DNA of 64,000 bases from Ancylomarina subtilis (GTDB lineage Bacteria > Bacteroidota > Bacteroidia > Bacteroidales > Marinifilaceae), in contig NZ_SHKN01000001.1 of assembly GCF_004217115.1 (NCBI RefSeq), positions 1,367,781-1,431,780 on the forward strand, in the 5' to 3' direction. A program made the translations under genes and the position numbers. The first letter of the stretch is position 1; every line of letters begins with the position of its first letter. Below, one piece after another: positions 1-64,000 of this stretch. Below the pieces are notes generated by a model. That model was not told the DNA's origin. It saw only the letters and a program-made list of their open reading frames with translations, and made no database searches.

Positions 1-509
1 AAGGCAATTTCATTCTTCAAAACAGGTACATCAGTCGCCTTCGAAAAACAGGTCGATATCGCTTACGTAACTTTATCGAACTGAACTACAGTCTGGGAAT
101 TCGTCGTTTCCCCGAAGAATTCATAACTTTTAACACCGATACAGGGATTCGCGGCTTCTCCAGTCTCCAAGCTATCGGGACTCAAAGGTTGACCTTAAAA
201 CTTGAAAACATGACATTCACACCCTTTATGCTTGCAGGATTTCGACTTGCATTTTTCAATTTCCTCGATGTAGGCACTATCGGTAGCAATCAGAACCATC
301 CTTTAAAAAATAAAGCATATTATGGTTTGGGCTTGGGGATTCGTTTAAACAACGAAAATCTGGTATTTAAAACAATCGAATTACGTTTTGCTCTTTACCC
401 CAAGGCTCCAAGCGACTTTACAAGTCCCCAGTATGGAATATCAGGAGAAGATCGCCCCAATTTCAATAATTTTAATGTCAAAGGTCCCAAAATTATCGAT
501 TTTGAATAA
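1..509 (+). CDS. Outer-membrane beta-barrel protein, C-terminal part (surface antigen D15/BamA-like)
   Basis: The reading frame is open from the first bases of the window (frame beginning at base 3), so the gene starts upstream and only about 168 residues are visible. The alternation of polar and hydrophobic residues is typical of outer-membrane strands, and TGIRGF at bases 144-161 resembles the RGF/RGY motif of the D15/Omp85 surface-antigen barrel. It ends on IIDFE. The family assignment rests on this motif and the barrel pattern, so an unrelated outer-membrane barrel remains possible. It converges with the MATE gene downstream, and I see no strong terminator between them. Confidence 0.6.
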   Translation, partial: GNFILQNRYISRLRKTGRYRLRNFIELNYSLGIRRFPEEFITFNTDTGIRGFSSLQAIGTQRLTLKLENMTFTPFMLAGFRLAFFNFLDVGTIGSNQNHPLKNKAYYGLGLGIRLNNENLVFKTIELRFALYPKAPSDFTSPQYGISGEDRPNFNNFNVKGPKIIDFE

Positions 510-539
510 ACCTTTCACTCTCAATTCAAGGACTTAAGA

Positions 540-1871
540 TTAAACAACACTTCCCCGCCACTTTGCATATTTGAGATATAAAAGAGATGCAGTCCCCAGA
601 AATATTGCATAGAAATATTCTGACAACCAGACTTCTGATACAGAAACCTGTAACACTTGTGTCAGAACATAAACTGCTCCTAAATAAAATGTAAGAACAA
701 CAACTTCAACAAGCATCGCATGAAACGTACGTCCTGTTCCTGAAATACCATGAAATAAAGTAATCGCAATTGGAAACAAAAGCGATGCACCAAATACAAC
801 GTACACAACAGGACGGGTATGCTCAATCAATAAAGCATTATCAGTATAAATTGATATAATCAGGTCCGGAATAAAAATCGAAATCCCAACCAATGCAAAA
901 ACGGATAAAAAAGACAACTTTATAGTTCGCCAAATAATCAACATTACTTTATCAGGAAATCCTTCGCCAATAACCTGACTAACGAGCGTATTCACTGCAG
1001 AACCAAAGGCCCAAACAGGCACCATTAGTAAGACATAGATACTTCGAATAATATTAGAAATTGCCAGCTCGTGCTCCCCCATTCTCTCAACCAAAATAAA
1101 AAAAACAAACCAACACGAAAGAGCCAAAAAGTTCTGAATCATGATAGGAAATGATACTTTTATCAACCTCGAAAACAAGGGCCAGTCGATCTTACAGAAG
1201 TGAAACAGATCATAATGGGCAATAGGGATTTTCCTCAATGTAAAGACAATAAAGAAAATCATCGCTGTGAATTCAGCAAACACCGAAGCTAAAGCAGCTC
1301 CTTTAATTCCCATCTCGGGCAAGCCAAAATTTCCAAATATTAAGGCATAATCAAAAAAGACATTCACAACAGCCATCACTCCTGTGCTCCAACTAATCAC
1401 CTTAGTTTTAGCAATTCCAATATAAAACGCCCGAAACAAAAGGTTGACACAGGCAAACAAAATCCCCCAGGCGCGATAAGAAATATAATCATTACTCGCC
1501 TGAAAGATAGCATCAGAACTAACCATCCACTTGAGAAGAGAAGGCGATTGAAATTCCATGAAACCAAACAAAAGAACTCCAGAGAACATTAAAAAATAAA
1601 ACGCATGGATAAAAGTTTTACCCACCAAAGTATAATTTTGCTCCCCTACCCGTCTGGCAATTACAATTTGAGTACCCAAACCGAATCCCCAAACTAGCAT
1701 AACAATTGCAAAGTAAAAGATGGTTGCAATAGCAGCAGCTCCCAGAGCCGTTTCACTCAAATGCCCCAGAAAAGCTGTATCGGTCACAGATATGATATTC
1801 TGCGCCACACTACCTAATATAATGGGATAAGCTATCGTCCAGATGCTTTTAGAATCTATTTTTGTTTTCAA
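540..1871 (-). CDS. MATE-family multidrug/cation efflux transporter
   Basis: A 443-residue integral membrane protein with about twelve hydrophobic segments, the usual size for MATE exporters, which expel cationic drugs or metabolites using a Na+ or H+ gradient. The N-terminus (SIWTIAYPIILGSVAQNIISV, then TDTAFLGHLSETALGAAAIA) is the characteristic first helix and the D-T-A-F-L-G-H loop of the family. Substrate cannot be read from sequence. It stands alone, transcribed away from the DPP IV-like peptidase gene upstream, with a 124-bp gap containing that gene's terminator. Family assignment is firm; physiological role is open. Confidence 0.93.
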   Translation of the reverse strand: MKTKIDSKSIWTIAYPIILGSVAQNIISVTDTAFLGHLSETALGAAAIATIFYFAIVMLVWGFGLGTQIVIARRVGEQNYTLVGKTFIHAFYFLMFSGVLLFGFMEFQSPSLLKWMVSSDAIFQASNDYISYRAWGILFACVNLLFRAFYIGIAKTKVISWSTGVMAVVNVFFDYALIFGNFGLPEMGIKGAALASVFAEFTAMIFFIVFTLRKIPIAHYDLFHFCKIDWPLFSRLIKVSFPIMIQNFLALSCWFVFFILVERMGEHELAISNIIRSIYVLLMVPVWAFGSAVNTLVSQVIGEGFPDKVMLIIWRTIKLSFLSVFALVGISIFIPDLIISIYTDNALLIEHTRPVVYVVFGASLLFPIAITLFHGISGTGRTFHAMLVEVVVLTFYLGAVYVLTQVLQVSVSEVWLSEYFYAIFLGTASLLYLKYAKWRGSVV

Positions 1872-1942
1872 CTCTTCTTGTGTTAAATATTTCAGCCAAA
1901 TGTAAGACCAAAACTAAAATTTACAAACTCCAATAAAAAGAA

Positions 1943-1977
1943 AAAGGCCCACTTTACAACATGAAAGTGAGCCTTTG
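1943..1977 (-). terminator. Intrinsic terminator after the DPP IV-like gene
   Basis: On the minus strand a stem of about 12 pairs (AAAGGC-CACTTT against AAAGTG-GCCTTT with one wobble) is followed by a T run, just past the stop of the peptidase gene at 1996. Confidence 0.75.
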
Positions 1978-1995
1978 TGATTTGCCTGAACTATT

Positions 1996-4149
1996 CTATT
2001 TCAAATAGTCATCAAAATAATTACTGACTTTCTGTTTCAAGTGAATTCGATCCATTCCTCTAACATTGTGTTCTGCTCGTGGATAAGGGAAATAATCAAC
2101 CTGAACATTGTTCTTGATACATTCTCTGATAAAATTCAAACTGTGCTGCCACAAGACTGTTTTGTCGATTGCACCCTGACAGATTAATAGTTTACCTTTT
2201 AAATCTTTTGCCTTATTTAATAAAGAAACTTTAGCATAACCATCAGGGTTCTCACTTGGTGTATCCATATAACGTTCGCCATACATCACCTCATACCACT
2301 TCCAATCGATTACCGGACCTCCGGCAACAGCAACTTTAAACACATCCGGGTAATTTGTAATCAACGAAATGGTCATAAAACCACCATAGCTCCATCCATG
2401 AACACCAATACGATCCGCATCCACATAAGTTTGTGATTTCAAAAACTCAACTCCTTTCATTTGATCTGCCATTTCAGGCTGCCCACACTGACGGTGAATA
2501 ATTGCTTCGAATTCTTTACCTCGATTGGCCGATCCTCTGTTATCAAGAGTAAAAACGACATAACCATGCTGAGCCATATACTCTTCCCATAAACGAGCTC
2601 CGCCTAACCATCTGTCGGTTACCAACTGAGCGTGAGGACCTCCATAAACATAGACAACTACCGGATATTTCTTTGCAGGATCAAAATTTGCAGGTTTAAC
2701 CAGTCTGTAATATAAGTCAGTTTTATCATCAGCAGACTTTATTGTTCCCAAAGAAATCTCACCCAAATTATAATCTTTAAGTTTGTTTTCAGCAGTAACC
2801 AAATTTTTCACAACTTTTCCTTTGCCGTCAGCAATGTTGATGACGCGAGGAACATTTAAGCTACTGTAATTATCAATAAAATAAGCTCCTGACTGACTCA
2901 TTTTTACGCTATGATAACCTTGGGCTTTAGTCAATTGAGTGCGCTTACCCGTCTTCATATTTAATTTATAAACATGACGCTCAATGGGACTCACCTCAGT
3001 TGACTCATAAAACAAGTTCTTTTCAGCTTTGTCAAAACCCAAAATCTGAGTAACCATCCAGTCTCCGGATGTGAGTTGCTTGATCAACTTACCATTAGCA
3101 TCATACAGAAACAGGTGATTATAACCTGCTGTATTAGACTGATAAATAAACTGATTAGGTTTACTTTTCAAAAAGGTAAGCTTGTGTTGCGGTTCAACCC
3201 AACGATCATCTTTTTCCTCCAATAAAGTCTTAACCAACTCACCTGTTGTTGCATCGTATTTGTTAAGCTTCATATGATCTGAAGCTCTGTTTAGCACCTG
3301 AATATAAATATATTTACCAGCTGCTCCCCAGCTTACATTAGTTAAATACCTTTCTTTTCCAAAGTCATTTACCTTCAACCAAAGGGTTTTGGCCGTTTTT
3401 AAATTATAAACACCTACTGACACAATTTCAGAACGCATACCTGCCATTGGGTATTTGATTTCTCTCAACTCACCAACACGGGTATTAATATCAACCAATG
3501 GGAAATCTGTCACATGGCTCTCATCTTTCCGATAGAAAGCCAAAGACTCCCCTTGGGGTGACCAAAAGATTCCACCATCAATTCCATACTCATTTCTACT
3601 CACACTTTGCCCATTCACAAAGTTTTTATCGCTATCCTCTGTAACAGCAACTGCAGTTCCTTTACCATCTATAATATAAAGATTGTTCTCTAAGGTATAT
3701 GCCAACTTGTTATTCGCTTCACAAAATGTTTTATTTTCTGCTTTAGGTTCTGAATTTAAAACAAGCTCAGCTTTTTTCTCAATAAACTTATAACGCAATA
3801 AACTCGATTTCATCCAAAACTGAATGGTATTAGCATCAAGCCATGTAAAGGCAGGAATCCTATCTGCTTTATCTAGTGAACTAGCCGAAAGTGCTGTATT
3901 TAACTCGTCCAGACTCAGGATTTGTCTGGCTTCCCCTTTCGGTGTTCCAAGCATAATTGAATTCTTCTCAATAAAGCTATATTCATTTTTATCAGCGCGC
4001 CATGTTAATTGGTAGATGGTTTCCGGGTAAAAGTCGCGCCACTGACCAATTATAGCATCTTTCATACTCAAGGTTTTGTCCTGAGCATAAACAGAAACAT
4101 CACAAAGAGCTAATAGACAGATGGCTCCTAAAATGAGTCTTTTTTTCAT
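1996..4149 (-). CDS. Prolyl oligopeptidase family serine peptidase (S9B, dipeptidyl/tripeptidyl peptidase IV-like)
   Basis: 717 residues starting with a signal peptide (LILGAICLLALCDVSVYAQ), hence exported to the periplasm or outer envelope. The N-terminal two thirds match a DPP IV beta-propeller (FWSPQGESLAFYRKDE segment). The C-terminal alpha/beta hydrolase carries GWSYGG with nucleophile near Ser587, acid near Asp662 (GAIDKT) and His near 694 (RAEHNV). The family cleaves after proline or alanine at peptide N-termini and supports peptide use in Bacteroidota. It is monocistronic by its terminator. Whether it releases di- or tripeptides cannot be decided from sequence. Confidence 0.93.
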   Translation of the reverse strand: MKKRLILGAICLLALCDVSVYAQDKTLSMKDAIIGQWRDFYPETIYQLTWRADKNEYSFIEKNSIMLGTPKGEARQILSLDELNTALSASSLDKADRIPAFTWLDANTIQFWMKSSLLRYKFIEKKAELVLNSEPKAENKTFCEANNKLAYTLENNLYIIDGKGTAVAVTEDSDKNFVNGQSVSRNEYGIDGGIFWSPQGESLAFYRKDESHVTDFPLVDINTRVGELREIKYPMAGMRSEIVSVGVYNLKTAKTLWLKVNDFGKERYLTNVSWGAAGKYIYIQVLNRASDHMKLNKYDATTGELVKTLLEEKDDRWVEPQHKLTFLKSKPNQFIYQSNTAGYNHLFLYDANGKLIKQLTSGDWMVTQILGFDKAEKNLFYESTEVSPIERHVYKLNMKTGKRTQLTKAQGYHSVKMSQSGAYFIDNYSSLNVPRVINIADGKGKVVKNLVTAENKLKDYNLGEISLGTIKSADDKTDLYYRLVKPANFDPAKKYPVVVYVYGGPHAQLVTDRWLGGARLWEEYMAQHGYVVFTLDNRGSANRGKEFEAIIHRQCGQPEMADQMKGVEFLKSQTYVDADRIGVHGWSYGGFMTISLITNYPDVFKVAVAGGPVIDWKWYEVMYGERYMDTPSENPDGYAKVSLLNKAKDLKGKLLICQGAIDKTVLWQHSLNFIRECIKNNVQVDYFPYPRAEHNVRGMDRIHLKQKVSNYFDDYLK

Positions 4150-4282
4150 TTGTTTTGAGTTTTAAGTTTGCTGTTAATAGTATTTTCACTAAGCCCTCAA
4201 ATGTATTAAAAATCGACAAAAGGACATTTGACTTCTAATATTTTCTTCTTAAATTGCCATATAATTTTATACGTAAAGCATA

Positions 4283-5221
4283 ATGCCAAAAACACACGCA
4301 AAGAACCGCATCAGACTTGTAATTATATTTCTAATAATTATAGTAGCAGCTTCAATTTTTTATCTTAGAAAACCATCCGATAAGACAACAGATGAAGTTA
4401 AACTTATTGAAAACCTTGTTGCTTCTTCTGTTAAGGCAGAACATGAAAGTGGAACAATTTTCCATTTCAACAACATCCTATTTAGTTTACCTTCTCCTTA
4501 TCAAATTTCACTCATTTTACATGAGTCAGGTATTTCATACAATAAAGAATTACTTAATACCACCAACAAGGCCTCTGACTACGTCACAAATTTTAGTCGT
4601 GCAATCAACTTTGGTGTTTATGGTGTCGATTTAGGTTATATCAATATCTATCAGCAAACACAAGATGCAGCAAGCTATTTTGCTGTTCTTAAAATTTTAT
4701 CTTTAGATCTTGGAATCTACAAAGTTCTCAATCAGGAAACGGTTAATCGAATTGAAACTAACATTGACAACCGAGATTCGTTGATGGTAATCGTATCTGA
4801 GACGTATAGAAATGTTGATAAATTTCTAAAAAACAATAAACGCGAGGATACCGGAGCTCTTATACTTGCTGGGGGATGGATCGAATCGGTATATGTTCTT
4901 ACACAAGAAATGAAAAACAATCCGCATCCCGACTTGATGCAAAGAATTGCTGAACAAAAAAGACCTTTGGAAAATCTAATTAAGTTATTGGTTCCATATG
5001 CAGAAAATAGTGAAAACTATAAATTCTTAATCGAGAACTTAATTGATTTAGCCTATACATTTGATGAAATTATTGAAGAATATGAATATATCCCTTCGAT
5101 TGATTTCCCCAAAAAGAAACTCACCATTGTCAATAGCAAGTCCAAACTAATTATCACTCCTAAATTGACTTCTGTTATTACAGAAAAGATTGATAAGCTA
5201 CACAAGTTTATCACACAATAA
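4283..5221 (+). CDS. Hypothetical membrane-anchored protein
   Basis: 312 residues I do not recognise as a named family. One N-terminal transmembrane segment (RLVIIFLIIIVAASIFYL, about residues 11-28) follows a basic start, so the rest is probably periplasmic and anchored. The body is predicted mostly helical (for example the stretch around ILSLDLGIYKVLNQETVNRIE) with few cysteines. It is first in a co-directional set with the secreted protein at 5286 and the ABCG-type transporter at 5736 (gaps of 64 and 36 bp) and ends before the transporter's terminator, so an accessory role in that transporter's function is a context-based guess only. Confidence 0.75.
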   Translation: MPKTHAKNRIRLVIIFLIIIVAASIFYLRKPSDKTTDEVKLIENLVASSVKAEHESGTIFHFNNILFSLPSPYQISLILHESGISYNKELLNTTNKASDYVTNFSRAINFGVYGVDLGYINIYQQTQDAASYFAVLKILSLDLGIYKVLNQETVNRIETNIDNRDSLMVIVSETYRNVDKFLKNNKREDTGALILAGGWIESVYVLTQEMKNNPHPDLMQRIAEQKRPLENLIKLLVPYAENSENYKFLIENLIDLAYTFDEIIEEYEYIPSIDFPKKKLTIVNSKSKLIITPKLTSVITEKIDKLHKFITQ

Positions 5222-5285
5222 CAGTTAAAGACTAAGCAACCCGACAAGACGCAATTACGGCTTCATCCAACTTAATTCAAAAAAA

Positions 5286-5699
5286 ATGAAAACATTATAC
5301 TTTTTTATTCTTATAACCATCTCAACAACATTCAGCAGTCTGGCACAAGACAATACATTAATGGTAGAATGCAGCAAGTATCTTCAATCAAATTATGTTT
5401 CTGATGGTCAAGAATACAAAGCCGATTTAAATTCTGGAGAATCAGCTGAATTTCATACAACCTTCTATTCAGGTAACCATTATAGAGTTGCTGGTGTTAG
5501 CAATCAGGAAGATAGTCAACTTATATTCTCAGTTTACGATCAGGAGAATCATCTCTTATTCACCAATAAAAAATTTGGATCAACCCCATATTGGGATTTT
5601 GAATTTGCAAGCACTCTAAATTGTACGATAAAAGCTCAATACATTTCTAAGACTCAAAAACCGGGTTCAATACTATTGCTAATCGGTTTCCAGCAGTAA
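5286..5699 (+). CDS. Small secreted hypothetical protein
   Basis: 137 residues with a clear signal peptide (FFILITISTTFSSLAQ, cleavage after about residue 21). The mature part is short and looks beta-rich (FHTTFYSGNHYRVAGVSNQ, LIFSVYDQENHLLFTNKKFG), reminiscent of small periplasmic beta-sandwich domains, but I cannot name a family. It lies between the membrane-anchored protein at 4283 and the large ABC transporter at 5736 on the same strand, suggesting one transcription unit. No lipobox cysteine follows the signal peptide. Confidence 0.7.
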   Translation: MKTLYFFILITISTTFSSLAQDNTLMVECSKYLQSNYVSDGQEYKADLNSGESAEFHTTFYSGNHYRVAGVSNQEDSQLIFSVYDQENHLLFTNKKFGSTPYWDFEFASTLNCTIKAQYISKTQKPGSILLLIGFQQ

Positions 5700-5735
5700 T
5701 ATCCCCAAGCACGATCCAAAAATTCCTCTTAATTC

Positions 5736-8700
5736 ATGAGCGAAAGAATTCTAAAAGCCCTAATGCAATTATTCGCGATCATTGCGCACCCTGAAGGTGC
5801 AGGTGAAAAGCGACGCGCAATGGTTGTCAAATATCTGTACCGCCAACTAGATCAGGATTCCGCTCAGGAATATCTGAACCTATACAACACTTATTATCAA
5901 GATACTGTTGACAGAAACAACAGGCGATCAAAAAGAAAGCAAGTCATCTCGTCTCGCTCAGTCCGGGTACTTCGGATTTGCAGCGAAATGAATAAAGAAC
6001 TTGTCGCCAGACAGAAAATCATTATCCTTATTCAATTACTTGAATTCCTTATGGAAAGTGATGAAATTACAGATGGTGAAAAGGAATTCGTCGAAACGGT
6101 TGCAGACACCTTTAATTTGCCTATCGATGGCTATATCAGGCTGCAAGACTTTATGCTCTCAGACTTTGACAAAATCAAAGAATCTGATCGGCTTTTGACA
6201 ATTAACAACAAAAAGGAACATAAGGGAGAAGGCGAACATATCTATTCTGAAGGAATATCCGGAGAAATTAAAATTCTCCGACTTGTTAGAATCGACATGT
6301 TTGTAATACGTTTCCAAGGTCTTAAAGAGCTATACATGAATGGGCTTGCTTTAAAACCAGAACGTGTTCATATTCTGACTCAAGGTTCTTCTGTTCGCAA
6401 CCCCAGGATCGAGCCCATTTATTTTAGCGATATCTTAAGCACATTCAACCGTGAAGCAATTAACGAGCGTGTTGTTTTCGAGGCTAAGGATATTGAATTT
6501 CGATATAAAGAAAATGATCAGGGTGTTCACCAACATTCGTTTAAGGAGGAATCCGGAAAAATGGTTGGAATTATGGGCTCAAGTGGTGCCGGTAAAACAA
6601 CACTTCTGAATATCTTAAATGGATCATTATCCCCGCAGAAAGGGCAAGTCTTAATAAATGGTCATGATATATACAGTGATAAAGAATCCATAGAAGGGGT
6701 TATCGGGCATGTCTCTCAAGATGACCTTCTTATTGATTCACTGACTGTTTTTGAAAACCTCTATTTTAATGCAAAACTCTGTTTCGATAAGTATTCTTCT
6801 TTCAAACTCATCAGACTTGTTTATAAAGTTCTGAATGATTTAGGCCTATATGATGCACGAAATTTAAAAGTAGGAAATCCACTTGATAAAAAAATCAGTG
6901 GTGGCCAACGTAAACGATTAAACATTGCCCTTGAGCTAATTAGAGAACCTGCTGTTCTTTTTCTCGATGAGCCTACATCTGGCTTATCATCACGAGACTC
7001 ATCTAAAATTATGGATCTCCTTAAAAACTTAGCTTTAAAAGGTAAGTTAATCTTTGTTGTTGTTCATCAACCCTCAAGCGAAACATTTAAGATGTTTGAC
7101 CGTCTTCTCTTTCTTGATTTAGGCGGATATATGATTTTCAATGGCAACCCTCTTGATGCCATCACCTACTTTAAATCAGAAACACAACAAGCTAACCGTA
7201 GCGGTAACGAATGTGAAGTTTGTGGTAATATCGATGCCGACCAAATTTTCAATATGGTTGAATCTGAGGTGCTTGATGAGTACGGGATTCCAACACAAAC
7301 CCGCAAAGTCAGACCAGAGCAATGGGATAAAAGATTCAAAGAGAGTGATATCGCCCAAAAACATATTGAAGATGCAACAGAATTACCTCCTATCAGTTTT
7401 AAAGTACCTAAACAGTTTAAACAATTTAGTGTATTTGTCAAACGAGATATCATATCGAAATTAGCTAATAAACAATACCTGCTTATAAATTTCTTCGAGA
7501 CACCCCTTCTGGCATTTATCTTATCCTATATTATAAAATTCTATAATATCGATAAAGCCAATCAACTTGGATACACATTTAGCAATAACAGTAATATTCC
7601 TGTTTACCTTTTTATGTCGGTGATTGTTGCTTTATTTATAGGCTTGACTATAAGTGCAGAAGAAATTATTAAGGACCGAAAAATTCTAAAAAGAGAACGT
7701 TTTCTCAACTTAAGTCCGGCAAGTTATTTTTTATCAAAGGTTGTTATTCTTTTTTCAGTGTCAGCATTCCAAGCCTTTATATTTGTTATCATTGGCAACT
7801 CGATACTCGAGATAAAAGGCATGTATTTTACCTACTGGCTGGTTTTATTTAGCTCGTGGTGTTTTGCCAACATGCTAGGCTTAGTTATTTCTGATAGCTT
7901 TAAAACAGTCATAAACATCTATATTTTAATCCCATTTATACTAATTCCACAACTTATTTTAAGTGGTGTTATTGTTAAATTCGACAAGATCAACCCGAAT
8001 ATTTCTCATCCCAACAGAATACCTTGGTATGGTGAAATTATTACGGCCAGATGGGCTTATGAAGCATTAGCCGTTGAGCAATTTACAGCAAATGAATACG
8101 AAAAACATTTCTATCTATTTGACAAAATCATGAGCCAGGCTGATTATAAGAAAAACTATTGGCTGCCCATCCTAAAAAATAAACTTAGCGATTGTGAGAA
8201 AATCTTAAGAAAAGGAAATGTCGATGAAAAATACAACTCAAATCTGAGTTTGATTTATAATGAACTTAAAGCGCATTCACTTCCTATCGAGTTTAAAAAG
8301 CTTGATCTTTTAGATCGAAACCCAACGAACATGGTTCTTTTAAAAGAGGTCAAGATGTACCTTAACGACCTGAACCGTCATTACATCATGCTTTATAATG
8401 CTGCTAACAAGAAAAAAGACGAAGAGCTTCTTGCCTTACAAAGCAAATTCCCTGATAAAGAGAGTTTCGTTAATATGAAAAAGTCTTACGATAATGACAG
8501 ATTAACCGAATTTGTAAAAAACAGCAATGATATAGAACGTATTGTCGAATATGAGGATCGATTGTATCAACGAATTGATCCGGTCTTCAGAGATGGCGGT
8601 AGTTCCTTTTTAAAAGCGCATTTTTATGCCCCCAGGAAAAAGATATTTAATCGGGAATTCGATACGTATTGGGTCAATATCACCATTATCTGGTTGATGA

Positions 8701-8789
8701 CTATTTCCCTCTATTTCGTTTTGTATTTTGGATTATTTAAACGCTTTTTAAACTCGCTCGAACGTCGAATCGTTTTAAAACTAACCTAA
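5736..8789 (+). CDS. Large ABCG-type ABC transporter (N-terminal TerB-like helical and FHA-like domains, ATPase, permease)
   Basis: 1017 residues. Residues 1-165 are helical and resemble TerB-like metal-binding domains. Residues about 175-245 look like a compact FHA-like beta domain (LYMNGLALKPERVHILTQGS). An ABCG-type ATPase follows: Walker A GSSGAGKTT (near 281-289), signature ISGGQRKRL, Walker B VLFLDEPTSGL, switch HQPSS. A linker contains CEVCGN near residue 492. The permease part has about six membrane segments (ABC2 type) with a long helical insertion before the last one. NBD-before-TMD order is that of ABCG half-transporters, so it should act as a dimer. Substrate is unknown. A full-length paralogue lies at 55197-58259. 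Confidence 0.88.
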   Translation: MSERILKALMQLFAIIAHPEGAGEKRRAMVVKYLYRQLDQDSAQEYLNLYNTYYQDTVDRNNRRSKRKQVISSRSVRVLRICSEMNKELVARQKIIILIQLLEFLMESDEITDGEKEFVETVADTFNLPIDGYIRLQDFMLSDFDKIKESDRLLTINNKKEHKGEGEHIYSEGISGEIKILRLVRIDMFVIRFQGLKELYMNGLALKPERVHILTQGSSVRNPRIEPIYFSDILSTFNREAINERVVFEAKDIEFRYKENDQGVHQHSFKEESGKMVGIMGSSGAGKTTLLNILNGSLSPQKGQVLINGHDIYSDKESIEGVIGHVSQDDLLIDSLTVFENLYFNAKLCFDKYSSFKLIRLVYKVLNDLGLYDARNLKVGNPLDKKISGGQRKRLNIALELIREPAVLFLDEPTSGLSSRDSSKIMDLLKNLALKGKLIFVVVHQPSSETFKMFDRLLFLDLGGYMIFNGNPLDAITYFKSETQQANRSGNECEVCGNIDADQIFNMVESEVLDEYGIPTQTRKVRPEQWDKRFKESDIAQKHIEDATELPPISFKVPKQFKQFSVFVKRDIISKLANKQYLLINFFETPLLAFILSYIIKFYNIDKANQLGYTFSNNSNIPVYLFMSVIVALFIGLTISAEEIIKDRKILKRERFLNLSPASYFLSKVVILFSVSAFQAFIFVIIGNSILEIKGMYFTYWLVLFSSWCFANMLGLVISDSFKTVINIYILIPFILIPQLILSGVIVKFDKINPNISHPNRIPWYGEIITARWAYEALAVEQFTANEYEKHFYLFDKIMSQADYKKNYWLPILKNKLSDCEKILRKGNVDEKYNSNLSLIYNELKAHSLPIEFKKLDLLDRNPTNMVLLKEVKMYLNDLNRHYIMLYNAANKKKDEELLALQSKFPDKESFVNMKKSYDNDRLTEFVKNSNDIERIVEYEDRLYQRIDPVFRDGGSSFLKAHFYAPRKKIFNREFDTYWVNITIIWLMTISLYFVLYFGLFKRFLNSLERRIVLKLT

Positions 8790-8794
8790 ACAAA

Positions 8795-8825
8795 AAAAAT
8801 CCATTCAGTAATGAATGGATTTTTC
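8795..8825 (+). terminator. Intrinsic terminator, probably bidirectional
   Basis: A perfect 13-bp stem (AAAAATCCATTCA against TGAATGGATTTTT, loop GTAA) with A and T runs on both sides lies between the converging ABC transporter and MurU-like genes. Confidence 0.9.
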
Positions 8826-8841
8826 TTTTTGTTCCAGAGTC

Positions 8842-9567
8842 CTATTTTTTCATAAGTGTTTCGGCCTTCAACAATTCTTCCGGCTTACCAAGATCCATCC
8901 ACAAATCAGATGAATCGTGAAAGCCAGCTATTCTATGACTTTTTGCTAAACGCAAATACAAATCTATGACGGAAAAAACACCCTCCTCTTCAATCAGATC
9001 TAATAATTCTGATTCAATAATATGAATGCCTGAAAAACTATAAGCTTTAGAATTCAAATGACTGACATTCACTATTTTTTCTTCATGAGTCGCATCATTT
9101 TTCCATGCACACAACAAACCGTCATGATTAAAACACAGATACCTATCCGTTTTTTTATCAATTAAATTCAAAGTTGCCAATGCTTGATTCTGCTTGTGAG
9201 CCGATAAAAGATCTCCCAAATCTAAAGAACTCAGCACATCTACATTGTAAATTAAGATGGGAGCATTAGGAATAAATAAAGGCGCTGCCTTTTTAATTGC
9301 ACCCCCGGTATCCAAGAGAAGGTCCCTCTCATCAGAAATTCGGATATCCAGACCAAAATTTTCATTCGATTCTAAAAAGTCCTCAATTTGATCGGCAAAA
9401 TGGTGGACATTGATCACAATTCTGTCCACACCAAAATCTTTCATCTTTAAAATGCAATGCTCTAAAAGAGGTTTCCCATTGAGTTTAACCAAAGCTTTAG
9501 GGCAATTCTTAGTATAGTGTTGCAAGCGTGTACCAAGACCCGCAGCAAATATCATCGCATTAATCAT
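8842..9567 (-). CDS. murU: Sugar-1-phosphate nucleotidyltransferase, MurU-like (MurNAc-1-P uridylyltransferase)
   Basis: 241 residues of the NTP-transferase fold. The nucleotide-binding start IFAAGLGTRLQHYTKNCPKA, the sugar-site segment DTGGAIKKAAPLF and the metal Asp in YNVDVLSS are all present, and length matches MurU rather than the longer RmlA or GlmU enzymes. MurU turns MurNAc-1-phosphate plus UTP into UDP-MurNAc, bypassing de novo synthesis during peptidoglycan recycling. Its start overlaps the end of the 50-residue gene upstream by 8 bases, and the AmgK-like kinase that would supply its substrate is the first gene of the same operon, which is the main support for MurU over a generic sugar nucleotidyltransferase. 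Confidence 0.8.
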   Translation of the reverse strand: MINAMIFAAGLGTRLQHYTKNCPKALVKLNGKPLLEHCILKMKDFGVDRIVINVHHFADQIEDFLESNENFGLDIRISDERDLLLDTGGAIKKAAPLFIPNAPILIYNVDVLSSLDLGDLLSAHKQNQALATLNLIDKKTDRYLCFNHDGLLCAWKNDATHEEKIVNVSHLNSKAYSFSGIHIIESELLDLIEEEGVFSVIDLYLRLAKSHRIAGFHDSSDLWMDLGKPEELLKAETLMKK

Positions 9568-9712
9568 GTTGTCTTTTTATTTCTTTTGCATCGCAAAGCT
9601 TTTTCACATTTTTAGCAACACGCGCACATTTTTTACAAACATACTTTGCACCACCTTTGCATAGCTTATCAGCATATTCTGTTTTCGATAATTTACAACG
9701 CTTCTTCCCCAT
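9560..9712 (-). CDS. Small cysteine-rich basic protein (50 aa) within the recycling operon
   Basis: An open frame too short for usual length cut-offs: ATG at 9712-9710, stop TAA at 9562-9560. It encodes 50 residues beginning MGKKRCKLSK, very rich in lysine, with five cysteines at positions 6, 18, 26, 29 and 40, including a CKKC pair (residues 26-29). It starts 2 bases after the stop of the kinase/RapZ gene and its stop overlaps the MurU-like start by 8 bases, so translation of the three genes is probably coupled. The spacing, the clean frame and the Cys pattern argue for a real gene, perhaps a metal-binding or nucleic-acid-binding protein. I do not recognise the family. Confidence 0.7.
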   Translation of the reverse strand: MGKKRCKLSKTEYADKLCKGGAKYVCKKCARVAKNVKKLCDAKEIKRQHD

Positions 9713-9714
9713 TG

Positions 9715-11139
9715 CTACAAAGTCTTTACACTCCCTGGTTCAAGATGTTTAAGATCAATTTCAATATCGTATTTCCCCTCAATATATTTAGCCAGATATT
9801 CTGCTGCATACACCGATCTGTGTTGACCTCCAACGCAACCGAAACTAACTTCCATCTGTTTTGCATTCTGTTTTTTTGACCTTTCAATTGCAAAATCCAC
9901 AGTATGACAAACCGATTTCAGAAATGCAGGCATGCCCGTCCCTTCGGTGAAGAATGAAGATAGAAACTCAGGCTTAAAATGATTTTCCTCAAAACGGTTA
10001 TCATCAACAGGATCATCAATCATACGACAATCAAAAACAAAACCATTTGCCGAAAATCCTCTTCGATATGAAAAGCTCTGAATTGAGACCTTCAGCTTAT
10101 CATCGTCAACAAGACCAACTGAATTTAAAAATTCTGATTCACACACCCTATTCAGTGCAGCTAATAACTCAGGAAGTTTAACAGAGAAATTTAAATGCGG
10201 CAACACTTCTCTTAAATCTCTTAAAGCATAAGGTATTGATTGTAGAAAATGCACTTTCTTCTCATAAAAGCCTCTAAAACCAAAAGCCCCCATAGCTTGC
10301 ATCTTGCGTATCAAAACATAGCCATAATAATAGGTTTTAAACGCTTTTATATCCACTTGCTTATACGAACTCAATTCGTCCAGATAATAAGCTAAAAGTT
10401 CATCACGAACTGTCTGAGGAAAATCAGCCTTAGCATCGTATAAGAGCGATGCCAAATCGTATGGCAAGGCACCTTTTCGTCCTCCCTGATAATCGATAAA
10501 TTTGGGCTCACCATCCTTTAACATGACATTTCTCGATTGAAAATCTCTATAAAGGAAATAGTCATCAGGGGCTTGCAACAAATAATCTGTGAACTTCAAA
10601 TAATCATCCTCAAGCAATTGCTCATCAAAGGGCACTTTGGCCAGTTTCAGAAAATAATATTTAAAATAATTCAGATCCCACATCATAGATTGCTTATCAA
10701 AAGCAGCCCTTGGATAAGCCTTAGAATAATCTAAGCCCTTACCACCTTCTATCTGGAAACGAATTAATTCTTTAATTGTTTTTTTCAGGATAAGAATAAG
10801 TGAATCCGGGAAATGATCACCTTCACGCTCGTCCTGGATGTAATCGAAGAGCATGGTATCCCCAAAATCATCCTGCAAATAAATATCCTGAGAATCATCT
10901 ACAGCCAAAATCGTTGGTACAGGTAAACCTTTCGATTTAAAATGACGACTAAAAGTAATAAAGGCATTATTTTCCTTTTTATCGGCATTATAAACGCCCA
11001 TCACTGTCTCTTTCTCCCCAATTAAGCGAATATACTGACGGTAGGAACCCGATGGAGGAATCAGTTCGGTTCTCACAAGCTGATCACCCCTAGATTCTTC
11101 AAAAAGATTGACGATACTTTGTTCTATATTTTTCTTCAT
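9715..11139 (-). CDS. amgK: AmgK-like sugar kinase fused to a RapZ C-terminal domain
   Basis: 474 residues in two parts. Residues about 1-330 form an aminoglycoside/choline-kinase fold like AmgK, the anomeric MurNAc/GlcNAc kinase: catalytic loop YRDFQSRNVM (197-206) and metal segment IDYQ (215-218). Residues about 350-474 match the C-terminal domain of RapZ, the E. coli regulator that senses glucosamine-6-phosphate and guides RNase E: SFSYRRG (355-361) and GCVGGQHRSV (434-443). The RapZ ATPase part is missing, so the C-terminal domain may serve as a sugar-phosphate sensor for the kinase; that is inference. First gene of the operon with the 50-residue protein and the MurU-like enzyme. Confidence 0.87.
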   Translation of the reverse strand: MKKNIEQSIVNLFEESRGDQLVRTELIPPSGSYRQYIRLIGEKETVMGVYNADKKENNAFITFSRHFKSKGLPVPTILAVDDSQDIYLQDDFGDTMLFDYIQDEREGDHFPDSLILILKKTIKELIRFQIEGGKGLDYSKAYPRAAFDKQSMMWDLNYFKYYFLKLAKVPFDEQLLEDDYLKFTDYLLQAPDDYFLYRDFQSRNVMLKDGEPKFIDYQGGRKGALPYDLASLLYDAKADFPQTVRDELLAYYLDELSSYKQVDIKAFKTYYYGYVLIRKMQAMGAFGFRGFYEKKVHFLQSIPYALRDLREVLPHLNFSVKLPELLAALNRVCESEFLNSVGLVDDDKLKVSIQSFSYRRGFSANGFVFDCRMIDDPVDDNRFEENHFKPEFLSSFFTEGTGMPAFLKSVCHTVDFAIERSKKQNAKQMEVSFGCVGGQHRSVYAAEYLAKYIEGKYDIEIDLKHLEPGSVKTL

Positions 11140-11637
11140 AAAGGATAATATTTTTTTATCGAAGCATATAGATTAAAACAGTTTATAAAAATGCTTTTCA
11201 TCTTTCTCCAAGGTAAACGTACCCCAAAATTTATTGTGTAAATGTACACAAAACAGCCAAAATAGTAAAACCGTTGAGTACCACTATTTATATGATATAA
11301 TACAGGACTTATGCATTTAAAACACGTTCACTATTCTCTTTAGGATAAAACACTATTATATCACTTTGTTTTTTGAATTAAATCAGCATACACATTATCA
11401 ATATCGTCTAATATTGACTTGTCACATTAACTATAAACACCTCAACCATGAAGTAGACTGTCTAATTATAGCTCCTGGTAAAATAGTTTTCAAAAAAAAA
11501 ATGATCTTTTATATTGATCGTTATTTTTTATCATTTCATTTGCATAATATTTTTAAAACAATAGAATTCGACGGCCTTAATTAAACCTAAATAACTATAT
11601 ACACATATACTTAAACTACTTGAAACTTAAAATAATT
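11140..11637. other. AT-rich intergenic region before the BspA-like gene
   Basis: About 500 bases between divergently transcribed genes. No convincing gene, RNA or strong hairpin is visible. The last 75 bases (from about 11564) reappear almost unchanged at about 13807-13873 in front of the decayed copy, so the duplication included the promoter and leader of the BspA-like gene. Confidence 0.6.
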
Positions 11638-13701
11638 ATGAAACAAATCATTTTTATAAGCCTGCTTATTGCAGTGTTATTTTCTGCCTGTAAAAAGAAA
11701 AATGAATATTCTGACCAAAAAGAAATTACCAGTTTTACCTTTGAAGAACTTACCCCTAATGTAGCTGCCACTATTAACGAAACAGACGGCACTATAACAG
11801 CTGAACTTCCTTTTGGTACAAATATAAAGACACTAATACCTACTATCATCATTTCTACCAGAGCAAAGGTAAGCCCAGCAAGCAATGTAGCAACTGACTT
11901 TACAAAACCTGTTAACTATACAGTTACGGCAGAAGATGGCACAACAAAAACTTATGTGTTTACGGTAACATTAGGTGCAAATGATGAGAAAACAATTTCG
12001 TCTTTTACCTTCGAAGAACTTAGTCCTATTGTAAGTGCCACCATAAATGAAACGAATGCCACCATAAGTGCAAAAGTACCTTTTGATACAGATGTAACAA
12101 CATTAACTCCCACCATCATCATTTCTGCAAATGCAACAATAAACCCAGAAAGTAACACCGCAAAAGATTTCACAAAACCTGTTACCTATACGCTTACAGC
12201 AGAAGATGGCACAACAAAAACCTATATCGTTACGGTAATATTAGGTGCAAATGATGAAAAGGCAATCTCATCTTTTATCTTCGAGGGACTTAATCCTAAA
12301 GTAAGTGCCACCATTGATGAAACAGGCAGCACCATAACAGCAAAAGTACCTATGGGTACAAATTTAACATTAACGCCCATTATTGCAATTTCTGAAAATG
12401 CAACAATAAGCCCAGCAAGTGGCACAGCAATAGACTTCACAAAACCTGTTAATTATACCGTTACAGCAGAAGATGGCACAACAAAAACCTATGTAATTAA
12501 TGTTATTGAGACTATTCCTTTCATCTCTGTATGGAAGACCACAAAAGCAAACGAAGAAATAGAACTGCCATTAGTTGATGATGGAGTTTATGACTTTACA
12601 GTAAACTGGGGAGATGGTCGTTCAGATTATATTACTGACTGGAATGCTTCAGAGAAATCACATAGCTATATTAAGGTAGGAGAATATACAGTTAGCATAA
12701 CAGGACAAATAGAAGGATTTAGTTTTTATGATTCTGGGATAAATGGAACACCTAATGCTATTATTGATATTACTCAGTGGGGTGAAGAATTTAGATTTGG
12801 TAACAAGGGAGCTTATTTCAAAGACTGTTTTAACCTAACAGGCTTTAGTGCAACTAACACTCCCAACCTAGAGGGAACTTTAAATATGTCTTATATGTTT
12901 TTTTATGCAAAAAAATTTAACGGAGACATTAGCAATTGGGATGTGTCAAATATTACAGATATGAATTGGATGTTTTATCAGGCAGATGCATTTAACAAGG
13001 ATATTAGCAATTGGGATGTATCAAATGTTACAGATATGAGTGTAATGTTTGCATATACATCAGCATTTAACCAAGACATTAGCAATTGGGATGTGTCCGC
13101 TGTTACAGATATGAGTTATATGTTTTCTAAAGCAAGTGTATTTAATCAAGACCTTAGCAATTGGAATGTATCAGCCGTTATAGATATGCAAGGTATGTTC
13201 TCTGAGGCAAGTGCATTCAACAAAGATCTCAGCAGTTGGGATGTGTCAACAGTTACCAATATGTATAGAATGTTTATGAAAGCAAGTGCATTTAACCAGG
13301 ATATTAGCAATTGGGATGTGGCAGGTGTTACAGATATGTCTGCAATGTTTTCATATGCAACGATATTTAACCAAGACATTAGCAATTGGGATGTATCAGC
13401 TGTTACAACCATGGAATCAATGTTTTCTGGGGCAAGTGTGTTTAACCAAAACCTTAACGAATGGAATATATCAGCTGTGACAAACACAAGTTTTATGTTT
13501 ATAGACGCAAGTGCATTTAACGGAGATATTAGCAGTTGGGATGTGTCAGCTATTAAAAGTATGTCTTATATGTTTTATGAGGCAAGTGCATTTAACCAAG
13601 ACCTTAGCAGTTGGGACGTTTCACAGGTAACAAATAGTGATCATTTCGATGTTGGAGCAAGTGCTTGGACAAACTCAGCTTGGAAACCAAACTTTCCATA
13701 A
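11638..13701 (+). CDS. BspA-type surface lipoprotein with three beta-repeats and ten DUF285 repeats
   Basis: 687 residues from the ATG at 11638. An upstream TTG at 11620 is in frame, but the ATG gives a clean lipoprotein signal (IIFISLLIAVLFSAC). Three tandem domains of roughly 90 residues follow, each ending in a version of YTVTAEDGTTKTY. A PKD-like segment (YDFTVNWGDGRSDY) comes next, then ten 25-residue repeats of the type FNQDISNWDVSAVTDMSYMF, the BspA/DUF285 leucine-rich-like repeat. Such proteins are surface adhesins or binding proteins in Bacteroidota and mycoplasmas. The long repeats invite recombination, and a damaged partial copy lies immediately downstream at 13874. Ligand unknown. 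Confidence 0.88.
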   Translation: MKQIIFISLLIAVLFSACKKKNEYSDQKEITSFTFEELTPNVAATINETDGTITAELPFGTNIKTLIPTIIISTRAKVSPASNVATDFTKPVNYTVTAEDGTTKTYVFTVTLGANDEKTISSFTFEELSPIVSATINETNATISAKVPFDTDVTTLTPTIIISANATINPESNTAKDFTKPVTYTLTAEDGTTKTYIVTVILGANDEKAISSFIFEGLNPKVSATIDETGSTITAKVPMGTNLTLTPIIAISENATISPASGTAIDFTKPVNYTVTAEDGTTKTYVINVIETIPFISVWKTTKANEEIELPLVDDGVYDFTVNWGDGRSDYITDWNASEKSHSYIKVGEYTVSITGQIEGFSFYDSGINGTPNAIIDITQWGEEFRFGNKGAYFKDCFNLTGFSATNTPNLEGTLNMSYMFFYAKKFNGDISNWDVSNITDMNWMFYQADAFNKDISNWDVSNVTDMSVMFAYTSAFNQDISNWDVSAVTDMSYMFSKASVFNQDLSNWNVSAVIDMQGMFSEASAFNKDLSSWDVSTVTNMYRMFMKASAFNQDISNWDVAGVTDMSAMFSYATIFNQDISNWDVSAVTTMESMFSGASVFNQNLNEWNISAVTNTSFMFIDASAFNGDISSWDVSAIKSMSYMFYEASAFNQDLSSWDVSQVTNSDHFDVGASAWTNSAWKPNFP
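12886..13640 (+). repeat. Ten tandem 75-bp coding repeats (DUF285 units)
   Basis: Inside the BspA-like gene the sequence encoding FN-x-D-[IL]-S-x-W-[DN]-V-S-x-[VI]-T-x-M-x-x-MF recurs every 75 bases, ten times. Units differ by several substitutions each, so the array is not freshly amplified. It is coding, in frame throughout, and not a CRISPR array. Confidence 0.9.
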
Positions 13702-13873
13702 TTAGGAGAACGCAAATATAAATTGTTAATATCTTAACTCAATTAAAATTCAAGTATTCCATAACAATCTCGTAAAACTTAACACATAGTAATTAATAAA
13801 TAATAAAATTCAACGGCCTTAATTAAACCTATAGAACTACATATACTTAAACTACTTGAAACTTAAAATAATT

Positions 13874-14249
13874 ATGAAACAGATCATTTTTATAAGCCTG
13901 CTTATTGCAGTGTTATTTTCTGCCTGTGAAAAGGATACCGACTATTCTAACCAAAAAGAAATTATCAGTTTTATCTTTGAAGAACTTACCCCTAAAGTAA
14001 CTGCCACCATTGACGAAACAGATGGTACTATTAGCAGAACTTCCTTTTGGCACAAATATAAAGGCATTAACACCTACTATCATCATTTCTGCCGGAGCAT
14101 AGGTAAGCCCAGCAAGCAATGTAGCTACAGACTTTACAAAACCTGTTAGCTATACAGTTACGGCAGAAGATGGCATAACAAAAACTTATGTGCTTACGGT
14201 AACTGTAGTCAAAATAATCTCTTCTTTTGTCTTTGAAGGGCTAAACTAG
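13874..14249 (+). pseudogene. Decayed 5' copy of the BspA-like lipoprotein gene
   Basis: From about 13807 the sequence repeats the leader and first domain of the gene at 11638, including the same signal peptide with lipobox (LFSAC). Relative to that gene there is a 2-base deletion near 14030 (ATTAGCAGAA in place of ATAACAGCTGAA), which shifts the frame. In the restored frame an AAG codon has become TAG at about 14100. The restored frame runs on through the YTVTAEDG block and ends at a third stop (14247-14249) early in the second domain. No DUF285 repeats remain. It is best read as a tandem duplicate that has lost function. Confidence 0.85.
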
Positions 14250-14431
14250 GAAGTTTGATTCTTTTAATCCCTAATTTGATACTCTAAGCATGAAAATTAG
14301 AATTCTCAATTATAATTTACTTATTATGAACATCCTCTTTGCTAAATGGACTTTGCCCAGTTGCGTTACAGGTACCTATAGGGTATTCTTAAAAATACGA
14401 GCTTCCTTATCGTTATTAAATAAGCTATTTG

Positions 14432-15112
14432 TTACAAAAAGAAGTAACACAAGAGAACTTCGATAAGCAGAGCCGGCAACATATTTAGAACACGAATTCT
14501 TTTAATATCAAGAATTGTAACTCCCAAACCCAATATTAAAATCCCGCCAATTCCTGTCAATTCAGTAATAATGGCATCCGGGATGATATTACCAAAAAAT
14601 ATTGCCAACAGGGTTAGTGCTGCCTGATAAATAAACAAGGGGACAGATGAAAACATAACTCCAATGCCAAAGGCTGCCGTTAAAGCAATAGCCGAAAATC
14701 CATCCATAATAGACTTCGTAAATAAGAGATTGGCTCCTTTCCCCATTCCCTCTTCGAAACAGCCTAAAATGGACATACTTCCCATGCAAAACAAGAGAAA
14801 AGCAGTAATCATTCCTGTAGTAAAGGACGCGTCATCTCCCTTACCAAGCTTATGCTTAATTTTATCACTTAACTTCTCAGTGCCTTTTTCAATATTGATC
14901 CATTCGCCAAGCAAAGATCCGGTGACCAAACTAAAGATCATGATCAGCATATTATTGGCCTTAAAAGCCATAACCAAACCTAAACTGATTGTAAACAAAC
15001 CTATGGCTTGAAAAACAATCTCGAAAAGCCGCTTGGGAATTCGAGAACGAAAGGTCATACCAATAGCACTTCCAAGAATTACAGCTCCTACATTAACAAG
15101 GGTTCCAATCAT
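14432..15112 (-). CDS. DUF554 family membrane protein
   Basis: 226 residues with the diagnostic N-terminus IGTLVNVGAVILGSAIGM and about six or seven membrane segments, matching DUF554 (YdfK/YqgA family). The conserved glycine-rich segments (VTGSLLGEWINIE, FCMGSMSILGCFEEG) are in place. The family is widespread and its transport substrate or function is not established; a possible channel role is only suggested by its fold. The start lies 17 bases after the stop of the DPP III gene on the same strand, so the two are probably cotranscribed. Confidence 0.9.
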   Translation of the reverse strand: MIGTLVNVGAVILGSAIGMTFRSRIPKRLFEIVFQAIGLFTISLGLVMAFKANNMLIMIFSLVTGSLLGEWINIEKGTEKLSDKIKHKLGKGDDASFTTGMITAFLLFCMGSMSILGCFEEGMGKGANLLFTKSIMDGFSAIALTAAFGIGVMFSSVPLFIYQAALTLLAIFFGNIIPDAIITELTGIGGILILGLGVTILDIKRIRVLNMLPALLIEVLLCYFFL

Positions 15113-15128
15113 CCTAACAGATTATTGA

Positions 15129-17093
15129 TTAATTCTCATTGGGTAAAAATGAATATTTATGCGAATAGTTTAGCATTTGCTCAGCAAAATCCATAGGATA
15201 ACTGACCTCGACATCTACAATTATTCCTTCTTTGTAAACAGGATGATATTCTGGATTAATAAAACCCGCATAAGCAGCTAGATTCAGTTTATCAAATCGC
15301 TCTTTAACTTCCTTATGAATGGGCTCATCAACTTTTACGGCATAATTCTCAACCAATAATTTACCCGTTTCAAAGTCACCTTCTGATTTGATTCGCTGCA
15401 CTTCGCTTAATAATTCACCAAAGAGAGCTCTTAACTTCTCGTAGTCACGAATTACAAAATAGGTTTTACCCTCTTTTTCCAGCTTCTCTATCACATTATC
15501 TTCTGCGCCTTTTTCAAAAACCCACTTGGCAATGAGTTGACGATTTCTCATATGTGATTCTTCAATCTCTTTGCCCAACTCGATACGGGTAAGTTGAGTC
15601 AGTAAACCATTACGAATATAGCCATCATACTCAGCTTTGCCCACTTCTAAATTAGGGATCAAACCAATTTCAATCAACTTTTCGTCCATGATATAGTACA
15701 AGGCAAATAAATCAGCTCGTGCTTCTTCAAGAGTAGAATGGTAATTTTTCAATGCGTCCATCCCCACACCAGGGAGAAGTTGTCCTGAGCCATGACCTAA
15801 ACATTCATGTAAATCGGTATGCAAATTTCCACCTAAATGGCCAAATTCCTTCGAGCGAGCAATCTCTTCTTCACTATAGGCAAACTCTTCGAGCATTCCG
15901 CCCTTCAAAGAAGCTTGATGATATGCATGAGTAATATTATCAATCGTCACCGACTTGCTGCCGTGTTCCTTACGAATCCACTCGGCATTTGGCAAATTAA
16001 TGCCAATTGGTGTAGCTGGATGACAATCTCCACCAAGCATCGCAACCGTTATCACCTTAGCACTAACACCTTTCACGACCTCTTTCTTAAAACGTGAATC
16101 GACGGGAGAATGATCCTCAAACCATTGTGCATTTTCAGAAATAATTTTTGTCCGCTTGCTTCCTTCCAAATCCTCAAAGTTAACCACTGACTCCCAGCTT
16201 CCTTTTATAGCAAGAGCATCACCGTAAACTTCAATAAAACCATTTACCACATCTACATGCGCATCTAAATCCTTTACCCAAAGAATTGAATAATCATCAA
16301 AGGTTTTTAAATCACCTGTTTGGTAGAATTCAATCAGTTTGGTTAAGGCTTGTTTTTGCAGCTCACTATCGGCAATTGGTAAAGCTTTCTCTAACCAAAA
16401 TACAATCTCTTCAATTGCCTCGGTGTACATGCCACCAACTTTCCAAACCTTTTCTTTTATCTCTCCATTTTCCTTTACCAGTTTTGAATTTAAACCAGCT
16501 GAAATAGGACGATCAACATCCCCTTTATCAAACTGCTTATAGAACGCTTCAACCTCTTTTTGAGAAACAGATTCGTAGTAGTTATTAGCCGAACTCTCAA
16601 TCAAATCCTTTTCAGGATTAAGAACCACTCTTTTTGCCTCTGAATTTTCATCAAAAATGACCTCGCTCAATCGGGTAAGCAAATCAATTTCATCTTGGTT
16701 TGCCTTCAATGGAAGCAGTTCATAGTTCGAATTGGCAATTAGTTCACCGAAGTATTCCTCTGTAAACTCAGGCATAATTTTATCCATGGAATAATGGTGA
16801 TGTATCCCATTCGAGAACCAAACGCGCTTGATATAAACCTCAAACTTTTTAAATTCCTCACAGTCTCTATCTCCATCATAAGACAAAAAAATAGCTTCTA
16901 AAGTTCTTCGGATTAACAGATTGTATTTGTTATTCTGATCAAACAAAATATCTCGCCCACAATGAGCCGCTTCTGATAAATAATAGATCAACTCTTTCTG
17001 TTGTAGAGTCAAATCTTCGAAACCCGGCACCTGATATCTTAATATTTTAACATCAGCAAATTGTTCCGTTTGATATATAAATTCTTCTGTCAT
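15129..17093 (-). CDS. Dipeptidyl peptidase III family zinc peptidase (M49)
   Basis: 654 residues without a signal peptide, so probably cytoplasmic. The zinc motif is HECLGH at about 429-434, with the second motif EEARAD around 456-461 supplying the third ligand, as in family M49. M49 enzymes remove dipeptides from the N-terminus of short peptides. Length is that of the bacterial, Bacteroidota-type members (about 650-700). Together with the exported DPP IV-like enzyme at 1996 it fits a peptide-feeding lifestyle. It is followed on the same strand by the DUF554 gene after a 16-bp gap. Confidence 0.93.
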   Translation of the reverse strand: MTEEFIYQTEQFADVKILRYQVPGFEDLTLQQKELIYYLSEAAHCGRDILFDQNNKYNLLIRRTLEAIFLSYDGDRDCEEFKKFEVYIKRVWFSNGIHHHYSMDKIMPEFTEEYFGELIANSNYELLPLKANQDEIDLLTRLSEVIFDENSEAKRVVLNPEKDLIESSANNYYESVSQKEVEAFYKQFDKGDVDRPISAGLNSKLVKENGEIKEKVWKVGGMYTEAIEEIVFWLEKALPIADSELQKQALTKLIEFYQTGDLKTFDDYSILWVKDLDAHVDVVNGFIEVYGDALAIKGSWESVVNFEDLEGSKRTKIISENAQWFEDHSPVDSRFKKEVVKGVSAKVITVAMLGGDCHPATPIGINLPNAEWIRKEHGSKSVTIDNITHAYHQASLKGGMLEEFAYSEEEIARSKEFGHLGGNLHTDLHECLGHGSGQLLPGVGMDALKNYHSTLEEARADLFALYYIMDEKLIEIGLIPNLEVGKAEYDGYIRNGLLTQLTRIELGKEIEESHMRNRQLIAKWVFEKGAEDNVIEKLEKEGKTYFVIRDYEKLRALFGELLSEVQRIKSEGDFETGKLLVENYAVKVDEPIHKEVKERFDKLNLAAYAGFINPEYHPVYKEGIIVDVEVSYPMDFAEQMLNYSHKYSFLPNEN

Positions 17094-17167
17094 AATTATT
17101 GATATTGATTGTTAGCTATTCTAACGAAAATATGCTCCCAGCTTAAGGTATTTATGTCTTAATAGAA

Positions 17168-17992
17168 TCAATTCAGATTCTTCATGTCATATTCTTCAAC
17201 TAAATTCCAAATGCCATTATTTAATTCCAGGGCATCGTATGAAAAATCAGGACCGTAATATTCAAATTGATTAATATAGCGTGGCTCCGAAGGAGAGAGA
17301 TGATCAAAAACAATACAATTAGCCCTCTCATGATATTTCAACTGCATTTGTGCCTGCTTAGAATATTCAAAAATCACACGAGACAGACGTTTCCCTCTCC
17401 AATTTATGACCGGAAAACCAAACTCAGGATCTCCCGTTTTTGAGAAGCCCAAGGTTTCAATAACTTTTTTACTTGTCCTGTCTTTATTTCCATCCCAACC
17501 GAGTAATAAATACATGCTTTTCTTGTTGTATTTAAAAGGCACGATTTGATAATACAAAGCCCCCAACCACTGATCTGATGAAAGCTTAGTCACCATACTT
17601 TCTTCAACCTTCAGATTTTGTTGCAGCTCAAACAGTCGATTTTTTCGGCCATCCTTTTTCAGGCAAAGTGCAAAATATCTGTATTCACCATTCACCAGCG
17701 TATAATTCCACGAAAAGATTCTCACTTGCTCATCCGGCGAAGTCACCTTCCCAAGATTATTAATCAGATTAAACGGATAATTAAAACTACCTTTCTTTCT
17801 CAGGACAGCCTTTAAATCGCCCATGATCTTTTGAGATATGCTCAACTTGACAGAATCATCAGACGCAATTTTCAACGCTTCAAATTGTATATTAAGATCC
17901 TGTTCACACTCGATAAATTTCGATTGTGCATTTAATCTCAGCAGCGTAAAAGTGAGTATAAAGACAATAAAAAATCGTTTCAAAATCATCAT
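17168..17992 (-). CDS. Secreted hypothetical protein
   Basis: 274 residues beginning with a signal peptide (LKRFFIVFILTFTLLRLNAQ). The mature part is mixed alpha/beta with no lipobox and no motif I can assign; it includes YYQIVPFKYNKKSMYLLLGW and VFDHLSPSEPRYINQFEYYG. Proteins of this appearance are common in Bacteroidota without known function. Its ATG directly abuts the stop codon of the aminotransferase gene (17993), so it is translated from the same message. Confidence 0.75.
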   Translation of the reverse strand: MMILKRFFIVFILTFTLLRLNAQSKFIECEQDLNIQFEALKIASDDSVKLSISQKIMGDLKAVLRKKGSFNYPFNLINNLGKVTSPDEQVRIFSWNYTLVNGEYRYFALCLKKDGRKNRLFELQQNLKVEESMVTKLSSDQWLGALYYQIVPFKYNKKSMYLLLGWDGNKDRTSKKVIETLGFSKTGDPEFGFPVINWRGKRLSRVIFEYSKQAQMQLKYHERANCIVFDHLSPSEPRYINQFEYYGPDFSYDALELNNGIWNLVEEYDMKNLN

Positions 17993-19186
17993 TTAAATCT
18001 TTACAGCATCCATCGCTTTTATAAGAAGTTTACAAGCTTCATTAATCTCCTCATCAGTAATCACCAAAGGTGGTGCAATGCGAAAAGCGCCTGGGTAGAA
18101 TAAGAAAGGATCCATAACAATACCTAATTCATAGGCTTGCTTCATTATTTCAAGCATAATCTCCTGATTCTCCACATTTACAGCTATAAAAAGCCCCTTG
18201 TTTCGGAATCCCTTGATTAAAGGATGATCTTTTAAAAGAGAAATAAAAAGTTCACCTTTTCTATTGACATCTTCAATTATTTTATCTTCCAGCAACACTT
18301 CGAGTCCAGCCAAAGCAGCAGCACATGAAACCGGATGACCTCCAAAAGTAGTGATATGTCCCAGCATAGGATTAGACTTGAAACTGTCCAATATTCCTTT
18401 TTCAGATATAAACGCCCCAATTGGCATTCCCGCTCCCATTGCTTTAGCAAGCGTTAAAATATCGGGGATTACATTAAAATGCTCAAAGGCAAATAACTTT
18501 CCTGTACGTCCGAAGCCCATCTGTACTTCATCAAAAATCAAAAGTGCCCCAGTTTCATCACAACGCTTGCGTAGGGTATCCAAAAATTCCTGAGACGGAA
18601 TAATAAAGCCTGCTTCTGACTGAATCGGCTCCAATATCACACAAGCCGTTTTATTGGTGATCTTTTGAAGATCCTCAATATTGTCAAACTCAATCTGGCG
18701 AACATCAGGTAAAAGTGGGCGATATGCATTTTTCATTTCTTCATCTCCCAACACACTTAATGCGCCATGTGTACTCCCATGATAAGCATTATTGAAATGA
18801 ATAATTTCACTTCTTCCCGTATATCGTTTGGCCAATTTAATTGCGCCTTCGTTGGCTTCACTCCCCGAATTCACAAAATAAACCGAATTTAATTTGTCCG
18901 GTAAATTATCAACTAGAAGTTTAGCCAACTTAACCTGCGGTGTTTCAATAAACTCACCATAAACCATCAGGTGCATATATTTATCCACCTGATCTTTAAC
19001 GGCCTGTCTCACACGCGGATGACCATGACCTAAATTACTTACCGATACACCAGATACCAGGTCGAGGTATTTTTTCCCTTCAGGGGTATACATATATATT
19101 CCTTCTGCTCTTTCAATTTCGAGTGAAATTGGATAATCAGAGGTCGTTGCAACATGTTGCAAAAATAATTGTCGATTGGAAATCAT
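17993..19186 (-). CDS. Class-III pyridoxal-phosphate aminotransferase (acetylornithine/4-aminobutyrate type)
   Basis: 397 residues of the fold-type I class-III family. Diagnostic segments are the phosphate-binding region VNSGSEANEGAIKLAKRYTG, the DEVQMGFGRTG motif holding the PLP-pyridine aspartate, and LAKAMGAGMPIGAF with the Schiff-base lysine. Class-III enzymes transfer amino groups from omega-amino acids such as acetylornithine, ornithine or 4-aminobutyrate. No arginine, lysine or polyamine genes adjoin it, so substrate is undetermined. The following gene starts immediately after its stop. Confidence 0.88.
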   Translation of the reverse strand: MISNRQLFLQHVATTSDYPISLEIERAEGIYMYTPEGKKYLDLVSGVSVSNLGHGHPRVRQAVKDQVDKYMHLMVYGEFIETPQVKLAKLLVDNLPDKLNSVYFVNSGSEANEGAIKLAKRYTGRSEIIHFNNAYHGSTHGALSVLGDEEMKNAYRPLLPDVRQIEFDNIEDLQKITNKTACVILEPIQSEAGFIIPSQEFLDTLRKRCDETGALLIFDEVQMGFGRTGKLFAFEHFNVIPDILTLAKAMGAGMPIGAFISEKGILDSFKSNPMLGHITTFGGHPVSCAAALAGLEVLLEDKIIEDVNRKGELFISLLKDHPLIKGFRNKGLFIAVNVENQEIMLEIMKQAYELGIVMDPFLFYPGAFRIAPPLVITDEEINEACKLLIKAMDAVKI

Positions 19187-19301
19187 AAACTAAAATTTGA
19201 TAGACTACAAAAATCTTAAAAATTCCGGCCAAAAGAAAACGATATGCTTAAAATTATCCGCATTCCCCCAAAATCGAATTTTGAAATTTATTGATACTAA
19301 A

Positions 19302-19327
19302 AAAGGGTTTGCAGTCGCAAACCCTTT
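19302..19327 (-). terminator. Intrinsic terminator after the LytTR regulator gene
   Basis: A perfect 11-bp stem AAAGGGTTTGC/GCAAACCCTTT with a four-base loop lies just past the regulator stop, with a T run on the minus strand. Confidence 0.85.
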
Positions 19328-19348
19328 ACTATACGATTCAAATAACTC

Positions 19349-20062
19349 TTATCGAGTCATCAGATTGATATCACCCATTAATTTCTCGCGGTACGATTTT
19401 CCAATAGGAATCGACTTGGAGCCACCATCAGTTGTAATTACCACTGAATTATCTTCAATCATCTCAATCTTCTTAAGATTTACAACGTATGAACGGTGAA
19501 TTCTTGAGAATAAATGTGAAGGCATTTTGTCTTCAATAGCTTTCATTGTAAAGTGGATGGTATACTTATCTGTAAAAGTATTAACAACCACATAGTTTTC
19601 AAGTGCTTCAACCCAAAGAATATCATCATAATGCAGTCTTACAAGAGTTGAATTACTCTTAATAAAGATCTCATTATTTTCTGGAGTAAATACTGTACTT
19701 CCATTTTTATCTGCACGAGCGTTCACCTTGTTTACTGCCTTGAAAAAACGACTGTATGAAATTGGCTTTAATAAATAATCTGATACATCATACTCAAATG
19801 CCTCTAATGCATATTGCTCCTTAGATGAAATAATTATTACCTGAGGTGTTGTATTTAAACTATTCAAAAACTCCATTCCAGACATTTCAGGCATCTCAAC
19901 ATCAAGAAAAATCAAATCTATAGGATCATTTTTCTTAATATCATTAATAGCCTCAATTGCACTTGGGTAAGAAGCAATAAGTGTCAGATAATCTGTTCTT
20001 TCAATATAACTCTCAACAACTTTTCTTGAAAGTTTATCGTCATCAATTACAACACAATTCAT
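19349..20062 (-). CDS. LytTR-family response regulator
   Basis: 237 residues. The receiver domain has the acidic pocket near residues 7-9, the phosphorylation site Asp54 in LIFLDVEMP, and the switch Thr/Ser and Lys regions (IIISSKE, YLLKP). The LytTR DNA-binding domain covers about residues 135-237, including RIHRSYVVNLKKI. Such regulators usually pair with a membrane histidine kinase of the LytS/YehU type, but no kinase gene adjoins it, so it is an orphan here. LytTR proteins bind short direct repeats spaced about 21 bp apart. A -7 element TAAATTTG lies at 20140-20133 upstream. Confidence 0.92.
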   Translation of the reverse strand: MNCVVIDDDKLSRKVVESYIERTDYLTLIASYPSAIEAINDIKKNDPIDLIFLDVEMPEMSGMEFLNSLNTTPQVIIISSKEQYALEAFEYDVSDYLLKPISYSRFFKAVNKVNARADKNGSTVFTPENNEIFIKSNSTLVRLHYDDILWVEALENYVVVNTFTDKYTIHFTMKAIEDKMPSHLFSRIHRSYVVNLKKIEMIEDNSVVITTDGGSKSIPIGKSYREKLMGDINLMTR

Positions 20063-20132
20063 ATGATTAAATTTATTATATCAATTTTAAAATAAAAACT
20101 TAAGAGTTTACGAACCATTAAATTTCCGTGAC

Positions 20133-20140
20133 CAAATTTA
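20133..20140 (-). promoter_or_regulatory. Bacteroidota -7 element before the LytTR gene
   Basis: TAAATTTG on the minus strand matches TAnnTTTG exactly, 71 bases before the ATG. The -33 TTTG is not clearly present. Confidence 0.45.
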
Positions 20141-20229
20141 ATAATCTTTTCGTGAATGACGAAAAAAAATTCATTCTCTCTAGATAAACTTAACCAAATA
20201 ATGTGAGAAAGTAAACAAATCAATTCATT

Positions 20230-20919
20230 TTATTGCGATTTGATTGATTTTTTAAAACGATCGATCATTTTTTGACCACTCTTAAGTGATCTTTTATACC
20301 ACTCGAGCTTTAAATCAAGTTTTTCTTCATCAGATAGTTGCCAACTGATATCAGAACGGCGTAATGCTGAAGCTAAATGATTTAACACAAGAGAAGCCGA
20401 TACAGATATATTAAAACTCTCCGTAAAACCATACATAGGGATTTTAACAAACTCATCAGCATTGTCCATCACAACATCAGATAAACCCGTCAGTTCAGTT
20501 CCAAAAAAGAAAGCGGCCTTCCCCTTGGTAAGATCAAAATCGGGCAGTAAAACATCATTGGTATGTGGTGTTGTCGCAACAATTCGATAGCCCTCACTCC
20601 TCAAATGATTAATCGCATCAAGCGTATTTTCATCTTTGGAATTATATCTTTTCAAATCAATCCATTTTGAAGACCCCATTACAACCTTAGGATTGAGCTC
20701 ATACTGATTTGAGTTTTCAATAACATGTAAATCCTGCACCCCGAAACAATCACAAGATCTCATGACAGCACTTGCATTTTGAGGCTGAAATATATTTTCA
20801 AGAACAACCGTAATATAGCGGGTTCTGTCATTTACATTTTTGTCAATCAATTCAATTCGGTCTTCATTCATTACCGTTTCCAAAAATTGAATCAATTCTT
20901 GCTTTTGCTTAAAATTCAT
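20230..20919 (-). CDS. trmH: SpoU-family tRNA/rRNA 2'-O-methyltransferase, TrmH-like
   Basis: 229 residues of the SPOUT class. Motif 1 is present in NIFQPQNASAVMRSCDCFG, and the knot motifs FFFGTELTGLS and IPMYGFTESFNISVSASL that bind S-adenosylmethionine are intact. The order and length match TrmH, which methylates the ribose of G18 in tRNA. Other SpoU members target rRNA or other tRNA positions, so the exact site is family inference. Confidence 0.87.
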   Translation of the reverse strand: MNFKQKQELIQFLETVMNEDRIELIDKNVNDRTRYITVVLENIFQPQNASAVMRSCDCFGVQDLHVIENSNQYELNPKVVMGSSKWIDLKRYNSKDENTLDAINHLRSEGYRIVATTPHTNDVLLPDFDLTKGKAAFFFGTELTGLSDVVMDNADEFVKIPMYGFTESFNISVSASLVLNHLASALRRSDISWQLSDEEKLDLKLEWYKRSLKSGQKMIDRFKKSIKSQ

Positions 20920-20935
20920 ATGGCCTTAAAATTAA

Positions 20936-20965
20936 GAATAGCGATAATCAAAACTATCGCTATTC
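20936..20965 (-). terminator. Hairpin between HU and trmH
   Basis: An 11-bp perfect inverted repeat (GAATAGCGATA/TATCGCTATTC) lies 16 bases before the trmH start. It could be a second terminator for HU or a 5' leader hairpin of trmH. It lacks a long T run on the minus strand, so its role is unclear. Confidence 0.4.
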
Positions 20966-21000
20966 TAAATTTAGGTTAATTTCTAACCAAAATCATATAA

Positions 21001-21030
21001 AAAAAGGAGGTTAAAAGATAACCTCCTCTA
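21001..21030 (-). terminator. Intrinsic terminator after HU
   Basis: The stem AGGAGGTTA/TAACCTCCT followed on the minus strand by a T run lies just past the HU stop. Confidence 0.85.
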
Positions 21031-21047
21031 AATTTCTTATTCTTAAA

Positions 21048-21320
21048 TTATTGAATTGTGTCAACAAGCTCAGAACCTGCCTTAAATTTAATAACTTTTT
21101 TAGCTGGAATATCAATTGGCTTACCAGTTTGAGGGTTTCTTCCAGTTCTAGCTTCACGAGTTGAAACAGAGAATGAACCAAATCCGATAAGAGCTACTCT
21201 ATCTTCACCTTTAAGAGCTTCAGAAGTAGTTTCGATAAAAGCATCAAGAGCTTTTTTTGCATCAGCTTTAGTTAAACCGGCTTTGTTAGCCATTGCTTCA
21301 ATTAATTGAGCCTTGTTCAT
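21048..21320 (-). CDS. hup: HU-family DNA-binding protein
   Basis: 90 residues, the exact size of bacterial HU. The beta-arm region FSVSTREARTGRNPQTGKPI with the conserved R-x-G-R-N-P-x-T-G signature and the C-terminal FKAGSELVD are diagnostic. HU is an abundant histone-like protein that bends and compacts DNA. It has its own promoter and terminator, as expected for a highly expressed single gene. Confidence 0.97.
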   Translation of the reverse strand: MNKAQLIEAMANKAGLTKADAKKALDAFIETTSEALKGEDRVALIGFGSFSVSTREARTGRNPQTGKPIDIPAKKVIKFKAGSELVDTIQ

Positions 21321-21372
21321 AATTTATAAGTTTTTTGGGTTAATAAAAATGTTTTTTTATCTGAATCACACA

Positions 21373-21403
21373 CAAATATAACGGTTTTCTTAAGCTTTGC
21401 AAA
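21373..21403 (-). promoter_or_regulatory. Consensus Bacteroidota promoter of the HU gene
   Basis: On the minus strand TTTG (21403-21400), a 19-base spacer and TATATTTG (21380-21373) match the phylum's primary-sigma promoter TTTG-N19-TAnnTTTG exactly. The predicted start leaves a leader of about 45-50 bases before the HU ATG. Confidence 0.8.
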
Positions 21404-21688
21404 TTTCGAAGCATAAAAATTCGTTTTTTTATGATTTTAAAGTGTCAACATAATAAACCTCCACTCCCCCTATTTTCACTGGATTACAGACTAAATCGAC
21501 GCATATCTTTCATCAAGTTCTTTACTCTAGTTAAACTTCAAGCTACCAATAAAGTCATTCACGACTGTACCTGAACATACACAACCGGCTCATAACCAAT
21601 ACAAAACAACAAATACTATTAAAAAGACCCGATTAAATTTAGACTTGCCTTATTCGATATGAGAGCAAAAAGCAGCTAAAATCGACAA
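21404..21688. other. Intergenic stretch between HU and the B12 transporter genes
   Basis: Part of a 368-bp gap. Apart from the HU promoter (listed separately) I see no gene, strong hairpin or repeat here; the transporter operon has no obvious terminator. Confidence 0.5.
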
Positions 21689-22714
21689 TCACAGTTTTTT
21701 GTTTAAACCAAGTAGCAAATCGTGTATACTCCTACAATAAGTCACCTCACCATTTTTATGAATCTCCCATTCCATTTTATCTTCCTTGAGATGAATGGAA
21801 CAATCACCAGTTTTTTCACAAGTAACCTGATAACCTTCACGGGATAAAGCTCGCTGAGTCCAAAACCCCATAACGTCATTTCCGATCAACTGAACTGTTT
21901 GTTTTTTCTGGTAGTTCATTATAAAATTACCCGATTTTCTATCAAAATTAAATGACTTGTTTTTAAAGGTTTGTTCAATACTCCCAGAAAGAACTAAATC
22001 CTCAGGTGCCCCGATTTTCAAATCACTATTCTTAGACATCAACCAAATAATATCTGCGGCCTGAAGGGCCAGGTCAAGTTCATGGGTGGATAATAGTATT
22101 GCCTTATCCGTTTCTTTTGCCAGATTTCTTAAAAGCCTCATAATCTCAACCCGATTAGGCAGGTCGAGATGCGCAGTGGGTTCATCTAACATGATCAGTG
22201 GCGTATCCTGAGCTAAGGCCTTCGCAATCATCACCCGTTGGCGTTCCCCATCACTTAGCTGATTAATAAACTTATTGGCATAGGACCACAAGCCGACTTG
22301 CTCTAAAGCCCACTTTATCATCGATTCGTCTTTTTCAGACAGTCGCCCCATCCATGACGTATACGGATGTCGACCTAAAGACACAATATGGTATACAGAA
22401 AGATTACCAACTTGAAGACGTTCGGTTAAGACAATACTTAGCAAACGTGCAATCTCACCAAAATTACGTTCCCGAATAGGCACTCCCTCAACCAGCGTTT
22501 TTCCTTTCAAAGGAGCTTGTAAACCTGCTATGGTACGCATCAGAGTCGATTTCCCAGATCCATTAGGTCCCAAAAGACACACCAACTCCCCCCTTCGAAT
22601 TGTCAAATTAAGATCAGACAAAAGACATAAATCCTCGCTTCTCTTTTGCTTATATCCTATCGATAAGCCATCGGTTTCCAATATGTCTTTAAAGTAATTA
22701 TCAGTCACGGTCAT
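21689..22714 (-). CDS. btuD: Vitamin B12 ABC transporter ATP-binding protein
   Basis: 341 residues. The ATPase of the FecE/BtuD group has Walker A GPNGSGKST, signature LSDGERQRV and Walker B IMLDEPTAHLD. About 90 extra C-terminal residues beyond the usual 250 (from around FNFDRKSGN) form an added domain of unknown role, often seen in Bacteroidota homologues. It is third in the operon after the substrate-binding protein and permease, and the cobalamin riboswitch upstream identifies the cargo as B12 or a related corrinoid rather than ferric siderophore. Confidence 0.88.
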   Translation of the reverse strand: MTVTDNYFKDILETDGLSIGYKQKRSEDLCLLSDLNLTIRRGELVCLLGPNGSGKSTLMRTIAGLQAPLKGKTLVEGVPIRERNFGEIARLLSIVLTERLQVGNLSVYHIVSLGRHPYTSWMGRLSEKDESMIKWALEQVGLWSYANKFINQLSDGERQRVMIAKALAQDTPLIMLDEPTAHLDLPNRVEIMRLLRNLAKETDKAILLSTHELDLALQAADIIWLMSKNSDLKIGAPEDLVLSGSIEQTFKNKSFNFDRKSGNFIMNYQKKQTVQLIGNDVMGFWTQRALSREGYQVTCEKTGDCSIHLKEDKMEWEIHKNGEVTYCRSIHDLLLGLNKKL

Positions 22715-22768
22715 TAAAATTTCTCAATACACAATTCAAAAACTGAATCTTCATTTTAAACTAATCTT

Positions 22769-23809
22769 CTAAGAAAAAGACGCTTTAACACTTCTGCTTC
22801 TCAAGATTACCCATATCACGACAGGACCTCCAAAAATTGCAGTCACCGAATTTATGGGCAAGGTCGTTTGATTTCCTGGAACTTGAGATAGGATATCACA
22901 AATCAACATCAAAACAGCACCTATGAGAACTACTGCTGGCAACAGAACCTTATGACTAGCCGTACCAAAAATAGCTCTCGCCATATGAGGAACAGCCACA
23001 CCAATAAATGCTATTGGTCCCGTAAATGCCGTTAAAGTCCCAGCAACCAGAGCTGTGCTAATAATCACCCAAATTCGGGTTCTGTTTACCGAAATTCCAA
23101 CACCCCGGGCATAATTCTCACCTAGCAGCAAAGCATCGAGAGGTTTTATAAGAATAAAAGACATCAACAAACCAATAATAACGACAGGTGCCATCAAATG
23201 CATCTCATTCCACGTCACACCACTAAGACTACCAAAAGTCCATACAATAAAACTTTGAAGCTGTTCGGGATCACTAAAATATTGTAATATATTAACGACT
23301 GCACCAGTAATGCTCCCAAACATGATCCCAATAATCAAGAGAGAAACACTATCGGAAATTCGGATTGAAGCCATTCCAATAATTATAAAAATGATAGAAG
23401 CTCCTGCAATAGCAGATACCACTAAAGCCCAACTTCCAAGAAAACCATAAATGGCGCCAAAAACACCTGGAAGTAAAGCCGAAGCCATTACCATTAAAGC
23501 AACCCCCAAGCTTGCACCAGAGCTAATACCTAAAACGTAAGGTCCGGCTAAAGGATTTCGAAATAAAGTTTGCATCATCAAACCCGAAACAGACAATCCC
23601 GCACCGACAAGAATTGCAGTGATTGCTTTGGGTAACCTGAAATTTAGTATTATATAATTCCATGAGGTTTTCACATCTTCCCCTGTAAGAATTGCTATAA
23701 TTTTATCGGAAGGTATACTCACACTTCCCAATACAAGATCGACAACCAAAAAGACAGCTATCAAAACGATGAGGCCTACCAATAGAAATATTTTAGTCTT
23801 ATTCTGCAT
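22769..23809 (-). CDS. btuC: Vitamin B12 ABC transporter permease (FecCD family)
   Basis: 346 residues with about ten transmembrane segments, the size and layout of BtuC/FecCD permeases. Typical segments include FRLPKAITAILVGAGLSVSG, then LMQTLFRNPLAGPYVLGISSGASLG split across helices 2-3, and FTGPIAFIGVAVPHMAR near the coupling helix. It forms a homodimer with two ATPase subunits. The genes lie in order binding protein, permease, ATPase, with gaps of 43 and 54 bp. Confidence 0.92.
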   Translation of the reverse strand: MQNKTKIFLLVGLIVLIAVFLVVDLVLGSVSIPSDKIIAILTGEDVKTSWNYIILNFRLPKAITAILVGAGLSVSGLMMQTLFRNPLAGPYVLGISSGASLGVALMVMASALLPGVFGAIYGFLGSWALVVSAIAGASIIFIIIGMASIRISDSVSLLIIGIMFGSITGAVVNILQYFSDPEQLQSFIVWTFGSLSGVTWNEMHLMAPVVIIGLLMSFILIKPLDALLLGENYARGVGISVNRTRIWVIISTALVAGTLTAFTGPIAFIGVAVPHMARAIFGTASHKVLLPAVVLIGAVLMLICDILSQVPGNQTTLPINSVTAIFGGPVVIWVILRSRSVKASFS

Positions 23810-23852
23810 TTCTTAATTCAATTATCTTTTCTTTCTAAAATGAACAATTCTC

Positions 23853-25040
23853 CTAATTCAATTTTTGGTAAAAATACAGCTCATAATCAGGAAACAACTC
23901 CGGATGCAAAATCTTAGCAACATCTTTAAGCATCAGATCCGGACGTATTACACCCGATTCAAAATAATCATTAGCTCCTTTTGCATTCTTACGCTTTGTC
24001 ATAGAATAAACCTGACCATCCTTATAAGCCTGAAATAAAGTATAACGTTCATCTAAATCGGCCATCTCCTTCAAACTTCGACACTGAGCTGGTCCAAACC
24101 AAATTTTAGCCCCGGATTGTTTCTCTAAAACCACCTCGAAACTTAAGGGGATACTCCCTTGAGAGGAATCTGAAAACCAGCAATAGTCTCCTTTTGCATC
24201 TCGCAACAACTGAGCTAAATAACTTTGTCCTCCAGGCATATACCAAACGCCCTTGAAATGATATCCGGAAATAACTCCCGGCCTATTTGTCACGTGACTA
24301 ATTTCCGATTTGATACTCAAGTATCGCTCCTCAAGTGTAGTAAAGAGTTTATCTGCCTTTTGCTCCTCATTAAAAAAAGCTGCTATAAACTTAGCCCACT
24401 CTGCTCGAGCTAGAAGGCTACTTTCCATCCACTCAATATTAAAAGCCACGGGCAAACCCGCATCTATCAATTTGGCTTCGTCATTTGAGATTTTCATATA
24501 GCCTGATACCATAACAAGTTCAGGCGAAATATCGACAAGTTTTTCAAAATCGAAAGCCATCCCCTGGCCGGATCCCGCACCAACAACCTCTCCTTTCTCG
24601 ATTCGCTTATTTAAATCGTCACTATAGATTCTATCAGGCATGGATACAGCGACTACCTTATCAAGCACTCCAAGAAAATTCAAAATTCCAATTTGAGTAT
24701 TCGACAGTGAAGCAATACTCCTAATTGGAACTTCAATAACCTGTCCATCGGATGGCAAACTCAGCTTTTGTTTTTTACCTCTGGGAATTAAATAATATTT
24801 CTGAAAAATCTCACCCTTATTCCAGGGATTCAGAACAGACAATTCTTTGTATCCATTATGCCGCTCGATTTTAAACCCCTTGGCATACTTGATTTTTGAA
24901 ATAAATTGGAATGATGAATCAACCGAAACAGATTGATTTTCAGTTTTAGATTCGGTTTTCTTACTTGAAAACTGAACACAAGAGGTGACCAGAAATACAC
25001 TAAATGCTATAGCTAGCATCATTAATTGACGAATACCCAT
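23853..25040 (-). CDS. btuF: Vitamin B12 ABC transporter substrate-binding lipoprotein
   Basis: 395 residues of the class-III (BtuF/FhuD) binding-protein fold. A lipoprotein signal ends at the cysteine in FLVTSC (near residue 21), so it is anchored in the envelope. Segments such as IASLSNTQIGILNFLGVLDKV and FEKLVDISPELVMVSGY are typical of the first lobe and hinge. As first gene behind the cobalamin riboswitch it would capture B12 in the periplasm and hand it to the permease. Confidence 0.88.
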   Translation of the reverse strand: MGIRQLMMLAIAFSVFLVTSCVQFSSKKTESKTENQSVSVDSSFQFISKIKYAKGFKIERHNGYKELSVLNPWNKGEIFQKYYLIPRGKKQKLSLPSDGQVIEVPIRSIASLSNTQIGILNFLGVLDKVVAVSMPDRIYSDDLNKRIEKGEVVGAGSGQGMAFDFEKLVDISPELVMVSGYMKISNDEAKLIDAGLPVAFNIEWMESSLLARAEWAKFIAAFFNEEQKADKLFTTLEERYLSIKSEISHVTNRPGVISGYHFKGVWYMPGGQSYLAQLLRDAKGDYCWFSDSSQGSIPLSFEVVLEKQSGAKIWFGPAQCRSLKEMADLDERYTLFQAYKDGQVYSMTKRKNAKGANDYFESGVIRPDLMLKDVAKILHPELFPDYELYFYQKLN

Positions 25041-25129
25041 TACATAAAATTAGAATGGGAAGCAGAAAAGAAGACATAACTTCTCAGTTATGATCTCGTT
25101 ACTCAACTCCCGAAGTTACGAATAAAAAT

Positions 25130-25335
25130 AAATTGAGGCAGGTCTTCTGGCTTATCCATTCAAACCCCTTCCCATTTCCTCAAATCAACTGAGATTGAAA
25201 TAGTGGTTATATTGTTTGAACATACAATTCGAAAAATCGAACAGGACTTACAGCTGCGGGAACAGCTCCGGCTTTAAACCGGATTCCCTTTTAATTCCTT
25301 GCATAAGGAAACCTATTTGCTGCAAAGCTATGCAA
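25130..25335 (-). ncRNA. Cobalamin (adenosylcobalamin) riboswitch
   Basis: Read on the minus strand, all landmarks of the cobalamin aptamer appear in order: TTAAAAGGGAATCCGG, the paired GCCGG, CTGTTCCCGCAGCTGTAA, and near the 3' end the B12 box AGCCAGAAGACCTGCC (25152-25137). The aptamer ends about 90 bases before the btuF start. No strong terminator hairpin with a T run follows, so control is probably translational. B12 binding would lower expression of the importer. Confidence 0.95.
25323..25330 (-). promoter_or_regulatory. -7 element of the riboswitch transcript
   Basis: TAGCTTTG on the minus strand matches TAnnTTTG and would start transcription right at the 5' edge of the aptamer. A partial -33 (CTTG) lies 22 bases upstream. 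Confidence 0.55.
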
Positions 25336-25388
25336 TATTTATAAAAAATAAGCAAGCCAACCTTTTTCCTTATCAAAATTGAATAGAA

Positions 25389-25418
25389 AAAGAGGCTATT
25401 GACAAACAATAACCTCTT
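25389..25418 (-). terminator. Intrinsic terminator after the SPFH/RHH pair
   Basis: The stem AAGAGG-TATTG/CAATA-CCTCTT with one mismatch, followed by T residues on the minus strand, lies just past the stop of the small gene at 25424. Confidence 0.7.
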
Positions 25419-25423
25419 CTTCG

Positions 25424-25618
25424 TTAGACATCTCCTTCCTTATCGGTATCTTCTTCAAGAGAGCTCTCTTTTTTCTTTCGTCCGGAATCCTTTAGAGATT
25501 TATCTATAATCCATTCAATTTGCCCATTGACACTTCGAAATTCATCAGACGCCCACTTCTCCAACTTTTTATAGATTTCCGGATTTAATCGCAAAACAAA
25601 GGATTTCTTTTTCGTCAT
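25424..25618 (-). CDS. Arc-type ribbon-helix-helix protein
   Basis: 64 residues. The N-terminal KKSFVLRLNPEIYKKLEKWA is a typical ribbon-helix-helix start (beta strand then helix), continuing through VNGQIEWIIDKSLKDSG, as in Arc/MetJ-type DNA-binding proteins. The C-terminus is an acidic, charged tail. It starts 9 bases after the SPFH gene. Pairing of SPFH-domain genes with a small Arc-like gene recurs in bacteria. It may regulate the pair or act with the SPFH protein; neither is shown here. Confidence 0.85.
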   Translation of the reverse strand: MTKKKSFVLRLNPEIYKKLEKWASDEFRSVNGQIEWIIDKSLKDSGRKKKESSLEEDTDKEGDV

Positions 25619-25627
25619 ATTCTTAAA

Positions 25628-26482
25628 TTATTGATACAAACTACCTGTATTCAAAACAGGTGTTGCATCCTTATCAGAACAAAGCACAACCATCAAGCTA
25701 CTTACCATAGTTGCTTTCTTATCTTCGTCCAATTCAATTACATCTTTTTCTTTAAGTTGCTCAAGAGCCATTTCAACCATACTGACGGCACCTTCAACAA
25801 TTTTAAATCGGGCAGCAACAACTGCTGTGGCCTGCTGACGACGCAACATCGCTCCTGCAATTTCCGAAGCATATGCCAGATAGTTGATTCTAGCTTCCAT
25901 CACTTCAATTCCTGCAATTTCAAGCCTTTCAGAAAGCTCTCTTTCAAGCAATTCACTCACCTCATTACCACCTGAACGCAAAGTGATCTCAGCCTGCTCA
26001 TCTTCAAAATTATCATAAGGATAAGATCCGGCCATTCCTCTGATAGCAGCCTCGGATTGAATCGCAACAAAATTTGAATAATCATTGACATCAAAAGTTG
26101 CCTTAAACGTATCCCTCACACGCCATACCAAAACAACACCAATCATAATTGGATTACCAATTTTATCATTGACCTTAATCGGATCACTATCAAGATTTCG
26201 CGCTCTCAAAGATACTTTTCTCTTTGAAAAAAATGGGTTTACCCAGAAAAAACCATTTGCTTTTACAGTGCCTTTATATTCTCCAAACAAGATTAAAACA
26301 ACAGACTGATTCGGATTAACAATCACAAAGCCCGGTATCATAAAAATTGCAGCCAAAATGGCAATCACAAAAGCCGGATGATGAATAACTGCCAATCCAA
26401 AAACCCCAGCTAAAATTAAAATCAGGACTGAAAAAATCATAAAGTAGCCTGAAATTGGTGAAAAACTCTTCTCTTGTTTCAT
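25628..26482 (-). CDS. SPFH/Band-7 domain membrane protein
   Basis: 284 residues. Two hydrophobic N-terminal segments (about residues 12-55) are followed by PGFVIVNPNQSVVLILFGEYKG, the start of a Band-7 domain, and by helical segments with EVMEARINYLAYASEIAGAM. SPFH proteins form large rings on membranes and organise microdomains or control proteases. The adjoining gene encodes an Arc-like protein. There is no adjacent NfeD gene, so the flotillin/NfeD type is unlikely. Confidence 0.9.
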   Translation of the reverse strand: MKQEKSFSPISGYFMIFSVLILILAGVFGLAVIHHPAFVIAILAAIFMIPGFVIVNPNQSVVLILFGEYKGTVKANGFFWVNPFFSKRKVSLRARNLDSDPIKVNDKIGNPIMIGVVLVWRVRDTFKATFDVNDYSNFVAIQSEAAIRGMAGSYPYDNFEDEQAEITLRSGGNEVSELLERELSERLEIAGIEVMEARINYLAYASEIAGAMLRRQQATAVVAARFKIVEGAVSMVEMALEQLKEKDVIELDEDKKATMVSSLMVVLCSDKDATPVLNTGSLYQ

Positions 26483-27005
26483 AATTATATGCTTTTGATA
26501 TTATTTTGATATTAAACCTAAAGAATTTATTTTAATTAAACAAGTCTTCGTTTTCGAAGAGTCTAAAAAACTAGTCTTTAAACATTAAAGATCAAATTTA
26601 ATTATCAATAAAACTTATGCATGTAATACTCAAGTTATGTTCAAATACCACAGGCAAACTCGTCATAAAAATCGAATAGTTTTAATAATTTATTACACTT
26701 AGCACAAGTCATATTTTTGTTAAGTTAAAAACAACAAACTTCTTATTTAAATCAATTCGACTTGCTTTTAACAAAGAACTTGTCATCCAGACACTTAGAT
26801 ATATCACTACTCATAACACATTGATAATCAGCAAATGAAAATAATTTGATTTTTTTTTATTCTCTAACAGCTGATGTTTCAAGGGCTAAATCTTCTTTTT
26901 TAAAAGTCAAGTTTAAATTCATTTTTTTTACAGATTTTTTTTATCCAAATTTGCATGACCCAACAAAATCTAACCATTAAAACGACTTAAAATTCTGAAC
27001 AAGAA
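26483..27005. other. AT-rich region upstream of dnaA
   Basis: 523 bases between diverging genes. No gene is visible. I looked for DnaA boxes (TTATNCACA and complement) and found none convincing, so I do not call an origin. CAAATTTG at about 26946-26953 is a 7-of-8 match to the -7 element and could serve dnaA. Confidence 0.5.
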
Positions 27006-28436
27006 ATGAACAATAATCACTTCCAAATCTGGGAAAATTGCTTAACTGTAATTAAGGATAATGTTTCGCCAATTAGTTTTAGTACTTGGTTTCAACCGAT
27101 TGTACCATTAAAATTGGAGAACGAAATTCTTACTTTACAGGTACCTAGCCATTTCTTCTACGAGTATCTGGAAGAGAAGTATATTGATCTACTTAGAAAG
27201 ACTTTAAGAAAAGAACTTGGACCTAATGCTAAGTTAGAATACAACGTGGTGATGGAGAATAATCACATGGCAAATGTGAAACCTCTGTCGGTTGTTGTGC
27301 CTGGGAATAATCCGGCAAATACAAAAAACCGCCCCGTAAAAAATCCTTTCTCACAAGAGGAACCTAGCATCAAGAATCCTTTCGTTATTCCTGGTATCAA
27401 AAAATTACAAATTGATTCTCAGCTTAACCCTGATTATACTTTTGCTAATTTTATTGAAGGTGACTGCAACCGTTTAGCTCGCTCAGCAGGTTGGGCCGTT
27501 TCTGAGAATCCTGGAGGTACAGCTTTTAACCCGCTTGTATTATATGGTGATTCGGGATTGGGTAAAACTCACTTGGCTCAATCAATAGGATTAAAAGCCA
27601 AAGAGCTGCATCCTGAAAAAACGGTTTTATACGTTAGTTCTCAAAAATTCCAAACTCAGTTTACTGAAGCCATTCGTAATAATAACAAAAATGATTTCCT
27701 TCATTTCTATCAAATGATCGACATCTTAATTATTGACGATATTCAGGAATTGGCTGGTAAAGAAAAAACTCAAAATACATTTTTTCATATTTTCAATCAC
27801 CTGCACCAATCAGGAAAACAATTAATTTTGACTTCTGATAAGGCTCCAATTGAATTGAAAGGAATGGAAAACCGTTTGCTTTCACGTTTCAAATGGGGAT
27901 TGTCAGCAGATTTACAAAATCCTGATTACGAAACAAGAGTCCGTATTTTACAGCAAAAAGCTTATAAGGACGGGATTATTCTTGAAAGCGATGTGATTGA
28001 ATATATTGCGACACACGTTACCAATAATGTTCGTGAACTGGAAGGTGCACTTATTTCACTACTGGCTCAGTCGACCCTAAATAAAAAGGAATTAAACCTT
28101 GAGCTTGCTATTGAAATCATTGATAAGTTGGTAAAGAATACGAAACGTGAAATCTCGATCGACTACATTCAAAAGATTGTTTGTGACCATTTCAATATGG
28201 CCGTTGATTTGCTTCAGGCTAAGACAAGAAAAAGAGAAATTGTTCAAGCGCGTCAAATTGCCATGTATTTTTCTAAATCAATGACTAAGGCTTCATTATC
28301 AACTATTGGTTCTCAGATTGGAAAAAAAGATCACGCCACAGTATTACATGCTTGCAAAACAGTAAACAATCTAATTGATACTGACAGAGCTTTCAAGACT
28401 CAGATTGACGAGATAAATAAAAAACTAAAAATGTAA
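27006..28436 (+). CDS. dnaA: Chromosomal replication initiator DnaA
   Basis: 476 residues with all four DnaA domains: the N-terminal interaction domain (FSTWFQPIVPLKLEN), a short linker, the AAA+ core with Walker A GDSGLGKTH and Walker B ILIIDDIQ, and the DNA-binding domain with KKDHATVLHACKTV. It assembles on the origin and melts DNA to start replication. In many bacteria it lies beside oriC, but no DnaA-box cluster is evident here. A terminator follows. Confidence 0.98.
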   Translation: MNNNHFQIWENCLTVIKDNVSPISFSTWFQPIVPLKLENEILTLQVPSHFFYEYLEEKYIDLLRKTLRKELGPNAKLEYNVVMENNHMANVKPLSVVVPGNNPANTKNRPVKNPFSQEEPSIKNPFVIPGIKKLQIDSQLNPDYTFANFIEGDCNRLARSAGWAVSENPGGTAFNPLVLYGDSGLGKTHLAQSIGLKAKELHPEKTVLYVSSQKFQTQFTEAIRNNNKNDFLHFYQMIDILIIDDIQELAGKEKTQNTFFHIFNHLHQSGKQLILTSDKAPIELKGMENRLLSRFKWGLSADLQNPDYETRVRILQQKAYKDGIILESDVIEYIATHVTNNVRELEGALISLLAQSTLNKKELNLELAIEIIDKLVKNTKREISIDYIQKIVCDHFNMAVDLLQAKTRKREIVQARQIAMYFSKSMTKASLSTIGSQIGKKDHATVLHACKTVNNLIDTDRAFKTQIDEINKKLKM

Positions 28437-28469
28437 TCGCACACAGCCTTACATTTATAATATACAAAG

Positions 28470-28500
28470 GAGCTGTTCTAATAAGAGCAGCTCTTTTTTT
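28470..28500 (+). terminator. Intrinsic terminator after dnaA
   Basis: The stem GAGCTGTTCT/AGAGCAGCTC (one wobble) with loop AATA is followed by a run of T. Confidence 0.9.
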
Positions 28501-28527
28501 AACAACTAAACTTCAAAGAATTAAAAC

Positions 28528-29388
28528 ATGATACTCATCCTTCTTGCCATATTAACCTCAACTGGAATTTTTATTTGCTTCAAAAGTTTTGAAAAGTTCA
28601 AAATTGAAATTTTGCCAGCCATAGTCATCAACTATATTATTGCTGGACTTATGAGTTACCTATTAACAGATAAATCGGTTTCGATGCAACAACTTTCAGA
28701 ACAAAACTGGTTTGGTTTTGCCCTGATAATTGGGTTACTATTTATTGTTGTCTTTTTCATTATTGGTAAATCTTCGCAAAAGGCAGGCATTACAATAACA
28801 AGTCTAGCGAGTAAAATGTCTTTCATTATCCCCATCTTATTCTCAATTATATATTTCAAGGAATCAGTTACCCTAATCATGTTTATGGGATTCTTGCTGG
28901 CCATCACTTCAATTATTCTTGCCGTGTATAAACCCTCAAATAAATCAAATAAGATCAAATACATCTGGCTGCCCATATCTCTCTTTCTTGGAGCTGGACT
29001 CGTAGACAGCTTGGTTAAATATTCTCAACAAACATTTTTAAGCAATGGTGGATCAGCTGTATTCTCACTCGTCCTTTTTGCCATTGCCGCCGTCGCAGGC
29101 CTACTCTGCTTATACATTCAAAAAAGATCTCTAAAACAGTTGCTATCCATCAACACCCTTATTGGAGGAAGTATTTTGGGTATAGCTAATTTTGGCTCTC
29201 TTTATTATTTGATTGCCGCATTAAACAGTTCAGGATTTAAAAGTTCAGTTGTTTTTAGCATGGTAAACATTGGTATTGTTTCCTTATCACTTATATTTGG
29301 ACTTGCTATATATAAAGAAAAGATAAGTAGGCTCAACTACTTTGGAATTGCACTGGCATTTGTCGCAATCCTTATTTTAGCCCAGTAA
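28528..29388 (+). CDS. EamA/DMT-superfamily transporter
   Basis: 286 residues and about ten predicted transmembrane segments in two repeated halves, the layout of the drug/metabolite transporter superfamily. Typical features are the first-half end TITSLASKMSFIIPILFSII, then YFKESVTLIMFMGFLLAITS, and the final helix LNYFGIALAFVAILILAQ. Exported or imported solute is unknown. It lies between the dnaA terminator and yigZ, 31 bp before the latter on the same strand. Confidence 0.85.
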   Translation: MILILLAILTSTGIFICFKSFEKFKIEILPAIVINYIIAGLMSYLLTDKSVSMQQLSEQNWFGFALIIGLLFIVVFFIIGKSSQKAGITITSLASKMSFIIPILFSIIYFKESVTLIMFMGFLLAITSIILAVYKPSNKSNKIKYIWLPISLFLGAGLVDSLVKYSQQTFLSNGGSAVFSLVLFAIAAVAGLLCLYIQKRSLKQLLSINTLIGGSILGIANFGSLYYLIAALNSSGFKSSVVFSMVNIGIVSLSLIFGLAIYKEKISRLNYFGIALAFVAILILAQ

Positions 29389-29419
29389 GTAAATTGAGAC
29401 CTAATTAAACTGCTGCACC

Positions 29420-30031
29420 ATGCAAACGGATAATTATAAAACCATTGAAACAACTTCAGAAGGAATCTACAAGGAAAAAGGAAGCAAATTTATTGCTTAT
29501 GCCTTTCCGGTGACTTGTGAAGAAGATATTAAAGATGAAATTAGTCGTTTAAAAAAAGAGTATTACGATGCGCGCCATCATTGCTATGCATACATGCTGG
29601 GAGCCGATAAAAAGGACTTTCGCGCCAACGATGATGGTGAACCCTCCTCTACGGCTGGCAAGCCAATTTTAGGCCAGATTCTATCTTCTGATCTCACGAA
29701 TATTCTAATTGTTGTGATTCGCTATTTTGGTGGAACAAAACTGGGCGTTAGTGGTTTGATCCACGCCTACAAAACGGCTGCTCAGGATGCCATTGCCAAT
29801 GCCCAAGTCATTGAAAAAACGGTAAATGACATCTACGATATTCATTTCGATTATCTGGTTATGAATGATGTCATGAGAATTATTAAAGAAGAACAGCCTC
29901 TACAAATCGATCAGGATTTTAATCTGACCTGCAGAATAACATTAAGTATTAGACAAAGCGAAGTTGATAAGATAATTGAACGATTCAACAAGATCGATAG
30001 CGTAAAAACCAAACATCTAAGAACAGAATAA
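29420..30031 (+). CDS. yigZ: YigZ/IMPACT family protein
   Basis: 203 residues. The UPF0029 N-terminal domain shows GSKFIAYAFPVTCEEDI, then HHCYAYMLG, NDDGEPSSTAGKPIL and VIRYFGGTKLGVSGL, the family's hallmark blocks. The C-terminal part is the smaller ferredoxin-like domain. The eukaryotic relative IMPACT regulates translation through GCN2; the bacterial function is not well defined. Confidence 0.93.
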   Translation: MQTDNYKTIETTSEGIYKEKGSKFIAYAFPVTCEEDIKDEISRLKKEYYDARHHCYAYMLGADKKDFRANDDGEPSSTAGKPILGQILSSDLTNILIVVIRYFGGTKLGVSGLIHAYKTAAQDAIANAQVIEKTVNDIYDIHFDYLVMNDVMRIIKEEQPLQIDQDFNLTCRITLSIRQSEVDKIIERFNKIDSVKTKHLRTE

Positions 30032-30037
30032 AAAAAA

Positions 30038-30060
30038 ATCCCACTTAAAAAAGTGGGATT
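30038..30060. terminator. Bidirectional terminator between yigZ and the exonuclease gene
   Basis: A perfect stem AATCCCACTT/AAGTGGGATT with loop AAAA is preceded by a long A run, so it is strongest for the minus-strand gene but serves both converging genes. Confidence 0.85.
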
Positions 30061-30067
30061 CTAATAT

Positions 30068-30643
30068 CTAGTCGAATAAGCTTACCGTATATGGGAACTC
30101 CCCCATTTGGTAGAGTTTATAAACAATCTTAGCCTCATGAGCAGCATCATCCAATCCTCGATGCGCCTCAATATATCCTGTATCTCCAAAAAAGAAATCC
30201 CAGGCTTCTTCAACCTTTGGCCATTTGAATCCTCTACGTCCGTTAGCTGCAGGCAACTTCACAATGGGAGTTGACAAATGCATGGGACAATCAAGTTCCT
30301 TTATTTGAAAACCTCTGTCTTTCAAAAAACCAAAATCAAAGGCCTTATTGTAGGCTGTAACTCTATATTGATCTAATAAATCTTGAATTTCCTCTCTCTG
30401 GCTCTCTAAACTTGGAGCCTCTAAGACTTCTTCGAACTGAAGATCTGAATTCTGAAAAATCCAACCAAATCCACCTCGAGTATGCGAAGCGTTTAAACCA
30501 TCTTCCTTAATTAAAGAATCGTAAACAGGCGTTACCTCTCCTGAGTCAAGATCAAGCTTAACAATTCCAATTTCAACAATCTTTCCTCCCTGATTCAAAA
30601 AACCAGTTGTTTCTATATCTAATACTAATATTTCTTTAGCCAT
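30068..30643 (-). CDS. DnaQ-like 3'-5' exonuclease (DEDDh)
   Basis: 191 residues. Exo I is VLDIETTGFLNQGG (first Asp and Glu), Exo II is AYNKAFDFGFLKDRG, and Exo III is HRGLDDAAHEA with the catalytic His and Asp, so the DEDDh set is complete. Enzymes of this type degrade DNA or RNA from the 3' end as proofreading subunits, RNase T-like trimmers or repair nucleases. As a free-standing small protein its substrate is not fixed by sequence. Confidence 0.88.
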   Translation of the reverse strand: MAKEILVLDIETTGFLNQGGKIVEIGIVKLDLDSGEVTPVYDSLIKEDGLNASHTRGGFGWIFQNSDLQFEEVLEAPSLESQREEIQDLLDQYRVTAYNKAFDFGFLKDRGFQIKELDCPMHLSTPIVKLPAANGRRGFKWPKVEEAWDFFFGDTGYIEAHRGLDDAAHEAKIVYKLYQMGEFPYTVSLFD

Positions 30644-30733
30644 GTTTTTATTTTAAGTGTGATAACAATGAGTCCTGTCTTAAGTAGCAAGACGAATTGA
30701 GGATTAAAAATAAGTCAATCCTATCAAAAAAAC

Positions 30734-31543
30734 TTATTGCAACTTATCTTTTTTCGGAATAATTGGCAAGTATTCAGTTTGTACATTGCTCATCGACCGA
30801 AAAAGGTTGGTTCTAATTCGCTCATCATCACCTGCTAGCCTATCGATCAACTTATTAGTTTCTTTACGCTTTGTCACATCCTCGTGGGGACAACGTTCCT
30901 TTTCCAGCACAAAATTACTAATACGGCTATATTCCCGCATTTCTTCATTTCTAAGATATATCAATGGTCGGATCAAAATAATATTTCCCTGAAACATGCT
31001 CAGCTTAGCCGGCATACTGCACACCGCTCCCTGATACATCATATTCATCAGTAGGGTTTCCAAAGCGTCATCCATATGATGCCCCAAAGCAAGCTTGTTG
31101 CACTTTAACTCATCTGTCATTTTAAAAAGAGTCGTTCTTCTGTGCCACGAACAACGAAAACAGGCAGGTTTTTTACTTGGACGTTCAAAATCGACATTGA
31201 TATCCCGATATACCATAGGAACATCCAACTTTCGACAAAATTCATCTAAAAAATCCTTGTCAACTTGATAAGGAAGCTCCAAAACATTGATGTGAACAGC
31301 AATAACTTCGAAATTTTGCTTTTTGAACTTACGTCGGAGAGCAAGCAATTCGAGCAATGCAAGAGAATCTTTCCCTCCTGAAACACCGACCATAATTCGG
31401 TCACCATCCTCAATCAATTCAAAATCACTAATTGCTTTACCCATTCGTTTAGCAACTTTTCGCTGAAAAAAAATATCCCTCTTTTCCTCATCTGTTTTTG
31501 GCCTTTTCACACTCTCCATAATCCTTGAATTTAAGATTGCCAA
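30734..31543 (-). CDS. ttcA: tRNA 2-thiocytidine(32) synthetase TtcA
   Basis: 269 residues. The PP-loop SGGKDS that activates the tRNA base with ATP is present, as is the CFRC pair and a later cysteine in ERCPHE, which together hold the iron-sulfur cluster in TtcA. TtcA thiolates C32 of certain tRNAs. The first ATG (31543) is used here; an internal ATG at residue 9 is the alternative. It diverges from the helicase gene. Confidence 0.88.
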   Translation of the reverse strand: MAILNSRIMESVKRPKTDEEKRDIFFQRKVAKRMGKAISDFELIEDGDRIMVGVSGGKDSLALLELLALRRKFKKQNFEVIAVHINVLELPYQVDKDFLDEFCRKLDVPMVYRDINVDFERPSKKPACFRCSWHRRTTLFKMTDELKCNKLALGHHMDDALETLLMNMMYQGAVCSMPAKLSMFQGNIILIRPLIYLRNEEMREYSRISNFVLEKERCPHEDVTKRKETNKLIDRLAGDDERIRTNLFRSMSNVQTEYLPIIPKKDKLQ

Positions 31544-31651
31544 AAATAACAGAATCTGAAGATGATAGCGCTAAAAAAAACAATTTAAAATGAGTTAGGA
31601 TAATACGTAAGCATATCTGTTGTGACTGGCTGATTATTGAGAAATTAAAAT

Positions 31652-31659
31652 TACTTTTG
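31652..31659 (+). promoter_or_regulatory. -7 element directly before the helicase start codon
   Basis: TACTTTTG matches TAnnTTTG and ends 4 bases before the ATG at 31664. If used, transcription would begin at or within a base or two of the start codon, giving a leaderless message. A -33 TTTG at the usual spacing is not evident. Confidence 0.45.
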
Positions 31660-31663
31660 CCGA

Positions 31664-32986
31664 ATGCAAGCAAACAAGATAAACACCCAGGAGATTTTAA
31701 AAAAGATAGGCATCAAAGCCTTAAAACCAATGCAGGAAGACTGCATTAAAGCCTGGAAAGATTATAACGACATTATCCTTCTTTCACCAACAGGATCAGG
31801 TAAAACCCTCGCTTTTTTACTTCCTCTACTCAATCAAATCGATGAAAACAAAAAGGGAGTTCAAGCTCTGGTACTTGCCCCTTCGAGAGAACTGGCCATA
31901 CAGATAGAATCTGTGTTTAAAAGTCTTGCCACGCCATTCAAAGTTAATTGTTGCTATGGCGGGCATGCCATGAAAATTGAAAAAAACAGTTTAGCAACAC
32001 CGCCTGCCGTTCTAATTGGGACACCTGGTCGTATTGCCGACCATCTCCGTCGCGAGAACTTTTCGCCTGATAGCATCAACACCATTATTCTGGATGAATT
32101 TGATAAATCTCTGGAACTTGGTTTCCATAGAGAAATGGGCGAAATTATTGAGCAACTGGAATTTATAGAAAAACGCATCCTTACTTCAGCAACAAAAAGC
32201 GAGAGCATACCTGAATTCACAGGAGTCAAAAATCCTTTTGAGATCAATTATTTGGTTGATGAACCCAAACAATCTCTAACAGAGAAAATCGTTCGTGCCG
32301 ATGGTAAAGATAAATTAGCAGCCCTATTCAATTTAATCTGCCATAATGGGAATGAAGCCACATTGGTTTTTTGTAATCATCGCGATACGGTTGATCGAAT
32401 CAGTGACTTATTAAAGGATTCTCACTTGCAACACGACACCTTTCATGGGGGATTAAAGCAAGAAGAACGTGAAAAAGCATTGATTAAATTCAGAAACGGA
32501 TCTCATTCCATTTTAATCACCACTGATTTAGCATCCAGAGGGCTTGATATCCCTTCAATCAAACATGTGATACATTATCAGTTGCCAACAACTTCAGACG
32601 CTTATATTCACCGAAATGGACGTACAGCAAGAATGGATGCATCAGGTTGTTCTTACTTTATTTTGTCAGAGAGCGATTATCTACCTGAATTCATCAGTCA
32701 AAATATAGAAGAAATGGTTATTCCTGATAATATCACATTACCTGAAGATCCGGAATGGCTAACCATCTATATTGATGCCGGCAAAAAGGACAAGATTAAT
32801 AAGATGGATATCGTCGGTTTCTTCATGAAAAAAGGGGAACTCGGGAAAGATGAATTAGGAAAGGTCGAAGTCTTAGATCATGCCTCATTTGTCGCTGTTA
32901 AACGCAAGTTGGCAACCCAACTTCTTAAAAAACTCAAAAACGAACGCATTAAGAAAAAGAAAGTGAAGATGGCGGTGAGTTATTAA
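31664..32986 (+). CDS. dbpA: DEAD-box RNA helicase with DbpA-type RNA-binding domain
   Basis: 440 residues. Motif I is SPTGSGKT (41-48), motif II reads DEFD (144-147) rather than DEAD, motif III is TSAT, and motif VI HRNGRTARM is intact. The C-terminal 75 residues (LTIYIDAGKKDKINKMDIVG onward, ending in a lysine-rich tail) match the DbpA RNA-binding domain that recognises hairpin 92 of 23S rRNA, pointing to a role in 50S ribosome assembly. The DEFD variant keeps both acidic catalytic residues. Confidence 0.88.
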   Translation: MQANKINTQEILKKIGIKALKPMQEDCIKAWKDYNDIILLSPTGSGKTLAFLLPLLNQIDENKKGVQALVLAPSRELAIQIESVFKSLATPFKVNCCYGGHAMKIEKNSLATPPAVLIGTPGRIADHLRRENFSPDSINTIILDEFDKSLELGFHREMGEIIEQLEFIEKRILTSATKSESIPEFTGVKNPFEINYLVDEPKQSLTEKIVRADGKDKLAALFNLICHNGNEATLVFCNHRDTVDRISDLLKDSHLQHDTFHGGLKQEEREKALIKFRNGSHSILITTDLASRGLDIPSIKHVIHYQLPTTSDAYIHRNGRTARMDASGCSYFILSESDYLPEFISQNIEEMVIPDNITLPEDPEWLTIYIDAGKKDKINKMDIVGFFMKKGELGKDELGKVEVLDHASFVAVKRKLATQLLKKLKNERIKKKKVKMAVSY

Positions 32987-33002
32987 TCTCATCATTCGTA
33001 AA

Positions 33003-33039
33003 AACAAAACCCAAGTCCGGTGTGGAATTGGGTTTTGTT
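33003..33039. terminator. Bidirectional terminator
   Basis: A perfect 12-bp stem AACAAAACCCAA/TTGGGTTTTGTT lies between the converging helicase gene and the hypothetical gene at 33060. Confidence 0.85.
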
Positions 33040-33059
33040 CTAAATTAAGAATAATAAAC

Positions 33060-33782
33060 CTAAGATTTCATATTTAGATAGTTATAGTAATTGAAAACCT
33101 TTGAAAGGTCTTCACTATTTGATCTTTTTAATTTATTCGTCTTCATAAACTTCTTAATTTCATCTTTTTGATCACCAAACACATTAAAAAAATCTGATTT
33201 AGATCTTGGAAGAAGAGAAGCAGGGCCTTCACTTTCTTTAAGATAAAATTGAGTTGTTATCACATATGAGTCATCAGTAGGTTCTTCAAAGCTGCTAACT
33301 TGTTTTTTACCTCTCACAAACCTACAATTATACTTCTGTAACAACACAAAGCCCTTTGAACTCAAAACCTCGAAATAAGCTGATTCTAAATTATTGGAAT
33401 CATAGTATTGGGTATATATAAAACATTTATTATCTAATCTAACTGAGTCTATTAATTCTGGCTTATTAATACTAAAAGTATCTTTTTCATTAGTAAATTC
33501 AAATTCTTGATTTAACACACAATATCTCAATTGTAAATTCTTTATTTCAACCTTGGGTTTGGCATATATCACCCCCTTTTTCCATTCATTAGATAAATAA
33601 TAACCTTCGGCTACATGTTTCGCTTCACCTCTTTTAACACGGTCTATATTATTAGCAAATTTGTTAAAATAAGTTTGCTGCCCCTGAATACTTGTACTCC
33701 TCTGTGCAATTACATAATTGTGGCAAATAATACTGTTCACAAATAAGAATATAAAACCTACAAAACTCTTATTAATTCTCAT
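33060..33782 (-). CDS. Secreted hypothetical protein
   Basis: 240 residues with a signal peptide (FVGFIFLFVNSIICHNYVIA). The mature part includes beta-rich stretches such as KNLQLRYCVLNQEFEFTNE and a basic C-terminus (FMKTNKLKRSN). I recognise no family. No partner gene is tied to it: a bidirectional terminator precedes the helicase gene and about 160 bp separate it from susD. It could be one of the many short secreted Bacteroidota proteins built around a MORN- or SusE-like strand repeat, but I have no motif to show that. Confidence 0.65.
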   Translation of the reverse strand: MRINKSFVGFIFLFVNSIICHNYVIAQRSTSIQGQQTYFNKFANNIDRVKRGEAKHVAEGYYLSNEWKKGVIYAKPKVEIKNLQLRYCVLNQEFEFTNEKDTFSINKPELIDSVRLDNKCFIYTQYYDSNNLESAYFEVLSSKGFVLLQKYNCRFVRGKKQVSSFEEPTDDSYVITTQFYLKESEGPASLLPRSKSDFFNVFGDQKDEIKKFMKTNKLKRSNSEDLSKVFNYYNYLNMKS

Positions 33783-33888
33783 AATATTTAGGATTAAAAG
33801 ATTACATGAAATGTATTTAACATCTTGAAGTTAAATAAAAAATAAACACTCCCCCTCATTTGAATTGAAATATTCTAAAACAGATAAA

Positions 33889-33921
33889 TAAAAAAAGAGC
33901 TGAACACATGTTCAGCTCTTT
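33889..33921 (-). terminator. Intrinsic terminator after susD
   Basis: A perfect 12-bp stem AAAGAGCTGAAC/GTTCAGCTCTTT with loop ACAT is followed by a T run on the minus strand. Confidence 0.92.
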
Positions 33922-33941
33922 AAATATTAATTGAATTACAA

Positions 33942-35483
33942 TTAGTTTACATCCCACCAAAGTTTAGATGTAATCTCATCACCATCAGCAAGTTTAGCTA
34001 CGGCTGCCTTGTAATTTGCAGCATTTAATGTAGATTCCTGACTTGGATATTCCATTCTATATGGAATATCTGTAACAGCTGAATTTATTGGCTCAAAGGT
34101 GTAATTAAAGGTCTCAACAGTACCTTCACCATCAGTAACAACATTCATAGAATATGAGCTACCAGGCAAATTTAAAGTTGTTGGATAACCTGTTCTTCTA
34201 TAGTTACACCAAGCAGTATTGCCGTCCATATAAAGAGCAACATATTTCTGGGTCATAACATTCTCTGCTGAAGCAGCAGGTAGTGCAGCAACAAAAGCAT
34301 CTCTGTCAGCAGCTGCAACACCCCATTGATCCATAGAAGCTTTAACACCATTCTCATATTGAGTTTGATCCCAAGCGTTATTTTCTGACAACAAGAAAGC
34401 AACCTCTGCATAAGTCATCAAAGATTCCACTCCAACTTGCCATATAGTTCCGCTACCATCTGTTGCAATAATATCATATCCAGGAAGTGATTCCCACTTA
34501 AATGCAACAGACGTATTGTTTGAAACACCATTAGGAACACCTACATAATTCCCAAATTGGTTAGGCTGCGCATACTTTTCCAAACGAGGGTCTGCACCAT
34601 AACTACCACGAGAACCATCTAATAACTCCACAAAACAACTGGTTACTGCAAAGTCATTTCTGGTTTCAAAAGCTACCATCATTGGTGACCCATTTGTTTG
34701 ATTAGCCTCGAATGCTAGAACAGCGTTATCATCATTTGATGTAAATACGCCGTCAGCAATTGCATCATCAATGTGAGCCTGAGCAGCTGGATAAACACCT
34801 AAAATTTTAGTTGCAATTCTTAGACGTAAAGAGTTTGCAAACTTTTTCCACATTGCAGCATCCCCACCATAGATTGGATCACCTGAAGAGAAAACAATTT
34901 CTGATGTTTCAAGCATATCTGCAGCTTCAGATAACTGCTTCAATAAATCAGGATAAATTTTTGATTGCGGAGCATAAACAGGTGCAAACACCTCATTATC
35001 CATATCTAAAGCCTGAAAGTCAGCATCTTCAGTCGAATATGACCAATAAGGAATATCACCCCAGCTATCTGCCATAAAATTGAAAGACCACGCCATCATA
35101 ATACGAGCTGCAGCAATTTGATTTGCATTAGATCCGTATTTAGACATTTCAACCTTTAAATTCTCATCCTCATTAAATTGAATCACTTTACGGAAGTTTT
35201 CCAAATTGATATAAAAATCTTCCCAAGTTTCTCTCATCGACTCACGATACTGATAACGATCCTCTTCAGTATACTCAGTCTGAGCCCAATATTGCATTGT
35301 ACCAAGAGTAAATCGGCCATGAAACCATTCATCTCTTGAATCATCCACCATTTCCTTAACGGCATCGTTAAAAATAGAAAATGTTGGTGGAACTGCAGCT
35401 TCATTCGGATTATCCTCGTAATTAAGATCACAAGCTCCAAATCCAAGCAGCATCATTAAAATATATAATAAGTTCTTTTTCAT
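33942..35483 (-). CDS. SusD/RagB-family nutrient-binding outer-membrane lipoprotein
   Basis: 513 residues with a lipoprotein signal (ILMMLLGFGAC, lipid on Cys near residue 19). The body fits the SusD-like-2 group: ARIMMAWSFNFMADSWGDIPYW is the TPR-like helix typical of the family, and ALYMDGNTAWCNYRRTGYPT its conserved C-terminal block. SusD proteins form a lid on their SusC partner and bind the ligand on the cell surface. No glycosidase, protease or sigma/anti-sigma gene accompanies the pair, so the nutrient is unknown. Confidence 0.93.
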   Translation of the reverse strand: MKKNLLYILMMLLGFGACDLNYEDNPNEAAVPPTFSIFNDAVKEMVDDSRDEWFHGRFTLGTMQYWAQTEYTEEDRYQYRESMRETWEDFYINLENFRKVIQFNEDENLKVEMSKYGSNANQIAAARIMMAWSFNFMADSWGDIPYWSYSTEDADFQALDMDNEVFAPVYAPQSKIYPDLLKQLSEAADMLETSEIVFSSGDPIYGGDAAMWKKFANSLRLRIATKILGVYPAAQAHIDDAIADGVFTSNDDNAVLAFEANQTNGSPMMVAFETRNDFAVTSCFVELLDGSRGSYGADPRLEKYAQPNQFGNYVGVPNGVSNNTSVAFKWESLPGYDIIATDGSGTIWQVGVESLMTYAEVAFLLSENNAWDQTQYENGVKASMDQWGVAAADRDAFVAALPAASAENVMTQKYVALYMDGNTAWCNYRRTGYPTTLNLPGSSYSMNVVTDGEGTVETFNYTFEPINSAVTDIPYRMEYPSQESTLNAANYKAAVAKLADGDEITSKLWWDVN

Positions 35484-35496
35484 AATTTTGCTTTTT

Positions 35497-38400
35497 TTAG
35501 AATCCTAATTTTAAATTAAACCCATACGTTCTGGTGTTTGGAATAAATCCACCTTCAATACCTTGTACGTTACCAGAACCACCGACTGAAGTTTCAGGAT
35601 CAAATCCTTTTTTATCCAATCCACCAGTCCATAAGTTCTTTCCATAAACTGACACTTTTAGTGATCTTAGAGGACCAATTTTTGCCTTAGGAAAAGTATA
35701 GCCTAAAGTAACCTCTCTTAATTTGATGTAATCTGCATCAAACATATTCTGAGCACTAGGAGTTCCATAAGCATGGTAGACTCTGTGAGAATAACCTTGT
35801 CCGCTAACGTACTTGTTATTTTCTGCTGTATTAGTTACTGTGTAGTTTCCATCAGCATCATAAGTTACAGTTCCGGTAACACCACCTAGGTTAATACCAC
35901 CACCATTAGCTACAGACTCTCTGATACTAACACCTTTATCATTATCAGCAGCAGACGCTTCAAGCATACCTGAGTACATCCCCCACATATGAGTTAAAGA
36001 AAACCATTTACCACCTTTTTGTACATCAACTAAGAAACTGAAGTCAAAATTCTTATATGTTAAAGAGTTACGGATACCGATATTGTAATCAGGTAACACA
36101 GATCCTATAGGCACTAGATTATCAGTAGCTAGATAATAACCATTGTCATCAACAACTTTATTCCCAGCATTATCATAAATATAATCATATCCCCAAAGCA
36201 TACCGTAAGTATCACCTACACCTGCTCTTAAATATGCGCCACTAAAAGGAGCTCTTTGAATATCAATAGCCTTAATATCTTTATAGAGCTCAGTTAGTTT
36301 ATTATCAATTTTTGAATAATTCAAATTAATATCCCATGAAAAATTATTAATTTGAACAGGAGTCGCATGCAAAGAAATCTCAATCCCTTTATTCTCCATT
36401 TCACCAGCATTAATATACTTACTTGAATAACCTGCTGCCTTAGAAACCTCTAAAGGTATGATCTGATCCGTTGTAACATTCTTGAAATAAGTCATATCAA
36501 AACCAAATCGGTTCTGCAAAAAGTTCATTTCTAAACCAATTTCATACGAAGTCGTTGTTTCTGACTTCAACTCTGAATTCAAGAAATCTTCATTAGTATT
36601 GGTTCTAGGAGCTCCTCCAAATGGACCATCAGCATTGTATTCAAATGTGTTTACAACTCGATAAGGATCAGTATCGTTACCAACTTGAGCCCAACCCAAT
36701 CTTAATTTACCATAATCCATCCAAGTTGCATCAAATAGTTCTGAAAACACAAAACTTGATGAAATTGAAGGGTAGAAATAGGAATTTTCATTCTCTGGCA
36801 AAGTAGAAGACCAGTCATTACGTGCTGTTACATCAACAAATAAGAAATTCTTAAATCCAAATGATGCACTAGCAAATACAGAATTAGTTTTCTTTACAGA
36901 ATGGAAATCATTAATTGAAACATTTCCCATTGAATTCATTAAATTGTAAATACCCGGTACCACAAGGCCACCAGAAGTTTCACCTCTCAACAAGTTAAAT
37001 TTGTTTCGACGGGCATTCGCACCAACCATAGCAGTAATGTTATAGTCTTCATTAAAACGCTTATTAAAATTCAAAGTAAATTCATAATTGAACTCTGAAT
37101 TATTACGTTTTGCTTCATAATAGCGAGAAGTTGACTGAGATCCAACAGCAGTACGCTCACGAATATCAAATGCATATGTATCACCATAAACACTTGCCTT
37201 AGCAACCAATCCCTTCATGATTTCATAATCAATAGAAACATTCCCGAAGAAACGATCACGCTCGTCATCATTAAAATTCTCATTGATGATCCAATATGCA
37301 TTATCAGCATATTTAGGAGTACCATTACTATACGATTTACGGTTCCAAGTTCTTTGAGTACCGTCATTATTCTTGTACTTACTCAATCGTTTCATATCCA
37401 ATTGACGCTGTCCCCACTGGAAGAACTTTTGAGAAAATGAATTATCATCATATCCAAAAGTTGGACGTCCTGAAGTTTCTGAGCGCACATAATTAATAGA
37501 TGCCTTCGCATTGAATTTATCTAAAAATTTGGTATTCCCTGTGATAGCAAAATTATGCTTATCATATTCAGACGTAGGCACAATACCTTCAGTATGTGTA
37601 TTTGTATATGAAAATCTCACTCCATATTCTTTACCAGTACGTGCTACCGCTACAGAATTCACATACGAAACACCTGTATCAAAGAAATCTTTCACATCAT
37701 TCTTAGGTGCAACCCAAGCACGTGGCTTTAAATAGTCATTAGGAAAACTCTCTTTATCAAAGGCATCCCAATGTAAAACTTTAATACTTGGATCGTAAGC
37801 TGGTCCCCAAGATTCATCTACAGCATATTGAGGAACCAAATAGTTGTTACCTTCGATAGTTACTTGCTCAAATCCATTAACACCACCGTCTTCATCATCT
37901 ATAATAGCACCACCACCATATCTTCTCTGTAATGCTGGTAAATCACCTATTTTCTCAATAGAAATTGAAGAACTGAAGTCAACTTTAATGTCATCTTTTC
38001 CAGCTTTCGCATTTTTAGTATTTATAATAATAACACCATTGGCAGCACGTGAACCATAAATCGCAGCAGCAGCTCCCTTAAGCACGGACATATTCTCGAT
38101 ATCATCAGGGTTGATATCGTTCATCATATTACCGTAGTCAACTCCACCAAAACCAGCTTGAGCATTGGCCGAGTTAAAGTTAGAGTTATCCATAGGAATA
38201 CCATCAACTACAATCAAAGGTTGATTTTCACCAAAAATAGAGTTGGCACCACGAATCAAAATACGTTTTGATCCTGCAAAATTAGAAGAAGCAGATACCT
38301 GTACACCAGAAACCTTACCTGACAATGCAGAAAGGGCATCTGATTGTTGCACCTGATTTAAATCATCAGCACCAACTTCCTGAACAGCATAACCAAGAGC

Positions 38401-38751
38401 TTTCTTCTCTCTTGTTACACCCAATGCAGTAACTACAACCTCATCCATACCAATAGATTCAGTTTCAAGAACTACATTAACTACAGTCTTATTACCAACT
38501 GTAATTTCTTGAGTTACCATACCTACAAAACTAAAAACAAGAACATCACTTGCTGAAGCTTCAAGGCTGTATTTTCCGTCAATATCAGTACTAGCACCAA
38601 TAGTGGTACCTTTGACAACAACAGATACACCAGGCATTCCTAGCCCGTCATCAGCACTTGTCACAGTACCGGAGATTTGCTTGCTTTGCGCAGTCACTAT
38701 TTGGGTTCCCACTAAAAGTAGAAAGACAAATAGTCCAATAATTTTTTTCAT
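35497..38751 (-). CDS. SusC/RagA-family TonB-linked outer-membrane receptor
   Basis: 1084 residues. After a signal peptide come a carboxypeptidase-regulatory-like domain (GLGMPGVSVVVKGTTIGAST), the family signature ending in LGVTREKKALGYAVQEV, a plug domain with IRGANSIFGENQPLIVVDGI, and a large beta barrel ending in phenylalanine (NLKLGF), which suits outer-membrane assembly. It imports nutrients captured by the SusD partner 13 bp downstream, powered by TonB. The 510-bp upstream region carries a striking TTAAC array. Confidence 0.95.
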   Translation of the reverse strand: MKKIIGLFVFLLLVGTQIVTAQSKQISGTVTSADDGLGMPGVSVVVKGTTIGASTDIDGKYSLEASASDVLVFSFVGMVTQEITVGNKTVVNVVLETESIGMDEVVVTALGVTREKKALGYAVQEVGADDLNQVQQSDALSALSGKVSGVQVSASSNFAGSKRILIRGANSIFGENQPLIVVDGIPMDNSNFNSANAQAGFGGVDYGNMMNDINPDDIENMSVLKGAAAAIYGSRAANGVIIINTKNAKAGKDDIKVDFSSSISIEKIGDLPALQRRYGGGAIIDDEDGGVNGFEQVTIEGNNYLVPQYAVDESWGPAYDPSIKVLHWDAFDKESFPNDYLKPRAWVAPKNDVKDFFDTGVSYVNSVAVARTGKEYGVRFSYTNTHTEGIVPTSEYDKHNFAITGNTKFLDKFNAKASINYVRSETSGRPTFGYDDNSFSQKFFQWGQRQLDMKRLSKYKNNDGTQRTWNRKSYSNGTPKYADNAYWIINENFNDDERDRFFGNVSIDYEIMKGLVAKASVYGDTYAFDIRERTAVGSQSTSRYYEAKRNNSEFNYEFTLNFNKRFNEDYNITAMVGANARRNKFNLLRGETSGGLVVPGIYNLMNSMGNVSINDFHSVKKTNSVFASASFGFKNFLFVDVTARNDWSSTLPENENSYFYPSISSSFVFSELFDATWMDYGKLRLGWAQVGNDTDPYRVVNTFEYNADGPFGGAPRTNTNEDFLNSELKSETTTSYEIGLEMNFLQNRFGFDMTYFKNVTTDQIIPLEVSKAAGYSSKYINAGEMENKGIEISLHATPVQINNFSWDINLNYSKIDNKLTELYKDIKAIDIQRAPFSGAYLRAGVGDTYGMLWGYDYIYDNAGNKVVDDNGYYLATDNLVPIGSVLPDYNIGIRNSLTYKNFDFSFLVDVQKGGKWFSLTHMWGMYSGMLEASAADNDKGVSIRESVANGGGINLGGVTGTVTYDADGNYTVTNTAENNKYVSGQGYSHRVYHAYGTPSAQNMFDADYIKLREVTLGYTFPKAKIGPLRSLKVSVYGKNLWTGGLDKKGFDPETSVGGSGNVQGIEGGFIPNTRTYGFNLKLGF

Positions 38752-39202
38752 AAATAAATCTTTTTAGTTAGTAATTAAGTAAAGATGCAAATGGTTTAAT
38801 GGTAATAATCGATGCTAAATTTAATACTTATAATGGATTTAACAAATATTAACACCCCTTTAACACATACTAACATTTATGATTTTTGTCAGTTTAGCTA
38901 TTACAATCCAAAAAATAATTATCTCCTTATAAACAAACAATCAGAATTATATACCTTTTTTATATTTTAAAAATCAAGTCAATAGAGACCAACTATTGTA
39001 TATACCCATATCAACCACTTCACTAATCATATTTTTATAGCAACAGCTATTTACATGAAATATAAATAACACACCTAAAATCAGACAAACCAAACAAATT
39101 AGCCTACAAAAGAGATCTATTATTCAACAAACACATTTCTCAGCAATATATACTTCTATCTAGCTGGCTATTTATTCTAATATTAAGGTTATATCAGTAA
39201 AT
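38752..39202. other. Long AT-rich upstream region of susC
   Basis: About 450 bases with no gene. Its notable content is the phased TTAAC array at 38839-38874, listed separately. A leader of some length is likely, since no good -7 element lies close to the susC start. Confidence 0.5.
38839..38874 (-). promoter_or_regulatory. Phased TTAAC array upstream of susC (possible operator)
   Basis: Read on the plus strand, TTAAC starts at 38839, 38849 and 38860, and CTAAC at 38870, that is every 10-11 bases on one helical face, 88-123 bases upstream of the susC ATG. The same core recurs in phased arrays before the four small-RNA genes at 44.3-45.2 kb, in opposite orientation relative to transcription. 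A bound regulator is inference. Confidence 0.45.
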
Positions 39203-39239
39203 AAAAAAAAGGGATGACTCAATTAAGAATCATCCCTTC
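39203..39239 (-). terminator. Intrinsic terminator after folD
   Basis: The stem AAGGGATGA-TC/GA-TCATCCCTT with loop TTAATT (minus strand) is followed by eight T. Confidence 0.9.
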
Positions 39240-39262
39240 GTTATATCAGAAAATTTACTCTT

Positions 39263-40144
39263 TTAAGAATAAATCTCTTTTTTCGATGCGATTAGTGTGT
39301 TTTGTAATAGCGACACAATAGTCATTGGTCCTACTCCACCAGGTACTGGCGTGATAAAAGAACACTTAGGAGCAACTTCATCGAAATTAACATCGCCTAT
39401 CAACTTCCAACCCGATTTTGTTTTATCAGATTTAATTCTGTGGATTCCCACATCAATAACAACAGCACCAGGTTTAACCATATCTCCAGTCAAGAATTCC
39501 GGCATACCAAGAGCGACGATTATAATATCAGCCTCTCGGGTAATCTCAGGTATATTCTTGGTACGACTATGGCAAAGTGTTACTGTACAATCGCCATGCG
39601 CAGCTTTACGAGACATCAACACACTCATTGGTGTACCAACAATATTACTACGGCCAATTACAACACAGTTTTTACCTGAAGTCTCAATCTTGTATCGCTT
39701 CAGTAGTTCAACAATACCGGCTGGTGTTGCTGGCAAGTAAGTTGGTAAAGTCGCAACCATTTTTCCCACATTCATAGGATGGAAACCGTCGACATCTTTC
39801 TCCGGACGAATTGTTTCAATAACTTTTGACTCAGAAATATGTTTTGGTAATGGCAACTGAACAATCAAACCATCGATTGAATCATCCTGATTCACCTTCT
39901 CAATTTCAGCCAAAAGCTCCGCTTCGGTAATTGTATCTTCAAATCGAAATTCTGAAGAATCAAACCCGACTTGATGACAAGCTTTTACTTTTGCTGCAAC
40001 ATAGGTTTCACTGGCACCATCATGTCCGACAATAATAGCCGCAAGATGTGGCTTTTTACCACCATTTTTAATAATCTCTTCAACTTCAGCAGCAATCTCC
40101 TGCTTCACCTCAGCCGAAATCTTTTTTCCATCGATTAATTCCAT
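39263..40144 (-). CDS. folD: Methylenetetrahydrofolate dehydrogenase/cyclohydrolase FolD
   Basis: 293 residues. Both FolD signatures are clear: [18 protein letters not shown] holding the catalytic lysine (signature 1) and [16 protein letters not shown] near the C-terminus (signature 2), with [16 protein letters not shown] in the NADP-binding domain. The enzyme interconverts methylene-, methenyl- and formyl-tetrahydrofolate, feeding purine and initiator tRNA synthesis. It follows ffh on the same strand, separated by ffh's terminator. Confidence 0.97.
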
Positions 40145-40217
40145 GACTATGTTTTGTATCTGTGATAAGTATTATACAGCTAAAATCTTTAGCTGAAAAT
40201 CGTTATTGATATTTAAG

Positions 40218-40250
40218 AAAAAATGCCTGACCATTGAGTCAAGCATTTTA
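40218..40250 (-). terminator. Intrinsic terminator after ffh
   Basis: On the minus strand AAATGC-TGAC/GTCA-GCATTT with one wobble and loop TCAATG is followed by a T run. Confidence 0.85.
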
Positions 40251-40259
40251 ATATTTTGT

Positions 40260-41594
40260 CTATCGCTTTCTCATCGGAAGATTTCCCATCATTCGGGACA
40301 TCTTACCGCCTTTCGACATCATTTTCATCAGTTTACGTGTTTCATCAAACTGCTTAATCAGTCGATTCACATCCTGAATATTGGAACCACTACCCGCTGC
40401 AATACGCTTACGACGTGATCCGTTCAATAAAGTTGGATTTTCACGTTCCAAAGGAGTCATCGAATAAATGATGGCCTCGATACCTTTAAATGCATCATCA
40501 TCAATATCAATATTCTTAAGGGCTTTACCCACACCAGGAATCATTGATGCAAGATCCTTAAGATTACCCATTTTCTTAATTTGAGAAATCTGAGAAAGGA
40601 AATCGTTGAAATTGAACTGATTTTTAGCAATCTTCTTTTGCAGGTTACGTGCTTCATCTGCATCGAACTGCTCTTGTGCACGCTCAACAAGTGAAACAAT
40701 ATCACCCATACCTAAAATACGGTCAGCCATACGTGCCGGATGGAAAACATCCAAAGCTTCCATTTTCTCTCCCGTACCAACAAATTTGATAGGCTTATCG
40801 ACAACCGAACGGATTGATAAGGCGGCTCCACCACGAGTATCACCATCAAGCTTGGTTAAAACAACACCATCAAAGTCCAAACGATCGTTAAACTCTTTTG
40901 CCGTATTTACGGCATCCTGACCTGTCATTGAGTCAACAACGAATAAAATTTCAGAAGGATTGATTGCTTTTTTAACAGCTTCAATCTCCTTCATCATTTC
41001 CTCGTCAACAGCTAAACGACCAGCCGTATCGACAATCACTAAATCGTGACCTTTTGCTTTAGCTTCCTTAATGGCAGCTTCAGCAATTTTCACAGGATTT
41101 TTATTATCCTTATCTGAATATACAGAAACGCCGATTTGCTCTCCTAAAACGTGCAACTGATCAATCGCAGCCGGACGATAAACGTCACCTGCAACCAACA
41201 ATGGATTTTTTGAACGTTTGGTTTTAAGCAAGTTGGCTAACTTTCCTGAAAAAGTTGTTTTACCAGAACCCTGAAGACCAGCAATCAAAATGACAGCAGG
41301 ATTTCCTTTGATATCAATATCAACATGCTCTCCCCCCATCAATTCAGCCAACTCATCGTGAACAATCTTCACCATCAATTGATTTGGCTTCAAAGAAGTC
41401 AATACATTCTGTCCTAATGCTTTTTCTTTTACTGTAGCAGTAAATGACTTGGCGATTTTAAAATTGACATCGGCATCAAGTAAAGCACGACGAACATCCT
41501 TTAAAGTTTCAGCTATATTTATTTCGGTGATCTTTCCATGTCCTTTCAACAACTGAAAGGACCGCTCAAGTCTTTCATTAAGATTTTCAAACAT
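40260..41594 (-). CDS. ffh: Signal recognition particle protein Ffh
   Basis: 444 residues. The NG GTPase domain carries G1 GLQGSGKTT, G3 DTAGRL, and TKLDGDTRGGAAL. The methionine-rich M domain that grips signal sequences and 4.5S RNA covers the last 150 residues and ends KMMSKGGKMSRMMGNLP. It delivers nascent membrane proteins to FtsY and the SecYEG translocon. A -7 element TATTTTTG lies at 41630-41623. No 4.5S RNA gene is seen in this window. Confidence 0.97.
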   Translation of the reverse strand: MFENLNERLERSFQLLKGHGKITEINIAETLKDVRRALLDADVNFKIAKSFTATVKEKALGQNVLTSLKPNQLMVKIVHDELAELMGGEHVDIDIKGNPAVILIAGLQGSGKTTFSGKLANLLKTKRSKNPLLVAGDVYRPAAIDQLHVLGEQIGVSVYSDKDNKNPVKIAEAAIKEAKAKGHDLVIVDTAGRLAVDEEMMKEIEAVKKAINPSEILFVVDSMTGQDAVNTAKEFNDRLDFDGVVLTKLDGDTRGGAALSIRSVVDKPIKFVGTGEKMEALDVFHPARMADRILGMGDIVSLVERAQEQFDADEARNLQKKIAKNQFNFNDFLSQISQIKKMGNLKDLASMIPGVGKALKNIDIDDDAFKGIEAIIYSMTPLERENPTLLNGSRRKRIAAGSGSNIQDVNRLIKQFDETRKLMKMMSKGGKMSRMMGNLPMRKR

Positions 41595-41622
41595 TGTATT
41601 TCCGGATTATTTTAGTTTCCTG

Positions 41623-41630
41623 CAAAAATA
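41623..41630 (-). promoter_or_regulatory. -7 element before ffh
   Basis: TATTTTTG on the minus strand matches TAnnTTTG, about 30 bases before the ATG. A -33 TTTG at normal spacing is not seen. Confidence 0.5.
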
Positions 41631-41668
41631 AAAAAATCTCTGTATTTGCTCTTATCAGAAAGCATCTT

Positions 41669-41692
41669 TTAATCAGATGCTTTTAATACGAA
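41669..41692 (-). terminator. Possible terminator between argS and ffh
   Basis: AAGCATC/GATGCTT with a 9-base loop lies downstream of argS. A weaker inverted repeat (TGGAA and TTCCA arms) stands nearer the argS stop at about 41787-41815. Either could end the argS message. Confidence 0.4.
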
Positions 41693-41821
41693 ATGCAGAT
41701 TTCTTATTTTTGATTCATTTGAATAAGTTAAAACCTCAATGAGCCTTGGCATAAAGAATCAAGACTCATTCTTATATTTATTAATAATGGAATCAGTTGG
41801 TAAACCAATTCCATTTATTTA

Positions 41822-43615
41822 TTACATTCTTTCTGGCAAGCTAACCCCCAATAAACTCATACCCGATTTAATAATTTCTGCCACTTGCTTAGACAAAATA
41901 AAACGGAAATTTCTTAAATCTATGTCTTCCTCTTTATTCATAGGGAAGTCATGATAGAATTGGTTGTACTCCTTAGCTAAATCGTATACGTAATTCGAGA
42001 TTAAAGCTGGACTTGTATCGCGACCAGCATCTTTCACTACGTTAGGGTAATTGGCCATTAACTGAATTAAGAATGACTCTTTTTCAGAAATATCCAAATT
42101 TTCCTTAGCTAATTCAGGAATCTCAATACCACCCTCAGCAGCCTTACGCAATACTGACTGAATACGAGTATAAGTATATTGAATAAATGGTCCTGTATTA
42201 CCGTTGAAATCGATAGAATCCTTTGGATTAAACATCATATTCTTTTTAGGATCAACCTTCAGAATAAAATATTTCAAAGCACCCATCGCTACCTTATAAT
42301 AAACATCCTCAGCTTCTTCTTTCGAATAACCTGAAAGTTTACCCAATTCTTCTGAGGTTTCACGAGCGGTATTCACCATCTCCTTCATCAAATCATCAGC
42401 ATCAACAACGGTTCCTTCACGTGATTTCATTTTACCTTCAGGCAATTCAACCATTCCATACGATAAGTGCTTAATTTTATCGCTCCATTCGTATCCTAAT
42501 TTTCCCATGATTAGAGAAAGAACCTGGAAATGATAATTTTGCTCATTTCCTACCACATAAATATGCTCATCAATATGGAATTCATTAAAACGCTCATATG
42601 CCGTTCCGATATCCTGAGTCATATAAACTGAAGTGCCATCATCACGAAGCAATAGTTTGTGATCCAAGCCATCCTCTTCCAGGTTGGCCCAAACTGATCC
42701 TGTTTCTTTCTGATACAAGACCCCTTCATCCAAACCTCGCATCACGATCGCTTTACCTTGCTTGTATGTATCCGATTCGAAATAAACCTTATCGAAATCA
42801 ACCCCCATTGTTTTGTAAGTGATATCGAAACCAGCTAATACCCAATCGTTCATTTTACGCCATAAAGCAACTGTTTCTTCATCACCAGCTTCCCACTTCA
42901 CAAGCATATCCTGAGCCTCTAGTAAAAGCGGTGCTTTTTTCTTCGCTTCGTCAGCATCCATCCCACCAGCAACTAGAGCTTCAACCTCTTTCTTATATTC
43001 CTGATCGAACTTTACGTAGTATTTTCCAACCAGATGATCGCCTTTTATGCCTGTTGATTCCGGAGTTTCTCCTTCACCAAAGCGTAACCAGGCTAACATC
43101 GACTTACAGATATGAATACCTCTATCGTTTACCAAATTTACTTTGATAACTTCATAACCATTCGCTTTTAAAATTTGAGCAACCGAATAACCTAATAAGT
43201 TATTTCTGATATGTCCCAAATGTAATGGCTTATTGGTATTAGGTGACGAATACTCAATCATCACTTTCTTTGCACCTTCAGTCATTGGAGTAAAACCGTA
43301 GTTTTCAATTTTAACAGCTTCGTTCAAAACTGAAAGCCAGTACGAATTATCGATAACCAAATTCAGGAATCCTTTTACAATATTAAATGAAGGAATGGCT
43401 TCGACATTTTCTTGTAAAAAATTTCCAAGATCGTTAGCAGTTTCTTCAGGTGATTTCTTAGAAAAGCGCAAAAATGGGAAAACAACAACCGTTAAATCTC
43501 CCTCAAACTCGCGTCGGGTCTTTTGAATTTGAACACTATCCTCTTCAACTTTCTGACCATAGCACGCACTTATGGCCTCTACTACTTTACCTTTAATAAT
43601 ACTTTCAATACTCAT
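41822..43615 (-). CDS. argS: Arginyl-tRNA synthetase
   Basis: 597 residues of a class-I synthetase. The HIGH motif reads HLGH within SSPNTNKPLHLGHIRNNLLG, the KMSKS region is degenerate as usual for ArgRS (GKMKSREGTVV), and the C-terminal DALR-type anticodon-binding domain (NFRFILSKQVAEII) is complete. The N-terminal Arg-tRNA-specific domain is also present. A -7 element TATCTTTG lies at 43753-43746, about 130 bases upstream. Confidence 0.97.
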   Translation of the reverse strand: MSIESIIKGKVVEAISACYGQKVEEDSVQIQKTRREFEGDLTVVVFPFLRFSKKSPEETANDLGNFLQENVEAIPSFNIVKGFLNLVIDNSYWLSVLNEAVKIENYGFTPMTEGAKKVMIEYSSPNTNKPLHLGHIRNNLLGYSVAQILKANGYEVIKVNLVNDRGIHICKSMLAWLRFGEGETPESTGIKGDHLVGKYYVKFDQEYKKEVEALVAGGMDADEAKKKAPLLLEAQDMLVKWEAGDEETVALWRKMNDWVLAGFDITYKTMGVDFDKVYFESDTYKQGKAIVMRGLDEGVLYQKETGSVWANLEEDGLDHKLLLRDDGTSVYMTQDIGTAYERFNEFHIDEHIYVVGNEQNYHFQVLSLIMGKLGYEWSDKIKHLSYGMVELPEGKMKSREGTVVDADDLMKEMVNTARETSEELGKLSGYSKEEAEDVYYKVAMGALKYFILKVDPKKNMMFNPKDSIDFNGNTGPFIQYTYTRIQSVLRKAAEGGIEIPELAKENLDISEKESFLIQLMANYPNVVKDAGRDTSPALISNYVYDLAKEYNQFYHDFPMNKEEDIDLRNFRFILSKQVAEIIKSGMSLLGVSLPERM

Positions 43616-43745
43616 TTGGAAATTCTTTGTTCGGGGAACAACTAGAACTAAAAGCCTAACTTATTCCACCAGATGAAATTAAAAATGTTCGAATTTGAGT
43701 GCTCCAATATCTTATTTTGCAGATCATCCCTCATACTCGAATTTG

Positions 43746-43753
43746 CAAAGATA
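43746..43753 (-). promoter_or_regulatory. -7 element upstream of argS
   Basis: TATCTTTG on the minus strand matches TAnnTTTG. It would give an argS leader of about 125 bases. No clear -33 element. Confidence 0.4.
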
Positions 43754-43895
43754 ACATGAATTCCAAAAAAACATATTTTCAATCTCCAGAAATCTTGTAA
43801 AAATGACATATTTCAATTATATTCATTCAAATAAGTCTAACATTACAGAGACATGACTTTCAAAATACATGTTTCAAATATAAAACCCCTGCCCT

Positions 43896-44237
43896 ATGAA
43901 CATAAATTTAAACGGTCGTTGGCGCAATCAGTACAATTCAGAAATGAATTTAAAAATTGATGGTCAGGACATCACCGGAACATTCCAAACAGGAATCGGA
44001 CTTCCAAATTTTGAAGAAAAATTCGAAGTTATTGGACGCGTAAAAGATAATGTCATTGCTTTTATGGTTGATTTCGGACACTACGGCTCTCTTGCCTGTT
44101 GGACAGGACGAGTTGAAGTGGACGATATTGGTGTGGTTATCCATTCTATGTATCACCTTTCGCAATCAGATGGTAGCGATGAAGAAAAAATGGCTAAAGC
44201 AATTATTACAGGTGTCGGGACTTTTAGAAAACCCTAA
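43896..44237 (+). CDS. Avidin/streptavidin-fold protein with altered biotin site
   Basis: 113 residues, about the length of a bare avidin domain and without a signal peptide. Aligned by eye to streptavidin the fold landmarks fall in order: LNGRWRNQYNS (LTGTWYNQLGS), ITGTFQTGIG (LTGTYESAVG), SLACWTGRV (ATTWSGQY), and ITGVGTF before the C-terminus. Biotin contacts N23, S27, S45, S88 and W92 appear kept as N11, S15, T32, S65 and W69, but Y43, W79, T90, W108, W120 and D128 appear as F30, F60, A67, Y86, A100 and G108. It may bind biotin weakly or another ligand. It diverges from argS and precedes the small-RNA array. Confidence 0.78.
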   Translation: MNINLNGRWRNQYNSEMNLKIDGQDITGTFQTGIGLPNFEEKFEVIGRVKDNVIAFMVDFGHYGSLACWTGRVEVDDIGVVIHSMYHLSQSDGSDEEKMAKAIITGVGTFRKP

Positions 44238-44346
44238 TCCCTAAAATTAGTCGAATTTATCGTGTCTCAGAATTTGTCAACTATCCTAATATTTACAGGC
44301 ATTCGAAGGAACGAATAGAATTATTATTCATTTAATTCACACCGTT

Positions 44347-44401
44347 TTAACCTTCTTTAACTTAGTTTTTTTTTACAAAATTAATTTAAGCCGTATGTTT
44401 G
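44347..44401 (+). promoter_or_regulatory. Promoter/operator of small RNA 1
   Basis: TTAAC starts at 44347 and 44357 (10-bp spacing); positions 44367 and 44377, where the other copies have a third and fourth element, are degenerate. The -7 element TATGTTTG is at 44394-44401, at the same distance as in the other copies. Confidence 0.7.
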
Positions 44402-44405
44402 TAAT

Positions 44406-44525
44406 AGTAAAACAAAATTGATTTCTCAAGATCAATTCTAGACTCTGAATCACATGAGTTTAGTCGTTTTCATAGGTTAGATTTAGGTTAGTAAGAAAAA
44501 CTCAGGTGGGGACCTGAGTTTTTTT
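44406..44525 (+). ncRNA. Tandem small RNA gene, copy 1
   Basis: About 120 nt from the predicted start to the end of its terminator. Hairpin A pairs AATTGAT with ATCAATT; hairpin B pairs CTAGACTC with GAGTTTAG (one wobble). The linker TTTTCATAGGTTAGATTTAG is shared with copy 2 and nearly identical in 3 and 4. The terminator is AACTCAGGT-GGGG-ACCTGAGTT plus T run (44499-44525). No conserved reading frame. The hairpin sequences differ from other copies while pairing is kept, which supports a structured RNA. This is the most diverged copy. Confidence 0.8.
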
Positions 44526-44613
44526 CGTTTATAGTAGTCTCATTTTAGAGCTCTACTCATACGATTTCACTTGTATTTCCTGAATGCGTTATTCTATTCA
44601 AAAAAAGGAACCC

Positions 44614-44668
44614 TTAACTTTCTTTAACTTGTATTGACTCCCATTAACTAAAGAAAGCTCTATGTTTG
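44614..44668 (+). promoter_or_regulatory. Promoter/operator of small RNA 2
   Basis: TTAAC, TTAAC, TTGAC and TTAAC begin at 44614, 44624, 44634 and 44644, exactly 10 bp apart. The -7 element TATGTTTG is at 44661-44668. A perfect 9-bp inverted repeat CTTTCTTTA/TAAAGAAAG brackets the last three units. Confidence 0.75.
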
Positions 44669-44672
44669 CAAT

Positions 44673-44790
44673 GTAGAAACACAACTAATTTTTTCATAAT
44701 TAGGCTAAGCTCTACTCCATAAAGCTTAGCAGTTTTTCATAGGTTAGATTTAGGTTAGTAAGAAAACTCAGGTGGGGACCTGAGTTTTTT
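44673..44790 (+). ncRNA. Tandem small RNA gene, copy 2
   Basis: About 118 nt. Hairpin A pairs CTAATT with AATTAG; hairpin B pairs GCTAAGCT with AGCTTAGC around a loop containing CTCCATAA. Linker and terminator (44765-44790) match the other copies, with one or two fewer A before the stem. No ATG-initiated frame is shared with the other copies. Confidence 0.85.
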
Positions 44791-44890
44791 CATTTCCCCC
44801 TATTCCATTTATATATCATTCCAGCCTACAGCCATAAATGAGTTTTCTAAAACACGATATTATCGCTCAAAACACCTATAAATTTAGTGC

Positions 44891-44945
44891 TTAACGTTCT
44901 TTAACTTGTGTTGACTCCCATTAACTAAAGAAAGCGCTATGTTTG
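44891..44945 (+). promoter_or_regulatory. Promoter/operator of small RNA 3
   Basis: TTAAC, TTAAC, TTGAC and TTAAC start at 44891, 44901, 44911 and 44921, a strict 10-bp phase, followed by the -7 element TATGTTTG at 44938-44945. Confidence 0.75.
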
Positions 44946-44949
44946 TAGT

Positions 44950-45074
44950 GTTGAAACAAACTAACAATCCAAAGTTAGTTCTAAGCTTTAATCCAAAACA
45001 AGCTTAGTCAATTTTTTCATAGATTAGATTTAGGTTAGTAAGAAAAAACTCAGGTGGGGACCTGAGTTTTTTTT
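44950..45074 (+). ncRNA. Tandem small RNA gene, copy 3
   Basis: About 125 nt. Hairpin A pairs AACTAAC with GTTAGTT around AATCCAAA; hairpin B pairs CTAAGCTT with AAGCTTAG around a loop with ATCCAAAA. The linker (CATAGATTAGATTTAGG, then TTAGTAAG) precedes the terminator at 45047-45074. The 5' arm ACTAAC of hairpin A could instead pair with GTTAGT in the linker, a possible alternative fold. Confidence 0.85.
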
Positions 45075-45176
45075 CGTTTATCCCATTCGCACTCTCTACA
45101 TCTTTTAATCAACAGGATTATTTTAGACCGGAAAACACACTTCTTTTCAATCTTAACATCAATAAAAAATAAAAGC

Positions 45177-45231
45177 TTAACGTTCTTTAACTTGCGTTGA
45201 CTCCCATTAACTAAAGAAAGCCCTACGTTTG
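45177..45231 (+). promoter_or_regulatory. Promoter/operator of small RNA 4
   Basis: TTAAC, TTAAC, TTGAC and TTAAC start at 45177, 45187, 45197 and 45207 (10-bp phase). The -7 element is TACGTTTG at 45224-45231. Confidence 0.75.
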
Positions 45232-45235
45232 TAGT

Positions 45236-45355
45236 GTTGAAACGAACTAACAATCCAAAGTTAGTTTCAGGCTTATTCCAAAAGAGCCTGTCAATTTTTT
45301 CATAGATTAGATTTAGGTTAGTAAGAAAAACTCAGGTGGGGACCTGAGTTTTTTT
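45236..45355 (+). ncRNA. Tandem small RNA gene, copy 4
   Basis: About 120 nt. Hairpin A is identical to copy 3; hairpin B has a different sequence, CAGGCT paired with AGCCTG around TATTCCAAAAG, so stem B has changed on both arms together. The linker is identical to copy 3 and the terminator lies at 45329-45355. Copies 3 and 4 are the closest pair, consistent with the most recent duplication. Confidence 0.85.
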
Positions 45356-45484
45356 CGTTTTAAATAAAATCGAATCTTAAGCTAAAAATAATTTAGCTCT
45401 CCCTAAACTGAATGTTTAAATATTAACACAATGGTGAAATTTAAAATTAATTGTGAAAATATTTTTTACTTATCTAATTTTTCT

Positions 45485-45492
45485 CATCTTTG
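45485..45492 (+). promoter_or_regulatory. Probable -7 element of the lysC-lysA transcript
   Basis: CATCTTTG matches TAnnTTTG at 7 of 8 positions, 21 bases before the leader-peptide ATG. No convincing -33 element. Confidence 0.4.
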
Positions 45493-45512
45493 CAGCCATA
45501 AGATTAAAACAT

Positions 45513-45590
45513 ATGAACGCTAATTTTTCATTTATATATAAACAGATAAAACGCAATAAACACTATTGTGTTTCATTCGACGTAGAATAA
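45513..45590 (+). CDS. Leader peptide of the lysine operon attenuator
   Basis: A 25-residue frame from ATG at 45513 to TAA at 45590, starting MNANFS and containing YKQIKRNKHY, with three lysine codons within seven. It is followed after 21 bases by a strong terminator hairpin, and the gene behind is aspartate kinase. Shortage of charged lysine tRNA should stall the ribosome at these codons. The Lys content is modest compared with classic leaders, so lysine sensing is likely but not certain. Confidence 0.7.
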   Translation: MNANFSFIYKQIKRNKHYCVSFDVE

Positions 45591-45643
45591 TGTGAAGCTT
45601 TCAAAAAGATAAAAAGCCTACAGATATTCTGCAGGCTTTTTTT
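45591..45643 (+). promoter_or_regulatory. Attenuator of lysC-lysA
   Basis: The terminator AAAGCCT-CAGA/TCTG-AGGCTTT (one A-C mismatch) with a T run lies at 45612-45643. Just after the leader stop, TGTGAAGCTTT (45591-45601) can pair with AAAGC and ACA in the terminator's 5' arm (45613-45622), a candidate antiterminator. Confidence 0.75.
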
Positions 45644-45738
45644 GTGTTTGCATCTTGAAAATTAAGTTTGATTTTAAGGAAACCATAAATAAACCAGCCT
45701 TAAAATTAAATTCATCTAACTATTACCAAACAAAAACC

Positions 45739-47049
45739 ATGAAAATCCTAAAATTTGGTGGCACCTCCGTAGGTTCGGCGCAACGCATTCAGAATCTTGC
45801 CCAAATTGTTCAGAACGAAGAACCATGCATTGTAGTCCTGTCAGCCATGGCAGGAACTACAAATGCCCTCGTTGAAATCACAGAGTTACTTTATAAGGGT
45901 GATAATGAGAACGCATTAATTAAAATTGAAGAGCTGGAACTTAGCTATTTCAAACGAATAGAAGAACTTTATACCAGTTCGGAATACTTAACCCAAGGAG
46001 TGGAATTAATACAATCTCACTTTGTATACATTAGAAACTTTGTGCACAAAACCTTTACTCAGCTTCAGGAAAAAGCGGTTTTGGCTCAAGGTGAGCTTAT
46101 TTCAACGGCTATGTTCCACTACCATCTTGCCGAAAACAATATTGATTCCGTATTGCTTCCGGCACTAAACTTCATGAGAATAGATAAAGATGGTGAACCT
46201 GATAGCTATTATATTCAGGAAAATCTTAAAAGAGAAATTAGTCAATACCCTGACAACAATCTCTTTATCACCCAAGGTTATATTTGCCGAAATGCCTATG
46301 GTGAAGTTGACAATTTACACCGAGGAGGTAGCGACTATTCAGCATCACTTATTGGAGTTGCCGTTTCAGCTTCTGAAGTACAGATTTGGACAGATATTGA
46401 TGGTTTCCACAATAACGATCCTCGTTTTGTTGAGAATACCAAAGCCATAAATGAATTGTCGTTTGATGAAGCTGCAGAGCTCGCCTATTTCGGAGCTAAA
46501 ATTATGCACCCGGCAAGTGTCTTACCTTGTAAATTAAGTTCGATCCCGGTTCGCTTAAAAAACACATTAAATCCTTCAGAAGAAGGCACGCTGATTTCAA
46601 ATAAACTCGAGCGAAAGCGCATTAAAGCAGTCGCAGCAAAGGACGGTATTACAGCCATTAAAATTAAGTCTGGTCGTATGCTTTTGGCCTATGGGTTTCT
46701 TCGAAAAGTCTTCGAAGTTTTTGAGATCTACAAAACGCCTATTGATATGATAACAACTTCAGAAGTTGCCGTTTCGCTGACTATAGACGATACCCGTAAT
46801 CTTGAAGAAATAGAGAAAGAGCTAAGAAAATTTGGCATGGTTGAAATCGATGAAAATCAATCGATCATCTGCATCGTTGGCGATTTCATATCTGAAGCAG
46901 CCGGCTCTGCCAAATTGGTGCTTGAGGCATTAGAAGAAATCCCATTAAGGATGATTTCATACGGTGGAAGCAATCACAACATTTCTGTATTAGTTGATCA
47001 GGAAAACAAGATAGAGGCCTTGCAAGCATTAAACAAACTTTTTAATTAA
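45739..47049 (+). CDS. lysC: Aspartate kinase (monofunctional)
   Basis: 436 residues from the ATG at 45739. An in-frame TTG at 45655 lies only 12 bases after the attenuator and is an unlikely start, whereas from this ATG the protein begins with the catalytic KFGGTSVG. The kinase domain contains LHRGGSDYSASLIG, and two ACT regulatory domains occupy the last 150 residues, the usual seat of feedback inhibition. It phosphorylates aspartate, the first step to lysine, threonine and methionine. lysA follows after 19 bp. Confidence 0.94.
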   Translation: MKILKFGGTSVGSAQRIQNLAQIVQNEEPCIVVLSAMAGTTNALVEITELLYKGDNENALIKIEELELSYFKRIEELYTSSEYLTQGVELIQSHFVYIRNFVHKTFTQLQEKAVLAQGELISTAMFHYHLAENNIDSVLLPALNFMRIDKDGEPDSYYIQENLKREISQYPDNNLFITQGYICRNAYGEVDNLHRGGSDYSASLIGVAVSASEVQIWTDIDGFHNNDPRFVENTKAINELSFDEAAELAYFGAKIMHPASVLPCKLSSIPVRLKNTLNPSEEGTLISNKLERKRIKAVAAKDGITAIKIKSGRMLLAYGFLRKVFEVFEIYKTPIDMITTSEVAVSLTIDDTRNLEEIEKELRKFGMVEIDENQSIICIVGDFISEAAGSAKLVLEALEEIPLRMISYGGSNHNISVLVDQENKIEALQALNKLFN

Positions 47050-47068
47050 GATCTCAAACTGTACAGGT

Positions 47069-48223
47069 ATGATTAATTCATCAACATATAAGTATCTCAA
47101 CGCTCAGGAGACACCTTTTTATTACTATGATCTGGATCTTCTAAAAGCGAGTTTAGCTAAAATAAAGGAAGAAGCTGCACGATACAATTACCATATTCAC
47201 TACGCGATCAAAGCGAATGCGAACCCTAAAATCCTGTCATTGATTCAAGCTTACGGTTTTGGAGCTGATTGTGTCAGTGGCAATGAGATTAAGCGTTCTA
47301 TTGAAAACAAATTCCCCACAGATCAGATTGTTTATGCTGGGGTTGGCAAATCTGACAAGGAAATTGAGATGGCTCTTGAAGCCAATATTTTCTGTTTCAA
47401 TTGTGAATCGATTCCTGAAATTGAAGTCATCAATGAGATTGCAAAATCGAAAAATAAGGTTGCTAAAATTGCTTTACGAATTAACCCAAATGTTAATGCC
47501 AATACACACCATTACATCACAACGGGCATAGCCGAAAATAAATTCGGAATAAACCCCTGGGAATTTGATCAGATTCTGGAATTATTAAACGAACTTAAAA
47601 ATATTCAACTAATTGGTTTACATTTTCATATCGGATCTCAAATTGTCGATTTAAGTGTTTTTAAAAGCTTATGTTTACGTATTAATGAAATTCAAAACTG
47701 GTTTCTCGAACATCAAATTATTGTTGATCATATTAATGTTGGAGGAGGATTTGGTATCAACTATCACAAACCTGATGAAGAACCGATTCCTGATTTCAAA
47801 AACTACTTTGCCATTTTCAATGAATTTCTGAATTTAAAAGCCAATCAGAACGTTCATTTTGAATTGGGACGATCAATCGTTGGTCAATGCGGCAGTTTAA
47901 TATCACGTGTTTTATATGTGAAAAATGGAATCAATACCAATTTTGCAATTCTTGATGCAGGTATGACAGAGCTATTGCGTCCAGCCCTTTACCAAGCCTT
48001 TCATAAAATCGAAAATTTAAGTTCAACAGACGAACATGAAAACTATGATGTGGTAGGACCAATTTGTGAATCTTCGGATTGTTTTGGCAAAGCAGTTTCT
48101 CTTCCCAAAACCAAACGAAATGATTTGATTGCCATTCGCTCTGCAGGTGCCTATGGCGAGGTTATGGCTTCGAATTACAACCTTAGACAGACTGCAAAAT
48201 CATTTTTTTCTGACGATATGTAA
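47069..48223 (+). CDS. lysA: Diaminopimelate decarboxylase
   Basis: 384 residues of the fold-type III PLP decarboxylases. Key blocks: HYAIKANANP with the Schiff-base lysine, HFHIGSQ, GGGFGINY for the phosphate, and GPICESSDCF with the catalytic cysteine and adjacent residues. It makes lysine from meso-diaminopimelate, the last step. Being cotranscribed with lysC ties the attenuator to lysine supply. The first and last pathway enzymes are paired here and the middle steps lie elsewhere. Confidence 0.95.
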   Translation: MINSSTYKYLNAQETPFYYYDLDLLKASLAKIKEEAARYNYHIHYAIKANANPKILSLIQAYGFGADCVSGNEIKRSIENKFPTDQIVYAGVGKSDKEIEMALEANIFCFNCESIPEIEVINEIAKSKNKVAKIALRINPNVNANTHHYITTGIAENKFGINPWEFDQILELLNELKNIQLIGLHFHIGSQIVDLSVFKSLCLRINEIQNWFLEHQIIVDHINVGGGFGINYHKPDEEPIPDFKNYFAIFNEFLNLKANQNVHFELGRSIVGQCGSLISRVLYVKNGINTNFAILDAGMTELLRPALYQAFHKIENLSSTDEHENYDVVGPICESSDCFGKAVSLPKTKRNDLIAIRSAGAYGEVMASNYNLRQTAKSFFSDDM

Positions 48224-48297
48224 ATTTCAAACAATCTCATTATCTGAAGACTACAAACAAACTGGAACGATTGAAATCTAAAAATCAATCTTCCGGA

Positions 48298-48330
48298 TTT
48301 GGATATTAAATTTTTAATTTGATACATTTG
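48298..48330 (+). promoter_or_regulatory. Promoter of the trp operon
   Basis: TTTG at 48298-48301, a 21-base spacer and TACATTTG at 48323-48330 fit the Bacteroidota promoter. The predicted start is about 18 bases before the leader-peptide ATG. Confidence 0.7.
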
Positions 48331-48352
48331 TCAAAATAAAACAAGATAAACC

Positions 48353-48445
48353 ATGAACGCTTCAGTTTGCAAATTTTGGTGGTGGCACAATACTAATCTC
48401 TCAAATACCCTGAGCAGAAACGTCCGCCCTATATGCAAAATTTAA
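48353..48445 (+). CDS. trpL: trp operon leader peptide (TrpL)
   Basis: A 30-residue frame from ATG 48353 to TAA 48445 beginning MNASVCKFWWWHN. Three consecutive tryptophan codons at positions 9-11 make it a textbook ribosome-stalling sensor of charged tRNA-Trp. It lies between a consensus promoter and the terminator hairpin that precedes trpE. Confidence 0.93.
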   Translation: MNASVCKFWWWHNTNLSNTLSRNVRPICKI

Positions 48446-48472
48446 GCTTCTAAAAAGATAATAACTGCACAT

Positions 48473-48511
48473 AAAGCGACCTACTGATTTCTCAGTAGGT
48501 CGCTTTTTTTT
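48473..48511 (+). promoter_or_regulatory. trp attenuator terminator
   Basis: A perfect stem AAAGCGACCTACTGA/TCAGTAGGTCGCTTT (15 bp, short loop) is followed by a T run, 20 bases before trpE. The antiterminator partner is less obvious: GTCCGC at about 48424-48429 could pair with GCGAC through one bulge. Confidence 0.93.
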
Positions 48512-48530
48512 ATCCCAAAATTTAAAAACC

Positions 48531-49937
48531 ATGATTCAATTTAAACACCATAAAAAAGAAATGTTAGCTGATCTTATTACTCCGGTAAGTATCTACCTAA
48601 AACTCCGCGATCGGTTTCCTCAAAGCATTCTTCTGGAAAGTTCCGATTATCATAGCCCTGAAAATGCCAGCTCCTTTATTGCGCTTGAACCCATTGTCAA
48701 TATCAGTTTGAAAAACAATGTCCTAATTGAAACTATAGGGTCTGAAAGAAAGGAAACATGCATCAATAATCGACCGATTGGATTTGTTGCGGATCAACTT
48801 GAGGCATTTGTTAAGCAATTCGATTTGGAAGATAAAGCTGAAATAAATAAGGCAAACGCTCTTTTTGGCTACACCTCTTTTGATGCCGTTCCGGCATTTG
48901 AAAGTTTAAACTTTGCGAAGAAATCGGGAGTCGAAATACCTCAGCTCTCCTACTCTCTTTATCGATTTATAATCGAAGTGAATCATTTTAACAACACGCT
49001 TTCAATTGTTGAGCTGACACAAAATGGTGAAAATTCCAGAATCAAAGAGATTGAAGATTTATTAAGAAATCACAATATTCCAAGCTTCAAATTCAGCTTG
49101 AAAGAAGAAAAGGAAAAATCGAACATGAGCGATCAGGATTATCTGGGCATGGTTGAAAAAGGGATTAAGCATTGTCAACGAGGTGATGTTTTCCAAATCG
49201 TACTTTCTCGTTCATTTTCACAAAGCTATCAAGGTGATGATTTTAATCTGTACAGGGCTTTACGCTCGGTTAATCCATCGCCCTATCTATTCTATTTCGA
49301 TTGTGGATCCTTCCGCATTATGGGCTCCTCGCCTGAGGCTCAAATCGAAGTGAAAAATAACAAAGCTTATATCCATCCAATTGCGGGTACATTCCGTAGA
49401 TCGGGAGATGCTTTGCAGGATATTGAACTAGCCAAGCAGTTGGAAGCCGATGAAAAAGAGCAAAGCGAGCATGTCATGTTGGTCGACCTGGCCAGAAATG
49501 ATTTGAGTCGAAATGCATCCAACATCAAGATTGAAACCTTTCGTGAGGTTCAATTCTACTCACACGTCATTCATTTGGTTTCAAAGGTTTCAGGTGAATT
49601 ACCCCAAGATTACAACACCTTCGACTTGATAGGCAACACATTTCCTGCCGGAACGCTCTCTGGTGCCCCCAAATACAAAGCCATGGAATTGATTGATAAG
49701 TACGAACCTACCCAACGAGGTTTTTATGGAGGCTGTATTGGTTCTATTGGTTTCAATGGTGAAGTCAATCAGGCTATTATGATTCGGACTTTCCTTAGCA
49801 AAGACAACACGCTGTATTATCAAGCAGGTGCCGGAATTGTCGAAAAATCGAAAGCTGAAAGCGAGCTGAATGAAGTCGATAATAAATTGGCAGCCCTAAG
49901 AAAAGCATTAAAAATTGCAGAAAGTATTGGTAAATAA
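48531..49937 (+). CDS. trpE: Anthranilate synthase component I
   Basis: 468 residues. The chorismate-binding C-terminal domain is complete (RSFSQSYQGDDFNLYRALRS, PIAGTFRRSGDALQD, GTLSGAPKYKAMELID). Near the N-terminus LLESSD matches the LLES tryptophan-feedback site. With TrpG it turns chorismate and glutamine into anthranilate. First structural gene after the trp attenuator, so control acts both on transcription and on enzyme activity. Confidence 0.97.
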   Translation: MIQFKHHKKEMLADLITPVSIYLKLRDRFPQSILLESSDYHSPENASSFIALEPIVNISLKNNVLIETIGSERKETCINNRPIGFVADQLEAFVKQFDLEDKAEINKANALFGYTSFDAVPAFESLNFAKKSGVEIPQLSYSLYRFIIEVNHFNNTLSIVELTQNGENSRIKEIEDLLRNHNIPSFKFSLKEEKEKSNMSDQDYLGMVEKGIKHCQRGDVFQIVLSRSFSQSYQGDDFNLYRALRSVNPSPYLFYFDCGSFRIMGSSPEAQIEVKNNKAYIHPIAGTFRRSGDALQDIELAKQLEADEKEQSEHVMLVDLARNDLSRNASNIKIETFREVQFYSHVIHLVSKVSGELPQDYNTFDLIGNTFPAGTLSGAPKYKAMELIDKYEPTQRGFYGGCIGSIGFNGEVNQAIMIRTFLSKDNTLYYQAGAGIVEKSKAESELNEVDNKLAALRKALKIAESIGK

Positions 49938-49949
49938 ACACGTCACACA

Positions 49950-49968
49950 TCGACAACGCTCAGTAACC
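49950..49968. repeat. 19-bp dispersed repeat, copy 1
   Basis: TCGACAACGCTCAGTAACC lies in the trpE-trpG gap and recurs exactly at 54317-54335 in the trpB-trpA gap. It resembles the short CTTCGACTACGCTCAG-type repeats scattered through some Bacteroidota and cyanobacterial genomes. Confidence 0.6.
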
Positions 49969-49982
49969 CCAAAAACAACATC

Positions 49983-50555
49983 ATGAAAATATTAGTCTTA
50001 GATAATTACGATTCATTCACCTACAATTTGGTTGAATATTTACGCCAATTAAATCCTGGTGAAATCGATATCCGTCGGAATAAAGAAATTGAATTGAGTG
50101 AAATCGAACCATACGAAAAGATTTTGCTTTCACCAGGTCCCGGTATACCAGACGAAGCCGGTATTCTGAAAGATTTAATTAAAAAATATGCTCCAACAAA
50201 ATCGATACTCGGCATTTGCTTAGGCCATCAAGCCATTGCAGAAATTTTTGGAGCCAAACTCGAAAATCCAGCCAAAGTATACCACGGACTAGCATCAGAC
50301 ATGATTCGGTGCAGCAACAAATCCAAAATTCTAAATGGGATTCCAAACAAATTTAAAGCCGGGCGATATCATTCATGGAATGTATCAAAACGGGGATTAC
50401 CCGATTGTTTAGAAATAACTTGCACCGATGATGAAGGGATGATAATGGGCTTGCGCCATAAACAATTCGATGTCGAAGGCATCCAATTCCATCCCGAATC
50501 GATTTTAACGCCTCAAGGTCTTCAGATGATTATGAATTGGTTGAAAGATGATTAA
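49983..50555 (+). CDS. trpG: Anthranilate synthase component II (glutamine amidotransferase)
   Basis: 190 residues of a class-I glutamine amidotransferase: LSPGPGIPDEAG oxyanion strand, nucleophile Cys in ILGICLGHQA, and His/Glu in FHPESI. It supplies ammonia to TrpE. It could also serve p-aminobenzoate synthase, as in some bacteria with one shared subunit, but its place in the trp operon favours TrpG. Confidence 0.95.
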   Translation: MKILVLDNYDSFTYNLVEYLRQLNPGEIDIRRNKEIELSEIEPYEKILLSPGPGIPDEAGILKDLIKKYAPTKSILGICLGHQAIAEIFGAKLENPAKVYHGLASDMIRCSNKSKILNGIPNKFKAGRYHSWNVSKRGLPDCLEITCTDDEGMIMGLRHKQFDVEGIQFHPESILTPQGLQMIMNWLKDD

Positions 50556-50597
50556 TCAAAATACAATTCATCCAGTCACCATTAAAATAAAATCAAA

Positions 50598-51602
50598 ATG
50601 AAAAACTTATTACATTATTTGTTCAAATATAAAACCCTCACGAAGCAAGAAGCTGAAGAGGTGCTCATACACATAACAAAAGGAAAATACAATGAAGCCC
50701 AAATCATTGCTTTTCTAACTGTATTTCAAATGAGAAGCATTACAGTTGAAGAACTCACTGGCTTTAGAAATGCTTTACTAAAAATGGCAATCCCTGTAGA
50801 TCTATCCGATTACAATTGTATTGACCTTTGCGGAACGGGTGGCGACACAAAAAACACCTTTAACATCTCAACCTTAGCCTCATTTATTGTAGCTGGTGCA
50901 GGTGAGATGGTTTGTAAACACGGGAACTATAGTGTCTCTTCTTTTTGTGGATCATCCAATGTAATCGAATACTTAGGCTACGAATTCAAAAACACCGAAG
51001 AGGAATTAAAAACGGATTTGGAACGCTCCGGCATCTGCTTTTTGCACGCGCCTCGCTTTAACCCAGCAATGAAAAACGTAGCATCTATCAGAAAAGATTT
51101 AGGCATTCGGACTTTTTTCAATATGCTCGGCCCTTTGGTGAATCCAGCCCAACCTAAGAACCAAATTGTTGGGGTTTACGATTTGGAATTGGCTCGTCTG
51201 TATCAATATCTTTTGCAAGAAACAAATTCCAATTACACCATAATACACAATATTGATGGTTACGATGAAATTGCTCTCACCGATAAAGTCAAACTTATTT
51301 CGAATAAGCGAGAAGAGATTCTCAGCCCACATGATTTAGGCTTTAAAACCCTAACTCCCCAAGAATTATATGGTGGACAATCAGTTGAGGAAGCTGCCAA
51401 ACTCTTCGTGAATATCCTTAAAGGCAAAGGTAGTGAAGCTCAAAACACTGTTTGTATTGCAAATGCAGGTATTGCCATCCATTGCATGCACCCAGAACTA
51501 TCAAGAGATGACGCGATGGATAGAGCCAGAGTTTCTCTTGAATCAGGGAAAGCGCTGGCATCGCTCAAAAGACTCTTAAAAACGGAAGTTCAATATTTAT
51601 AA
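50598..51602 (+). CDS. trpD: Anthranilate phosphoribosyltransferase
   Basis: 334 residues. The PRPP-binding glycine loop CGTGGDTKNTFNIST and the KHGNYSVSSFCGSSNVIEYLG segment are diagnostic, and RFNPAMKNVASIRKDLGIRT carries the second-site residues that bind anthranilate and metal. It attaches ribose-5-phosphate to anthranilate. Separate from trpG, unlike the fused enterobacterial gene. Confidence 0.97.
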   Translation: MKNLLHYLFKYKTLTKQEAEEVLIHITKGKYNEAQIIAFLTVFQMRSITVEELTGFRNALLKMAIPVDLSDYNCIDLCGTGGDTKNTFNISTLASFIVAGAGEMVCKHGNYSVSSFCGSSNVIEYLGYEFKNTEEELKTDLERSGICFLHAPRFNPAMKNVASIRKDLGIRTFFNMLGPLVNPAQPKNQIVGVYDLELARLYQYLLQETNSNYTIIHNIDGYDEIALTDKVKLISNKREEILSPHDLGFKTLTPQELYGGQSVEEAAKLFVNILKGKGSEAQNTVCIANAGIAIHCMHPELSRDDAMDRARVSLESGKALASLKRLLKTEVQYL

Positions 51603-51611
51603 ATAAGAATC

Positions 51612-52418
51612 ATGCACGACATTCTACAAACTATAGTTGAGCAAAAACACAAGGAAGTTGAGTTTTTGCAATCACAATACAGCATTGCTGACTTGAAACA
51701 GCAAAAACACTTTCAACGAGCCTGTTATTCCGCAAAATCAGCCATTAACAAAGAAAAAGCCTCGGGAATTATCGCTGAATTTAAAAGACAATCGCCAAAG
51801 AAAGGCCCCATTAATCCCAATGCAAATATCAAACCTGTACTTGAATCCTATCAACAAGCAAATGCTTCTGTGATTTCTGTTTTAACGGATAAATATTTCT
51901 TTGGGGCAAAAGATTCCGATTTTGAAAATGCAAGGGCTTGCTTAAGCATACCGCTTCTGCGAAAAGATTTTCTGGTTCATCCCTATCAGGTTTACCAGAG
52001 CAAAGCCATGGGCGCTGATCTTATTTTATTGATCGCTGCAATTCTCACTATCGATGAAGTTAAGACAATGAGTCAATTGGCAAAAGAACTAGGCATGGAG
52101 GTGCTTCTTGAAATTCATGATGAATCAGAGTTAAATCATATCAATTCGCATATTGATTTGGTTGGTATCAACAATCGCAACCTGAAAGATTTCTCAGTAG
52201 ATCTTAATCATTCGATCAAATTATCTGAGCAAATCCCCGACAGTTTTATAAAAGTGGCTGAAAGCGGCATCTCAGGAACTGAAGACATTCAATTCCTGAA
52301 GACGAATGGCTTTCAGGCTTTTCTCATTGGCGAGTATTTTATGAAACATGAGCATCCGGGACAAGCCTGTTCCGATTTAATCATGCAAATCAGTAAAAAA
52401 GATAAATCATGCAAATAA
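51612..52418 (+). CDS. trpC: Indole-3-glycerol-phosphate synthase
   Basis: 268 residues forming a TIM barrel. Catalytic and phosphate-binding blocks are present: IIAEFKRQSPKKGPI, SVLTDKYFFGAKDSDF, LLRKDFLVHPYQVYQSKAMG, VGINNRNLKDFSVD and VAESGISG. It closes the indole ring. Its 3' end overlaps the trpF start by 10 bases, implying coupled translation. Confidence 0.97.
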   Translation: MHDILQTIVEQKHKEVEFLQSQYSIADLKQQKHFQRACYSAKSAINKEKASGIIAEFKRQSPKKGPINPNANIKPVLESYQQANASVISVLTDKYFFGAKDSDFENARACLSIPLLRKDFLVHPYQVYQSKAMGADLILLIAAILTIDEVKTMSQLAKELGMEVLLEIHDESELNHINSHIDLVGINNRNLKDFSVDLNHSIKLSEQIPDSFIKVAESGISGTEDIQFLKTNGFQAFLIGEYFMKHEHPGQACSDLIMQISKKDKSCK

Positions 52419-53044
52419 AAGTTTGTGGACTAAGAAGTCCTGAAAATATAGAACAAATTTCAACGCTTGATGTCGACTTTATGGGCTTTATATTCTTTAA
52501 ACGATCGAAGCGCTTTGTTAGTAATAGCCTAAACAAAAACATTATAAATGAAATTCCCAGTCACATTAAAAAAGTAGCTGTTTTTGTTAACGAACGATCA
52601 GAGGATGTTTTATGGACACTAAAAGACTACGAATACGGTTTCGACTACATTCAATGTCATGGCGATGAAACACCTGACTACTGCAAAGATCTGAGGGATC
52701 TGGGTTTTGGAGTCATTAAGGCGTTTCAAATGGATGAAGAATTTAATTTTGATCAGCTGGATTCCTATAAGGATGCAGTTGACTATTATCTATTCGACAC
52801 CTCATCTAAACATTACGGGGGAAGTGGTCAAAAATTCGACTGGTCGCTTCTCAAAAAATACAAAGGGAATAAGCCATTCTTTTTAAGTGGCGGAATTAAG
52901 CCTGAAGATGTAAATCAAGTGCAAAACATTTCTCACCCTCAACTTTTGGCCATCGATATTAATTCAGGTTTTGAAAATGAACCGGGCTTAAAGAACAGCA
53001 AATTGATCGAAACATTCAGCGAAAAACTAAAACAGCATTCATAA
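52409..53044 (+). CDS. trpF: Phosphoribosylanthranilate isomerase
   Basis: 211 residues. The N-terminal IKVCGLRSPENI contains the catalytic cysteine, and FDTSSKHYGGSGQKFDW and LSGGIKPEDV the catalytic aspartate and phosphate site. It performs the Amadori rearrangement before TrpC. Stand-alone rather than fused to trpC, and overlapping that gene by 10 bases. Confidence 0.96.
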   Translation: MQIKVCGLRSPENIEQISTLDVDFMGFIFFKRSKRFVSNSLNKNIINEIPSHIKKVAVFVNERSEDVLWTLKDYEYGFDYIQCHGDETPDYCKDLRDLGFGVIKAFQMDEEFNFDQLDSYKDAVDYYLFDTSSKHYGGSGQKFDWSLLKKYKGNKPFFLSGGIKPEDVNQVQNISHPQLLAIDINSGFENEPGLKNSKLIETFSEKLKQHS

Positions 53045-53062
53045 CCAGCAATACCAGATAAC

Positions 53063-54235
53063 ATGAATTATCAAATCGACAATAAAGGCTTCTATGGTAA
53101 ATTTGGAGGCGCGTACATCCCCGAATTATTACGTAAGAATGTAGATGAACTCCAGGCAGTTTATCTTGATATTTTAGAATCCAAAGATTTTAAAAACGAA
53201 TATGCACGTCTGCTTGACAACTACGTAGGACGACCGACCCCATTGACTTTTGCAAAAAATCTATCTACCAAATATCAAACCCAGGTTTATTTAAAACGCG
53301 AAGATCTGAACCACACAGGTGCACACAAAATCAATAATACAATTGGTCAGATTCTGTTGGCTAAGCATTTAGGAAAAAAACGAATTATTGCTGAGACAGG
53401 TGCCGGACAGCATGGTGTTGCAACAGCAACGGTTTGTGCTCTTTTCGGGTTGGAATGTGTCGTGCATATGGGAGCTCTTGATGTAGAAAGACAAGCACCC
53501 AATGTCGCACGAATGAAGATGCTTGGCGCTAAAGTTATCCCTGCAACCTCCGGCAACCAAACCCTAAAGGATGCAACCAACGAAGCCATTCGCGATTGGA
53601 TCGCCAATCCACACTCCTTTTATCTGATCGGTTCGGTTGTGGGCCCCCATCCCTACCCCGATATTGTCAGTCGTTTGCAATCTATTATTTCTGAAGAAAT
53701 CAGAGTGCAATTGAAAAAGGAGCAGAATAATCCAAATCCAAACTATGTGATTGCCTGTGTGGGTGGCGGCAGTAATGCGGCTGGTGCATTCTATCATTTT
53801 CTGAATGAGAACGAAGTAAACCTTGTAGCTGTTGAAGCGGCTGGAAAAGGTATCGATTCATCTGAAACGGCAGCAACTATTACCATTGGAACCACAGGCT
53901 TTATTCATGGAAGTAAAACCTTGCTTATGCAAGATAATGATGGTCAGATTGTCGAACCTTACTCCATATCAGCAGGTTTGGATTACCCCGGAGTGGGTCC
54001 CTTGCATGCCCATTTGGCTGAGAGTGGTCGTACGACCTATTTGGCTGCAACTGATGGTGAAGCCTTAAGTGCCGCTAAAACATTAGCCCTGAACGAAGGT
54101 ATTATTCCGGCACTTGAATCGGCACATGCATTGGCAGCACTCGACAAAATACAATTCAAAAAAGATGATACCGTCGTCGTGATTGTATCTGGTCGTGGCG
54201 ACAAGGATATGGAAACGTATATAGCACATCTTTAA
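53063..54235 (+). CDS. trpB: Tryptophan synthase beta chain
   Basis: 390 residues of the TrpB1 type. [20 protein letters not shown] contains the PLP lysine in HTGAHKIN, and [19 protein letters not shown] and [12 protein letters not shown] the substrate- and phosphate-binding loops. It condenses indole with serine. trpA follows after a 137-bp gap that is larger than others in the operon and holds repeats. Confidence 0.98.
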
Positions 54236-54316
54236 ATTAATAATTATGAATTTAGAATTATGAGTTAAAACGAAAAAACAAAATAACATACTCCGAATTC
54301 GCACAGAAACTATACT

Positions 54317-54335
54317 TCGACAACGCTCAGTAACC
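54317..54335. repeat. 19-bp dispersed repeat, copy 2
   Basis: Exact second copy of the repeat at 49950-49968. Upstream of it (about 54234-54265) lies an AT-rich stretch with the word AATTATGA twice. Both repeats account for the unusually long trpB-trpA gap. Confidence 0.6.
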
Positions 54336-54372
54336 ACCACATCATCTCATCATCAAATCAACTCATTATCCC

Positions 54373-55122
54373 ATGAACAGAATAGACAATTTATTCCTAA
54401 ATAAGAAACAAGATATCCTATCCATCTATTTTCCTGCCGGATATCCGAACCTAAACGACACTGTATCCAACCTGGAATTACTGCAGAAAAATGGCGCGGA
54501 TATGGTGGAAATTGGCATCCCCTTTTCTGATCCTTTGGCAGATGGATCAGCCATACAAGCCGCCTCGAAGCAAGCCCTGGACAATGGCATGAAACTCAGC
54601 CTGCTTTTTGAACAGCTATGTTCTATTCGAAAAACCATCAACATTCCCCTATTGTTGATGGGCTATTGGAACACTATTTACTGTTATGGAGTCGAGTCTT
54701 TCCTTCAGGATTGTCAAAAAGTGGGCATCGATGGACTTATCATCCCCGATCTGCCTTTGGAAGAATTCGAGGAACATTACAAGGCCGACTTTCACAAATA
54801 TGGCATCTATAATGTTCTGCTGGCTTGCCCGGAAACTAACGAAGATCGCTTACAACGCCTAGCCAATGCCAGTCAGGGCTTCCTTTATTTGGTCTCATCA
54901 TCGGCAACGACAGGTGGCAGCCTAAAAATTGACAAAAAACAAGAGGCGTATTTCGACCGAATTAAGACGATTGAGACACCCAGCCTTATCGGATTTGGGA
55001 TCAGTAATAAAGAAAGTTTCGAATATGCCTGCCAATTTGCCAATGGTGCGATTGTAGGGACTGCCTTTGTTAAAGCTCTGAAAAAAAATGAAGCAGAAGA
55101 ATTTATAAGAGGCTTAATCTAA
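54373..55122 (+). CDS. trpA: Tryptophan synthase alpha chain
   Basis: 249 residues, TIM barrel. Catalytic Glu lies in GADMVEIGIPFSDPLADGSA and Asp in GLIIPDLPLEEF; the phosphate loop is IGFGISNKESF. It releases indole from indole-3-glycerol phosphate and channels it to TrpB. Slightly shorter than the enterobacterial protein, as is usual in Bacteroidota. Last gene of the operon, followed by a terminator. Confidence 0.97.
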   Translation: MNRIDNLFLNKKQDILSIYFPAGYPNLNDTVSNLELLQKNGADMVEIGIPFSDPLADGSAIQAASKQALDNGMKLSLLFEQLCSIRKTINIPLLLMGYWNTIYCYGVESFLQDCQKVGIDGLIIPDLPLEEFEEHYKADFHKYGIYNVLLACPETNEDRLQRLANASQGFLYLVSSSATTGGSLKIDKKQEAYFDRIKTIETPSLIGFGISNKESFEYACQFANGAIVGTAFVKALKKNEAEEFIRGLI

Positions 55123-55143
55123 ATATGGATGACATTTAGAAAC

Positions 55144-55175
55144 AAAAAAGCGCAGTAATGAACTGCGCCTTTTTA
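55144..55175. terminator. Terminator between trpA and the second ABC transporter gene
   Basis: The stem GCGCAGT/ACTGCGC flanked by A and T runs serves both converging genes. Confidence 0.88.
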
Positions 55176-55196
55176 ATTTCTCAAACAACATCTTAT

Positions 55197-58100
55197 CTAC
55201 AGTCGTTTTAAACGGATTTTAAAATCACCATGTGGCATAAGTTTCAACCACAATCGCTCTATATAGGCAAAGAATTTTCTGAAAAAATCAGCATATAGAG
55301 TCAAATAGAAAAAGGCCGTTGTCAGCCAGATAAATATAAGATTGAACCAAAAAGTCTCTATCAAATAATTGCCAACACGTTTTTCTGCGGCATAAAAATG
55401 GGCACGTCCCATTTTATTCTTAGGAGATTTAAACACCGGATCTTTTAGCTGAACCAGTTCATTTTTATATTCAGTCAGTTTATTCAATTCACGCTTATTA
55501 AGCACGACTTTCTCTATCGCATTGTTATGATATTTCTGCTTAAAATCAAACAGCTCTTCAAAACTACCATACTCTTCAAGCAAATTATTGTAAACGTTAT
55601 CCCGCTCATTAGAAGCCCTCGAATAATAGCCCCATGACAATTGCTGTAAATCATCTAACCACTGATTTACGGAGTCAGCATTCATGATTGAAATATCTTT
55701 AGGGAGGGTCTCAAGGCGAGACAGTTTAGAAAACTCATTCCGAAGTAATGTCAGCTCCTTCGCCTTTTCAGTCTTTGCTTTTGCATGACGGATGTAAGCT
55801 TTGTAACGCTGCGACAATTCAGGAATAAGAAAAGACGCATTATAAGAGGCTTCACTCATCTCTTTTTCTAAATCAAAAAATTGTTTCTCAAACTCATTCT
55901 GACTAAACTGTTCAACCATTAAAGCCTCATAAGCCCATCTTGAGGTCATCAAATCGCCACAAACTGGCACATATTTTTGAGTTGTAATGCTAGGATGTAA
56001 CTTGTTATAACTCACAATAACACCCGAAAATAACAGTTGAGGAACCAGAATAAAAGGTATGGAAACATAAACAGCCACCACTGAATTCAATGACGCAGAT
56101 AGGTTTAAACCAATAAGATTTGCACAGGCAGACACCGTGTACAACATCAACCAATACTCGAAATTCAACCCTTTTATTTCCAATATCGAATTGGCTATAA
56201 TCACAAAAAAGAAACTCTGAATGGCTGAAATTCCAAGCATAACAAGAACTTTGGAATTGATGTAACTCAAACGACTCAAATTCAAAAAGGATTCACGTTT
56301 GATTATTCGCCTGTCGTGCAATATCTCCTCAGCTGAAATGATTAAGCCAAGAAAAAGAGCGACCACTACCGCCATAAAAATATAAGAAGGTAAATTTTCA
56401 TTTTTTGCAAAAATATAGGCCGTAGGATCATCTTCGGTCCCGCTAATATACTTGGTGAAATAACCCAATATCACCGCCAATAAGGGGGCTTCCAATAGGG
56501 TTATCATCATGTATTGAACGTTACTCAATTTCGCGTTGATATCACGAGACAGGTAAATTTTAAGCTGTTGTAATCGTTCGGGAATTTTAAAATAGTTCTC
56601 GGGTAAGTTTGTCTTTCGTTTAGGGGCAGCAATTTTCTTTTTACTTTCAATTTCTTCCTTATACAAAGCATACCAGTCCTCAGGATCGCGTTTACGCTTA
56701 CGAATCTGTCTGCCATATTCGTTCATCATTTTTGTCTCAATAATTTTGAGAATCTGCTCCGAACTCACATTACCGCATGATAAACATTCACTCTCTTCGG
56801 CATTCACAAAATGGCTTTGTGTTTTAAAATAAACGATGGCTTCAACCGGGTTTCCTGAATAGATCACACGTCCCCCCTGGTCCAGGATAATCAAAACATC
56901 CAACAACTTAAAAATATCTGAGGATGGCTGATGGATATTACACATCACCAAGCGTCCTCTCAAAGTTTGACGTTTCAATAAAAGCATTACTTTTTCCGAG
57001 TCCATACTCGACAAACCTGAAGTTGGCTCATCCACAAAAAGAACCGAAGGACGACGCATCATCTCCAAAGCAATATTCAATCGCTTACGCTGGCCTCCAC
57101 TTAAAATCTTATTGATGGGATCGCCCACTTTTAGATCGCGGGCCTCAACCAAATCGAACTTCTCCAGCGTATCCTCAATCAAATCGTTGATCGCAGTTTC
57201 AGTAATATTGTCGAAACACAGTTTCGCGTTATAATACAGGTTTTCAACGACTGTAAGCTCTTCAAGCAATAAATCTTCCTGAGGCACATAACCAATAATT
57301 CCAGCAAGCTTTTCTTTCTCTTTATGCAAATCGTAACCATTGATCCAGATATTTCCAGAATTCAATGGTAAGTTTCCATTCAAAACATTAAGAAGAGTGG
57401 ATTTACCTGTTCCACTGCCCCCCATTATTCCAATCAATTGGCCGGATTGTGCTTTAAAACTAAAGGGATGCACACCATTATCAGTTCCTTTAAACTTAAA
57501 CTCAATATCCTTTGCAACAAGATTTATAAGTGAACGATGCTTCCCTTCAATAAACTCAGAAACAACTTGAGAATAATAGATCGGATCGATACGAGGCGAA
57601 CGAATTACGGAACCAAAAGTGATAATATAACTTCGGTCAACCTTGATATTATGCCCATTCAGGAACAGATTATATTCTCCAAAGTACTTGATCAAATATG
57701 TATTGGTACTCTTTATTCGAAGAACAAAAACACGACCTCGAAGTTTGGGTTCGTAAATGTGTTTTACCTTCTCATCCTTAAAATCCTCATTACTATCAAT
57801 CAATAAGATATGATCGTTGAATGGGATGGAATATTCGTCACCTAAAATAAACTGTTTGGCGTAATCAAACTCTTCTTCAGAAATTTTAAATGCAATGGCA
57901 ACTGTGTGAACATACTCAAGAATTTCTTCTCCTACAAATTCAGAATCATCAATAAACTCAAGCAATTGAAGCATGATCCAAACTTTTTGTTCCTGATCCA
58001 CCTCCTCCAACAAACTCAGACAAACTTCAGTCAGTTGCTTATGCTTGGTCTGAATGTAATCCAAATTCTCGTTATCGTAATAGGATGCCTTCAAATAGGT

Positions 58101-58259
58101 GTCAAAATCACTTAAATAACGTTCCTGCCATTCTTTATTGAACCTGGTTTCAAGGTAATGAGCCACAACATCACGGGCTGCTAATTCAAAACCTTGTTTT
58201 TGCTCATCAACAATAATGGCAAACAATTTCATCAGAGCATTTAAAACAGATTCATTCAT
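55197..58259 (-). CDS. Large ABCG-type ABC transporter, paralogue of the one at 5736
   Basis: 1020 residues with the same architecture as the 5736-8789 protein: helical TerB-like N-terminus, FHA-like segment (LFLNGHNIKVDRSYIITFGS), ATPase with Walker A GGSGTGKST, signature LSGGQRKRL, Walker B VLFVDEPTSGL and switch HQPSS, a CLSCGN linker, about six membrane segments and a helical insertion before the last. Identity is visible throughout, yet extensive divergence shows an old duplication. Unlike the first copy it has no small envelope genes beside it. Substrate unknown. Confidence 0.88.
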   Translation of the reverse strand: MNESVLNALMKLFAIIVDEQKQGFELAARDVVAHYLETRFNKEWQERYLSDFDTYLKASYYDNENLDYIQTKHKQLTEVCLSLLEEVDQEQKVWIMLQLLEFIDDSEFVGEEILEYVHTVAIAFKISEEEFDYAKQFILGDEYSIPFNDHILLIDSNEDFKDEKVKHIYEPKLRGRVFVLRIKSTNTYLIKYFGEYNLFLNGHNIKVDRSYIITFGSVIRSPRIDPIYYSQVVSEFIEGKHRSLINLVAKDIEFKFKGTDNGVHPFSFKAQSGQLIGIMGGSGTGKSTLLNVLNGNLPLNSGNIWINGYDLHKEKEKLAGIIGYVPQEDLLLEELTVVENLYYNAKLCFDNITETAINDLIEDTLEKFDLVEARDLKVGDPINKILSGGQRKRLNIALEMMRRPSVLFVDEPTSGLSSMDSEKVMLLLKRQTLRGRLVMCNIHQPSSDIFKLLDVLIILDQGGRVIYSGNPVEAIVYFKTQSHFVNAEESECLSCGNVSSEQILKIIETKMMNEYGRQIRKRKRDPEDWYALYKEEIESKKKIAAPKRKTNLPENYFKIPERLQQLKIYLSRDINAKLSNVQYMMITLLEAPLLAVILGYFTKYISGTEDDPTAYIFAKNENLPSYIFMAVVVALFLGLIISAEEILHDRRIIKRESFLNLSRLSYINSKVLVMLGISAIQSFFFVIIANSILEIKGLNFEYWLMLYTVSACANLIGLNLSASLNSVVAVYVSIPFILVPQLLFSGVIVSYNKLHPSITTQKYVPVCGDLMTSRWAYEALMVEQFSQNEFEKQFFDLEKEMSEASYNASFLIPELSQRYKAYIRHAKAKTEKAKELTLLRNEFSKLSRLETLPKDISIMNADSVNQWLDDLQQLSWGYYSRASNERDNVYNNLLEEYGSFEELFDFKQKYHNNAIEKVVLNKRELNKLTEYKNELVQLKDPVFKSPKNKMGRAHFYAAEKRVGNYLIETFWFNLIFIWLTTAFFYLTLYADFFRKFFAYIERLWLKLMPHGDFKIRLKRL

Positions 58260-58454
58260 TCTTCGTTTTTAGGGAGATTAGGTTGATTTATTTGCAAGAG
58301 CTCTAATTTAAAAAATATAATAGAGATTCCTCACCAAAGGACTTTAGGAATTTGCAAAGCTAAAGAAAAAAGAGAGGCTTCATACAAACCTAACTATCAA
58401 GTTAAATAGAAACTTATGATGCAAACGTTTCCATGAAATTATTTTATTTTTTTC

Positions 58455-58485
58455 TTGTCAGATAAAAAAATACCTCCTACATTGC
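58455..58485 (+). promoter_or_regulatory. Possible promoter of the phe/tyr operon
   Basis: CTTG near 58454-58457, a 20-base spacer and TACATTGC at 58478-58485 resemble TTTG-N19/21-TAnnTTTG with mismatches. The predicted start is about 15 bases before the first leader-peptide ATG. Confidence 0.4.
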
Positions 58486-58504
58486 ACGCATCAAATAAGA
58501 CAAC

Positions 58505-58555
58505 ATGACTGTATTAAATTCATATTTCTGGTTCTATTTTTACTTTATCAACTGA
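58505..58555 (+). CDS. First Phe/Tyr leader peptide of the aromatic operon
   Basis: A 16-residue frame (ATG 58505, TGA 58553-58555), MTVLNSYFWFYFYFIN. Eight of its residues from position 7 to 14 are aromatic: four Phe, three Tyr and one Trp. Ahead of prephenate dehydratase, tyrA and DAHP synthase genes this is the expected sensor of charged aromatic tRNAs. Confidence 0.9.
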   Translation: MTVLNSYFWFYFYFIN

Positions 58556-58559
58556 TAGA

Positions 58560-58628
58560 GCGGAACCTTATATGTATATACTACACACAATATTCTGAGG
58601 CTTCGCATAATGCGAAGCCTTTTTTTTT
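58560..58628 (+). promoter_or_regulatory. Attenuator 1 of the aromatic operon
   Basis: The terminator AGGCTTCGCA/TGCGAAGCCT (10 bp, loop TAA) with eight T lies at 58598-58628. Directly after the leader stop, GCGGAACCTTA (58560-58570) can pair with TGAGGCTTCGC (58596-58606) at 10 of 11 positions including wobbles, an antiterminator that would destroy the terminator stem. Confidence 0.88.
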
Positions 58629-58651
58629 CACTCAAAATTCAATACAAAAAG

Positions 58652-58738
58652 ATGAATACATCAATGTCATATAACTATTTCTTTTATTTCTGGTTCTTCT
58701 ATTTTAGAAGCGATCCGAGACCTTATGACATCATCTGA
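58652..58738 (+). CDS. Second Phe/Tyr leader peptide of the aromatic operon
   Basis: A 28-residue frame (ATG 58652, TGA 58736-58738) starting MNTSMSYN with YNYFFYFWFFYF at positions 7-18: six Phe, four Tyr and one Trp in twelve residues, plus Tyr25. DNA around TTTCTGGTTCT and ACCTTATG recurs from the first leader, indicating that the two arose by tandem duplication. Confidence 0.9.
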   Translation: MNTSMSYNYFFYFWFFYFRSDPRPYDII

Positions 58739-58798
58739 ACAAAAAAATAACAGAATAGTATGCAAAGCGTCTCGGGGAAATCCTCGAGACGCTTTTTT
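58714..58798 (+). promoter_or_regulatory. Attenuator 2 of the aromatic operon
   Basis: The terminator AAAGCGTCTCGGGG/CCTCGAGACGCTTT (14 bp with one wobble, loop AAAT) and a T run lie at 58764-58798. CCGAGAC inside the end of the leader frame (58715-58721) is the perfect complement of GTCTCGG in the 5' arm (58769-58775). A ribosome stalled on the aromatic codons would leave it free to act as antiterminator. Confidence 0.9.
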
Positions 58799-58830
58799 AT
58801 TAACCAAAATTATAAAACCACTAGAATTCA

Positions 58831-59685
58831 ATGTCCATGCAAATAGCAATACAAGGTGTAAAAGGTGCATTCCACGAGGTCGCAGCTCGAAATTATTTCG
58901 GGAATGATATCGAAATTCTACCCAAACTTCATTTTTCTGATTTAGCAGAATCAGTTAAAAAAGGAGAATGTGACTTTGGCATTATGGCCGTAGAAAATAC
59001 CATATCCGGGACCATACATGCCAATTTAAATTTAATACAGGAGCACAAACTGGTTGTCTGTGGTGAAGAATATCTCCGTATCAAACAAAATTTGGTTGCA
59101 AAAAAGGGTTGTCGAATAGAGGACCTATCAGAAGTCCGATCTCACTATATGGCCATCAACCAATCTCGTAATTTCTTTAAACAACACCAACATATTCAAC
59201 TCATAGAATCGGTTGACACGGCATTAAGTATGAAAGAAATTGCTGAAGATAATTTGGATAATGTCGGAGCAATTGGGAGTCTTTTGGCGGCAGAATACTA
59301 CGATTTGGATGTTCTGGCAGAAAACATTGAAACGAACCGTAAAAATTACACGCGATTTTTGATTTTAAGACGGGATAATACCTGGAAAAAAACAGCGAGT
59401 AACAAAGCTTCAATGGCCCTAACTCTCGATAATCATCCCGGTAGTTTAGCCGAAATCCTTTCAATTATTGCAGCACATCAAATTGATTTAAGCAAAATTG
59501 AATCGGTTCCCTTAGTTGGTGAACCCTGGCACTATCGGTTCTATCTGGATGTCCTATTTCATCATAAAGAGAATTATCAAAAGATGATAGCTGAAATTAA
59601 AAGCAAACTCGATCAACTTGATATTCTTGGCGAATATACAAGTGGCAATCAATCTTATTCAAAAATTCACAACCATGGCAATTAG
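58831..59685 (+). CDS. pheA: Prephenate dehydratase
   Basis: 284 residues. The catalytic domain (IAIQGVKGAFHEVAARNYFG, GIMAVENTISGTI) lacks the conventional TRF spelling only slightly (NYTRFLIL is present). An ACT domain (ALTLDNHPGSLAEILSIIAA through the ESVPLVGEPWHYRFYLD segment) mediates phenylalanine feedback. No chorismate mutase part is attached; that activity is at the end of this operon. The aminotransferase starts inside its last codons (11-base overlap). Confidence 0.94.
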   Translation: MSMQIAIQGVKGAFHEVAARNYFGNDIEILPKLHFSDLAESVKKGECDFGIMAVENTISGTIHANLNLIQEHKLVVCGEEYLRIKQNLVAKKGCRIEDLSEVRSHYMAINQSRNFFKQHQHIQLIESVDTALSMKEIAEDNLDNVGAIGSLLAAEYYDLDVLAENIETNRKNYTRFLILRRDNTWKKTASNKASMALTLDNHPGSLAEILSIIAAHQIDLSKIESVPLVGEPWHYRFYLDVLFHHKENYQKMIAEIKSKLDQLDILGEYTSGNQSYSKIHNHGN

Positions 59686-60823
59686 AATCGCAAACAGATT
59701 ATCTCAGGTCGAAGAATACTATTTTTCTAAAAAATTAGCCGAAGTCGAATCACTTAAACAGGCTGGCGCTGATATTATCAATCTAGGGATTGGGAGTCCG
59801 GACATGCCTCCACACCCCGATGTGAAAAAGGAATTGGTTCATGCCTGCAATCAAAAAGGAAGCAATCATTATCAATCGTACAGAGGTTTGGAAAGTTTTC
59901 GTCAAGCCATTGCCCATTGGTATAAATCGATTTACGATGTGCAATTAAACCCGGCTTCACAAATCTTACCCCTAATGGGATCAAAAGAAGGCATCATGCA
60001 CGTTTCGATGGCCTTTTGCAATCCTGGCGATACGGTTTTAGTTCCCAATCCTTGTTACCCGGCTTACCTGTCGGCATCAAAACTTTTAAATATAAACCTG
60101 AAATTTTATCATTTAAAAGAGGAGAATAATTGGTTACCCGATATGGAAGAGATTGAAAGCTTATGTGACGATTCGTGTCGTATGATCTGGACCAATTACC
60201 CGCATATGCCTACAGGGGCAAACGGTAATATGGACGTTTTCAATCAGTTGGTCGAGTTGGCTAAAAAGAAGAATATTCTTATTGTCAACGACAACCCCTA
60301 CAGTTTGATATTGAATGACAAACCTGAGAGTTTATTGCAAGTTGAAGGTGTAAGTGAATACGTTTTGGAGATGAACTCATTGAGTAAATCGCACAATATG
60401 GCTGGTTTTAGAGTTGGAATGCTTTGCGGATCAGAAAAAAACATCAATCATGTTTTAAAAGTGAAAAGTAATTTCGATTCGGGCATGTATAAACCCATTC
60501 AAATTGCAGCAAGCAAAGCTTTAGCCGTAGATTCCAGCTGGTATCTGGGACTTAATAAAAGTTATCAGAAGCGTAGAGATTTGATTTGGAAACTTGCCGA
60601 CAAGCTGAATTGCCAATACAAAAAAGACAGCGTGGGCATGTTCGTTTGGGCGAAAATTCCCGATCAATTTGATTCCGGAGAATCGTTCTCAGATCACCTG
60701 CTCTATCAGAAAAGTGTCTTTGCCACTCCGGGCATCGTATTCGGACAAGAAGGAAAAAAATACATTCGTTTTTCACTCTGTGCCACAGAGGAAAGTATAA
60801 AACAGGCAATCGATAGGTGCTAA
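59675..60823 (+). CDS. Class-I/II aminotransferase of the aromatic operon
   Basis: 382 residues from the ATG at 59675, which overlaps the pheA end by 11 bases; an in-frame upstream start inside pheA is less likely. Fold-type I features are NLGIGSPDMPPHP, the PLP aspartate region NDNPYSLILND and the Schiff-base lysine in NSLSKSHNMAGFRVG. The family includes aspartate, LL-diaminopimelate and aromatic aminotransferases. Position between pheA and tyrA suggests it transaminates prephenate, phenylpyruvate or hydroxyphenylpyruvate. Confidence 0.88.
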   Translation: MAIRIANRLSQVEEYYFSKKLAEVESLKQAGADIINLGIGSPDMPPHPDVKKELVHACNQKGSNHYQSYRGLESFRQAIAHWYKSIYDVQLNPASQILPLMGSKEGIMHVSMAFCNPGDTVLVPNPCYPAYLSASKLLNINLKFYHLKEENNWLPDMEEIESLCDDSCRMIWTNYPHMPTGANGNMDVFNQLVELAKKKNILIVNDNPYSLILNDKPESLLQVEGVSEYVLEMNSLSKSHNMAGFRVGMLCGSEKNINHVLKVKSNFDSGMYKPIQIAASKALAVDSSWYLGLNKSYQKRRDLIWKLADKLNCQYKKDSVGMFVWAKIPDQFDSGESFSDHLLYQKSVFATPGIVFGQEGKKYIRFSLCATEESIKQAIDRC

Positions 60824-60842
60824 AACAGTTTAATAGGAAAAA

Positions 60843-61685
60843 ATGAAAATAGGAATAATAGGTTTAGGATTAATAGGTGGATCGATTGCAACCGATTTGA
60901 GAAAACGCGGTTTTGCATCCCAAATATTGGGCCACGATGCCAGTAAGCTTCATGCTGAAACGGCCTTAAAATTTGGCTTAGTTGATTCACTCTCTTCCCT
61001 GGATGAATTGATTAAAAATAGTGAATTGATTATCATGTCCATTCCAGGAGATGCGACACTCAAGTTACTCCCAAAGGTTTTGGATCAGGTCAGCACACAG
61101 GTTGTATGCGATGTGGCCTCCATTAAAAGTCAGATTTGTGAACGGGTGAAATATCACCAGAATCGGAAGCAATTTGTAGCAACACATCCCATGGCGGGAA
61201 CTGAACATTCGGGGCCTTGGGCAGCAAAATCAGGTCTTTTCGATGGAAAAGCAAGCATTTTTTGCGATGCTGAAGACAGTGACGAAACATGTTTACGTGT
61301 CGTTCATCAGATGTACGAATGCCTCAACATGCGTGTATTGTACATGAGTGGCTTCAATCATGATGTGCATGCCGCCTATGTGTCTCACATTTCACACATC
61401 AGTTCCTTTGCCTTAGCCTTAACGGTTTTGGAGAAAGAAAAAAATGAGAAAAACATTTTTGATCTGGCCAGTGGCGGTTTTGATTCCACTGTCCGATTAG
61501 CCAAGAGTGATGCTGAAATGTGGGCTCCCATTTTCAACCATAACGCCAACAATGTTTTAACGGTACTCAACACCTATATCGACAGTTTGAATCAATTTAA
61601 AACGGCTATCGAAAACAGAGATCGTGAGGGTTTAATTCACATGATTTCGAAGGCAAACCGAATAAAACGAGCACTCAGAGAATAA
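60843..61685 (+). CDS. tyrA: Prephenate dehydrogenase
   Basis: 280 residues. NAD(P)-binding GIIGLGLIGGSIA opens the protein, and ATHPMAGTEHSGPWAA and YVSHISHISSFALAL hold the substrate-binding and catalytic histidine blocks of the TyrA family. It oxidatively decarboxylates prephenate to hydroxyphenylpyruvate for tyrosine. No ACT or chorismate mutase domain is attached. Confidence 0.94.
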   Translation: MKIGIIGLGLIGGSIATDLRKRGFASQILGHDASKLHAETALKFGLVDSLSSLDELIKNSELIIMSIPGDATLKLLPKVLDQVSTQVVCDVASIKSQICERVKYHQNRKQFVATHPMAGTEHSGPWAAKSGLFDGKASIFCDAEDSDETCLRVVHQMYECLNMRVLYMSGFNHDVHAAYVSHISHISSFALALTVLEKEKNEKNIFDLASGGFDSTVRLAKSDAEMWAPIFNHNANNVLTVLNTYIDSLNQFKTAIENRDREGLIHMISKANRIKRALRE

Positions 61686-61762
61686 AACCACAGGTAAATT
61701 ATTAACTCATATTTTAATTAGTGATGAAAAATTGCTAACTATCAGCCAAATTAGAGAAAAAG

Positions 61763-62830
61763 ATGAAAAGTAAGTTAGATTTAAATAAGATTGAAAGACC
61801 ATTAGTTATAGCAGGCCCATGTAGTGCCGAAACCGAAGAGCAGGTTCTAAACTCAGCTCGTTTATTACAAAAAGAAGGGATTCAAATTTTCCGCGCAGGT
61901 ATTTGGAAACCCCGTACGCGTCCAAACTGTTTCGAAGGTGTTGGTAGTGAGGGATTGGAATGGTTGAAGACAGTACAGAAGGAAACAGGTATGCAAACCG
62001 CTACCGAAGTTGCCAATGTCAAACACGTTTTCGAAGCGCTTAAATATGGGGTGGATATTTTATGGGTTGGTGCCCGTACATCAGCAAATCCATTTGCCAT
62101 GCAAGAAATTGCAGATGCTCTAAAGGGTGTGGATATTCCTGTTTTGGTTAAGAACCCGGTAAACCCGGATGTCGAACTGTGGATGGGAGCTTTGGAACGA
62201 TTGGAAAAAGCAGGCATCAAACAGCTTGGAGCCATTCATCGTGGATTCTCGAGCTACGAACACAGCATTTACAGAAACATACCACAATGGCAAATTCCAA
62301 TTGAACTGAAAAGACGTATGCCAAATATGCCGATTATCTGCGATCCAAGTCATATTTGTGGCAATCGGGAGCTTTTACAATCGGTTTCACAAAAAGCCAT
62401 GGACCTCAACTTCGATGGTTTGATGATTGAAACACACCCCACTCCGGATCAGGCCTGGAGTGATGCCAAACAACAAATTACGCCAAGTCAGCTCACACAA
62501 CTTCTTACTAAATTGGAATTACGTGTGGAGCATCCGGATGGCATTTCCCTGGATACGCTTGAAGATTTGAGATATAAAATTGATCAATACGATAATGAAG
62601 TTATGGCTATTCTTCAAAAGAGAATGGAAGCAGCCAATGCAATTGGACAGTACAAAAAAGCCAATAATATGACCATTCTTCAATCTGGACGTTGGGAAAG
62701 TATTCTTGAAAAGCATTTGGCTCAGTCAAAAGACACCAATCTAAGTGAACGATTCATCAGTAAGCTTTTCAAAGCGATTCACGAAGAATCGATAGCTCAC
62801 CAAACTGAAGTGATGAATGTGAAGAAATAA
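61763..62830 (+). CDS. Bifunctional DAHP synthase / chorismate mutase
   Basis: 355 residues. Residues about 1-265 are a DAHP synthase of the type Ibeta/KDOPS-like group: AGPCSAETEEQVL, GIWKPRTRPNCFEG, IGARTSAN-like VGARTSANPFAMQ, and CDPSHICGNREL. Residues about 275-355 form a helical AroQ chorismate mutase (LRYKIDQYDNEVMAILQKRM). The protein makes the first shikimate-pathway intermediate and also converts chorismate to prephenate. Fusion allows prephenate or chorismate to control the synthase. Last gene of the aromatic operon. Confidence 0.93.
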   Translation: MKSKLDLNKIERPLVIAGPCSAETEEQVLNSARLLQKEGIQIFRAGIWKPRTRPNCFEGVGSEGLEWLKTVQKETGMQTATEVANVKHVFEALKYGVDILWVGARTSANPFAMQEIADALKGVDIPVLVKNPVNPDVELWMGALERLEKAGIKQLGAIHRGFSSYEHSIYRNIPQWQIPIELKRRMPNMPIICDPSHICGNRELLQSVSQKAMDLNFDGLMIETHPTPDQAWSDAKQQITPSQLTQLLTKLELRVEHPDGISLDTLEDLRYKIDQYDNEVMAILQKRMEAANAIGQYKKANNMTILQSGRWESILEKHLAQSKDTNLSERFISKLFKAIHEESIAHQTEVMNVKK

Positions 62831-62856
62831 ATTCAGATTCTAATGAAAAAAGAAAC

Positions 62857-62885
62857 GCGCCATTCAAAATCAAATTGAATGGCGC
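62857..62885. terminator. Terminator between the aromatic operon and cysQ
   Basis: A perfect 11-bp stem GCGCCATTCAA/TTGAATGGCGC with a 7-base loop. The T run is better on the minus strand, but it separates converging genes. Confidence 0.85.
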
Positions 62886-62904
62886 TTCTGTATTTTATGT
62901 GCTA

Positions 62905-63714
62905 CTATCGTTTACAAATAAACCAGGGGTTCAGTAAATCAGCCTTATTGTATTCCAAATCTTTATCCGAATCAAGCTGTTTGACAAATCCACCCGCTGC
63001 TGAAACAATCGCATGACCGGCTGCAATATCCCACTCCATGGTTGGTGCATAACGCGGATACACATCGGCTGCTCCTTCTGCAATCAAACAAAGCTTTAGC
63101 GAACTCCCTTTGGTCACCAAATCAACCTCATTCCCATTGTCTTTTAAAGATTCAATGAATAGGCGAGTTTCCTCATTCATGTGCGATCGGGAACCAACCA
63201 CTTTAATTGTTGATCGATCCTGGTCAAGAGGTAGTTGCGCTGCTTCTGCTATCAACTTATCCAATACATTTATTTCATTCTCAACACCATCACAACGGAA
63301 TGAACCCAAGAGCTCATCAGCAAAATAGAGTTGCTTATACACCGGCACATAAATCACACCAGCAACCGCTTTCCCATCAATCACCAAAGCCACATTCACC
63401 GTAAATTCATCGTTACGTTTGATAAATTCCTTAGTTCCATCCAATGGGTCAACAATCCAACATGCTTGCCAGTTTTTACGCTCATCGTAAGGCAGATGTG
63501 TTCCCTCTTCACTCAAAATTGGAATCTCAAATTGATTCAAAACCGAAACAATCGCATTGTGTGCTCTCTGATCGGCAAGGGTCAACGGACTATCATCCGA
63601 TTTCAATTGCACATTAAAATCATCCGACTGATAAACATCCAATATCTCTTTCCCTGCTTTTATGCAAGCCTCAATGGCTGCTGATAAAAGCTCTTTTCTA
63701 TATTCTTTATTCAT
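62905..63714 (-). CDS. cysQ: 3'(2'),5'-bisphosphate nucleotidase CysQ
   Basis: 269 residues of the inositol-monophosphatase superfamily. The metal site DPLDGTKEF, the earlier LSEEGT and the C-terminal EWDIAAGHAIVSAAGG are all present, and TKEF is the CysQ variant of the motif. It hydrolyses the sulfate-assimilation by-product PAP to AMP. Its start lies 3 bases after the stop of the TonB-family gene. Confidence 0.94.
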   Translation of the reverse strand: MNKEYRKELLSAAIEACIKAGKEILDVYQSDDFNVQLKSDDSPLTLADQRAHNAIVSVLNQFEIPILSEEGTHLPYDERKNWQACWIVDPLDGTKEFIKRNDEFTVNVALVIDGKAVAGVIYVPVYKQLYFADELLGSFRCDGVENEINVLDKLIAEAAQLPLDQDRSTIKVVGSRSHMNEETRLFIESLKDNGNEVDLVTKGSSLKLCLIAEGAADVYPRYAPTMEWDIAAGHAIVSAAGGFVKQLDSDKDLEYNKADLLNPWFICKR

Positions 63715-63717
63715 AAT

Positions 63718-64000
63718 TTAATGCATTCTAAATTTGATTGGAACCGTATAACAGACCTTCACAGGTTTGCCATCCAACTTCCCTGCAGTCCATTTCGGCA
63801 TTCCAGACACAACCCTTAAAGCTTCCTGATCAAAATCTGAATTCAAAGACTTACTAATATTCGTACCAACAACCGATCCATCCTCATCTATAACAAAACT
63901 AACATAAACATCTCCATAAAATCTTTTTTCGACAGCTTCTTGCGGGTATTTTAAATTAGCAGTCAGATATTTTTTCAATTCCAGCTCTCCGCCCGGAAAC
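63718..64000 (-). CDS. TonB-family C-terminal domain protein (5' part outside window)
   Basis: The frame is open to the window edge, giving about 94 visible residues. GGELELKKYLTANLKYPQEA is the start of a TonB C-terminal domain, followed by GDVYVSFVIDEDGSVVG and ending PVKVCYTVPIKFRMH. TonB C-terminal domains contact outer-membrane receptors such as SusC proteins; similar domains also occur in M56 or unrelated envelope proteins, and the missing N-terminus would decide. Confidence 0.85.
   Translation of the reverse strand, partial: FPGGELELKKYLTANLKYPQEAVEKRFYGDVYVSFVIDEDGSVVGTNISKSLNSDFDQEALRVVSGMPKWTAGKLDGKPVKVCYTVPIKFRMH

Follow-up and report, generated by a model that had tools for sequence, protein, structure and literature searches.

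Four tandem genes for predicted FopS-related small RNAs, with SusC porin genes as candidate targets, in Ancylomarina subtilis

Four tandem units lying between an avidin-like gene and lysC in Ancylomarina subtilis (Marinifilaceae; 4.0-Mb genome) are likely paralogous genes for trans-acting small RNAs (sRNAs) of a divergent FopS kind. Each would have its own promoter and terminator and be driven by an activator, its seed would pair across the susC start codon and lower several SusC porins, and the copies would add dosage. Computed for this reading were the units and their folds, their conservation, their likeness to the FopS seed, the complementarity of the targets together with its co-variation with the seed, and the phasing of the promoters.

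Organization and conservation of the array

The array occupies 44347-45355 (+) of the window, the 64,000-nucleotide stretch of DNA analyzed here. An earlier note had described a fourfold unit between the two flanking genes, and this is real: with units starting at 44347, 44614, 44891, and 45177, the intervals of 267, 277, and 286 given there hold exactly. Within each unit the order is a phased TTAAC array (its first two repeats alone in unit 1), 12 nt of spacer, a TAnnTTTG box (present in all four, as described), two variable 5' hairpins, the linker, and the terminator with its T run. With sRNA starts placed about 6 nt past the -7 box, the predicted RNAs of units 1-4 measure about 119, 117, 124, and 119 nt, in keeping with the body of roughly 120 nt proposed earlier. 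The near-identical terminator, AACTCAGGT-GGGG-ACCTGAGTT plus T run, was likewise recovered in 4/4 units by direct alignment; a strict terminator scan listed two of the four, with three on both strands versus 0.5 expected in shuffles. Folding of all four RNAs beat dinucleotide shuffles (z -2.7 to -3.8). Terminator aside, the linker TTTTCATAGRTTAGATTTAGGTTAGTAAG is the best-conserved part of the units, and the arms of the two hairpins 5' of it differ between units yet still pair. No reading frame shared by the four units was seen, again in agreement with the note. Conservation already begins upstream of the promoter, in the form of TTAAC repeats with a 10-bp period. The features are as follows.

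44347-44363, +: unit 1 upstream element, TTAAC twice at a 10-bp period (TTAACCTTCTTTAACTT), with repeats three and four absent
44394-44401, +: unit 1 -7 box, TATGTTTG
44407-44525, +: unit 1 predicted sRNA, from its putative start; RF04319 at 44463-44528, 32.7 bits
44416-44437 and 44438-44463, +: unit 1 hairpins, with seed linker 44467-44495 and terminator plus T run 44499-44525
44614-44648, +: unit 2 upstream element, four 10-bp-phased repeats, TTAAC-N5-TTAAC-N5-TTGAC-N5-TTAAC
44661-44668, +: unit 2 -7 box, TATGTTTG
44674-44790, +: unit 2 predicted sRNA; RF04319 at 44730-44794, 31.7 bits
44685-44703 and 44704-44730, +: unit 2 hairpins, with seed linker 44734-44762 and terminator 44765-44790
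44891-44925, +: unit 3 upstream element, four 10-bp-phased repeats
44938-44945, +: unit 3 -7 box, TATGTTTG
44951-45074, +: unit 3 predicted sRNA; RF04319 at 45007-45078, 34.0 bits
44959-44980 and 44981-45007, +: unit 3 hairpins, with seed linker 45014-45042 and terminator 45047-45074
45177-45211, +: unit 4 upstream element, four 10-bp-phased repeats
45224-45231, +: unit 4 -7 box, TACGTTTG
45237-45355, +: unit 4 predicted sRNA; RF04319 at 45290-45358, 33.7 bits
45244-45267 and 45268-45290, +: unit 4 hairpins, with seed linker 45297-45325 and terminator 45329-45355

No further copies were found elsewhere in the genome, these four being the only ones, and there was no plasmid match. Unit 1 (44407-44525), with two repeats only and hairpins unlike those of the others, represents a subclass apart; this subclass is kept beside the avidin-like gene in several Ancylomarina genomes (L005, L006, L038, L054), some of which have unit 1 alone.

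The homologs anticipated in related genomes exist, relatives carrying 1 to about 15 copies, many of these in tandem. The avidin-sRNA-lysC gene order is common to Ancylomarina species, with 1 to 4 sRNA copies, and arrays in other genera sit at many unrelated places. Nearly invariant over seven genera, the linker of ~30 nt is the one long stretch conserved between genera; the terminators there have completely different sequences and still form hairpins. Exact linker matches in the named collection came only from Ancylomarina, Marinifilum, Labilibaculum, and Marinifilaceae records. The two hairpins are kept in 31/33 Ancylomarina-type units despite 15 and 24 distinct sequences, and in the second hairpin four base pairs have changes on both sides. 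In many Ancylomarina units the loop of the first hairpin is UUUUUUCAU, which duplicates the anti-start-codon motif, and in most the loop of the second carries CUCCAAA or a near variant; both loops are present in the window units and in L007, L008, and L049. Marinifilum and Labilibaculum units lack both hairpins, and their seed follows close behind the promoter, as in FopS. The fold z-scores, hairpin retention, promoter geometry, and synteny support the earlier prediction of four paralogous, separately transcribed regulatory RNA genes.

Relation to FopS and other RNA families

The suggestion that no named Bacteroidota family applies proved wrong, since the R1' seed found in the units is that of FopS (RF04319). 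FopS is a 14-member paralogous sRNA family of Bacteroides thetaiotaomicron that is bile-salt responsive, blocks translation of SusC-like porins via pairing near the start codon, and is bound and antagonized by the RRM protein RbpB (PMC11697453). At the gathering threshold, Rfam gave no match in the array region. At a lax threshold, RF04319 matched 4/4 units along the full length of the model, with scores of 31.7-34.0 bits (E 0.006-0.018 when searching this stretch) that lie under the gathering score of 56 bits. Other Marinifilaceae units scored at most 34.5 bits, against 77-80 for true FopS loci. The aligned core is the R1' seed, lying in the single-stranded linker of 4/4 units with single-base indels only.

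The units resemble FopS in this seed, in being multicopy, in presenting the seed single stranded before the terminator hairpin, and in having the susC start region as predicted target. They differ in that their seed is without one A (AGG for AAGG) and without one base after CATAG. FopS RNAs measure ~65-70 nt, with the seed at the 5' end and one terminator hairpin, whereas those described here are ~120 nt long, with two hairpins before the seed; they are also encoded in tandem arrays with repeats that abut the promoter in fixed phase. FopS has RbpB as partner, whereas no RRM/RbpB protein was found in the A. subtilis genome. The units appear to work like FopS, and the seed is probably shared by descent. 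Because they differ in gathering score, RNA architecture, and RbpB partner, all of which were compared, the units should not be filed as members of RF04319 and are better regarded as a divergent FopS-related branch.

GibS of B. thetaiotaomicron has the seed part R1 in common with FopS and is set apart by a second seed, R2, and by other targets (PMC11697453); a scan of the window up to E 10 gave no match to the GibS model (RF04182). Weak matches to bglG-cis-reg, JA03, BTnc231, and MicC lay far below the cut-offs and were set aside. The Rfam scan returned no sequence relation to Qrr, LhrC, or OmrA/OmrB. These families of other phyla also comprise paralogous copies with their own promoters, and OmrA/OmrB also act on outer-membrane receptors; the likeness is one of logic and function only. 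Elsewhere in the window, a cobalamin riboswitch (RF00174) was found at 25120-25331 (-) with 91.8 bits.

Of the 393 genomes in the order, 69 had the seed pattern, and these carried 21 different family labels; a reversed-seed control had no match among the listed genomes. NCBI places Ancylomarina in the Marinifilaceae, Marinilabiliales, and the genome collection used puts it in one order with FopS-bearing genomes. FopS conservation was reported within the Bacteroidaceae, from a strict BLAST search; the range of the seed is wider and reaches marine Marinifilaceae.

FopS-type seeds also occurred in 43 viral-collection contigs (IMG/VR, L067-L109) and in Bacteroides phage BX-TP2 (PQ571285.1:44811-44848). 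On one of these contigs (L068:3818-3922, -), the seed starts a few bases after a tRNA-Arg, as if released from the tRNA trailer. SusC-like proteins can serve as phage receptors, and phage copies of the seed might therefore, speculatively, lower receptor levels.

Predicted pairing with SusC start regions

The genome holds 22 full SusC genes. A search for near-perfect sites, allowing <=3 mismatches in a 22-nt stretch that takes in the start codon, hit nothing beyond the sRNA genes and a single further location; as such sites are almost confined to the sRNA genes, any pairing would be imperfect, and duplex energy between the linker and the region -45 to +25 around each start was used instead. SusC starts averaged -16.5 kcal/mol versus -10.2 for 297 control genes, taken from 20 scattered 20-kb stretches with simple first-ATG calls as starts (p 1.5e-8, the SusC leaders sharing descent and not being independent samples). 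Energies of <= -16 kcal/mol were reached by 15/22 SusC and 17/297 control genes, the difference remained against control genes likewise starting MK (p 5e-6), and the mean z versus shuffled seeds was -2.8 for SusC and -0.4 for window genes. In most SusC genes the predicted pairing covers the start codon. The window contains the following predicted target.

35494-38751, -: SusC/RagA-type porin gene, 1085 aa; start region predicted to pair with the seed at -21.1 kcal/mol

For the L118 SusC, the likely true start lies 36 nt past the first ATG, and the leader there (CTAACCTAAATCTGATG) pairs at -23.4 kcal/mol. Two SusC genes (L125, L132) had no fit to the seed at all. The best-pairing control gene (L191, minus strand, frame from 9119; -21.3 kcal/mol) encodes a lipoprotein that by eye is glycerophosphodiester phosphodiesterase-like, a possible non-SusC target.

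In a reciprocal test, SusC leaders of the window genome and of G013 favored the Marinifilaceae seed, by 3.4 kcal/mol in the former and 4.9 kcal/mol in the latter, and leaders of the FopS-type genome G340 favored the FopS seed weakly, by 1.2 kcal/mol (p 0.04), these leaders again being related by descent rather than independent. The seed thus seems to have changed in step with the susC leaders. This is evidence from evolution that pairing with susC is the selected function, and the strongest argument for it, with that caveat, is the reciprocal test.

From these features we infer that transcription of each unit starts at a promoter of its own, stops at the unit's intrinsic terminator, and is probably driven by an activator binding the TTAAC repeats, in 10-bp phase, that lie directly upstream of the -7 box. 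The exposed linker (UUUUUUCAUAGRUUAGAUUUAGGUUAGUAAG) would be antisense to the susC-type mRNA leader and start (CTAACCTAAATCT...ATGAAAAA); by pairing over the start codon it would block ribosome entry and lower several SusC porins at once, and the copies may add dosage. As the seed fits the starts of sugar-uptake porin genes, the units probably switch SusC porins off.

Phased promoter repeats and the distribution of RRM proteins

Across 86 units, the distance from TTAAC to the -7 box is exactly 32 nt without exception; in 79 of them TTARC precedes the box by exactly 12 nt, and in 23 an additional TTAAC is found at 42 nt. Among 30 sampled FopS-type loci, 12 had TTAA pairs at exactly 10 bp upstream, with 0.8 expected and other spacings at <=2. 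The fixed promoter geometry suggests a dedicated activator, and phased direct repeats replacing a -33 element resemble the sites of OmpR/PhoB-type regulators, so that a response regulator of this type would be the expected candidate. This rigid element offers a concrete handle on the regulator; a literature search returned no regulator named with such repeats, and the FopS study suspects a regulator not yet known (PMC11697453). Because the four-repeat TTAAC array was found only at units 2-4, and a two-repeat half site at 2 mismatches was no commoner than its control, no wider regulon can be called.

The RRM_1 domain was not found in the window genome, the control Bacteroides ihuae being positive, nor in any of 26 genomes of the seven sRNA-bearing genera (0/26). 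Of the family's other 33 genomes, 29 were positive, including G443, which alone among the 33 had an sRNA match, a typical FopS at 78 bits whose locus may be foreign. The seven genera may form one clade, and the RRM absence may thus be a single event. RbpB is not needed to keep these sRNAs, since a clade without RRM proteins retains them, which makes that clade a natural test of RbpB's purpose. More tentatively, and as a possibility we hold with less than even confidence, the RRM-less Marinifilaceae clade may run an RbpB-independent FopS circuit. Tandem arrays would there be driven by a dedicated activator reading 10-bp-phased TTAAC, the looser repeats upstream of Bacteroides-type fopS would mark the regulator suspected there, and the two-hairpin 5' domain of Ancylomarina would take over a role of the protein partner.

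Alternative readings

The likeness to FopS could be convergent, two unrelated sRNA families having independently acquired a sequence antisense to the conserved SusC start region. The seed is shaped by its targets, and the differences in terminators, 5' domains, and arrangement, together with the sub-cut-off RF04319 scores, would suit such an origin; however, the likeness runs through the entire 26-nt core with single-base indels only, both groups are multicopy with a terminator close behind the seed and TTAA pairs at 10-bp spacing upstream, and Marinifilum-type units, free of the extra hairpins, look like FopS. We consider convergence unlikely. The units might instead be sRNAs that pair with susC leaders and act mainly through activation, sponging of RNAs, or titration of an RNA-binding protein via their loops (UUUUUUCAU, CUCCAAA). 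The extra-hairpin loops are indeed conserved in Ancylomarina and have no counterpart in FopS, but in most SusC genes the predicted pairing runs across the start codon, the site of FopS repression (PMC11697453), and a main effect other than start-codon masking seems quite improbable.

Two further readings were set aside. The position of the units before lysC on the same strand, here and in related genomes, would fit attenuators or leaders acting in cis on the lysC operon downstream, yet this reading is very improbable: every unit comes with a promoter-like box and a terminator, a hairpin belonging to lysC itself lies nearer to that gene (45602-45650), and the arrays of other genera are scattered over unrelated sites. 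It is scarcely credible that the signal belongs to the other strand as short peptides beginning ATGAAAAA and encoded opposite the linker. Read on the minus strand, the linker does give CTATGAAAAA, but promoter and terminator orientation favor the plus strand; direct reading showed these frames to differ in length and sequence between units, because the variable hairpin region comes next.

Downstream of the array, a possible lysC attenuator was noted by eye at window positions 45515-45650 (+), in which a leader frame of 25 codons (MNANFSFIYKQIKRNKHYCVSFDVE) precedes a terminator-like hairpin (I7).
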